Shown: positions 1 through 33,689 of the stretch, piece after piece
How the letters are laid out: every line of letters starts with the position of its first letter
How positions within the stretch are numbered: the stretch's first letter is position 1
IMG/VR virus record: IMGVR_UViG_3300037502_002385
Span: 1 to 33,689 of that record
Strand: one strand, 5' to 3'
DNA length: 33,689 bases
Source: a virus
Made by a program: the position numbers and the translations under genes
Notes under the pieces: model-generated
Told to the model about the DNA's origin: nothing
Seen by the model: the letters and a program-made list of their open reading frames with translations, nothing else
The model's database searches: none

Positions 1-139
1 TGTCGCGCATGAAGGGCGACAACCAGTACCCCATTTCGACCACGATGCGGCGCATCGCGATCGCCTCTGCCCGCATCGGGTTCGGGCCTTCGTCATCTAT
101 CTTGCGGCTGGTTGCCTTCGTCGGTGCGTGCTGTGCCAT
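1..139 (-). CDS. N-terminal part of a basic coiled-coil protein, cut by the left window edge
   Basis: ATG at 139-137, preceded by ACAGGA, a Shine-Dalgarno-like sequence shared with other leftward genes of this window. The frame stays open for 46 codons (MAQHAPTKATSRK... to ...MGYWLSPFMRD) and one extra base at the edge. It lies 22 bases downstream of the methyltransferase stop, so it is the last leftward gene before the edge. The remaining base joins in frame to the ORF entering at 33689, which would give one protein of about 259 residues if the genome is circular. I do not recognise the family. The N-terminal part is polar, with a short aromatic stretch (GYWLSPF). The presence of a gene is well supported; the joining is inference. 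Confidence 0.7.
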   Translation of the reverse strand, partial: MAQHAPTKATSRKIDDEGPNPMRAEAIAMRRIVVEMGYWLSPFMRD

Positions 140-161
140 TGTGCGTTCCTGTCTAGGGGGA

Positions 162-1343
162 TCAAAAGAGGGAGAGTTGCGCGCCTGGCGCTTCGGCTGC
201 TGCGGCCTGCTCGTCGACCGTGTCGGCGGCGAACTGGCAGCGGGCTTCAGCGATGGCGACGTGGGCGGGGTCGAGGTCGATGCCGACGAAGCGGAAGCCT
301 TCCAGCACGGCGCCCTTGCCGGTGCTGCCGCTGCCGCAGAAAGGGTCTAGGACTAGGCCGTTCGGCGGGGTGACAAGGCGGCAAAGGTACCGCATCAAGT
401 CGGTCGGCTTGACGGTGGGGTGGAAGTTCTTCGCCAGTTTGACGTCAGCGGTGTGCTGCGCGCCGCCGAACTCACGAACGTTGCTGATCGTGCGGCCTGC
501 GCCTGCGCGTGGCGAGTTCAGCCCGGCGCTGCCTTCCTTCCGCTCTACCGCTTCAAAACCCTTGCGTGCGGGCAGGTGGTCGCAGCCCTCTTCGCGGTCG
601 GTGCGGCTGGCCTTGGCGCAGTAGAAGAAGCGGGCCGCGCTGCCCGTGTCCCCGTATTCGGTATTTGCTTTGCCATCGCCACCTAACCCAAACATTCCTA
701 ACGCTGACTTGCGAATAGCACCCGTTCCGCTTGTGGTGTGAGGAAACCCCGCGACGACCTCGTCGCTGCCGTCGTGCAGCACGTTCGCAGGCCAGCGGCC
801 TACGTGTGGGATCGTTTCGACTGCTCGCCCGTGCCAGCGTTCGCCTGATCGCTGGTAGCCGTAGGGCTGCACGTGCGTGTTGACCTCGTCGCTTCCCACC
901 CTGCAGCCGTCGATGTTCAGCGCGCCAGTGCCGTATTGCTGAACGTTGTCGGCGACCGTGCCCGACAACGGCTTGCGCGCCACGATCACCGGTTCCCACG
1001 CGGGCTTCAGCGCCGTGCCGCCCCACGGGCCGTTGTGCGACTTCGGGAAGCCCGTGGCGTACAGCCAACACACGACGTCACGAACCTGCCACCCCGCGTC
1101 TTCGATCGCGACCGTCAGGCGGTGGAAGGTGCGCGTGCCGCCGAAGGCAAGCAGGTGCGCGCCGGGCTTCGCAACCCGCAGCGCTTCTTGCCAGAACTCG
1201 ACACCGGGCACGCCCCGATCCCACCCCTTGCCCATGAAGGTCAGGCCGTACGGCGGGTCGCTCACGACGCTGTCGAAGTGGTCGGCAGGGTAGTCGCGCA
1301 GCACGTCGCGGCAGTCGCCAGCGTGCACCGTGTAGCGCCTCAC
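162..1343 (-). CDS. DNA adenine-N6 or cytosine-N4 methyltransferase (beta-type)
   Basis: Modifies DNA bases using S-adenosylmethionine. Catalytic motif IV DPPY is at about residues 29-32. The AdoMet-binding motif I, DPFCGSGSTG, comes near the C-terminus (about 333-342), preceded by HPTVKP. The order DPPY, then variable target-recognition region, then FxGxG is that of beta-class N6-adenine/N4-cytosine enzymes. I chose the GTG start at 1343 because it overlaps the stop of the 39-residue gene upstream as GTGA and the protein then begins RRYTVHAGDCRDVL, typical for the family; a longer frame reaches 1409 but that part encodes the small gene in another frame. No restriction endonuclease is visible nearby, so it is probably a solitary phage enzyme that protects its own genome. 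Length 393 residues. Confidence 0.93.
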   Translation of the reverse strand: MRRYTVHAGDCRDVLRDYPADHFDSVVSDPPYGLTFMGKGWDRGVPGVEFWQEALRVAKPGAHLLAFGGTRTFHRLTVAIEDAGWQVRDVVCWLYATGFPKSHNGPWGGTALKPAWEPVIVARKPLSGTVADNVQQYGTGALNIDGCRVGSDEVNTHVQPYGYQRSGERWHGRAVETIPHVGRWPANVLHDGSDEVVAGFPHTTSGTGAIRKSALGMFGLGGDGKANTEYGDTGSAARFFYCAKASRTDREEGCDHLPARKGFEAVERKEGSAGLNSPRAGAGRTISNVREFGGAQHTADVKLAKNFHPTVKPTDLMRYLCRLVTPPNGLVLDPFCGSGSTGKGAVLEGFRFVGIDLDPAHVAIAEARCQFAADTVDEQAAAAEAPGAQLSLF

Positions 1344-1459
1344 TCGGCACCCCCCGACGTCAGCAGCAGCCACGCCAAGTAGAAGTAGAAGACGACGAGG
1401 AAGAGGCACAGCACCGGGTCGGGCTGCACGTCGGCAGTTGCAAGCAGGTACAGCGTCAT
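1340..1459 (-). CDS. 39-residue predicted membrane miniprotein
   Basis: ATG at 1459 and TGA at 1342-1340. AAGGA lies about 8 bases before the start, within the end of the preceding gene. The product starts MTLYLLATADVQ and has a hydrophobic aromatic stretch from about residue 16 to 33 (VLCLFLVVFYFYLAWLLL), long enough for one membrane span. Its stop overlaps the methyltransferase GTG start as GTGA, the coupling pattern used throughout this operon. The family is not recognised. The small size limits certainty, but ribosome site, exact junctions and a credible membrane segment together support a real gene. Confidence 0.72.
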   Translation of the reverse strand: MTLYLLATADVQPDPVLCLFLVVFYFYLAWLLLTSGGAE

Positions 1460-1463
1460 CAGG

Positions 1464-1709
1464 TCAATCCTTCGGAGGGTAACAGAGGGCGAAGCCGCAG
1501 ATCAGGCCGACAGCGAACCCGAACAGCGCGGCGGTCAGTTCGGGGGGCAGCAGGTTAGCGTCGCGCAGCTGCTCGGCAGCGTGGCGCACGCCCGGCGCAT
1601 CTGCTACGACGAGGGCCGCGCGGGCGACTGGGGAGCCGAAGCAGGCAAGCGCCTGCACCCGCTGGCGGTCGTTGTCCTGCCGACCGCTGGCGGGCCGCGC
1701 GGCGGTCAC
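1464..1709 (-). CDS. Small protein with C-terminal membrane segment, unknown function
   Basis: 81 residues from a GTG start at 1709 that overlaps the upstream gene's stop (GTGA, 1709-1706). The N-terminal 50 or so residues are polar to amphipathic. A hydrophobic stretch near the C-terminus (about 58-77, AALFGFAVGLICGFALCY) could be a single tail-anchor-like span, followed by PPKD. Its last codons carry the AAGGA that serves the 39-residue membrane miniprotein just downstream, so two small membrane proteins are encoded side by side. They could act together, for example in exclusion or envelope modification, but nothing in the sequence shows this. Family not recognised. Confidence 0.7.
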   Translation of the reverse strand: MTAARPASGRQDNDRQRVQALACFGSPVARAALVVADAPGVRHAAEQLRDANLLPPELTAALFGFAVGLICGFALCYPPKD

Positions 1710-2017
1710 GGCTGCACCCCGTCAGTCAGACCACGGCGAAGGGCTTCGTCGGCGAACGACTGGCAGACGGCTGATGCCGCGTAGAAGTGCTTGCGGGCTT
1801 CGGCTACGGTGGCGTCGAAGTCGGCTTGCGCTGCCCGGTACTGCTGCTTGCCCTCTTCGGTGCGATGGAACTTCAGGTAGTTCGCCACGTTGTAGTCGGC
1901 GCGCATCTTCGACAGCATCAACAGTTCGCGGTAGACGGCATTCATCACCTTGACGGCGACGCCCCACTGCGACTTCAAGTCTGCGTCGGTCAGGGTCTTC
2001 AGGTCGGGCGCGGTCAC
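1706..2017 (-). CDS. Small helical protein, unknown function
   Basis: 103 residues from GTG at 2017, overlapping the resolvase stop as GTGA. An in-frame upstream codon at 2080 exists but would overlap the resolvase gene deeply. The sequence (MTAPDLKTLTDADLKSQWG... ending GLTDGVQP) is rich in Ala, Lys and Glu and is predicted to be mostly alpha-helical, with no membrane segment and no motif I recognise. It sits between the RuvC-like resolvase and small membrane proteins. Both its 5' and 3' junctions contain the same 20-bp sequence, so its C-terminus (GVQP) matches that of the resolvase upstream. Confidence 0.72.
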   Translation of the reverse strand: MTAPDLKTLTDADLKSQWGVAVKVMNAVYRELLMLSKMRADYNVANYLKFHRTEEGKQQYRAAQADFDATVAEARKHFYAASAVCQSFADEALRRGLTDGVQP

Positions 2018-2502
2018 GGCTGCACCCCGCGCACCTTCGCCGACCACGGGCCGTGCAGGCGCCCCCACTCGGCAAGCCACACCGCGTCGGCTTCGGCGAG
2101 TAGCAACTTGCGACCGAAGCGGGCTTCGGCTTCCTGCTTCAGCGTGCGCTTGTGGTTCGTCACGCAGTCGCGCTTCGGCAGCTGCAGGTCACGCTGCCAC
2201 GTCGACGGCGTCACGGCGAACACCCGGCACTGCGACGCGAGCAGCCCCGACCATGCCTCTCCGTACACCCTGCCAAAAGTGAACATCGACACCACCCCTT
2301 GACGGGGCATCGCGCCGACCCGTTCGATCGTCGCTGCCTTGATCTGGTCGGGGTCGAGTTCGGCGACGAAGTCGAGGATGACAAGCGCGATCCTGCCTTC
2401 CGTTTCGGCGTGCACGAAGCGGCTGATGCCGATGATCGTGCCGCTGCTGTCGACCGCTGCCACGGCGCCGTTCTTGCCGGGGTCTACACCGACGAAGATC
2501 AC
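2014..2502 (-). CDS. RuvC-like Holliday junction resolvase / crossover endonuclease
   Basis: Likely resolves branched DNA during phage recombination and before packaging. It has an RNase H-like fold signature: FVGVDPGKNG with Asp7 at the position of RuvC Asp7, Glu60 in AATIERVG, and acidic residues 137-139 in LAEADAVWLAEW, which correspond to the RuvC catalytic set. The 162-residue length fits the RuvC family. GTG start at 2502 overlaps the stop of the HTH-like gene (GTGA, 2502-2499); the longer frame to 2568 would add a tail not expected for the family. It sits in the same operon as the RecT-like and YqaJ-like genes, which supports a recombination role. Confidence 0.85.
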   Translation of the reverse strand: MIFVGVDPGKNGAVAAVDSSGTIIGISRFVHAETEGRIALVILDFVAELDPDQIKAATIERVGAMPRQGVVSMFTFGRVYGEAWSGLLASQCRVFAVTPSTWQRDLQLPKRDCVTNHKRTLKQEAEARFGRKLLLAEADAVWLAEWGRLHGPWSAKVRGVQP

Positions 2503-2843
2503 GGCGTACCCCCTGCGCCCTTCAACTGCGCGCGGCGGCTGAAGCGCTTCGCGTGCGCCACCTGCCACACCGACGCCTGCAGCGACCAGATCTGGTTCAA
2601 CTGGTCGACTGTCGGCACGGGCCGCGCCGTCAACTCGTCAGCCGTCAGACCGGCGATCCGAACGTCAAGCGCCAGCACAAGCGCCCACCACGCGTGGGTG
2701 TTGCCCCACCTGCACGCCGACTGCATCCGGCGTTCAAGCGCCTGGCGCGTCAAGCCGCAGAAGCGGGCGCACGCTGCCGCGCTGCCGTAGACCTGCACCA
2801 TGCGGGCGTGCAGCGCCTCCCTGTTCGCCAGAAACGCGGTCAC
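2499..2843 (-). CDS. Small protein with HTH-like segment
   Basis: 114 residues from GTG at 2843, overlapping the recT-like stop as GTGA. Residues about 20-42 (GSAAACARFCGLTRQALERR) look like a helix-turn-helix: a helix, a turn at the Gly, then a recognition-like helix. The rest is helical, with a tryptophan-rich middle (RWGNTHAWWALVLALDV) and a basic C-terminus. It may be a DNA-binding regulator or recombination accessory, but no precise family is recognised. Its location between annealing protein and resolvase suggests coexpression with the recombination genes. Confidence 0.7.
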   Translation of the reverse strand: MTAFLANREALHARMVQVYGSAAACARFCGLTRQALERRMQSACRWGNTHAWWALVLALDVRIAGLTADELTARPVPTVDQLNQIWSLQASVWQVAHAKRFSRRAQLKGAGGTP

Positions 2844-3673
2844 AGCGGCGCCTGCTCGTCTTCGAAGGGCACGACCACCGGCGACTGCTCGGCAGGGGTG
2901 TCTTCGTCGTCGTCAGGGGCGGCGGGGATCGACGCAGCGTGCGCGGCCTTGACGACCTTGACGGGCGCGGCCTGCGCGGTCGCGTCGATGTACGCGGGCG
3001 CCTCTGCACGGTCGGCAATCTCCAGTGCGTCGACAAGCTGCACCGACTTCGGCAGGTACTTCGCGGCGCGCTTCAGACAGGTCTTGCGGGCCATTTCCGA
3101 CCAGTCGGTCGCCCACGGGCCGGACTTGCCCGACCGCGAACGGTTGCGGATCGCGTTGACGTCGGCGGTCGTCATCCATTCGAACACGTGTTCGTCGGAC
3201 GTCAACACGGCGTGCGTGTAGACACCGATCACCGGGTCGTTGTCGGGGCGGCGCAGGTTCGGCCGGTGCGTGAAGGGCGGGGTCTGCTCGTATGCGATGG
3301 CGAAGTCGTCGCTGGCGTAGACGATGCGGGCCGACAGCGACTTGACCTGACCGCTGCGGCGGATCAAGTCGAGCAGCCCCTGGTATCCGACGATCAGGGT
3401 GCATTCCTGACCGTGCGGCACAAGGTAGCACTGGCCTTGTACGTGCGGCTCTAGGCCGAGTTGCGCGGCCGACATGATCGCTGCCATCACTGACGACGGC
3501 GTGCAGTTCTGCAGCCCCCGGTTCGTGCGGAAGGCGGTCAGGGCAAGGCGCGTCATGCGCTCGGCAGGGAAGTGCGACGGCAGCGCGGTGCGTAGTTGCG
3601 CCAGCGTCGTCGGGTTGGCAAGCCACTGCACGACGGCAGGCTGCTGCGGGGTGGTCTGAAGTTCGGTACTCAT
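2840..3673 (-). CDS. recT: RecT-family single-strand annealing protein
   Basis: 277 residues, typical for RecT. Anneals complementary single strands created by the partner 5'-3' exonuclease. Recognisable family stretches include LALTAFRTN, SSVMAAIMSAAQLGLEP, GQCYLVPHGQECTLIVGYQGLLDLIRRSG split across adjoining segments, and EMARKTCLKRAAKYLPKS. The C-terminal tail (about 240-277) is acidic and Pro/Ala-rich, as is common for SSB-interacting or flexible tails. ATG at 3673 has AGGA about 7 bases upstream in the leader CCGACAGGATCGAACATG. The leader also has four copies of a 10-bp repeat. Together with the YqaJ-like nuclease at 4609-5637 it forms a two-component recombination system. Confidence 0.93.
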   Translation of the reverse strand: MSTELQTTPQQPAVVQWLANPTTLAQLRTALPSHFPAERMTRLALTAFRTNRGLQNCTPSSVMAAIMSAAQLGLEPHVQGQCYLVPHGQECTLIVGYQGLLDLIRRSGQVKSLSARIVYASDDFAIAYEQTPPFTHRPNLRRPDNDPVIGVYTHAVLTSDEHVFEWMTTADVNAIRNRSRSGKSGPWATDWSEMARKTCLKRAAKYLPKSVQLVDALEIADRAEAPAYIDATAQAAPVKVVKAAHAASIPAAPDDDEDTPAEQSPVVVPFEDEQAPL

Positions 3674-3686
3674 GTTCGATCCTGTC

Positions 3687-3726
3687 GGTTATGCGCGGTT
3701 ATGCGCGGTTATGCGCGGTTATGCGC
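3687..3726. repeat. Four perfect tandem copies of a 10-bp repeat in the recT leader
   Basis: GGTTATGCGC is repeated at 3687, 3697, 3707 and 3717 with no mismatch. On the transcribed (minus) strand this is GCGCATAACC, ending directly before the ribosome site of the recT-like gene (CCGACAGGA). It lies in the 67-base gap between two leftward genes. The exact 10-bp period would place copies on one helix face, as in an operator, but simple slippage expansion of the leader is equally possible. Confidence 0.9.
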
Positions 3727-3740
3727 GAGGAGGGGTGGAG

Positions 3741-4535
3741 TTATTCGGGGAGGGTGAAAGAGGGGTCGGGCGAAGGCGCCCACCGTGTCTTCGTGCCGTC
3801 AGCCGCGACACGGTACAGCACGTCGCCGTCGATGACGATCTTGCCTTGGTCAAGCCACCGACGCAGGCGGCGATGCCGGTTCTTCGACTCGGTGTGGTGC
3901 CGCTGCGCCTCCAGTTCGGCAGCGAAGCGCGTTTCGGCGGTCTTCGCGGCCTGCGCGCGGTGCTTGGCAGCGGTGCGAAGCTTGGCGAGTTCGCGGCTGC
4001 GCGGGTCGTACTTCGACCACCGAATGCGTTGCACGTCGTCGCCCTGCTCGTCGGCGGGTGCGGGGGCGGGTGCGGGGTCGTAGCCGGGGAAACGGGCGAG
4101 GGTCAGCGCCTGCTCTGCTTCGTCGATGGCACGGCAGGCATCATCCTTCTGCTTTCGCGTGCCGCGCAGGGCGATCGCATCGTAGCGCGAGAGGGCGGCG
4201 TCGTAGGCGGCCTGGCGTTCGGCTACAAGCTGCGGGTCGTACTTCGCGGGGGCTTTGAACGTGAGTTTCACGCGCAACTCTTCGCCGGGCTGCGCGTCGT
4301 TCATCGCGATGCCGATCGGTACGTTGCGGGTGAGTTCCGCGAAGTGCGACAGGTTGTCGAGCGCCGTCAGCGGGTCGCCCATCTTCGCGTCGAAGGCCTG
4401 CTGCACGCTGTCGCGGTCGGCAGGTGCGGCAGTGGCAGCGGCGGGCGTAACGTACGCCCTGGCGAGGGCAAGCAGCCCCTCCAGTGCGTCGGCGATGCGA
4501 CGAAGTTCAGCGTGGTCAAACAGCGGGGTGGTCAT
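3741..4535 (-). CDS. Unknown 264-residue phage protein between exonuclease and RecT genes
   Basis: ATG at 4535 is chosen because the leader CCGACAGGATCGAAGATG matches that of the recT-like gene; an in-frame start at 4595 would lie in the leader. The N-terminal half has a moderately ordered region (RNVPIGIAMNDAQPGEELRVKLTF), followed by a helical region, a Pro/Ala linker near 157-165 (APAPAPADEQ) and a long basic helix or coiled coil (about 180-225, SRELAKLRTAAKHRAQAAKT onwards). The C-terminus has short beta-like segments (GKIVIDGDVLYRVAADG). Its place between the two recombination genes suggests a DNA-metabolism accessory, but I recognise no family. Confidence 0.8.
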   Translation of the reverse strand: MTTPLFDHAELRRIADALEGLLALARAYVTPAAATAAPADRDSVQQAFDAKMGDPLTALDNLSHFAELTRNVPIGIAMNDAQPGEELRVKLTFKAPAKYDPQLVAERQAAYDAALSRYDAIALRGTRKQKDDACRAIDEAEQALTLARFPGYDPAPAPAPADEQGDDVQRIRWSKYDPRSRELAKLRTAAKHRAQAAKTAETRFAAELEAQRHHTESKNRHRRLRRWLDQGKIVIDGDVLYRVAADGTKTRWAPSPDPSFTLPE

Positions 4536-4608
4536 CTTCGATCCTGTCGGTTGTGGTCTTGCGACCGTGGGGAGGGGCGGCACCGGGGCTTGCACCCGGC
4601 AGCAGGCT

Positions 4609-5637
4609 TCAGACCTTCTTCGCCCGTGGCGCCGTCACGCGGCAGCCTGCGCTGACCTCCGTCGTGCGCGTGAACTCTTCGGCGACGTCGGGCCGCTCCG
4701 CCTGCAGCCGCTTCGTGTCGACCGAACGGCGACTGGTCGCAGCCACGAACGACGACTTGAACCCGTCAGCCGTCACAAGCGCGGCGGCGTCAGCGTGCGC
4801 GATCAGAAGGCGCCGCTTGATCGCCGACTGCTCTGCCTCCAGTTCGTCGACCTGCTTGCCGATGGCGACGTACCTGGCGATGTCGTCGGCAAGGTCGCCG
4901 TCGACCTGCTTCGGCTCTTCGCTCTTCGGCTTGATGCTCGCTGCAATCGCCGCAAGGCTGTCAGCATCGGTCGGGGCAGGCAGCAGCCCCTTCGGATGCG
5001 CCACCCACTTCCAAGCCGCAGCGATCGCCTTGTCGATGGTCGCTGCCGCTTCGGCGTCGGCTTCAATGTAGATCAGGTGGAACTCGTACACCGTCCAAAC
5101 GGCAAGCCACCCCGACGCGCACCCGGTCACGCGCAGCTGCTGCTGCACCTGCCACCAGTACGTCAGCCGCAGGTCGCCGGGCTGCAGGTCGCTGAAGTTG
5201 CCGTCGGCGACCGTCGACCAGTCGGTGCGGCTGCGGTCTAGCTTGGCTTCGACGAGGGCGATCACCACGTTGTCTTCGTCGATCAGGATGGCGTCAGGCG
5301 TGGCGCTGGCGCGACCGATGGCGACCGCTTCGCCCGTCCGCATCTTCAGGTGCGGCGCACCGATGCGGCGGCGTGCCATTCGCAGGATCGTGTCTTCGGC
5401 GTCGCGGCCGTCTGCCATCGCGGGGCTGTCGTTCTGCTCGACATTCCCGGCGAGGGCGGCGCGCTTGCGCTGCACAAGTTCAAGAAGACCCCCGTACGGG
5501 CTGACGCCGATGACCATGCCGACTTCGGAGGCGCCGATCGTGTTGCCACGTTCGATCAGCCAAGCTTCGCTGCCGTGCTTGTGGACGGGGAGCGGCACGC
5601 AGCCGCTGCGATAGGTGGGGGAGATGTTAGCAGTCAC
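4609..5637 (-). CDS. YqaJ/lambda-exonuclease-like nuclease
   Basis: Predicted 5'-3' double-strand exonuclease of the PD-(D/E)XK superfamily, partner of the RecT-like protein. Seen: GASEVGMVIGVSPYGG (about 35-50), GRDAEDT with Glu81, Asp115 in SATPDAIL, then Glu130-x-Lys132 in LVEAKL, and QVQQQL near 163-168. The spacing D...ExK and the later Gln match lambda exonuclease/YqaJ active sites. The C-terminal third (about 225-342) is an extra helical region with charged coiled-coil character, longer than minimal family members. GTG start at 5637 has GGAGG at good spacing and overlaps the end of the upstream gene by 11 bases. Confidence 0.92.
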   Translation of the reverse strand: MTANISPTYRSGCVPLPVHKHGSEAWLIERGNTIGASEVGMVIGVSPYGGLLELVQRKRAALAGNVEQNDSPAMADGRDAEDTILRMARRRIGAPHLKMRTGEAVAIGRASATPDAILIDEDNVVIALVEAKLDRSRTDWSTVADGNFSDLQPGDLRLTYWWQVQQQLRVTGCASGWLAVWTVYEFHLIYIEADAEAAATIDKAIAAAWKWVAHPKGLLPAPTDADSLAAIAASIKPKSEEPKQVDGDLADDIARYVAIGKQVDELEAEQSAIKRRLLIAHADAAALVTADGFKSSFVAATSRRSVDTKRLQAERPDVAEEFTRTTEVSAGCRVTAPRAKKV

Positions 5638-6025
5638 GGCTGGCCTCCAGTCCGGCGATCAGGGTCGCCGCGCGGTCGTTGATGCTGGCAGTGTTCACGT
5701 TGTAGGCGTCAAGCACGTCGTCGATCGTCTTGAACGCGCACTTCACGACGGCGCTGGCGGTCGCGTAGGGCGGCACCGAAGTCATGCCTGGCGACGTCAC
5801 GCCGACGAAGTGTGACAGGTGCATTCGGGGCTGCTCGTCGTCGATGCCGCAGGCAGTCATCGTGACGGTCAGCGTCATCGTGCTGCCGTCGGGCAGGGCG
5901 GTCGATTCTTTGCACTGAATTGCCACGTCGCCGAAGACGCAGGGGGCGGGCTGCCACGTGCCGCCAAGGGCGCGAACAGCGGAGAAGAGCAGAGACTGCA
6001 GCAGAAGGGGGTTGCGGGTACTCAT
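5627..6025 (-). CDS. Unknown 132-residue protein
   Basis: ATG at 6025 follows ACAACCGACAGGA, the leader element shared with several leftward genes. The sequence begins MSTRNPLLLQSLLFSAVRALGG and contains a beta-rich middle (STMTLTVTMTACGIDDEQP) and a helical C-terminus. Three or four cysteines occur (CVFGD, IQCK, TACG, final C). No membrane span or known motif is evident. It is the first gene immediately upstream of the exonuclease, with an 11-base overlap, so it is probably cotranslated with it; an accessory role in recombination is conceivable but unproven. Confidence 0.75.
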   Translation of the reverse strand: MSTRNPLLLQSLLFSAVRALGGTWQPAPCVFGDVAIQCKESTALPDGSTMTLTVTMTACGIDDEQPRMHLSHFVGVTSPGMTSVPPYATASAVVKCAFKTIDDVLDAYNVNTASINDRAATLIAGLEASRDC

Positions 6026-6112
6026 CGGGGTCGTTCCTGTCGGTTGTGCTGCGATTGCAGCGGGGGAGAGTCGCAGCGGGGGGTTGCACCCCGCACCGGG
6101 CTTGCCCTGCGA

Positions 6113-6340
6113 CTACCAAGCGCCGCGCTTGCCTTCGTAGACCTCATTGGAGAGGTCTTGCGCGGTCACGGTGCCATCAATGGTGAGGTCGATTCCGTAA
6201 TCGTGAAGGTCGGTCACATAGCTCTCAACGCGATTGTCAATTTGGCACACCACTTCGAGTAAAAGTGTGAAGCGGAGGAGATCGTTAAAGTTGGCCGTGG
6301 GGCCGAGGTGCTCAATGGTGATGCGGGTGGTGGTCGTCAT
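6113..6340 (-). CDS. Small acidic protein of atypical composition, unknown function
   Basis: 75 residues from ATG at 6340, preceded by GCAGGAGACTGACA, a good ribosome site. The product begins MTTTTRITIEHLGP, has a helical hydrophobic centre (FNDLLRFTLLLEVVCQIDN) and ends VYEGKRGAW. Hand-counted G+C of this gene is about 55 percent, against roughly 70 percent in a sampled part of the neighbouring primase gene, and its codons are less GC-biased. This suggests more recent acquisition. It follows a possible promoter at 6393-6421. Family not recognised. Confidence 0.75.
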   Translation of the reverse strand: MTTTTRITIEHLGPTANFNDLLRFTLLLEVVCQIDNRVESYVTDLHDYGIDLTIDGTVTAQDLSNEVYEGKRGAW

Positions 6341-6392
6341 TGTCAGTCTCCTGCTGCGACGGGCTAGGGGGTTCCCGTCTGGTGTGAGAGCA

Positions 6393-6421
6393 TAGGTAGA
6401 CCGCTCCGCTGCCGTTGTCAA
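6393..6421 (-). promoter_or_regulatory. Possible leftward sigma70-like promoter with a small palindrome
   Basis: In the 124-base gap after the primase-helicase gene, the minus strand has a perfect TTGACA (6421-6416), a 17-base spacer and TACCTA (6398-6393), a weak -10 element. The -35 overlaps the 9-bp palindrome GTTGTCAAC (6414-6422). It would drive the gene at 6340 and the recombination genes downstream. The -10 matches the consensus poorly, so this is tentative. Confidence 0.4.
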
Positions 6422-6464
6422 CAGTATGGCAACACTATTTTGCGCCCCCATGTCGATTTTTCGA

Positions 6465-9227
6465 TCACCACAGATCGGGGTCGTCGGGCGGTGGCTGCGG
6501 CACCTGCGCGCCCTTCGTCGTCGTCGGGCTGTCAGACCAGACGAAGCGTGACAGAGCCGCATCCGTCAACACGTACGCACGCACCTTGCCACCCGACAGG
6601 CTCACGACCTTCGACACCTTCGACCCGCTGCCGCCTTCAACCCACCGGAGTTCCGACCACGCCGACGCCACGGCGCCGATCTGGAAGCCTGCCGCCTTCA
6701 TCATGTCGTTGGCGGCAGACACGACGACCGCAAGGCGCGGCTTGCCCGTCGGGCTAGGGTACCAGACGCCGATCACGTCGCGGCTGACCTTGTCGTGGTC
6801 GGGGTGGTCGTGCAGCTGCGTCGAACGCATCAACGCCCACTCGACAAGCCGCTGCATCGCCGACGTTGCCACGTCAGCCCCGCGACCACGCGCCACCATG
6901 TCAGCCCACCGCTCTGCTGTCAGCCATCCGCTGCGCGCCTGCAGGCCTAGCACCTGCTCGGCAACTTCACCGACCAGTCGCACGAAGGCGGCGTACTCGG
7001 CAAGCCGCGACCCGACAGGGTGGCCGGGGCTTTGCAGTTCGACGTCGGCGGCGACCGCGTTGCACAAGGCGCGGTACCGCGCACGCAGCCCCCGACGCTC
7101 GTCGGTCGTCAGGCCTGCCACGTACCCGGCGAAGATGCGACCCGCGTGCCCGTGGTGGTCGGTCAGGCGGTCGATGACGTCGCGCTGGAAGGCTGCGATC
7201 GCGTCGCTGAAACGTTCTTGTGCCGACCCGCGCCCCCACGGTGGCCCCCACAACGTCAGGATGCGCGCACGCGCGCCACCCGCGTCGCCGAAGTCTGCGA
7301 TCGTCTGTTCGCCGGTGCTGATGACAAGCGACTCGAACTGCGACGTGTTGCGAGCGCCACCCGCTTTCTCGCCCCGCATTCGACCGTTCGTCGTCGTCAG
7401 GTCGTACACGGTCTTCTGCACCTGGTCGGGCTTCGCGCGCTGCGTCTCGTCGATGCAGACCGACAGCCCCCGCACCGCGTTGACGTGCAGTTCTAGCGCG
7501 TAGGGGGTCGAATCCCATTTCAGCATCGCGTCAGGCGACCCGTTGACGCTGGCGGCCACTTGCATCGCCTTCGTCTTGCCCTTCGACGTGACGCTGCAGA
7601 TGTCTAGCACGAACACCGGCGCCGACACCACCCGCAGCAACGGCGAACCAAGCGCCACGGCGATGATGGTCGCAAGGTCGGGGCTGTGGTCGATCACCCG
7701 CTGCAGGGTGGCGACGTGCTGCGACAGCGTGCCGCTGGTCGTGTGCTTGCCCACCCACTTCGTCATCGCCGCGTTCGTCGATTCAAAGTGCGGGCAGCCG
7801 ACCCCGAAGCGGTCAGTACCGAACAGGAACGCAGGCGCCTGCCAGTCGGTCGCCCCGTGCCACCCGGTCGCGCTGCTGACGAACTCGGCCTCTGCCCGTT
7901 CGTGCCGCTGCAGGTACGCCGTTTCACTGGCGTGCAGGTACTCGACCACGGCTGCGGCTGTGTTCGTGTCGACGGGGAAGCCCGACGACTGCAGGTCGAC
8001 GATCTTGCGCGAGTTCAACAGCACCGACCGATCGACCGTCCGCTGCCGCAGGTCGAACCCGTCGCCGTTCGGTCGATGCCACCTGACGACCACGGCGTGC
8101 GAGTCGTCGATCGCGTCGATGCGAACACCGGCAACCCACAGCGGCACCGACACGACCGCGCGCGGCACGCCCTCCACGACCCGCGAAACGCCCTTGTGGC
8201 TGCAAAGGTAGGGCAGCGGCGCCCACATCCCGTCCGCACCTGGCGCGACCTCTTCGACGCCCTCGGCAGGCACGTCTTCGACCGACCACGGCGTCAGCCC
8301 CGCCTGCAGCTGCTGACGCACCACGGCGACCCCGTGCGTTGACGCTAGGTCGTTCCAGTCGCTGCCGCGACCTTCGAAGCCGTCAGGCCAGCGCGGCAGC
8401 ACCGCTAGGCCGTTGCACTGGCCTGCCGCCTCTTCGGCTTTGACCTTGCCGGGGTTCTTCGACTTCTGCTTCCAGTCGTCATCGCCGCAGACCACAAGCC
8501 GCGCGTCGGGGTACTTCGCCCGCAGCGCCTTCGTGACCGGCAGCAGGTTGCCACAGTCGAACGCGACCGCGACTGGCCACCCCGTCGCTTCGTGCACCGT
8601 CGCGCCCGTGGCGTAGCCTTCGACGACTGCGATCACGTTGTCGGCGTGCGGTCTGCCGATCGAATGGTAGCAGCCCGGCACCGCGACGCCCTTGCCGAAG
8701 CGCTTGTCGGTACCGTCTGCCAACTTGGCGGCGAAGATGGTCTGCAGCCCTCGCAACTCGCCTGCCGAGTTCCGCAGCGGCACGAAGAGCCGATCGCCGT
8801 CGCGGCGCAGGCCGTAGGCTGCGACTGCCTTGCGCGTCAGGTAGGGGTGCCCCGCGCAGTCGGTGCTGGCGGCTTCCCACGTCGCGGCGGCGCCTGCTGC
8901 AGCAGCGTCGGCGGCTGCGACCCGCTCCGCTTCGCGCTTGCTCCGATCCTTGGCGATCTTCGCATTCAGCGCGTCAAGGTCGCCACCCGCAAGCGCCGGG
9001 CCTTCGAAGCGCCACGTCGTGCCGCCCTGACCGTCGGCAAGGTTGTCGAACCACCCCGACGGGCGTTCGTCAAGGTGCAGCAGGTACCGCCCGTTCCGCG
9101 CCTTCGGCTTGTCTTCGGTCGGGCAGCGGTGGATCTTGCCGTCGGCGACCAGCGACGCGGGGGCGATGATGCCGCGCGCTTGCATCGCTGCTCGAAAGGC
9201 GTCTTCAACTGTCTGCAAGTTCGTCAT
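6465..9227 (-). CDS. Primase-helicase-like protein: TOPRIM domain plus DUF927-type ATPase
   Basis: 920 residues. The N-terminal part resembles TOPRIM primases: VIAVVEGYATGATVHEATG with Glu203, then VVCGDDD (about 246-251) and SDWND (289-293). From about 345 a DUF927-type domain follows, with P-loop SVTSKGKT (545-552; the usual first Gly is Ser), Walker B CIDETQRAK (591-599), NGRMRGEKAG and ISTGE (636-640), the order known for this family. It probably primes and unwinds phage DNA. ATG at 9227 overlaps the upstream helicase stop as ATGA; the longer frame to 9296 lacks such support. A cryptic PP-rich C-terminus ends the protein. I infer it is the replication initiator/primase of this polymerase-less phage. 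Confidence 0.87.
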   Translation of the reverse strand: MTNLQTVEDAFRAAMQARGIIAPASLVADGKIHRCPTEDKPKARNGRYLLHLDERPSGWFDNLADGQGGTTWRFEGPALAGGDLDALNAKIAKDRSKREAERVAAADAAAAGAAATWEAASTDCAGHPYLTRKAVAAYGLRRDGDRLFVPLRNSAGELRGLQTIFAAKLADGTDKRFGKGVAVPGCYHSIGRPHADNVIAVVEGYATGATVHEATGWPVAVAFDCGNLLPVTKALRAKYPDARLVVCGDDDWKQKSKNPGKVKAEEAAGQCNGLAVLPRWPDGFEGRGSDWNDLASTHGVAVVRQQLQAGLTPWSVEDVPAEGVEEVAPGADGMWAPLPYLCSHKGVSRVVEGVPRAVVSVPLWVAGVRIDAIDDSHAVVVRWHRPNGDGFDLRQRTVDRSVLLNSRKIVDLQSSGFPVDTNTAAAVVEYLHASETAYLQRHERAEAEFVSSATGWHGATDWQAPAFLFGTDRFGVGCPHFESTNAAMTKWVGKHTTSGTLSQHVATLQRVIDHSPDLATIIAVALGSPLLRVVSAPVFVLDICSVTSKGKTKAMQVAASVNGSPDAMLKWDSTPYALELHVNAVRGLSVCIDETQRAKPDQVQKTVYDLTTTNGRMRGEKAGGARNTSQFESLVISTGEQTIADFGDAGGARARILTLWGPPWGRGSAQERFSDAIAAFQRDVIDRLTDHHGHAGRIFAGYVAGLTTDERRGLRARYRALCNAVAADVELQSPGHPVGSRLAEYAAFVRLVGEVAEQVLGLQARSGWLTAERWADMVARGRGADVATSAMQRLVEWALMRSTQLHDHPDHDKVSRDVIGVWYPSPTGKPRLAVVVSAANDMMKAAGFQIGAVASAWSELRWVEGGSGSKVSKVVSLSGGKVRAYVLTDAALSRFVWSDSPTTTKGAQVPQPPPDDPDLW

Positions 9228-10948
9228 GATTGCACCTTCCGCGCCTTGGCGGCGCCCTTCGCGGCTTCGACAACGGAGGCGGCGTCTAACGCCCACTGCG
9301 ACAGCACCGCAACAGTCGCGTTCTGCGCCGACAGGTCGAAGTGACCGGCAGCGTCAGGTCGCGCAGGCTTCAGCGCTTCGTCAAGGCAGATGAAGTCTGA
9401 CACGATGCCTTTGCGAAGGGTGGTCGGTTCCTTTGCCTGGAACGTGTACAGGTGCTCGTCAAGCAGCAGGTCGTACGCGTGCGCGATGGCCTTGGCGACG
9501 GGTTCGGGCCTCCGCTTCAGCATCGCCATCCGGCGCTGCGCCCGCTCCAGTCGAACCAACTGCGGCGCCGACGCGGGCTGGTGGCGCCACGCCCCTAGTT
9601 CGTGCTGCGGCAGCGGCACTAGCCCCTTGCCACGCAGCACCGCGACGCACTCGCTGACGAAGCCCGTCGACACCGCGTGCGCGACGGCGATGGTCTGCAC
9701 CGACGTGCGCGCCTTCGATTCGCGCGGCACCCGGTACACCTTGCCCGTCAGCGGGTCGACCAGTTCGATCGTGTCAATGGGCTGCAGTTCCTCTTCGACT
9801 TCCTCGGCAACGTCGACGAACGCACCTGCCAACTGCGACGGGTGGCTGATGCCGTGCTGCACGAACAGCCCGTACGGGTCGAACAGGTCGGCGACCGACT
9901 TGCCCGGCGACGAACGCAGGAAGCGACCGACTTCCTGCACGAACCCGACCCGACCACGCGGGCGGCGAAGGCAGCCCCACCGAAGCCACGGCAGGTCGAC
10001 ACCCTCGACGAGGATCTGCACGTGCACAAGGCAGTCGAGTTCGCCCGACTGCAGCGCCTCCAGTCGTGCCTTGCGAATGTCTGCCGACTGGTTCGAATGG
10101 ATGGTCATCGCCCGCACGCCGACGTCAGACAGCCGAACGGCGAAGGCCTCCGCATCGACGACGTTGTGCGCACTGACGACACCGGGGCCGCGCTGCTGCT
10201 GCACCCACCGAATCGAAGCGGCGTCAACGATCGCCTTCTGCTCTTCGGCGATCAGGTCGCGGCGGGGGTCGCCTGCCTTCAACAGTTCCGCAGCTGCGGC
10301 AAGGTCGTTGACGCGCCTGGCGTCGTGCGACGACAGCCCCGAAGCCGACCACGGCACTAGCACCCCGTCGGCAAGCGCGTCGTCGATGCTGTACCTGTCG
10401 AGTTCGTGCAGCCACAACGTCAGCCCCTTCGACGGGTCGGGGTTCGACTTGTACGGCGTCGCCGACCACCCGATGCGCGGCACGTCGGCGATCTGCTCGG
10501 CAGGCTTCAGGATCTGCGGGTTGTCAGTCCGGTGGCATTCGTCGGCGCACCACACTGCCACCCGGCGACCTGCCTTCGACAGCGCGCGCAGGCATTCGTC
10601 GAAGGAGGGGTGGCAAGTTACGACCACCCGCTGCGACACGTCTTTGCCGTGGGTGTAGTAGACCCCGACGGGTTCGCCTAGCCGCTGCACAAGGGTCGCC
10701 GACAGCTGCTGAACGAGAGCGACCGTGGGCGTCGTCACGACCACCACGTCAGCCGACCCCGTCAGCCGCGTCAGAAGGTCGGCGACCACCTCGGCAAGCA
10801 GGATCGACTTGCCCGACCCCGTCGCTGCCGCGAACACGCCCGCAGACAACTGCCCGGCGTCGCGTGCTGCCACGTAGGCGGCGAAGGCTTCGACCTGGCA
10901 CCGGCGCGGCGCACGACCCGACCAGTTCGACACGCTGGGCGAACTCAC
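9224..10948 (-). CDS. SF2 DEAD-like helicase/ATPase
   Basis: 574 residues. Superfamily 2 motifs: motif I AATGSGKS (41-48), motif II DECH (136-139), motif III SATP (162-165), a second RecA-like half with VEGVDLPWLRWG (about 314-325), and motif VI QEVGRFLR (338-345). This layout is found in phage and restriction-type helicases such as UvsW-like enzymes. It could unwind or branch-migrate DNA for origin opening or recombination-dependent replication. The C-terminal 200 residues lack known motifs. GTG start at 10948 overlaps the upstream small gene as GTGA, and its own stop overlaps the primase-helicase start, so the three genes are coupled. Confidence 0.9.
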   Translation of the reverse strand: MSSPSVSNWSGRAPRRCQVEAFAAYVAARDAGQLSAGVFAAATGSGKSILLAEVVADLLTRLTGSADVVVVTTPTVALVQQLSATLVQRLGEPVGVYYTHGKDVSQRVVVTCHPSFDECLRALSKAGRRVAVWCADECHRTDNPQILKPAEQIADVPRIGWSATPYKSNPDPSKGLTLWLHELDRYSIDDALADGVLVPWSASGLSSHDARRVNDLAAAAELLKAGDPRRDLIAEEQKAIVDAASIRWVQQQRGPGVVSAHNVVDAEAFAVRLSDVGVRAMTIHSNQSADIRKARLEALQSGELDCLVHVQILVEGVDLPWLRWGCLRRPRGRVGFVQEVGRFLRSSPGKSVADLFDPYGLFVQHGISHPSQLAGAFVDVAEEVEEELQPIDTIELVDPLTGKVYRVPRESKARTSVQTIAVAHAVSTGFVSECVAVLRGKGLVPLPQHELGAWRHQPASAPQLVRLERAQRRMAMLKRRPEPVAKAIAHAYDLLLDEHLYTFQAKEPTTLRKGIVSDFICLDEALKPARPDAAGHFDLSAQNATVAVLSQWALDAASVVEAAKGAAKARKVQS

Positions 10949-11148
10949 GGCGCACCCCGCAGGCTGTCGGTCGCGGCCTTCGCGCGCACAAGGTCGTCGG
11001 CAAGCGCCACGATACCGCGCTCGACGGCAAGCGCCATCGCCGCAGACACGCTGCGGCCGGTCAGTGCCGAGTACGCGATCAGCGCTTCGTCGACGTGGGG
11101 GGGCAAAGTGGTGTCGCGTCGCCGCGCACCCGCATTTGGGCTAGTCAT
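10945..11148 (-). CDS. Ribbon-helix-helix-like small protein, first gene of the leftward operon
   Basis: 67 residues from ATG at 11148; the leader CAGGATCGAAGATG matches other leftward starts. The core RDTTLPPHVDEALIAYSALT followed by GRSVSAAMALAVERGIV fits the strand-helix-helix pattern of CopG/Arc-type DNA-binding proteins: a short strand, a helix, a Gly-containing turn and a second helix. This is a pattern judgement, not a confirmed family hit. As the first gene beside a large repeat-rich control region, it is a candidate for binding those repeats and regulating its own operon or replication. Confidence 0.7.
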   Translation of the reverse strand: MTSPNAGARRRDTTLPPHVDEALIAYSALTGRSVSAAMALAVERGIVALADDLVRAKAATDSLRGAP

Positions 11149-11182
11149 CTTCGATCCTGACGTGTGAGGGGAGAGCGGCACA

Positions 11183-11226
11183 GCACCGCACGCGCACCGT
11201 AGCAGCACCGCGCAGGCACCGCAAGT
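11183..11226. repeat. Four GCACCG repeats at an exact 11-bp period
   Basis: GCACCG starts at 11183, 11194, 11205 and 11216, each followed by five variable bases, so the cores are spaced by 11 bp, about one helical turn. They lie 35-78 bases upstream of the start of the ribbon-helix-helix-like gene, where an operator or early promoter is expected. Confidence 0.85.
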
Positions 11227-11306
11227 GCAATCGACTGCAGCGGTAACAGGGTAACAGGTGGGGTAGTTACCGCTAAGTGTCGCAATCGAAAGGCAAAAAG
11301 GGGCAT

Positions 11307-11445
11307 GGTAACAGGTAACAGGCAAAATGTTGTGTCTATACGCGCGTGAGAAACTTTGATCGATCGATCATCGCCAAGTGAAGTGATCGCATCGTGTCTC
11401 GCTTCCAAACACATACGGTATCGTTTTTGCCTGTTACCTGTTACC
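11307..11445. repeat. Perfect 21-bp inverted repeat with about 97-bp spacer
   Basis: The arm at 11307-11327 is exactly complementary to the arm at 11425-11445. Each arm holds two overlapping GGTAACAGG elements plus an A/T run (CAAAA or TTTTG). The spacer contains the GATC cluster. Perfect symmetry over 21 bp points to binding of a protein on both sides of a central segment. Confidence 0.92.
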
Positions 11446-11479
11446 GCGACCGTTTTCGCGTGTCGTTTCAACGATCTAA

Positions 11480-11502
11480 CGGTAACAGGCCGCCTGTTAC
11501 CG
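11480..11502. repeat. 23-bp palindrome made of two GGTAACAGG elements
   Basis: CGGTAACAGGC at 11480-11490 pairs with GCCTGTTACCG at 11492-11502 around one central base. It is the tightest inverted pair of the array and lies nearest the rightward genes, so it could be a dimer binding site. Confidence 0.9.
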
Positions 11503-11736
11503 CTGTTACCGTTTACACGGGCAAAAACGAGCGTCTGCACGGGTGCTGTCTTGTGGGAGCGACCGTGCAGAGAGGGCTACGCCCCCCACAGCCCCGCTGT
11601 GAAGTCGAAGGTGAAGTGATCGACTAGGCTGCGCCACGCTGGCCTAGCCTGGCGACCTGCTTGACGCAAGGCAGGGGGTGGCGTTAGGGGTCGGGGCAGG
11701 GCGGAGAATTGCACGCGCGAGATAGGGTGCCGAAGA

Positions 11737-12192
11737 ATGTACACCCGCGAACAGAAGATCGAACTGCAGCGCCGGGCGTGGGAACTTCGCCTGCGCGGCA
11801 TGACGCAGCACGACATCGCGACCGAACTGCAGGTGTCGCAGCCGTTCGTCTGCAACCTGCTGAAGAAGGCGCGCGAAGAGCTAGTCGAGCAGAACCGACT
11901 CGACGCTGCGACCGCGACTGGCGAGCAGGTCGGGCGACTCGACCGGATGATCGCGGCGCTGACGCCTGCAGCCGACGCTGGCGACGTCAAGGCGGTGCAG
12001 GCCTTGCTAGCCGTCGAAGACCGGCGCGCGAAGCTGCTTGGGCTTGACGCTGCGACGCGCAAGGCGGTCGACCTGACGACGGGCGGCGCGCCCCTGGCGT
12101 ACAACGTGCAGATCCCGGTGGTGCAGCGAATCGAGGGCGTCACGGCGCCGCCAGTGCCCGACGAAGGCGCGGACGACGAGCAGCCGCTGTGA
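11737..12192 (+). CDS. Terminase small subunit (probable)
   Basis: 151 residues. The N-terminal 50 form a helix-turn-helix domain (LRGMTQHDIATELQVSQPFV, about 19-38, then CNLLKKAREEL), as expected of a DNA-recognising small terminase. The middle is helical, and the C-terminal tail is acidic and Pro-rich. It sits directly before the large terminase, with overlapping GTGA at 12189-12192. It would select the packaging site and load the motor. ATG at 11737 has only a weak purine-rich site upstream (AGGGTG). Another HTH protein function is possible, but position and size favour terminase. Confidence 0.8.
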   Translation: MYTREQKIELQRRAWELRLRGMTQHDIATELQVSQPFVCNLLKKAREELVEQNRLDAATATGEQVGRLDRMIAALTPAADAGDVKAVQALLAVEDRRAKLLGLDAATRKAVDLTTGGAPLAYNVQIPVVQRIEGVTAPPVPDEGADDEQPL

Positions 12193-13460
12193 CGGTCGCG
12201 GCGACTGCCGTGCCGTTCGTGCTGCCGCCCCTGTATGCGAAGCAGCGGGCAGCGGTCTGCGACCCGCGCAGGGTGGTCTGCATCGAATCGACGACGAAGG
12301 CGGGGAAGACCTTGGGCTGCCTAGTGTGGCAGATCGGGCAGATGATGCAGGGGCCGCCTGATGCGGAGCATTGGTGGGTGGCGCCCGTCTACGAACAGAG
12401 CATGATGGCGTACCGCCTGGCGTGGTCGCTGCTGCGCGGTCAGCCTGGCTTCCGTCAGGTGCTGTCGGAGAAGGCGATCGTCGGGCCGGGCGAACGGCGC
12501 TGGTCGTTCCGCTCGGCAGACAAGCCCGATAACCTGTACGGGTCGGCGGTCAGCAGCGCGGTGCTCGACGAAGCCAGTCGCATGAAGGACGACGCCGTTG
12601 ACGCGGTCTACTCGACGACGACGCGCACGCGTGGGCCGCTGCGGCTGATCGGCAACGTGCGCGGGCGGTCGAACCGGCACTACCAGTGGAGTCGGCGCGG
12701 CGAGTCGGGTGAAGCGGGCTTTGGCTACCACCGGATCACGGCTGACGACGCGGTCGCAGCTGGCGTCTTCGACGCGGCTGACGTCGACATGGCGCGGCGG
12801 TCGCTGCCCGACGCCATCTTCCGAGAACTCTACTACTGCGAACCCGCTGACGACGGGGCGAACCCGTTCGGCATCGACGCGATCCGGGCGGCGTGCGAGA
12901 TGTGCAACGGCAAGCCGTCGGGCGGTCACGTCGCGGTGTGGGGGCTAGACATCGCCCGCAAGCGCGACTTCGCGGTGCTGGTCGGGCTAGACCACGCGCG
13001 GCACGTGGCGGTGCTGCATCGGTGGCACGGGCTGTCGTACGGGGCGCTTGTCGACGCGGTGGTCGGTGTCGTCGGTCGCCAGTCGAAGTCGTGCGTCTTC
13101 TTCGACGCGACGGGCGTGGGCGACGCGGTCGGCGACCAGTTGGCGGCGGCGAAGGTGTGGTGTGAACCCTTCATCTTCAGCAGCGCGTCGAAGCAGGGGC
13201 TGATGGAAGGTCTAGCGCTCGCCCTGCAGCAGGGGCGCACGACCGTGCTAGACGGGCCGCACCGGGCAGAACTGGAGGCCTTCGAATACGACGTCAAGGC
13301 GAACCGGGTGGTCTACGGTGCGCCGTCGGGCGCGCACGATGACACGGTTTGCGCGCACGCGCTGGCATGGTACGGGGCGGAGCGAATGGGAGTCAGTCAG
13401 GTCGTTCGTCGGTTGCCGCTTGGCGGGCCGTCGACCACTAGCAGGGATCGAACATGGTAA
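12189..13460 (+). CDS. terL: Terminase large subunit
   Basis: Packaging motor ATPase and nuclease, 423 residues. P-loop-like STTKAGKT (34-41), Walker B AVLDEAS with Asp127-Glu128, and a C-terminal RNase H-like nuclease with Asp254 (GLDIARKRDF), Asp306 (VFFDATGVGD) and Asp384-Asp385 (GAHDDTVCAHALAW). These are the expected ATPase and nuclease signatures in the right order. Start GTG at 12189 overlaps the small subunit stop. The ATG of the portal gene begins 7 bases before its stop, within a leader resembling the one before recT (CAGGGATCGAACATG). Confidence 0.94.
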   Translation: MTVAATAVPFVLPPLYAKQRAAVCDPRRVVCIESTTKAGKTLGCLVWQIGQMMQGPPDAEHWWVAPVYEQSMMAYRLAWSLLRGQPGFRQVLSEKAIVGPGERRWSFRSADKPDNLYGSAVSSAVLDEASRMKDDAVDAVYSTTTRTRGPLRLIGNVRGRSNRHYQWSRRGESGEAGFGYHRITADDAVAAGVFDAADVDMARRSLPDAIFRELYYCEPADDGANPFGIDAIRAACEMCNGKPSGGHVAVWGLDIARKRDFAVLVGLDHARHVAVLHRWHGLSYGALVDAVVGVVGRQSKSCVFFDATGVGDAVGDQLAAAKVWCEPFIFSSASKQGLMEGLALALQQGRTTVLDGPHRAELEAFEYDVKANRVVYGAPSGAHDDTVCAHALAWYGAERMGVSQVVRRLPLGGPSTTSRDRTW

Positions 13461-16400
13461 GACCGATCGTCGACAGCAGGGGCAACGTCATCAGCGGCGA
13501 GCAGGTGGCAGAGCGCACGAACATCATCGGGGCGCGCAACTTCCGGGGCGGCTTGCCTGACGCCGACGCGAACCTGTCATTCGTGCCGATGGACAGGCGC
13601 GGCGTCGCAGGCCTGCAGGGCAAGTTTCAGGAGATGATGCAGACGCACGTCGGCATCGCGGCGGCGGTATACTGGGCGATCACGGAGGGCGCAGCGCTGC
13701 CGAAGGAAGTGGTCTGGCCGCACCGCGACAAGCCCGACGCCGACGCGGAGGCCTTCATGCGGCTGTGCGAATCGGCAGTGCTCGACGACGCGGTCGTGTA
13801 CGACGGCATGATCGAAGGGCAGTCGGCGCTGTGGGCGTACCCTCTGCTCGACGCCTTCATGGGCTTCGGCTTGATGCTGCCGCGCATGATCGGCGACGGG
13901 GCTGTCGAGTGGTATCCTGTCGCGCACAACGCGGTCATGCTGTGGAAGCCGAACGGCTACCTGCTCGGTGGCGTCCGCTTCAGCACCCCGAACGGCTACG
14001 ACGACATCGACGCGATCGACCTGGTGCACACGGTGCACGGGTTCGCCGGGTCGGGCGAGTTCGAAGGTCGGTCGCTGCTGCGCGACTGCGTGCAGCCGTT
14101 CGAACTGTGGAAGCAGATCGCGGTCAACGCGGGCGTGTACAACCAGATGTCGTGGGGCTTCCTCGACATCGCCTATCAGCCGAACGCGAGCGACGACGAC
14201 GTGGCAGCGTTCAACACGTTCGCGCAGCAGTTTCAGGACGGTCAGCGCAAGTACATCCTGCGCCCGCAGGCGGTCGAAGTCGACATGAAGTACCCTAGCG
14301 GGTCGCCCCCTGACGTCATCGCGCAGCTGGAATACTGGGATCGCCAGATCGAAAAGAAGTTGAACGCGCCGCTGGCGGGGATCTCGCAGTTCGGTTCGCG
14401 GGCGATGGCAGAGACGCTTGACGAAGCGGGCGGTCGCAAGGCGAAGGCGTGGCTGAACTCGGTGTTCGACCGGGCGTCGCGGGGAATGTTCCAGTGGCTC
14501 GCCCAGGCGGTCGGCTACGACGGCAAGTTGCCGCGCGTGCAGGTGCAGGCAGCGGAGATGACGACGGGGATCGGCGGGTGGCAGGCCTACGTGCAGGGCG
14601 TGCAGTCGGGCCTGCTGACGAAGGGGCCGGAAGATGAGGCGTGGGGCCGTCGCGTGATCGGCGCGCCGGAACTTGCCGACGAACCGAAGATGACAGCCGA
14701 GACGCCGACGCCGCTGCAGGTGGCGAACGTGCAGGCGGTGCAAGCGCTGCTGTCGGCGCTGAAGCCGTCGCAGATGGCGCCGGTTCCGCTGGCGCCTGAC
14801 GCGGTGGTGCTGCTGCTGCAGTCGGCGGGTGTCAGCGAAGCGAACGCGCGGGCGATGGTCGCGGCGCAGTTGGCGGTGCCTGACGCGACGCCAGCGGGGC
14901 AAGAAGGCGGGGGCGAGGTCGCGGCTGCACCGGTGGCACCCGACGCGATCCCTACCGCGCCTGCAGAGGTCGGCACGCCCGCGCCTGCAGGTCAGCCGCA
15001 GGTGGTGGTCGGCGGTAACATCGAAGTGCCTGCGGCGATCGGAGAGGCGGCAGCGTTCGCGCCGGTCAAGCCTGCGGGCGACATGGCAGACCTAGCCGAC
15101 GAGGTCGACACGACGCCGACGACGGAGATGGCGACGATTGCGGAGCGGGCGCTTGCGTGGCGCGACGAGCACGGCCGGGGCGGCACCGCTGTCGGCGTGG
15201 CGCGTGCGCGTGACATCAAGAACCGCAAGGCGCTGTCGGAACAGACCGTGCGGCGCATGGCGTCGTACTTCGCGCGACACAAGGTCGACAAGCAGGGCAA
15301 GGGCTTCGACAAGGGCGGCGAGGGCTTCCCGTCGGCGGGCCGCATCGCGTGGGATCTGTGGGGCGGCGACGCTGGCGCAGACTGGTCGGCGCGCAAGGTC
15401 GACGAGTTCGACAGGCTGGCGGGCGACCTTGCCGAGTCGGCGCTGCTGCTGTCGGCGGCGCTTGCGGAGCATCCCGACGTGGTCGTGCCTGACGGGGTGA
15501 AGTCGGCAGCTGCGGCGGCACTGGAGGCGCACCGGGCGTCGAAGTCGAAGACGAGCGACAGCAGCGCGCTGGTCTACGCCCGCGACCTTGCGGCAGGCAA
15601 GCGCCTGGCATGGGGCCGCGTCATGCGGCTTGCCGAGTACTTCCTGAAGCAGCACCCGCAGCACGTCGGCACGAAGGCCTATCTGGCGCAGGGGCCGTCG
15701 TGGCACGCCTACCAGTTGCGGGGCGGCGACGCTGCGCGGGCGTGGGTGCGGTCGCTGCTGACGGCCTATGCATCGGGCGCGCATTCGCGGGCTGCACGGC
15801 TTGCGGCGATGGGCACTAGCAAGGGCGGCGACCTTGGCGACGACGAAGGCGAAGGCGTCCTAGTCGTCGGGGCTGACGGTCGCGAGTTCGTCACGTACCG
15901 CACGCTGCGCCCCGAAGAGGAGGTCGTCGCGTGGGTGACGTTGGCAGAGGGTCGGCGTGACCTTGACGTCGAACTGTCGGTCGAACTGGAGCGCATCGCG
16001 GCACGTCATCGGCAGGCTGTGATCGACGGGCTTGCCGACGGTTGGCAGGCGGGCGAGCGCGACCGGATCTGGCAGCAGTACGTGGGCGAGTATCAGGCGG
16101 CGCTGACGGCAGCGGCAGGCAAGCTGCGGGCTGACGTCGGGGCGCAGGTGCTAGACGAAGCGCGCCGGGCTGCACGCGGTGGCGCCATCGCGACGATCAG
16201 CATCGACAACGTGGCGGCCGGTCAGGCTGCCTTGGCGGCGTCGGCAACCGACCAGTTCGCGCGGGCTGCGGCGATGACGCAGAAGGCGGGCGAGGTCATG
16301 GCAGACCGGGTGCAGGGCGAGGTCGAAATGGCGATCTTGGGTGACGTCGACATGACGACGTGGGAGTCGCGCATTACGCCGTTAGGGCTGCTGTCGTCGG

Positions 16401-16690
16401 GTCAAGGGTCGCGCAACACGGTTGAAGGCGCGGCGCGGGTTGCCGAGTATGCGAACACACCGGCGGCGCTTGGCTTGATGCCGACGAAGGCGATCCGGTC
16501 GTCGATTCCTGACGGCAAGCGGTGCGCGCACTGTGCCGAGATGGACGGCTTCGAAGTCGATCTGATCGACGAAGACGACGGGCTGCCGATCGAAAACATT
16601 GAACTGCCACCCCTGCCTGACCCCGAATGCGCGGGTGAGGCGTCACGCTGCCGTTGCGGCTGGTTCGTGATCTACGGCAAGATCGACTAG
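13454..16690 (+). CDS. Portal protein fused to a MuF-like head morphogenesis domain
   Basis: 1078 residues, more than twice a usual portal. Residues 1 to about 430 resemble Mu gp29/DUF935 portals (e.g. VGIAAAVYWAITEG, IEKKLNAPLAGISQFG, RAMAETLDEAGGRKAKAW). A Pro/Ala-rich linker (about 430-560) follows. Then come two copies of a small motif: about 585-650 (ARDIKNRKALSEQTVRRMAS, FPSAGRIAWDLWGGDAG) and a weaker copy at about 700-775 (LRGGDAARAW). The C-terminal 250 residues resemble MuF head proteins, ending in a Cys cluster (RCAHCAEMDG near 1020, then SRCRCGW near the end) that may bind metal. It forms the packaging vertex and probably puts the MuF domain inside the head. Stop TAG shares CTAG with the antisense gene's stop. 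Confidence 0.88.
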   Translation: MVRPIVDSRGNVISGEQVAERTNIIGARNFRGGLPDADANLSFVPMDRRGVAGLQGKFQEMMQTHVGIAAAVYWAITEGAALPKEVVWPHRDKPDADAEAFMRLCESAVLDDAVVYDGMIEGQSALWAYPLLDAFMGFGLMLPRMIGDGAVEWYPVAHNAVMLWKPNGYLLGGVRFSTPNGYDDIDAIDLVHTVHGFAGSGEFEGRSLLRDCVQPFELWKQIAVNAGVYNQMSWGFLDIAYQPNASDDDVAAFNTFAQQFQDGQRKYILRPQAVEVDMKYPSGSPPDVIAQLEYWDRQIEKKLNAPLAGISQFGSRAMAETLDEAGGRKAKAWLNSVFDRASRGMFQWLAQAVGYDGKLPRVQVQAAEMTTGIGGWQAYVQGVQSGLLTKGPEDEAWGRRVIGAPELADEPKMTAETPTPLQVANVQAVQALLSALKPSQMAPVPLAPDAVVLLLQSAGVSEANARAMVAAQLAVPDATPAGQEGGGEVAAAPVAPDAIPTAPAEVGTPAPAGQPQVVVGGNIEVPAAIGEAAAFAPVKPAGDMADLADEVDTTPTTEMATIAERALAWRDEHGRGGTAVGVARARDIKNRKALSEQTVRRMASYFARHKVDKQGKGFDKGGEGFPSAGRIAWDLWGGDAGADWSARKVDEFDRLAGDLAESALLLSAALAEHPDVVVPDGVKSAAAAALEAHRASKSKTSDSSALVYARDLAAGKRLAWGRVMRLAEYFLKQHPQHVGTKAYLAQGPSWHAYQLRGGDAARAWVRSLLTAYASGAHSRAARLAAMGTSKGGDLGDDEGEGVLVVGADGREFVTYRTLRPEEEVVAWVTLAEGRRDLDVELSVELERIAARHRQAVIDGLADGWQAGERDRIWQQYVGEYQAALTAAAGKLRADVGAQVLDEARRAARGGAIATISIDNVAAGQAALAASATDQFARAAAMTQKAGEVMADRVQGEVEMAILGDVDMTTWESRITPLGLLSSGQGSRNTVEGAARVAEYANTPAALGLMPTKAIRSSIPDGKRCAHCAEMDGFEVDLIDEDDGLPIENIELPPLPDPECAGEASRCRCGWFVIYGKID

Positions 16691-16929
16691 GCTGCTCGGC
16701 AGGTGTCGCAGGCGCAGTCGCGGAGGCGGTACTGCGTCGGCGCGCTGCCGCGCCCTTCGACCACGCCGACGATGTCGCCGTCGACGATGAGGCGCCCGAT
16801 GTCGCCGCGCATCGCCTGTCTGCCTCCGATGCCGATGCGGTCAGAAAGGTGCGCGGGCGAGGGGTGGAAGCCTGCGGCGTGGGCGGTGCGGATCTCGTCA
16901 AGGATCATGCGTTGGCGGCGTGTCAGCAT
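16687..16929 (-). CDS. Antisense winged-helix protein resembling the LexA DNA-binding domain
   Basis: 80 residues, encoded against the rightward late genes. ATG at 16929 has GGAGG 4 bases upstream. The sequence MLTRRQRMILDEIRTAHAAG then FHPSPAHLSDRIGIGG and MRGDIGRLIVDGDIVGVVEG follows the layout of the LexA N-terminal domain (LT.RQ..(V/I)L..I, helix-turn-helix, wing), without the protease domain. The C-terminus has CACDTC. Its stop codon is the minus-strand reading of CTAG, whose plus-strand reading ends the portal gene. It could be a phage regulator or a late-acquired moron. Alternative readings are the longer frame to 17007, which has no ribosome site. Confidence 0.8.
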   Translation of the reverse strand: MLTRRQRMILDEIRTAHAAGFHPSPAHLSDRIGIGGRQAMRGDIGRLIVDGDIVGVVEGRGSAPTQYRLRDCACDTCRAA

Positions 16930-17035
16930 CGGGCCTCCGTTGGGGTGCAGGTTGCGGGCTGCTTCGCCCGCTAGCAGCACGCTACCGCGCAGCAGGGGGC
17001 TAGGCAAGCGCGTCGGCTAGGTGCAGGGTGGGGTC

Positions 17036-18274
17036 ATGCGGTCTTCACGGTTCAAACTTCGCACGCAGTCGGTTGCCCTTGGCGACGACAGCGACCTGCG
17101 TTGGGTGTCGCTCATCCCCGAAGGTGCGATCTTCGCGCACGGGATGGAGTGGCGCTTCGACGCTGACGCGACGGATCCTGACGCGCTGCGTTTCACCTTC
17201 GACGACGCGGTCGAGTCGCTTCAGCGCTGGCTTGCCGACTTCGCGCCTGCCGTGGCAATCGAGCACGACAAGAATGGCACCGCTGCAGGCTACTTGCGGC
17301 GCATCCGGGTGTTGACGGCCGAAGAGGCAGCGGGCTACGGCATCGCGCAGCCTGCGCCCCGCATGATCTACGGCGGGCTTGACCTGACGTCGCCCCGGTG
17401 GGCTGAAGCGTTCGACGCTGGCGAGGTGCCGTACGTGTCGCCGAACATTCGCGCCTGGGCGGGCACGGAGCGCGACAGCGCGCCGACCTACCCGTTCGCG
17501 ATCGGCGAAGTGTCGTTCGTGACGATCCCGCAGATCAAAGCACAACAGGTGCCCGTCGCGCAGATGCGAGGGGTCGCCCTTTCCGAAGGTGGCAAGATGA
17601 CGATGACGAAGGAAGAGTTGACCGGGTACTGCGCTGACATGGGCATGGATCCTGCCAAGATCGAGGAGCTGATCGGCAAGTTGTTCGGCGCTGCTCACGA
17701 AGAGGCGCACGCCCTGAACCCCGACCTTGCCGAAGAGGGCGAAGTCGCCGCACTGGAGAAGATCGCCGAAGGTGCTGCCGAAGCCGCGAAGGCAGAGGCA
17801 GAGGAAGAGAAGAAGGAAGACGAGGCGCTGCTGTCGGAGAACGGCCGCCTGAAGCGCGAACTGGCGGCTGCGAAGCGCGCCTTTGCGTCGGCGTCGGTGC
17901 GTCAGCGCCTTGGCGCCCGCAAGGTGTCGGCTGCGACCGAGTCGCTTCTGACCGACGCCTTCCTGCGCGGCGGCGACAAGTTCGAAGCCCTGCTTTCCGA
18001 CCTCGGCACCGTCAAGGCTGCACCCGTCGCGTCGGCGCCTGTCGCTGCCCGGTCGGTCGCCCCTGTCGCCCGCACGTCGCAGTCGGCGAACCTTGCCGAG
18101 TGCCTGACCGACTACGGCAAGTTCGACGCCCTGACCGACGACCAGCAGTGGGAGCGGATCTGCGAACTCGCCGACAAGGAGAAGATCGCGCACTGGCAGG
18201 CGGCTTCGTGGATCCGCTTCAGCCGGATGCCTGACAGCGTCCGCGAGCGTCGCGCTTCTGGCCTTAGCAAGTAA
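17036..18274 (+). CDS. Mu I-like prohead protease with C-terminal scaffold region
   Basis: 412 residues from ATG at 17036, with AGGGTGGGG just upstream; GTG at 17021 is an alternative. The N-terminal 180 residues resemble the phage Mu I protease: PAVAIEHDKNG with His77, IYGGLDLTSPRWAEAF, then VPYVSPNIRAW and GEVSFVTIPQIKAQ, which contain candidate catalytic Ser residues. After about residue 190 the protein is acidic and helical, with a long Ala/Glu/Lys coiled coil (about 235-300) typical of a scaffold, and an Ala/Val/Pro linker. It probably shapes and then digests the procapsid core. Located between portal and capsid, as in Mu-like head modules. Confidence 0.87.
   Translation: MRSSRFKLRTQSVALGDDSDLRWVSLIPEGAIFAHGMEWRFDADATDPDALRFTFDDAVESLQRWLADFAPAVAIEHDKNGTAAGYLRRIRVLTAEEAAGYGIAQPAPRMIYGGLDLTSPRWAEAFDAGEVPYVSPNIRAWAGTERDSAPTYPFAIGEVSFVTIPQIKAQQVPVAQMRGVALSEGGKMTMTKEELTGYCADMGMDPAKIEELIGKLFGAAHEEAHALNPDLAEEGEVAALEKIAEGAAEAAKAEAEEEKKEDEALLSENGRLKRELAAAKRAFASASVRQRLGARKVSAATESLLTDAFLRGGDKFEALLSDLGTVKAAPVASAPVAARSVAPVARTSQSANLAECLTDYGKFDALTDDQQWERICELADKEKIAHWQAASWIRFSRMPDSVRERRASGLSK
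17597..18274 (+). CDS. Likely internal scaffold protein translated from within the protease gene
   Basis: Inside the protease gene, ATG at 17597 (protease residue 188) is preceded by GAAGGTGG four bases away, a strong ribosome site at good spacing. It starts MTMTKEELTGYCAD, exactly where the protease domain ends and the scaffold region begins. The 225-residue product would be the scaffold alone. Nested scaffolds starting in the protease frame are known in lambda (Nu3) and Mu (Z). The internal start is inference from the sequence. Confidence 0.6.
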   Translation: MTMTKEELTGYCADMGMDPAKIEELIGKLFGAAHEEAHALNPDLAEEGEVAALEKIAEGAAEAAKAEAEEEKKEDEALLSENGRLKRELAAAKRAFASASVRQRLGARKVSAATESLLTDAFLRGGDKFEALLSDLGTVKAAPVASAPVAARSVAPVARTSQSANLAECLTDYGKFDALTDDQQWERICELADKEKIAHWQAASWIRFSRMPDSVRERRASGLSK

Positions 18275-18311
18275 CCCACCCGCACCTGCGGCACCCTGAC
18301 GGAGAAACGAC

Positions 18312-18773
18312 ATGGCTCTCGGCAATCTGACCTACAAGACCCCGAACGCGATCAACAAGATCGCACAAGACCTTTCCGGCAGCGAAGGCTGCGCGCTGAA
18401 GCTTGACGCCCAGGGCGTCGTCAGCCTGGCGGTCACGCAGGGTTCGGTACCCTACGGCATCGTCGTCGTCGGCTGCGCCTCTGTTGACGGCCTGTACTGG
18501 GCTTCGACGAACAACACCACGAAGGCGCAGGGCGTCGTCGCGCAGTCGTCGCTGGAACTCGTCGACGCGCTCGGTTGCGTCGTGCAGGCTTCGGCTTCGG
18601 CGACCGGCGCGATCGCGGCTGGCGATTACATTCAGGTCGACGCCAGCACCGCTGACGGTCGCTTCGTCGCCGACAACACGCCGACCGCTAACACGTTCGT
18701 GTGGGGCATGGCCCTGACCGACTGCGCGGCTTCCGGGCAGTTCGTGCTTCGCTTCGCGCCCTTCATCGCCTAA
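18312..18773 (+). CDS. Small beta-rich capsid-associated protein, probable decoration protein (copy 1)
   Basis: 153 residues, ATG at 18312 with GGAG upstream. Begins MALGNLTYKTPNAINKIAQD and is rich in Gly, Ala, Val and Ser with short beta segments (VPYGIVVVGCASVDG, FVLRFAPF). Similar proteins directly upstream of Mu-like major capsid genes act as head decoration or stabilising proteins. The next gene is a related copy. No enzymatic motif is visible. Role is inferred from position, size and composition. Confidence 0.7.
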   Translation: MALGNLTYKTPNAINKIAQDLSGSEGCALKLDAQGVVSLAVTQGSVPYGIVVVGCASVDGLYWASTNNTTKAQGVVAQSSLELVDALGCVVQASASATGAIAAGDYIQVDASTADGRFVADNTPTANTFVWGMALTDCAASGQFVLRFAPFIA

Positions 18774-18788
18774 CGGACAGGGGGCCGC

Positions 18789-19247
18789 ATGGCACTTGGG
18801 TACACACCATACAAGACGCCGAACGCGATCTTTCTGATCGGCAGCGACCTGACGGGCAAGGAAGGCTGCGGCGTGACGCTTTCAGTGCAGGGCGGGGTCG
18901 ACTTGGCTGGCGGCACCACCGACACTCCGTACGGCATCATCACGGTCGGCGGGCCTTCTGAAGATGGTCAGTACCCTGGCACGGTCGGAGCGTCGGCTGT
19001 CGAGTTCGTCGACGCCATCGGCTGCGTCGCGCAGGCGCTGGCGGGCAGTTATGCAATCGGCGCCGGTGAGTTCGTGCTGTTTGACAGTTCGCTGTCAGAC
19101 GGCAGTTTCGCGCAGACTGTCGATCAGCCTGCGGCCGTTGGCGACTGGATCTGGGGTATTGCCCTGACGAACGCGCAGCCCGGCGAGCAGTTCCTGATGC
19201 GCTTCCAGCCGTTCGTCGTGCAGTACGTCGCCCCACCCCCTCCCTAA
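18789..19247 (+). CDS. Probable decoration protein, paralogue (copy 2)
   Basis: 152 residues, ATG at 18789 after AGGGGG, 15 bases behind copy 1. It shares KTPNAI, DL.G.EGC, PYGI, VDAIGC, IGAGE/IAAGD, the Trp-Gly-x-Ala-Leu-Thr segment and QF..RF.PF with copy 1, in the same order, at roughly one-third identity by eye. Copy 2 has a C-terminal tail ending APPPP that copy 1 lacks. A local gene duplication followed by divergence explains the pair. The two could occupy distinct sites on the capsid. Confidence 0.72.
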   Translation: MALGYTPYKTPNAIFLIGSDLTGKEGCGVTLSVQGGVDLAGGTTDTPYGIITVGGPSEDGQYPGTVGASAVEFVDAIGCVAQALAGSYAIGAGEFVLFDSSLSDGSFAQTVDQPAAVGDWIWGIALTNAQPGEQFLMRFQPFVVQYVAPPPP

Positions 19248-19290
19248 CACAACCCGCGCCTTCCGGCGCTCTTCGAACTGGAGTTGAATC

Positions 19291-20328
19291 ATGGCCTTCG
19301 CGTTCCCGTCAGTTGGTGTCAATACAGGCGCACTGCGCCCCGGCGTACTTCAGCGCATCAGCCTCTTCCGCACGGGTGCGGCTGGCACGCAGTCGATGGA
19401 GTTGTCTCCGATCGTCAAGGTGCCGACCCGTCAGGGCTTCTACCACTACTTCGCCGAGAACGACGCGCTGACCGGCGGCGACTACTCGCCCGTCGCGGCG
19501 ACTGGCGCGCAGGGCATTCAGCCCGTCGACTACGACACCCCCGCGTCGCCGGGCGGCCTCCGCATCACGTCGGCTGCCTATCAGGCGTCGATCTACCGCT
19601 GGGGCTTCAACGTCTTCACGCTGAAGCAGATCGACGAGTTCGCTGCGCGCGGCGAAGACATCACTGCCCGGTACGCCGACAAGTTGTCGATTCAGGGTCG
19701 CCAGCACCACGCTGCGATCACGGGCTACGCCCTTCGCCAGTCTGCCAACTACGGCAGCAGCACCCCCGTGACGAACGGCGGCTTGGCGTCTGCCGAGTTG
19801 CAGAAGACCTTCAACAACCTCCTCCTCGCGTCTGCGGCTGACGGCTGCGACATCGAAGGCGGCCGTTGGGTTGCCGTGTGCAACCTGACGACGGCGAACC
19901 GCCTGCTCGGCAAGAACGAAGTCTTTCAGATGGGCTACGGCATCGCGTCGAACGATAGCGGCAGCGCGCAGTACCGCGCTGGCGCCAGCGACATGACGCA
20001 GCTGAAGGCCTTCTTCGCGTCGCGCCTTATCGTGCCGCTCGACCTCGTCATTCTGCCGCAGTACCTGCCGACGAACGCATCGCAGACGGGCGTCTCGGTG
20101 CTGACCGACGGCGACGTGTCGATCTTCAAGGTTGCAGAGGCCTACGGCGACAGCGGCTTCCTGCAGACCTTCACGCCCGACCCGAACGCGGCTCTCGGTC
20201 AGATCTACAGCTACGACACGAACAACCCGAAGGGCATCGCGATGCACGTCGAATCCGACTACGGCGTCGTCGTGCTTGGCGGCACCGCGAACAAGTGGGC
20301 GCGCCTGGCGACCGGCATCAGCGCCTAG
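19291..20328 (+). CDS. Major capsid protein (probable)
   Basis: 345 residues, ATG at 19291 after CTGGAG. Assigned from position (after protease, scaffold and decoration, before connectors), size and composition: no enzymatic motifs, an N-terminal region then long helices (SAELQKTFNNLLLASAADG, SDMTQLKAFFASRL), and beta-rich C-terminal parts, as for HK97-fold shells. The C-terminus ends KWARLATGISA. Two strong RNA hairpins directly follow its stop, as expected for a highly expressed gene whose message is insulated from downstream genes. I do not recognise the exact family. Confidence 0.8.
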   Translation: MAFAFPSVGVNTGALRPGVLQRISLFRTGAAGTQSMELSPIVKVPTRQGFYHYFAENDALTGGDYSPVAATGAQGIQPVDYDTPASPGGLRITSAAYQASIYRWGFNVFTLKQIDEFAARGEDITARYADKLSIQGRQHHAAITGYALRQSANYGSSTPVTNGGLASAELQKTFNNLLLASAADGCDIEGGRWVAVCNLTTANRLLGKNEVFQMGYGIASNDSGSAQYRAGASDMTQLKAFFASRLIVPLDLVILPQYLPTNASQTGVSVLTDGDVSIFKVAEAYGDSGFLQTFTPDPNAALGQIYSYDTNNPKGIAMHVESDYGVVVLGGTANKWARLATGISA

Positions 20329-20336
20329 CGGCGTAG

Positions 20337-20358
20337 GGGGCGGGCTTCGGTTCGCCCC
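20337..20358 (+). terminator. UUCG-tetraloop hairpin after the capsid gene
   Basis: GGGGCGGGC (20337-20345), loop TTCG (20346-20349) and GTTCGCCCC (20350-20358) form a 9-bp stem with two G-U pairs, closed by C-G around UUCG, an unusually stable tetraloop. It starts 8 bases after the capsid stop. Only TTGT follows, so termination is probably partial; it may also protect the message end. Confidence 0.65.
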
Positions 20359-20359
20359 T

Positions 20360-20404
20360 TGTCAGAAGCGCGTCGCAGCCCCTCCCTGCGGCGCCCTTCT
20401 GTCA
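20360..20404 (+). terminator. Long imperfect stem-loop before the connector gene
   Basis: Arms 20360-20378 and 20386-20404 pair over 19 positions with two mismatches and one G-U pair, around a 7-base loop (CCCCTCC). It ends directly before the ribosome site GGGAGG of the connector gene. It follows the UUCG hairpin with one base between, so the 89-base gap is nearly all structured. Confidence 0.65.
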
Positions 20405-20417
20405 AGGGAGGCACAAG

Positions 20418-20900
20418 ATGGCAGACTACTACACCTTCGGCGTCGTGCCTGCTGACATCGGGCGGTACGTGCCGCGCTTCGCCTTCGACACGACGAGCGC
20501 GCCGACGCTGCTGCAGGCCGAAGACATCATCAAAGACCACGCGGCCGACCTGTGCGCCTTCCTGTACGGCATGGGGGTCGACCCGCAGGGGATCAACAAC
20601 AACCCGACGCTGGCGCTGTATCGCACCTGTCAGCGGTACATCCTGCTGCGGCTGTCGGCGCAGGCCGTGCGGCTGCGGAACCAGAACGGGCAGACGCTTG
20701 CCGAAAGCCTAGACGAGCAGGCCGATGGGCTGATCGACCGTCTGCGGAAGATCCCGCAAGACCTCGGCAGCAGCCGACCGGTGTCGGTCACGTCGGCGAA
20801 CCTGTTTCACTCGAATGCGGACTACCCTGGCGACATCTACGCCAAGTCGATCCTGTCGCAGTCACGGCTGGCGATCAACGCTGCCGTCGACAAGATGTAG
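20418..20900 (+). CDS. Head-tail connector-like protein
   Basis: 160 residues, ATG at 20418 after GGGAGGCACAAG. Helical pattern with a conserved-looking core (LLQAEDIIKDHAADLCAFLY, LYRTCQRYILLRLSAQAVRL). Small helical proteins placed directly after the major capsid gene in Mu-like modules are neck connectors of the gp6/gp36 type. No catalytic motif. It would sit on the portal and prepare the tail joint. Function inferred from position and fold pattern. Confidence 0.65.
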   Translation: MADYYTFGVVPADIGRYVPRFAFDTTSAPTLLQAEDIIKDHAADLCAFLYGMGVDPQGINNNPTLALYRTCQRYILLRLSAQAVRLRNQNGQTLAESLDEQADGLIDRLRKIPQDLGSSRPVSVTSANLFHSNADYPGDIYAKSILSQSRLAINAAVDKM

Positions 20901-20908
20901 GGGGCGAC

Positions 20909-21568
20909 GTGTCGTCATTCTCACTTGTGCTCTACGACGAGACAGGCAAGGCAGAGGGCGCCCTAGAGGCGGCGATCCGCAACGCGAAGGACTGGAAGAA
21001 GTTCTGGGCGGGCAAGGGCGGGCCGATCAGCCTGCTGTGGGCTGACAGCCGCAAGCAGATGTTCGCGACCGAAGGGCAGTCAACGGGCGCCGACTGGCCG
21101 AAGTACACCCGGCAAGAGCAGCGGTACTGGCTGCCGATCAAGCGGTGGTCACTTGGCGTCAAGCGGATCGAGCAGGGCGGCATTCTGCGGTGGACGCCGA
21201 CGCCCCGGTCGTCGACGCCAGCGGCGCACGAACGGCTGTACCCGTCGATGACGGTCACGAATCATCCGAACTACGTCTACGACGTCAGCGGCACGCAGGT
21301 GCAACTCGGCACGTCGCTGCCCTACGCCCGCAACCACAACCTTGGCATCGGCGCCTACACCCGCAAGACGTCGCGCAAGAAGTCGGGCACGGTCACGATT
21401 CCGACCCCGAAGCGGCCGCTGGTTCGGTTCGGCAAGCCGTTCGCCTATGGCGTGCAGCAGGAGTTGAACCGCACCGCGCTGCTGCAGTCGGCGGGCAAGA
21501 AGGTCGGCATCACGACGACGGGCTTGGCTGACCGCGTGTCGTTCGCCCGCGCGCAGGGTCGCCCGTGA
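20909..21568 (+). CDS. Mu G-like virion morphogenesis / tail completion protein
   Basis: 219 residues. GTG at 20909 is preceded by AGGGGG four bases away; an in-frame start at 20552 lies inside the connector gene and is rejected. Features seen: PISLLWADSRKQMFATEGQ near the N-terminus, ERLYPSMTVTNHPNYVYDVS in the middle, and LPYARNHNLG followed by a basic region. This run of tail-completion elements (short strand, then YA..H..G) is typical of the phage virion morphogenesis family. It joins head and tail. Stop overlaps the next GTG start as GTGA at 21565. Confidence 0.7.
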   Translation: MSSFSLVLYDETGKAEGALEAAIRNAKDWKKFWAGKGGPISLLWADSRKQMFATEGQSTGADWPKYTRQEQRYWLPIKRWSLGVKRIEQGGILRWTPTPRSSTPAAHERLYPSMTVTNHPNYVYDVSGTQVQLGTSLPYARNHNLGIGAYTRKTSRKKSGTVTIPTPKRPLVRFGKPFAYGVQQELNRTALLQSAGKKVGITTTGLADRVSFARAQGRP

Positions 21569-22176
21569 TCGCCGGTACCGCGAACGGCGCGCAGGTCGTG
21601 GCGAACGCTGCGAAGGCGCTGGTCATCGCCAACTGGTCGACGGTCTGCGACAGCGCGTGGCTGACGGCGATGGGCGCGCCTGGCCTGCCCGCGCCGGTGG
21701 CAGGGAACATCTTCACGTCGCAGCGGTCGCTGTTCACTGCCGAGTCGCAGCCGAAGGTGGGGCTGACCGTGATTCGCACCGACGGCTTGATCACGGACGC
21801 GCTAGGCGCCCTCGACCAGACGCACGAACTGGAAGTGTCGGTGTGCTCGGATTGGGGCTACTACGACAACACGGGGGCGCACCCGCTGACGACCGTGACG
21901 CCCTTCACGATCGAGGCCTACGAAACGGCGGTGCGCGCCTACGTCGAAGGCATCGTCATGATCCTCTGCAGCGCGACGTACGGCTTCATCAACTACGACG
22001 CGCGGAACCAGTCGACGCCGAACTTTACCCCCACGGGGATCTACAACTGCTTGCCGTCGTCGGGCCTGACGCCGGTCGACTTCGTGGTCGGCGAAGACGA
22101 CACCGGGCAGACGTTGATTCAACAGACCGTGCGTGCTTCAATTCAGGTGCTTCAGCGCCGCAGCCTAGCAAGGTGA
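21565..22176 (+). CDS. Probable tail terminator / minor tail protein
   Basis: 203 residues from GTG at 21565, overlapping the previous stop. The sequence mixes beta segments (HELEVSVCSDWGYYDN) with helices (FTIEAYETAVRAYVEGIVMI) and ends QTVRASIQVLQRRSLAR. Position between neck protein and tail tube, and size, match the tail terminator that caps the tube and joins it to the neck. No diagnostic motif is visible, so the assignment rests on gene order. Confidence 0.55.
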   Translation: MIAGTANGAQVVANAAKALVIANWSTVCDSAWLTAMGAPGLPAPVAGNIFTSQRSLFTAESQPKVGLTVIRTDGLITDALGALDQTHELEVSVCSDWGYYDNTGAHPLTTVTPFTIEAYETAVRAYVEGIVMILCSATYGFINYDARNQSTPNFTPTGIYNCLPSSGLTPVDFVVGEDDTGQTLIQQTVRASIQVLQRRSLAR

Positions 22177-22180
22177 CAAG

Positions 22181-23323
22181 ATGAGTCAGTTCCTTATCGC
22201 GAGCAACACAAGCGCTGTCTTCGTCAAGACGCAGTCGGCACTCGGCACCTTCGACAACCCGACCGCGTCGGCGCCGTCGACGAACGCGATCCGCGTGGTC
22301 GGCACGCCGAAGTTCGCCCCGCGCGGCGCTGGCATCATTCAGCGCACCGACATCTACACCCCGTACGGCGGCGGTCAGGCGGCGGTCACGGGCGGCATCG
22401 GGTGGGACATCACCTTTCAAACCGAACTCTTCTGGCGCTTCGACGAGACGGTCGGCAGCGCCGGGCAGTACATCACGACGAACCAGTCGCAGCTGTCGGC
22501 GCTGTGGCTGGCGTCGCCGTGGGCGATCAGCATCACCGACACGACCGACACGCTGCTGACGGTGCAGCCCTACTTCTACGCCGAGAACACCCGCGACACG
22601 ACAAGCCCGTCGCCCGCGTCGCAGACCTACGCCGTGCAGCCGTTCAGCATCGCCTACGAAGAGGCGAACGGCAAGCGCTACGAAGCCTTCGACTGCGTCT
22701 GCGTTCCGAAGTTCTCGTGGGAGTCGGGCGGCAAGATCATGATCGACTGGACGGTCAAGGGCAAGTGGCGCCCCGTGACGAGCAGCAGCAACGTCGTGCC
22801 CGTCTACCCGGAACAGTACGCGACGCCGAAGGCGCAGCCCCCGCTGATCGGTCAGAATGCGGCTCTGTCGCTGACGGGCTTCTTCGGGCCTGACACGAAC
22901 GCGCTGTCGAAGGTCACGGTCGACACCGGTTGGGCGATCAACGACGTGATGGACACGCGGCAGGCCTACGGCTTCGGGCTTGGTTTCATCGCCCTGACGA
23001 CCTACCCGACGATCGCACTGGAGGTCGCCAACTTCAAAGAAAGCCCGATCCCGGTTGCGTCTCCGCAGGTCGGCGAACCCGACTGGACGGCGGCGCAGGC
23101 GAACACCATCTTCGACAGCGCCGACCTGACGGTCACGATCAGCATCGGCACCGACCAGATTATCTTCACGCTCGGCAACCCGCAGCTGATCGAATGGCCT
23201 GCGCCTGGCGACGCGAACGGCTACCGCAACATCGGGCTGAAGTTCGGCGGCATTCCGTCGGCGACTGCTCTGTCGTCGGCTGACAGCACCGTCATGTCGA
23301 TCAAGTTCAACTCTGTCACCTAA
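22181..23323 (+). CDS. Major tail tube protein (probable)
   Basis: 380 residues, ATG at 22181 after AAGGTGACAAG. Beta-rich throughout (GGIGWDITFQTELFWRF, SGGKIMIDWTVKGKWRP, DLTVTISIGTDQIIFTLGN) and free of enzymatic motifs. Located before the tail assembly chaperone pair and tape measure, the standard place of the tube gene in siphoviruses. It would polymerise into the tail tube. The size is larger than many tube proteins (about 150-250), so an extra surface domain is likely. A hairpin follows the stop. Confidence 0.75.
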   Translation: MSQFLIASNTSAVFVKTQSALGTFDNPTASAPSTNAIRVVGTPKFAPRGAGIIQRTDIYTPYGGGQAAVTGGIGWDITFQTELFWRFDETVGSAGQYITTNQSQLSALWLASPWAISITDTTDTLLTVQPYFYAENTRDTTSPSPASQTYAVQPFSIAYEEANGKRYEAFDCVCVPKFSWESGGKIMIDWTVKGKWRPVTSSSNVVPVYPEQYATPKAQPPLIGQNAALSLTGFFGPDTNALSKVTVDTGWAINDVMDTRQAYGFGLGFIALTTYPTIALEVANFKESPIPVASPQVGEPDWTAAQANTIFDSADLTVTISIGTDQIIFTLGNPQLIEWPAPGDANGYRNIGLKFGGIPSATALSSADSTVMSIKFNSVT

Positions 23324-23324
23324 C

Positions 23325-23345
23325 GGGTCGCCAGTCGGCGCACCC
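23325..23345 (+). terminator. Hairpin after the tail tube gene
   Basis: GGGT-CGCC (23325-23332), loop AGTC, then GGCG-C-ACCC (23337-23345) form an 8-bp stem with a one-base bulge, two bases after the stop. No U-tract follows, so it may slow or partly stop transcription, or stabilise the message. Confidence 0.5.
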
Positions 23346-23374
23346 ACCCCACCACCTTCGCGCAAGGGCAACGC

Positions 23375-23755
23375 ATGGCAATCGAGTTCGTCGAACATCA
23401 CTGGCTGACCGTCAAGGTCAAGGGCAACACCGGGCGCCTGCTTGCCCGCGAACCGAACGCACTGGAGGGCGCGCGCTACATGGCGGCGCTGCAGAAGCAG
23501 AGCGACGGCTTGCGGTCGAACGACCCCGACGCCTTCGAAGGCACGATCAACCTGCACGTCGGGCTGCTCGTCGCGTGCGTGCAGGGCAGCGAAGACTTCA
23601 CGCCTGCCTTCCCTGCAGACGGCACGGAGGCAGAGCGCCGCGCGTGGCTGCTGCGGCTGTCGTGGGCTGACGTTGCGCCGATCGCGACTGCGATCATGGG
23701 GCTTGGCTTCCCCCCTACTTCAGCCGGGTCGTCTGGCGAGACTACGCCCGGCTAG
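23375..23755 (+). CDS. Tail assembly chaperone, short form (lambda G-like)
   Basis: 126 residues, ATG at 23375 with AAGGGCAACGC upstream. Begins MAIEFVEHHWLTVKVKGNTG; helical middle (ALEGARYMAALQKQSDGLRS, EAERRAWLLRLSWADVAP). It lies between tail tube and tape measure, and its 3' end holds a -1 frameshift site that fuses it to the next frame, as for lambda G and GT. It probably wraps the tape measure protein during tail assembly. Family identity rests on gene order and frameshift, not on sequence similarity. Confidence 0.8.
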   Translation: MAIEFVEHHWLTVKVKGNTGRLLAREPNALEGARYMAALQKQSDGLRSNDPDAFEGTINLHVGLLVACVQGSEDFTPAFPADGTEAERRAWLLRLSWADVAPIATAIMGLGFPPTSAGSSGETTPG

Positions 23756-24102
23756 TCATGACGCACGGGTTCAGGTGTTGGGAATGCCCCGACGCCACCC
23801 GCTACCAGCGAGGCTGCACGATGGGCTACAGGCAGGGGCTAGGGCACGACAGCATGACACCCCTGCCGACGACTTGCCTTGTGCTAGTCGACGAACCTGC
23901 GGGCTTTTGGGCGGCGAACAAGTTCGGCAAGATGCTCGAAAGGGGGTCGCCGCAGATCGCCTTGCGCGACATGACGCACGCGCAACTTGAACTGGCAGAG
24001 GTCGTGCAATACGAACTGCAGGAAGGTGCGAAGGCCTACGACGACCAGCGTGCCAAGTCAGCCGAACGCATGGCGGCTATGCTAGAGGGGCTGAAGCGAT
24101 GA
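23375..24102 (+). CDS. Tail assembly chaperone, frameshifted long form (lambda GT-like)
   Basis: Reads frame 0 to codon CCT at 23714-23716 (slippery site CCCCCCT, 23710-23716), then shifts back one base and continues at 23716 to the stop at 24100-24102. The product has about 242 residues. At the join GLGFPP is followed by YFSRVVWRDYARLVMTHGF, a sensible protein sequence that exists only in the -1 frame and lies upstream of the ATG at 23758. The extension carries a cysteine cluster (FRCWECPD, RGCTMGY) and a helical C-terminus. Alternatively the 3' part (23758-24102) is translated separately from its own ATG. I favour frameshifting because of the heptamer and stem-loop. Confidence 0.78.
23710..23753 (+). 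promoter_or_regulatory. -1 ribosomal frameshift signal
   Basis: Slippery heptamer C CCC CCT (23710-23716) in the correct phase (X XXY YYZ) for the short chaperone frame. A five-base spacer (ACTTC) precedes a stem-loop: AGCCGGG (23722-23728) pairs perfectly with CCCGGCT (23747-23753), with an inner stem GTCT/AGAC (23731-23734, 23739-23742) and loop GGCG. Spacing and stability match known stimulatory structures. Confidence 0.8.
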
Positions 24103-25865
24103 GTACCGTTGCGGGCGCAGTAGTAACGATCGACGGCGACAGCAGCGGCCTTGTCGGGGCGCTGCAGAAGGGCGAGAAGGGGCTTGCCGACGTCAAGCAG
24201 GAAGCCGACAAGCTGTCAGATCAGCTGCGCGAAGTGACCGACGCTGCCGACGTGGCAGCGGGCGCACTCGTCAAGAAGTTGGGTGGCCCTGGCGCCATCC
24301 AAGCGATCGCCGGTGTGACGGCAGGCCTAGCGGCTGCGAAGCAGGTCAGCGACGCCTTCCTCGACAGCGCTGAGAACCTTTTCAAGTCGTTCGGCGACGA
24401 GGGCGTCAAGGTATGGGATGACGTCGAAAAGTCGCTCTTCGCCATCAAGGGCGCCTTCGCCGAAGCCGTCCTAGGCGGCGGGTCGATGGAGGAGATGGGC
24501 GAGCGGCTGAAGATAATGTTCGAAGCCGTCAAGGACGTGGTCGACTTCCTGTTGATCCCGGTGCGGGCCTTCGCGTCGCTGCTGTGGCTGCTGCGCGGGG
24601 AGACTGACAACGCAGCCGAAGCGACCGACAGGCTAAACCAGTCGATGATCGAGACCGGGGAGGCGCAAGCGAAGGCGGCGGCCGCGATGGCAGCGCGCAC
24701 GCAGGACATCAACCAACTCTACACGCAGGCGCTGAACGATCTTGGCTATCAGCAGATCGCCGCGCAGGAGGCGTCGCTGAGGAGCGCCGACGCCTACCAG
24801 TCGGGCTTCCAAGATCTACTCGGTCAAGCGGCGACGAAGGCGGCGAAGATCCTGTCGGAAGGCAAGATCTACGTGCAGGACTACCGCGACGCCGTCGAAG
24901 AGGTCGTGCTAGGCCTGGAGGATTCGCCGGAAGCGATGATGAAGGCGTACGGCGCGCTAGCAGCGGCGGGGCTAGAGGAGGAGATTCAGAAGTTGGAAGT
25001 GCTGCGGCAGGCACGCGAGCAGGCGCTGGCGAAGTCACGCGGCGAACTGCAGCAGGCAGCGACGAGCGGCGGAGGCGGGGCACCCCCGGCGATGGTCGAC
25101 GCGATGCTGAAAGTGACCGAACTTGCCGACGGCACGCTGAAGATCCTGACCGACGCCGAAGCCGCAGCACTGGAGGCGGCAGCCGAAGCGGCGGGCAGTA
25201 ACATGACGACCGTGATCGAGATCAAGCGGAGCGAGTACGAACAACTCGCACAGATGAAGGCCGATCACGACTTCATCATGCTTGGCATTCAGACGGCGAC
25301 CGACAACGCGAGGCTTGCACAAGAAGCGAAGGTCGCAGCGGAGAGGGCAGACAGCGCGGCGAAGGCGAAGGCTGAACTGGAGGCGGCGCAAGCGGAGGCA
25401 GACGCCTACGCTGCAGAGCGCGCCGACGGGCGGCTAAAGATGGACAAGAAGACGGCGCAGCAGGTCTACGAAGTCACGGTGGCCACGAACGCGAAGATGA
25501 TTGCGGCGTCGATCGCCGCCAACAAGTCGATGTCGGAGATTGCCCGCGCGGCGATCGGTAACATCATCAGCGCGCTCGGTGACAAGGCGATGATGGAAGC
25601 GGGCGAGATGGCAGCGGCTGGCAACTTCGTGCAGGCGACTGCGATGGCAGCGGCGGGTACTACTGCCTACGCGGTCGCAGCCACCCTTGGCGCGCAGAAG
25701 AAGCCGAACGCCGGGCCGCCGACCGAACGGCAGCAGCCCGTGCAGAACTACGCGTACAACCTGCGAATCGACGCAGCCTTCGCCGACAGCGAGAGCATCA
25801 GCCGTCGGTTCGCGCAGATGCAGGAAGGGGCGCGCCAGCGCGGCCTGATCGCAGGGGCAGCATAG
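24099..25865 (+). CDS. Tail tape measure protein
   Basis: 588 residues, ATG at 24099 overlapping the chaperone stop as ATGA. Long helical, Ala/Lys/Glu-rich protein with an N-terminal coiled-coil region, a hydrophobic patch (about 147-165, VVDFLLIPVRAFASLLWLL), central coiled coil (about 400-450, ARLAQEAKVAAERADSAAKA) and a C-terminal Ala/Gly-rich stretch (about 515-530, ATAMAAAGTTAYAVAATLGA), typical of tape measures. It sets tail length. Using the rule of thumb of about 0.15 nm per residue, the tail would be around 88 nm. Confidence 0.9.
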   Translation: MSTVAGAVVTIDGDSSGLVGALQKGEKGLADVKQEADKLSDQLREVTDAADVAAGALVKKLGGPGAIQAIAGVTAGLAAAKQVSDAFLDSAENLFKSFGDEGVKVWDDVEKSLFAIKGAFAEAVLGGGSMEEMGERLKIMFEAVKDVVDFLLIPVRAFASLLWLLRGETDNAAEATDRLNQSMIETGEAQAKAAAAMAARTQDINQLYTQALNDLGYQQIAAQEASLRSADAYQSGFQDLLGQAATKAAKILSEGKIYVQDYRDAVEEVVLGLEDSPEAMMKAYGALAAAGLEEEIQKLEVLRQAREQALAKSRGELQQAATSGGGGAPPAMVDAMLKVTELADGTLKILTDAEAAALEAAAEAAGSNMTTVIEIKRSEYEQLAQMKADHDFIMLGIQTATDNARLAQEAKVAAERADSAAKAKAELEAAQAEADAYAAERADGRLKMDKKTAQQVYEVTVATNAKMIAASIAANKSMSEIARAAIGNIISALGDKAMMEAGEMAAAGNFVQATAMAAAGTTAYAVAATLGAQKKPNAGPPTERQQPVQNYAYNLRIDAAFADSESISRRFAQMQEGARQRGLIAGAA

Positions 25866-25866
25866 C

Positions 25867-26718
25867 ATGGCGAACTTTCCGCTCATCGCCTGGCAGGTGA
25901 CAGCGCCTGCCTTCACGATCACGCCGACCGTCGGGTCGCCAGTGCCTGTCACTGCCACCCCGCTGAAGTGGGGCTTCGACGTGACGAGCACGGTCACGAA
26001 GATTGCATCGACCGACAGCCTGATCGGCTACCTTGCCGACGCCATCGACGCGACAGCGTTCGCGACGGCGCAGGCGGTCTTCGTCTACACCGACGGCACG
26101 AACCCGGCGACGTCGCCGCTGACGGCGCAGCTGGCCTACGTCAGCGCGGGCGGCTTCACGCTGACGTTCGCGACGGCGGCAGCGGCAGCGGTCTACGGCT
26201 TCGACTCGGCAACGGTGACGTTCGCGCCTGCGGCATCGCCCACGATCGTCACAACGGGCTACAATCCGGGGGGCGTTTGGGTGCCGTGCGGGGTAGCAGG
26301 CGACGTGCGCCGCACCACCACGCAACGGGCCGCAGCGTCGTCGTCAGATATGTCAGGCCTAGCGACTGACGTGGTCAATTGGGGCGCGGTCGCGGATCTA
26401 GAGTTCCTGTCGTCGGTCTTCCCTGCGGGCAACCTGACGCGCTGGTTCGCGGCAACGCAGATCTACGCCACGGCCGCGGGGCGCAACGTCAACGACCCGA
26501 ACAACACACTGGAGGGGCTGCTGTACGCTGCGGCAACGGGGGTGACGTTCCGCGTCTACCGTCAACCCGCGACGACCAGCGGCACGACCCCGACCACCTA
26601 CGTCGAAGCGCGAATGCCGCTTGTGTCGACGAAGTCGTCGGCTGACGACTACGTGTCAGCGGTCGACGAACCGCGCCTGTGGTCAACTGCAGGCTTGATC
26701 CTGCGGGGGTCGACCTAA
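25867..26718 (+). CDS. Probable distal tail protein
   Basis: 283 residues, ATG at 25867, one base after the tape measure stop. Beta-rich with many Thr, Ala and Val (PTVGSPVPVTATPLKWGFDV, GGFTLTFATAAAAAVYGFDS), no catalytic motif. In siphoviruses the gene after the tape measure encodes the distal tail (Dit) protein, a hub adaptor between tube and tip. Length fits, but I see no diagnostic motif, so the role comes from gene order. Its stop TAA overlaps the next ATG by one base. Confidence 0.6.
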   Translation: MANFPLIAWQVTAPAFTITPTVGSPVPVTATPLKWGFDVTSTVTKIASTDSLIGYLADAIDATAFATAQAVFVYTDGTNPATSPLTAQLAYVSAGGFTLTFATAAAAAVYGFDSATVTFAPAASPTIVTTGYNPGGVWVPCGVAGDVRRTTTQRAAASSSDMSGLATDVVNWGAVADLEFLSSVFPAGNLTRWFAATQIYATAAGRNVNDPNNTLEGLLYAAATGVTFRVYRQPATTSGTTPTTYVEARMPLVSTKSSADDYVSAVDEPRLWSTAGLILRGST

Positions 26719-29294
26719 TGTCAGCCGACCGCGTCGTCATCGTTCGGGTGCTCGGCATCGGCAACGTTGCGGGGTCGAACAACCCGGTGGCGTTCACGTC
26801 GCGGGCGGGCCTGTCGTACCTCGGCTTGTCGGAAGTCGCGGGCGTGGTCGTCGACGTGGGTTCGCAGTTGTCGTCGAACATCGACATCTTCGGCGCGCTC
26901 GGCAGCGACCCGACGACGACGTTCAGCGTGCTGTCAACGGCGGTCACGTCGCAGCTGCTGCTCTCCCGTGGCAAGCGTCCGGTGCTTGCGGCTGACGGGG
27001 CGAACGTCACGGTCACGGAGTACGTCAAGCCGTTCGGGGTGTCGAACTCCGGCAACATCTACGTGACCGACACGACGAACGTCGCGCCTGGCGACATGAT
27101 TCGCATCGCGAACACGGTCTTCGAAGTGTTCAACGTTGTGTCGTCAACGGTGCTGCAGGTGCGTCGCCGGTGGGGCTGTGCCGACGTGCCGATCCCGATG
27201 GTCGTGACGGGCTACGGCATCTTCGGGTCGACGGTCTACAGCGTCAACCCAGGCGAACCGACTGGCGGTGTCGAGTCGCTGCCCGTTGTGATCTCCACTG
27301 CGGCGCTGACGGCGCAGTCGCGGCTGCAGGAAGATGTCATCTTTCGGGGCATCATCAACAAGGCGACGACCGACACGTCGGCGAAGGGGTCGAACAAGAT
27401 CCGACTCGACTGTGGGTCGCTGATGTCGTTCGTGCGGTCGGCGAAGTTCACGCCCGCGCAGGGCGGCACGCGCATCTTTCCGAAGCGGGCCGACTTCGCG
27501 CCACCGGGGCCGACAATGGCAGCGATGCAGGTCGACTTCTGGTGGCAGATCATGCACGACCAGCGGCTGTACGGCACGCCCTTCGAAGTGACCGGGGCTG
27601 TCGGCGACGTGCGGGTTCCGCTGATGCAGGTGCGGTCACAGTCGTGGGGCGGCATGGTCGCGCTCGACAACGTGGCGCCGTGGTCGAACGAAACGATCGA
27701 CGGCTTCAGCGTCTACGTGGCGCAGGTGTCGACGCGCTACCACCTAGATCCGGGCGATCCGACCTACATGACGTCGAACACCTTCCTGCAGACCTTCCGC
27801 GAAGGGTGGTACTTGGCAGGCGGGTTCGGGCCTGCGCTAGAGCCGACCGTTACGGCGTCGGCGATGTATTCGGCGCCGCCTGGTTCGGACCCCGTCGACC
27901 GGGCGCGCAGTTTCGTCGGCTACACGTGGTCGGCACAGGATGCGTGGTTCAATCCGGAGAAACTAGGCGAGACGACCTTCATCGCCAGCGACTTCGCCAC
28001 CCTGATCGTCGATCTGCTGCTCGGCACGTTCGAACAGGATCTGACGTTCGCTGGCGGCTGTCGCGCGGCGACTGAAGCGGCGTGGCTGCCCTTCGGAGTG
28101 TTCGGCGGGGTATTGAACGCGCAAGACATCATCGACCTGCCTTCGCTCTACACGGCGACGGCTGCGATCACGGCTGCCGAGTACGCAGGCACCGAACTGC
28201 CTTTTGTGCCCGGCGACATAGGTGACAGCCTGTTCGGTGAAACCGGTGTCGTGCTGCCCTACGTGCACGAAGACGTGAAGACCGTCGGCGACGTGCTCGA
28301 AGAGCTGCTGAAGCGGTCAGGCCTGTACATGGTCTACGACAAGGGCAAGTTTCGCTTCGGTCGCTGGTCGGCACGCCCTGGCACGCCCACGCGGGTCAAC
28401 GACACGGGCCTTGCGGAGCCGAAGATCACGCTGACCTTCGACCGCAACAATTGCGTGCAGACTGCCCTGCTGAACGTGTGCTGGCGGGTGACCGGCGACA
28501 CGGTCACGACGCAGAAGGTGCCGATCAACAACGTCGACCTAGGCATCGGGGCGCTCGGCAAGGTGGTCAACCTGTCGCATTGGATGCCGGTCACAACGGT
28601 CGAGTACCTGCCGTCGACAGAGATGTTCGTCAACGGGGTGCAACTCGTCACGCGCTACTCGCAAGCGGCGGCACTGGTCGACGTGGTGTACCGCAACGAC
28701 GTCTTCGACCTGATCGTCGGGCAGCAGGTGGTCTTCAGCAGCGACTACGTGCCGAACGCCGACGGCGGCATGGGCGTCACGCTGGCGAGCGGCTTCGTCA
28801 TGAAGGCTGCGCGGTCGTGGCAGACTCCTACGACGGCCTACACCATCGCCCTGCCCGGCTACCTGTCGCCGATCAATCGGGTCGGGGTCTACAGCTGCAG
28901 CGGCACGGTCGTCAGCGTCAGCGGCAACGACGTCGTGATCGCCCCGAACGACTACACGGCGCCAGTCGGAGTTGCGACGGAGGGCGCACCGACAAGCGAC
29001 ACGGAGGCCTTCGACCTGACGCTGTCGCTGCAGGGCGGGCCGGTCAACGTCATGCTGCGCGACACCTACGGCACAAACCTACTTGCGGGCGACAGCCTAA
29101 CGTCGGTCAACGTGCTTGCGAACAAACTGGTCAACTTGCCAAACATCGCGGCGGTCGCGTCGCCGGGTGACGTCATCGTGCTGCAGCGGGCGACCTCGCA
29201 GTCGTCGGTGGCGACCTTGTGGGATGCCTTCCAAGCCGACGTGGCTGGGCAAGTGGTCGGCAGTGCGGCGAACGCGTACAAGTGGGTGCTCTGA
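26718..29294 (+). CDS. Large tail tip / hub protein (probable)
   Basis: 858 residues, ATG at 26718 (TAATG overlap); an in-frame codon at 26679 is upstream inside the previous gene. The middle (about 510-570) contains VVLPYVHEDVKTVGDVLEEL and LKRSGLYMVYDKGKFRFGRW, resembling hub proteins whose domain carries a lysozyme-like or gp27-like fold. It is beta-rich with repeated short strands. Large size and place directly after the distal tail gene fit the tail-associated central hub of a siphovirus. Stop overlaps the next ATG (TGATG). Specific family uncertain. Confidence 0.62.
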   Translation: MSADRVVIVRVLGIGNVAGSNNPVAFTSRAGLSYLGLSEVAGVVVDVGSQLSSNIDIFGALGSDPTTTFSVLSTAVTSQLLLSRGKRPVLAADGANVTVTEYVKPFGVSNSGNIYVTDTTNVAPGDMIRIANTVFEVFNVVSSTVLQVRRRWGCADVPIPMVVTGYGIFGSTVYSVNPGEPTGGVESLPVVISTAALTAQSRLQEDVIFRGIINKATTDTSAKGSNKIRLDCGSLMSFVRSAKFTPAQGGTRIFPKRADFAPPGPTMAAMQVDFWWQIMHDQRLYGTPFEVTGAVGDVRVPLMQVRSQSWGGMVALDNVAPWSNETIDGFSVYVAQVSTRYHLDPGDPTYMTSNTFLQTFREGWYLAGGFGPALEPTVTASAMYSAPPGSDPVDRARSFVGYTWSAQDAWFNPEKLGETTFIASDFATLIVDLLLGTFEQDLTFAGGCRAATEAAWLPFGVFGGVLNAQDIIDLPSLYTATAAITAAEYAGTELPFVPGDIGDSLFGETGVVLPYVHEDVKTVGDVLEELLKRSGLYMVYDKGKFRFGRWSARPGTPTRVNDTGLAEPKITLTFDRNNCVQTALLNVCWRVTGDTVTTQKVPINNVDLGIGALGKVVNLSHWMPVTTVEYLPSTEMFVNGVQLVTRYSQAAALVDVVYRNDVFDLIVGQQVVFSSDYVPNADGGMGVTLASGFVMKAARSWQTPTTAYTIALPGYLSPINRVGVYSCSGTVVSVSGNDVVIAPNDYTAPVGVATEGAPTSDTEAFDLTLSLQGGPVNVMLRDTYGTNLLAGDSLTSVNVLANKLVNLPNIAAVASPGDVIVLQRATSQSSVATLWDAFQADVAGQVVGSAANAYKWVL

Positions 29295-30697
29295 TGGCGT
29301 GGCAGAAACTAGACGACGAACTGACCGACCCGACGACACAAGAGCCGCTGTCAGGCCTGCTAGTGCGCGGGCTGACGCGCAACGCGAACGGCTACGCCGA
29401 AGGGCTGTCACGCACGGCGACCTTTGCCTTCGACAACGAAACGCTGCCGATGGTCTGGTCATCCTACGATCAGCCGACGGGCTTCGTCTTTACGTTCGAC
29501 GTGGGCGCCGCAGCGCTGCAGGTGCAGTTCGACATCGCCTGCAATACCCTGACGGGCGACAGCGGCGGCACGCTGGTCATTCGGCACCTCGACAGCAGCA
29601 CGCAGCGCTTCACGCCGGTGGCTGCCGACCAGACGTTGTCGCTTATCACGGTGTCGTTCGACTTCCCTGCGCCGGTGTCGGGGCCGCAGGGCTTCTTCAT
29701 CGGGTGGCAGTCTGACGTGGGGCCTGACCTCGGTTGGGTGCGGCTGCGCGGCGGGGTGGAGAATCAGATCTTCTGCGACGAGGGCAGCGGCGGCACGCAC
29801 TGGCCTTTCCCTGTCGTCGCAGGACTTGGCACCGAAACGAACCTGCTGCTGCGAATCGACCAAGTGACGAACGCGGGCAACGTGCAGCCGTCGGCTGACG
29901 CCCGGCGCGACTACCAGATCTGCTACTTCCGACACTTCTTCGGCAACCCGCAAGGCACGTTCGTGATCTGGCCTGAACTCGACCAGACGCCCGCAGTGCT
30001 GCCGACGCGCTACGATAACGGGCTGCAGGTGCAGGGCCACGTCTTCGAACTTGGCGCGCTGCAGCTGTGGTCGGTTGGCTGCACGACGACCGAAGTGCAG
30101 GCGGGGTCGCTGGCGCTGCCCTACGTCTACGATCAGGCGACGACGTTGAACGCGGTCGCCAGTGCGGCGGGGTCGTTCCTGACGCGCGCGATGCCGTCGC
30201 TGTCGAACCTGACGAGCAGCGCGGGCCGCTTCGGTCGAGTGCTGCGGGTGGGTGAAACGTTGTACTTCACCTTCGCCGTGCAGAACACGGCCGACTTCGG
30301 CGTGCAGGTCAACTTCCGGGCCTTTTCGATCAACCTGTCGCAGACGAACTTCGACACGCCCGACTTTACCTTCGACGTGCTCGACAACACGGGCAGCGCC
30401 ATCGGCACGCAGACGTTCCTGTCGAAGCAGTCGGTGCCGCGCTACGTGCCGCAGACGGGGTACGGAGCGAGCGCCAACACCCTGATCGCGGCGAACGGCG
30501 TGTACGGCAACGCTGACGAGTGGGGGATGCGCGATTCAATGCCGGTGTACGAAACGATGCGGGCGACGCCGATTGCGATGCGGTGGCAGCCTGTCACGTT
30601 CGACTTCGTCAAGGTCGGCGGGGCGAACGTCTACACCGGGGCGATCACCTGCACGTCTGACATCTACGTGTACGCCTTCTTCGCGCAGGTCTTCTGA
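29294..30697 (+). CDS. Tail tip-associated protein, possible receptor-binding component
   Basis: 467 residues, ATG at 29294 overlapping the hub stop by one base. Almost wholly beta-rich (FTFDVGAAALQVQFDIACNT, LGWVRLRGGVENQIF, LYFTFAVQNTADFGVQVNFR), with few charged residues, as in fibre or tip proteins. No known motif or catalytic residue set. Placed between hub and small tip proteins. Could bind the receptor or act as minor tail fibre. Its stop overlaps the next ATG (TGATG at 30697). Confidence 0.58.
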   Translation: MAWQKLDDELTDPTTQEPLSGLLVRGLTRNANGYAEGLSRTATFAFDNETLPMVWSSYDQPTGFVFTFDVGAAALQVQFDIACNTLTGDSGGTLVIRHLDSSTQRFTPVAADQTLSLITVSFDFPAPVSGPQGFFIGWQSDVGPDLGWVRLRGGVENQIFCDEGSGGTHWPFPVVAGLGTETNLLLRIDQVTNAGNVQPSADARRDYQICYFRHFFGNPQGTFVIWPELDQTPAVLPTRYDNGLQVQGHVFELGALQLWSVGCTTTEVQAGSLALPYVYDQATTLNAVASAAGSFLTRAMPSLSNLTSSAGRFGRVLRVGETLYFTFAVQNTADFGVQVNFRAFSINLSQTNFDTPDFTFDVLDNTGSAIGTQTFLSKQSVPRYVPQTGYGASANTLIAANGVYGNADEWGMRDSMPVYETMRATPIAMRWQPVTFDFVKVGGANVYTGAITCTSDIYVYAFFAQVF

Positions 30698-31161
30698 TGG
30701 GCTTCACCGTTCCTGCTACCCTCCCTGCTCTGTCGCCCTACCTGGTGCCGCCGAACGCGATACGGGGCGACGCCCTCGACACGCTACTGAAGCGCGACCG
30801 GTTCCTGTTCGCGACCCGTCGACGGCTGATCTTCAGCGGGGGCAACTTCACGACCACGGCGGTCACCTACGTCACGCCCTACTTCTTCGCTGCTCGCACG
30901 TCGGCAGCGGTCACGGGCAACCTGTGGGTCGTCATCGCAGGCGTCGACGTCGACGTGCGGCTTGACGAGTACACCGTCGGCGGGTCGGTGGGGCTGTCGG
31001 TCACGGGCGGCGCCTTCGCGACTGACGCGCAACTGCTGACCGGCATGACAGCCGCGACGACGCTGGCGTTCAGCGTGTCGGTGCAGACGAACAGCACGAC
31101 GGGCACCCTGTACGGCGTCTACATCATCGAAGAGAACCTAGCGGCGGGCGACCTGCCCTGA
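30697..31161 (+). CDS. Small beta-rich tail tip protein, unknown function
   Basis: 154 residues, ATG at 30697. It has a short basic segment (LLKRDRFLFATRRRLIF) and then beta-rich repeats (GNLWVVIAGVDVDVRLDEYT, VGLSVTGGAFATDAQL). The composition matches the neighbouring tail tip proteins. I do not recognise a family. It may be a fibre or tip accessory. Confidence 0.6.
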   Translation: MGFTVPATLPALSPYLVPPNAIRGDALDTLLKRDRFLFATRRRLIFSGGNFTTTAVTYVTPYFFAARTSAAVTGNLWVVIAGVDVDVRLDEYTVGGSVGLSVTGGAFATDAQLLTGMTAATTLAFSVSVQTNSTTGTLYGVYIIEENLAAGDLP

Positions 31162-31183
31162 CGCGCAACCTGAGAGGCCTCCC

Positions 31184-31600
31184 ATGTCGATTCACCTTCT
31201 GCACGCTGCCCTGCACGCCTCTGTCGGCTGCACGGTCGCCCCTTCGCGCGACGGCATCATGCTGACGCAGCCTGGCGGGTCGCAGCACGACCTCGTCACG
31301 TGCCGCAGCGACGAAGGCGCACTGCTTGCCCTGCTTGACGCGCTGGCGGCGGCGCTACGGGCTAGGGGCGCTGTCGCCGCTGCTATGCCTGCGCCCGTGG
31401 TCGTGCCCGCGCCTGCGATGCCTCTGGCGTTCACGTCAGCGCTGCCCGTCGACAACATTGAAACGCCCCCCGACGTCGTCATCTTCGGCGGCAAGGTGGC
31501 AGACGTCGTCAAGGTCGACGCCCCGAAGTGGGAGGCGCCGAAGGTTGAACCGCCTGCGCCGGTGCCTTCTGCCGTCAAGCGCCGCAAGGGTGCCAAGTGA
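31184..31600 (+). CDS. Unknown protein between tail tip and endolysin genes
   Basis: 138 residues, ATG at 31184 after GAGAGG, part of an 8-bp palindrome (GAGGCCTC). N-terminal half is short helical and beta elements (LHAALHASVGCTVAPSRDG), then an Ala/Pro/Val linker (AAAMPAPVVVPAPAMPLAFT) and a Lys-rich C-terminus (SAVKRRKGAK). No membrane span. Its stop overlaps the endolysin GTG (31597-31600), so it belongs to the lysis/tail junction. Function unknown. Confidence 0.65.
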   Translation: MSIHLLHAALHASVGCTVAPSRDGIMLTQPGGSQHDLVTCRSDEGALLALLDALAAALRARGAVAAAMPAPVVVPAPAMPLAFTSALPVDNIETPPDVVIFGGKVADVVKVDAPKWEAPKVEPPAPVPSAVKRRKGAK

Positions 31601-32364
31601 CGGCGGCTGTCGACTACAACACGACCCGCGCGGCGACGCTGTGGGTGCAGGCGCAGCTGCCGCCCCCCTTCCGCACCCTCGACCCGCGCACGCAGGCCTT
31701 CGCTGACGCCGTGGCGACCTTCCAGTCGGCGCGCGGCCTGACGGCTGACGGCAAACTAGGGCCGACCACGCTGGCGGCGATGGGCTACGGGCAACCCGCT
31801 GCCGCTGCGACGACCGGCGTGCTGACCGTCGACGCACTGGTCGCCACGTGCGAGCACGAAGCCGCGCAGAAGGTGCGCGAAGTCGGCGGCATGAATAAGG
31901 GGCCGCGCGTCGAAGAGTACCAGCGGGCAGTGGGGCTGCGACCGGGCGACCCGTGGTGCGCTGCCTTCGTCGCGTGGTGCATCATGAAGTCGCGCCAACT
32001 CGACAAGCCCCCGACGTGGTGCAGTGGCAGCGCGATCACCACCTGGCACAAGGGCAGCCGCAAAGCGGGTGATGCCTTCGCGGTGCCGACCGATGCCGAC
32101 CTGCAGTCGAAGGTGAAGCCCGGTTGGGTGTGGGTGCGGGCAAAGGATGCGAAGGGCGCAGCTGACGCATCAAAGGGGCTGTGGGTGCAGGGGCACTGCG
32201 GCATCGTCGTCGCCGTTGACGCTGTGGGATGGCACACAATAGAGGGCAACACGAACGACGCGGGCAGCCGCGACGGCGACGGCGTGTACCGCAAGCTGCA
32301 CAAGTGGGCAGACAAGGTGCAGACCGGGCGCACTGTCGGCTGGTTCGACTCGACACACATCTAG
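31597..32364 (+). CDS. Endolysin: peptidoglycan-binding domain plus CHAP amidase
   Basis: 255 residues from GTG at 31597. Residues about 33-63 (AFADAVATFQSARGLTADGK, then LGPTTLAAMG) are a peptidoglycan-binding type 1 domain. From about 84 a CHAP domain follows: catalytic Cys121 in DPWCAAFVAWC, His200 in QGHCGIVVAVD and Glu216/Asn218 in HTIEGNTND. Cleaves cell-wall cross-links or amide bonds at the end of infection. Directly followed by holin-like and membrane coiled-coil genes, making a lysis cassette. Catalytic triad is complete. Confidence 0.92.
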   Translation: MTAAVDYNTTRAATLWVQAQLPPPFRTLDPRTQAFADAVATFQSARGLTADGKLGPTTLAAMGYGQPAAAATTGVLTVDALVATCEHEAAQKVREVGGMNKGPRVEEYQRAVGLRPGDPWCAAFVAWCIMKSRQLDKPPTWCSGSAITTWHKGSRKAGDAFAVPTDADLQSKVKPGWVWVRAKDAKGAADASKGLWVQGHCGIVVAVDAVGWHTIEGNTNDAGSRDGDGVYRKLHKWADKVQTGRTVGWFDSTHI

Positions 32365-32376
32365 CAAGGGGCTGCC

Positions 32377-32622
32377 GTGTTCAAACTGACGCATTCAAAG
32401 GGCAAGATCAACAAGGGGCTGGCAGTCGGCGCGATCATCGGGGCCGCGGTGCCGATTATCGCCACGGCAGCGACTGGCGGGCTTGCGGCGGTGCCGATGG
32501 CGCTGTGGGTCGGGCTTGGCGGCGCGCTGTCGGGCCTCTTCGCGGGCAACGTCGAAGTGAAGTCGGCTGCGGAGCGGCTGATCGATGCCGAGATTGGCAA
32601 GGCGGGCCGCGATGCCGACTGA
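32377..32622 (+). CDS. Holin-like small membrane protein
   Basis: 81 residues, GTG at 32377 with AAGGGG upstream. A basic N-terminus (MFKLTHSKGKINKG) is followed by a 45-residue hydrophobic region that fits two membrane spans (about 15-33, LAVGAIIGAAVPIIATAATG and about 36-55, AVPMALWVGLGGALSGLFAG). It then ends in a charged tail. Two spans and position right after the endolysin fit a class II holin. Proof of pore formation is absent. The next gene starts within its 3' end. Confidence 0.75.
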   Translation: MFKLTHSKGKINKGLAVGAIIGAAVPIIATAATGGLAAVPMALWVGLGGALSGLFAGNVEVKSAAERLIDAEIGKAGRDAD

Positions 32623-32959
32623 CGATCCCGGCTTCGGCAGGCGGGCAAGCGACCGCGACCGCCAGTCGACAACGTCGATTGAAACGCTGGCGGCGAAGGC
32701 AACACTGCAGGCGCCGACGCTCTACCGCATCTTCAGCGGCCTAGGGTCGGCAGCGTCGACGGTCATTCTGGCGATCGTCGGCTTCGCGTGGTCTGAAGTC
32801 CGCGACGAGTGGCGCGACCTGAAGACGCAGATCACGGAGATACGGCACGAACTAGACCGGCAGCCGTCGCCGGAGGAGTTCGACAAGTTGCGCGACAAGG
32901 TCGACCAGATCAACGAACGCATGATCCGTCTAGAGTCGCGCTTCGACGAGCAGCGTTGA
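32612..32959 (+). CDS. Single-span membrane protein with coiled coil, possible spanin-like lysis factor
   Basis: 115 residues, ATG at 32612, within the holin-like gene, with AAGGCGGGC upstream; an in-frame start at 32585 lacks a better site. About 40 polar residues, one hydrophobic span (about 46-61, AASTVILAIVGFAWSEV) and then a charged heptad-like region (about 65-112, ITEIRHELDRQP, INERMIRLESRFD) that can form a coiled coil. This matches inner-membrane spanin-like or XhlA-like lysis accessories. No outer-membrane partner is seen nearby. Last gene of the rightward block. Confidence 0.65.
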   Translation: MPTDDPGFGRRASDRDRQSTTSIETLAAKATLQAPTLYRIFSGLGSAASTVILAIVGFAWSEVRDEWRDLKTQITEIRHELDRQPSPEEFDKLRDKVDQINERMIRLESRFDEQR

Positions 32960-32969
32960 CTGCGGCAGG

Positions 32970-32998
32970 GGCGACCCGCTAGACGGTCAGCGGTCGCC
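32970..32998. terminator. Hairpin between convergent blocks
   Basis: GGCGACCCGCT (32970-32980) pairs with AGCGGTCGCC (32989-32998), a 10-bp stem with one bulged C and loop AGACGGTC. It lies between the rightward stop at 32959 and the leftward stop at 33049. No U-tract follows on either strand, so efficiency is unclear; the symmetric stem could serve both directions. Confidence 0.55.
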
Positions 32999-33048
32999 GC
33001 GCTGCGTTCCTGCCACCATCTTTAGATAAGGCAGGGTGAAGGTTACGC

Positions 33049-33689
33049 TCACTTGTGGCGCGGCGACCTCTTCGCTTCGATTGCAGCTGCAGCCTGCGCC
33101 TCTTCGCGCAGTTGGCGCGCTGTGGGCAGGGTAGGGTCGCGGTGCGGGTTCGGTATGCGCGACTGCGCGCCCACGGCTGCAGGGGCCGCTTCTGCCTTCC
33201 TGCGTTCGCGTCGCAGCCTGTCGCGGTCGCGCTGCTTCTTCCGGCGCTGCTCGGCAAGCACCGGGTCGGCTTTGCACCGGGCTTCGTACCGCGCGTTCGC
33301 CTTGCGGGCTGTCTCAAGTCGTCGCGCCTTGCGGGCCTGCTCTGTCAGGGCGACTGCCTTCGCCTCTTCGGCTGCCTTCTGCTCGGCAACGGCAGCGACG
33401 CGGGCGATCGCCAGTTCGCGTTCGACGTCGGCGGGCGACTTGCCTTGCGCCTTGGCGAGCTTGACGACCTCGGTGCGATGCGCCTTGCGCGCCTGCAGCG
33501 TTTCGCGTGTCGCCGGTGTCTTCGTGCGGGAGATCTGCACGTCGACGACGGTCGGAGTGCCAACGTTGCGGTGCCGTTCGCCCTTGTGCTTCTGCGAGTT
33601 GTCGATGGTCGCCAGCACGCGTTCGCTTGTCTGCGCGCGGTCGTGCTGCCGCTGCCGTGTCTTGCAGTTGTGGTCGAGGGTCTGCAGGT
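33049..33689 (-). CDS. C-terminal part of a basic coiled-coil protein, cut by the right window edge
   Basis: Leftward frame open from the right edge to its stop at 33049 (about 212 residues visible). A GTG at 33618 is a possible start, but the frame remains open upstream to the edge with protein-like sequence (LQTLDHNCKTRQRQHDRAQT), so the true start is probably beyond. The visible part is highly basic and helical (AEEAKAVALTEQARKARRLE, KKQRDRDRLRRERRKAEAAP), a likely nucleic-acid-binding coiled coil. It joins in frame to the ORF at 1-139 on a circle. Its stop lies 90 bases from the last rightward gene. Family not recognised. Confidence 0.8.
   Translation of the reverse strand, partial: LQTLDHNCKTRQRQHDRAQTSERVLATIDNSQKHKGERHRNVGTPTVVDVQISRTKTPATRETLQARKAHRTEVVKLAKAQGKSPADVERELAIARVAAVAEQKAAEEAKAVALTEQARKARRLETARKANARYEARCKADPVLAEQRRKKQRDRDRLRRERRKAEAAPAAVGAQSRIPNPHRDPTLPTARQLREEAQAAAAIEAKRSPRHK

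Follow-up and report, generated by a model that had tools for sequence, protein, structure and literature searches.

A mirrored iteron array as the candidate replication origin of a phage with a Toprim-DUF927 primase-helicase

Between two divergent blocks of genes, the viral DNA considered here carries a dense array of short repeats, and the question arises which protein would bind them and for what function. The stretch analysed, called the window (WIN in pairwise comparisons), is the whole IMG/VR virus contig of 33,689 bp. An initial annotation had preferred a link between the repeats and a small ribbon-helix-helix (RHH) protein. The array is predicted here, with high probability, to be the replication origin of the phage, bound by its Toprim-DUF927 primase-helicase and not by the RHH protein.

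Structure of the array and its surroundings

The array (Table 1) contains eight perfect copies of GGTAACAGG, one copy with a single mismatch and a tenth site, GGTAACTAC, which has a GGTAAC core (11266-11271); the count of eight perfect and two partial copies in the initial annotation was thus correct. None of 100 dinucleotide shuffles reached the number of GGTAACAGG copies in the window, and the array accounts for 10 of all 13 GGTAAC hexamers in the window. A 21-bp inverted repeat (11307-11327/11425-11445) and a 23-bp palindrome (11480-11502), both reported earlier, were confirmed exactly by reading the sequence. Overlooked at that time was a larger order: the ten sites form five mirrored pairs of one large dyad about 11376, with coordinate sums of 22752 for four pairs and 22751 for one, a symmetry which was equalled by 1 of 20,000 random placements of 5 + 5 sites. 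The order of the arms is outer (+ + -), inner (+ + at 7 bp), a core of 107 bp, inner (- - at 7 bp) and outer (+ - -). From the leftward start (11148) to the rightward start (11737) the gap measures 588 bp, and its middle has 46-50% GC, compared to 67% overall, in agreement with the AT-richer gap of about 590 bp described before.

Table 1. Positions of the array, its parts and neighbouring features in the window
Feature	Position	Strand	Remarks
Two-armed iteron array, candidate replication origin	11242..11510	.	Dyad centre 11376; kept in L003-L007
Left outer iteron cluster	11242..11271	.	11242-11250 (+), 11250-11258 (+), 11263-11271 (-, GGTAACTAC)
Left inner tandem pair, 7-bp spacing	11307..11322	+	11307-11315, 11314-11322
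AT-richer core, candidate melting region	11323..11429	.	107 bp, 46% GC vs 67%; four GATC sites
Alternating purine-pyrimidine tract TATACGCGCGTG	11337..11348	+	Adjoins inner pair, toward the replication genes
Right inner tandem pair, 7-bp spacing	11430..11445	-	11430-11438, 11437-11445
Right outer iteron cluster	11481..11510	.	11481-11489 (+), 11493-11501 (-), 11502-11510 (-, one mismatch)
Inverted repeat CTGCACGG...CCGTGCAG	11534..11571	.	Just right of array; kept in all five relatives
Promoter-like TTGCGG-17-TACGGT, leftward operon (putative)	11196..11224	-	Outside array; conserved in relatives (alignment)
67-aa RHH protein, first leftward gene	10945..11148	-	RHH_5 E 0.0015, below cut-off
SF2 (DEAD/ResIII) helicase, second leftward-operon gene	9224..10948	-	Not found in L079
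Toprim-DUF927 primase-helicase, proposed origin-binding initiator	6465..9224	-	Domain matches
C-terminal winged-helix-like domain of primase-helicase, proposed iteron reader	6495..6806	-	PF18662 position
TerS-like HTH protein (terminase small subunit), first rightward gene	11737..12192	+	Rival binder, not supported

Leftward from 11148, the genes encode the RHH-like protein, an SF2 helicase, the Toprim-DUF927 primase-helicase, a RecE/YqaJ-type exonuclease, RecT, a Holliday-junction resolvase-like protein and a DNA methyltransferase. Rightward from 11737 follow a TerS-like protein, TerL, and ORFs which, taken as a block, resemble virion genes. Four 10-bp direct repeats, GGTTATGCGC, are present at 3686-3725, in the interval which separates the RecT gene from the leftward gene that follows it.

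The primase-helicase gave Pfam matches to DUF927 (1.2e-29) and Toprim_3 (3.2e-9), and a match to PF18662 (Cch wHTH) with an E-value of 0.0021, below the Pfam cut-off. Its profile matches solved SaPI-type helicases (PDB 8tch, E 4.6e-20; 5dgk, E 6.2e-6), which is why the array is read as an origin on which two hexamers would assemble, one per arm. The two AF2 models, covering the helicase part and the C-terminal domain, reached pLDDT values of 38 and 47, and a Foldseek search of PDB returned no significant hit; since both models are of low confidence, the fold search is uninformative.

In the proposed mechanism, the C-terminal winged-helix-like domain of the primase-helicase would bind the GGTAACAG iterons, and one helicase hexamer would assemble on each mirrored arm with its inner tandem pair and outer cluster. 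Facing each other across the 107-bp core, the hexamers would open it and then depart in both directions, with primers made by the fused primase. All of this, from binding and the loading of hexamers to melting, direction and origin activity, is predicted from the sequence. The RHH protein probably regulates its own promoter, and would act as the regulator of its operon at the promoter-like element outside the array, rather than binding the array itself. A scan with the sigma-70 consensus picked up no promoter; it is the conservation of this element which suggests the leftward promoter. Two 19-bp direct repeats, 22 bp apart, lie across the promoter-like region (11181-11221) and are a candidate RHH operator.

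Cumulative GC skew is close to its minimum around the array, a position which is confounded by divergent transcription. GATC sites are clustered in the candidate origin core, with 4 in 107 bp compared to 219 in 33.7 kb; the matching core has 5 in the close relative L003 (7952-8056) and 3 in L005. A DNA methyltransferase is encoded by the same phage at 162-1409.

Changes of the repeat word in close relatives

An array was found in the same place in all five close relatives (viral contigs L003-L007), so that its absence from relatives with the same gene, which the initial annotation had named as a refutation, did not occur. The array word is GGTAACAGG/AGTAACAGG in L003, L004, L006 and L007, and GGTAACGGG together with related words in L005. 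Identities between L003 and L005 are 99.1% for TerL, 98.7% for TerS, 96% for the TerS-side flank and 92.5% for the RHH protein, the DNA-contacting strand of which (ARRRDTTLPP) is identical. The array blocks are 53% identical between L003 and L005, and 70% between WIN and L003; for the overall primase, identity is 80.3% for WIN-L003 vs 74.7% for L003-L005. Within the primase, the word would appear to be tracked in part. The signal is mixed, a preference for WIN-L003 (90% vs 79% for L003-L005) being confined to the recognition-helix/wing stretch; the 70-residue winged-helix segment is tied at 83% for both pairs, and over the whole C-terminal tail L003 is nearer to L005 than to the window. A further comparison is provided by L094, whose TerS is 45% identical to that of L003 over the first 60 residues, and whose array is 98-99% identical to the arrays of its relatives L093 and L097-L099. 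In the L003/L005 and L094 comparisons, changes of the word thus go along with the primase more closely than with TerS or RHH.

In the more distant contig L079 the primase is 45% identical to that of the window, and homologues of TerS, TerL, RecT and YqaJ are present. Its array, with the word CGGTAACA and the same core as that of the window, is located between TerS and primase. No RHH gene was detectable in the whole 34-kb contig by a search which finds the RHH genes of L003 and L005, and no SF2 helicase was detectable in the 22.7 kb examined.

These data bear on the RHH protein as a binder. The omega protein of pSM19035 is an RHH protein which acts at parS heptad arrays with 7-bp spacing. The window is similar in having two pairs of sites spaced at 7 bp and a small RHH protein nearby, with a weak RHH_5 match and a gene which adjoins the array; in analogy, the array could be an operator or a partition (parS-like) site for the 67-aa protein. 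However, only four of the ten sites are spaced at 7 bp, and arrays of the same geometry occur elsewhere at spacings of 7-12 bp and without an RHH relative in the loci examined. The initial annotation had taken the 7-bp spacing as a sign of an RHH protein, but spacings of 7-12 bp are normal for the two-armed origin type. It had also suggested looking for coevolution of repeat and protein, of which L003 and L005 gave no indication, the word being different while the DNA-contacting strand is unchanged. In addition, the array is kept in L079, where L003 and L005 served as positive controls for the RHH search, and no ParA-like gene was found among the leftward proteins scanned. An RHH-bound operator or partition site is thus considered very unlikely. 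Of the functions named in the initial annotation (origin, operator or partition site), the alternative of iterons for a helicase/primase origin is supported by the data, whereas the preferred link to the 67-residue protein is not, on account of L079 and L005.

Recurrence of arrays and of the repeat word

A nucleotide search of named phages yielded no relative of the array region, and the single primase sequence as query gave no matches in viral or genome contigs. An alignment-based primase search found relatives in viral contigs and none in genome contigs. Primase relatives bear mirrored arrays of the same geometry with different words (GGTAGGAAC, TGTTGGGT, TCAGACAG); examples by viral contig are GGTAGGAAC in L078, GTTGTGAC in L083, TGTCACAG in L084, ACTAGGGTT in L085, TGTCACAT in L087 and GGTTAGGG in L088 and L092. 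Most such arrays in viral contigs follow directly after the stop codon of the primase/helicase gene. In a frequent form of the arm, 2-3 sites spaced by 8-12 bp are followed by one in inverted orientation; after some 30-60 bp come two or three inner sites at 7-9 bp, and then the core. The helicase domains of the relatives include DUF927, VapE-like and DUF5906. Complete named phages in which the array likewise comes mostly right behind the helicase gene are phiAH14b, PS3, LPPA36 (with one gene between helicase and array), PG1, 1N2-2 and THSA-485A; further complete named phages of this kind are H4907, pAN, Jekyll, phi1422 and FP_Epona. In Arya the array is 2 kb from the primase gene, and no array was found beside the primase gene in FoX2, Mano, Touem01, U10, Mwe-JY13 and L091. 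No RHH relatives were detected in the examined loci of many phages with arrays of other words.

In a gene-blind scan of whole loci, the strongest repeat window was at the 3' end of the helicase gene in about 19 of 31 primase relatives (a hand count, with about 6% expected by chance and relatives that are not phylogenetically independent). The location of the array of the window between divergent transcription blocks might suggest an operator, by which another regulator of phage or host would control both blocks. Yet the arrays of other phages are 3' of the helicase gene and not between divergent starts, ten sites in a near-exact dyad of 269 bp would be unusual for an operator, and the putative leftward promoter lies outside the array; such an operator is considered very unlikely.

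A second common feature among the arrays is an alternating purine-pyrimidine tract in the core (e.g. TATACGCGCG; CG/TATA). Counterparts of the TATACGCGCGTG tract were found in L003, L005, L079, L078 and others. When the loci are oriented with the replication genes to the left, the centre of the tract falls at 0.37-0.53 of the array in 17 loci, for the most part in the half nearer to these genes. The alternating run is unmatched in length by any other window of the same locus for 13 of 22 arrays; in the virus contig studied here, 7% of the other windows have a run at least as long. The tract is not general in a second set of arrays, which was selected by word, and is extreme there only in L028; it is therefore reported as a feature of the group of primase relatives. 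A role of the tract as Z-DNA is speculation.

An exact-word search of viral contigs returned many unrelated arrays. Pairs of GGTAACAGG with conserved spacing overlap TerS genes in L031, L040, L041, L047, L050, L051, L057, L060, L067, L070, L071 and others. These TerS genes (phrog_57 in L050 and L044) lie upstream of gpA-type terminases; no helicase neighbour was found beside the pairs, which are possibly cosB-like. Two-armed GGTAACAGG arrays also occur beside tyrosine integrase genes (L009, L036, L035, L015, L011), in contigs of about 36-40% GC, and contig 2850054899_000001 has two arrays. In L028 (2494-2802), L029 (2699-2990) and L059 (29-383), phages which are otherwise unrelated to the window, GGTAACAGG arrays flank genes for DUF5906, NrS-1-like or VapE helicases. 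The word alone is not diagnostic of its binder, since GGTAACAGG recurs beside TerS or integrase genes without a helicase neighbour.

The overlap of GGTAACAGG pairs with TerS genes in unrelated viral contigs, and the fact that TerS is the first rightward gene, starting 227 bp right of the array, raise the question whether TerS binds the array as a packaging site (pac or cosB). Against this, words differ between L003 and L005 at nearly identical TerS proteins, TerS of L094 has diverged while the array is kept, and in most primase relatives the array is situated by the helicase and not by TerS. The probability of a packaging site would thus appear to be very small, and the primase-helicase remains the preferred binder.

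Relation to known origins and significance

The origins of phage-inducible chromosomal islands (PICIs) always consist of two iteron sets around an AT-rich region (PMC6092414), an organization which, according to a 2018 paper, is shared by no other known replicon. The window has the same arrangement of two iteron sets and an AT-rich core as the pri-rep-ori module of PICIs and SaPIs (PMC6092414, PMC7581432). As in the window and its relatives, PICIs and SaPIs have an initiator helicase of the DUF927 type with an associated primase, and words which vary between elements. The primase of the window is related to the SaPI Rep/Cch helicases by its DUF927, 8tch and 5dgk matches. Its Toprim domain is fused, unlike the primases of SaPIbov1 and SaPI5, which are of the AEP type (PMC7581432). 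In contrast to a helper-dependent satellite, the window is a phage with TerL and a long block of putative late genes. Its array precedes the replication operon on the 5' side, with about 2 kb between it and the primase gene, whereas many primase relatives have the PICI-type placement 3' of the initiator gene. The alternating CG/TATA tract in the core is a further point in which the window differs from PICI/SaPI origins.

The type 1 repeats of the P4 ori, GGTGAACA, are similar to the word of the window. The annotated P4 ori (GenBank), > 10 > 11 > 20 < 45 > 10 >, has the spacing of one arm in L092 (9,10,21,47,9) and THSA-485A (9,11,22,55,9), and the arm of the window is a 2+1+2 variant of the P4 ori spacing. 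The crr repeats of P4 lie directly 3' of the gene for alpha, a distant relative of the primase. In P4, about 4.7 kb separate ori from crr, whereas the arms of the window form one compact dyad; ori and crr may be the arms of one origin type. In THSA-485A, which has a strong PF18662 wHTH (1.8e-18) and the word GGTAACCG, and in other DUF927/VapE/DUF5906 phages, the two-armed array follows directly after the helicase gene, in contrast to the position 5' of the module in the window. The phage records examined have no origin feature annotated at the arrays.

Compact two-armed iteron origins could be a general class in phages with DUF927, VapE/D5 or DUF5906 primase-helicases, with the PICI origins as one branch and P4 ori/crr as a split version, and with many members whose asymmetric core, containing a Z-DNA-prone alternating (CG)n/TATA tract, would decide which arm is opened first. 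This view is put forward tentatively and is more doubtful than probable. The same reservation applies to a built-in polarity of the origin, which, within this general class, would follow from the location of the tract mostly toward the replication genes.

The origin type itself is already known from PICIs and P4. What would appear to be new, short of a proof of novelty, is its recurrence in complete tailed phages, its 5' position relative to the operon in the group of the window, and the core tract. No description of two-armed origins in these phages was found in the literature searched, the coverage of which is incomplete, and neither an origin nor iterons are mentioned in the publication on Marinobacter phage PS3.

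For an otherwise uncharacterised phage, a probable origin is thus located. The search rule, i.e., a mirrored array of 7-9-bp repeats beside a Toprim/DUF927/VapE primase-helicase, yielded candidate origins in complete phages of both Gram-negative and Gram-positive hosts. A recognition code could be sought in the many words read by related helicases, which form a naturally occurring data set for it. The occurrence of a PICI-type organization also in complete tailed phages bears on the ancestry of the PICIs.
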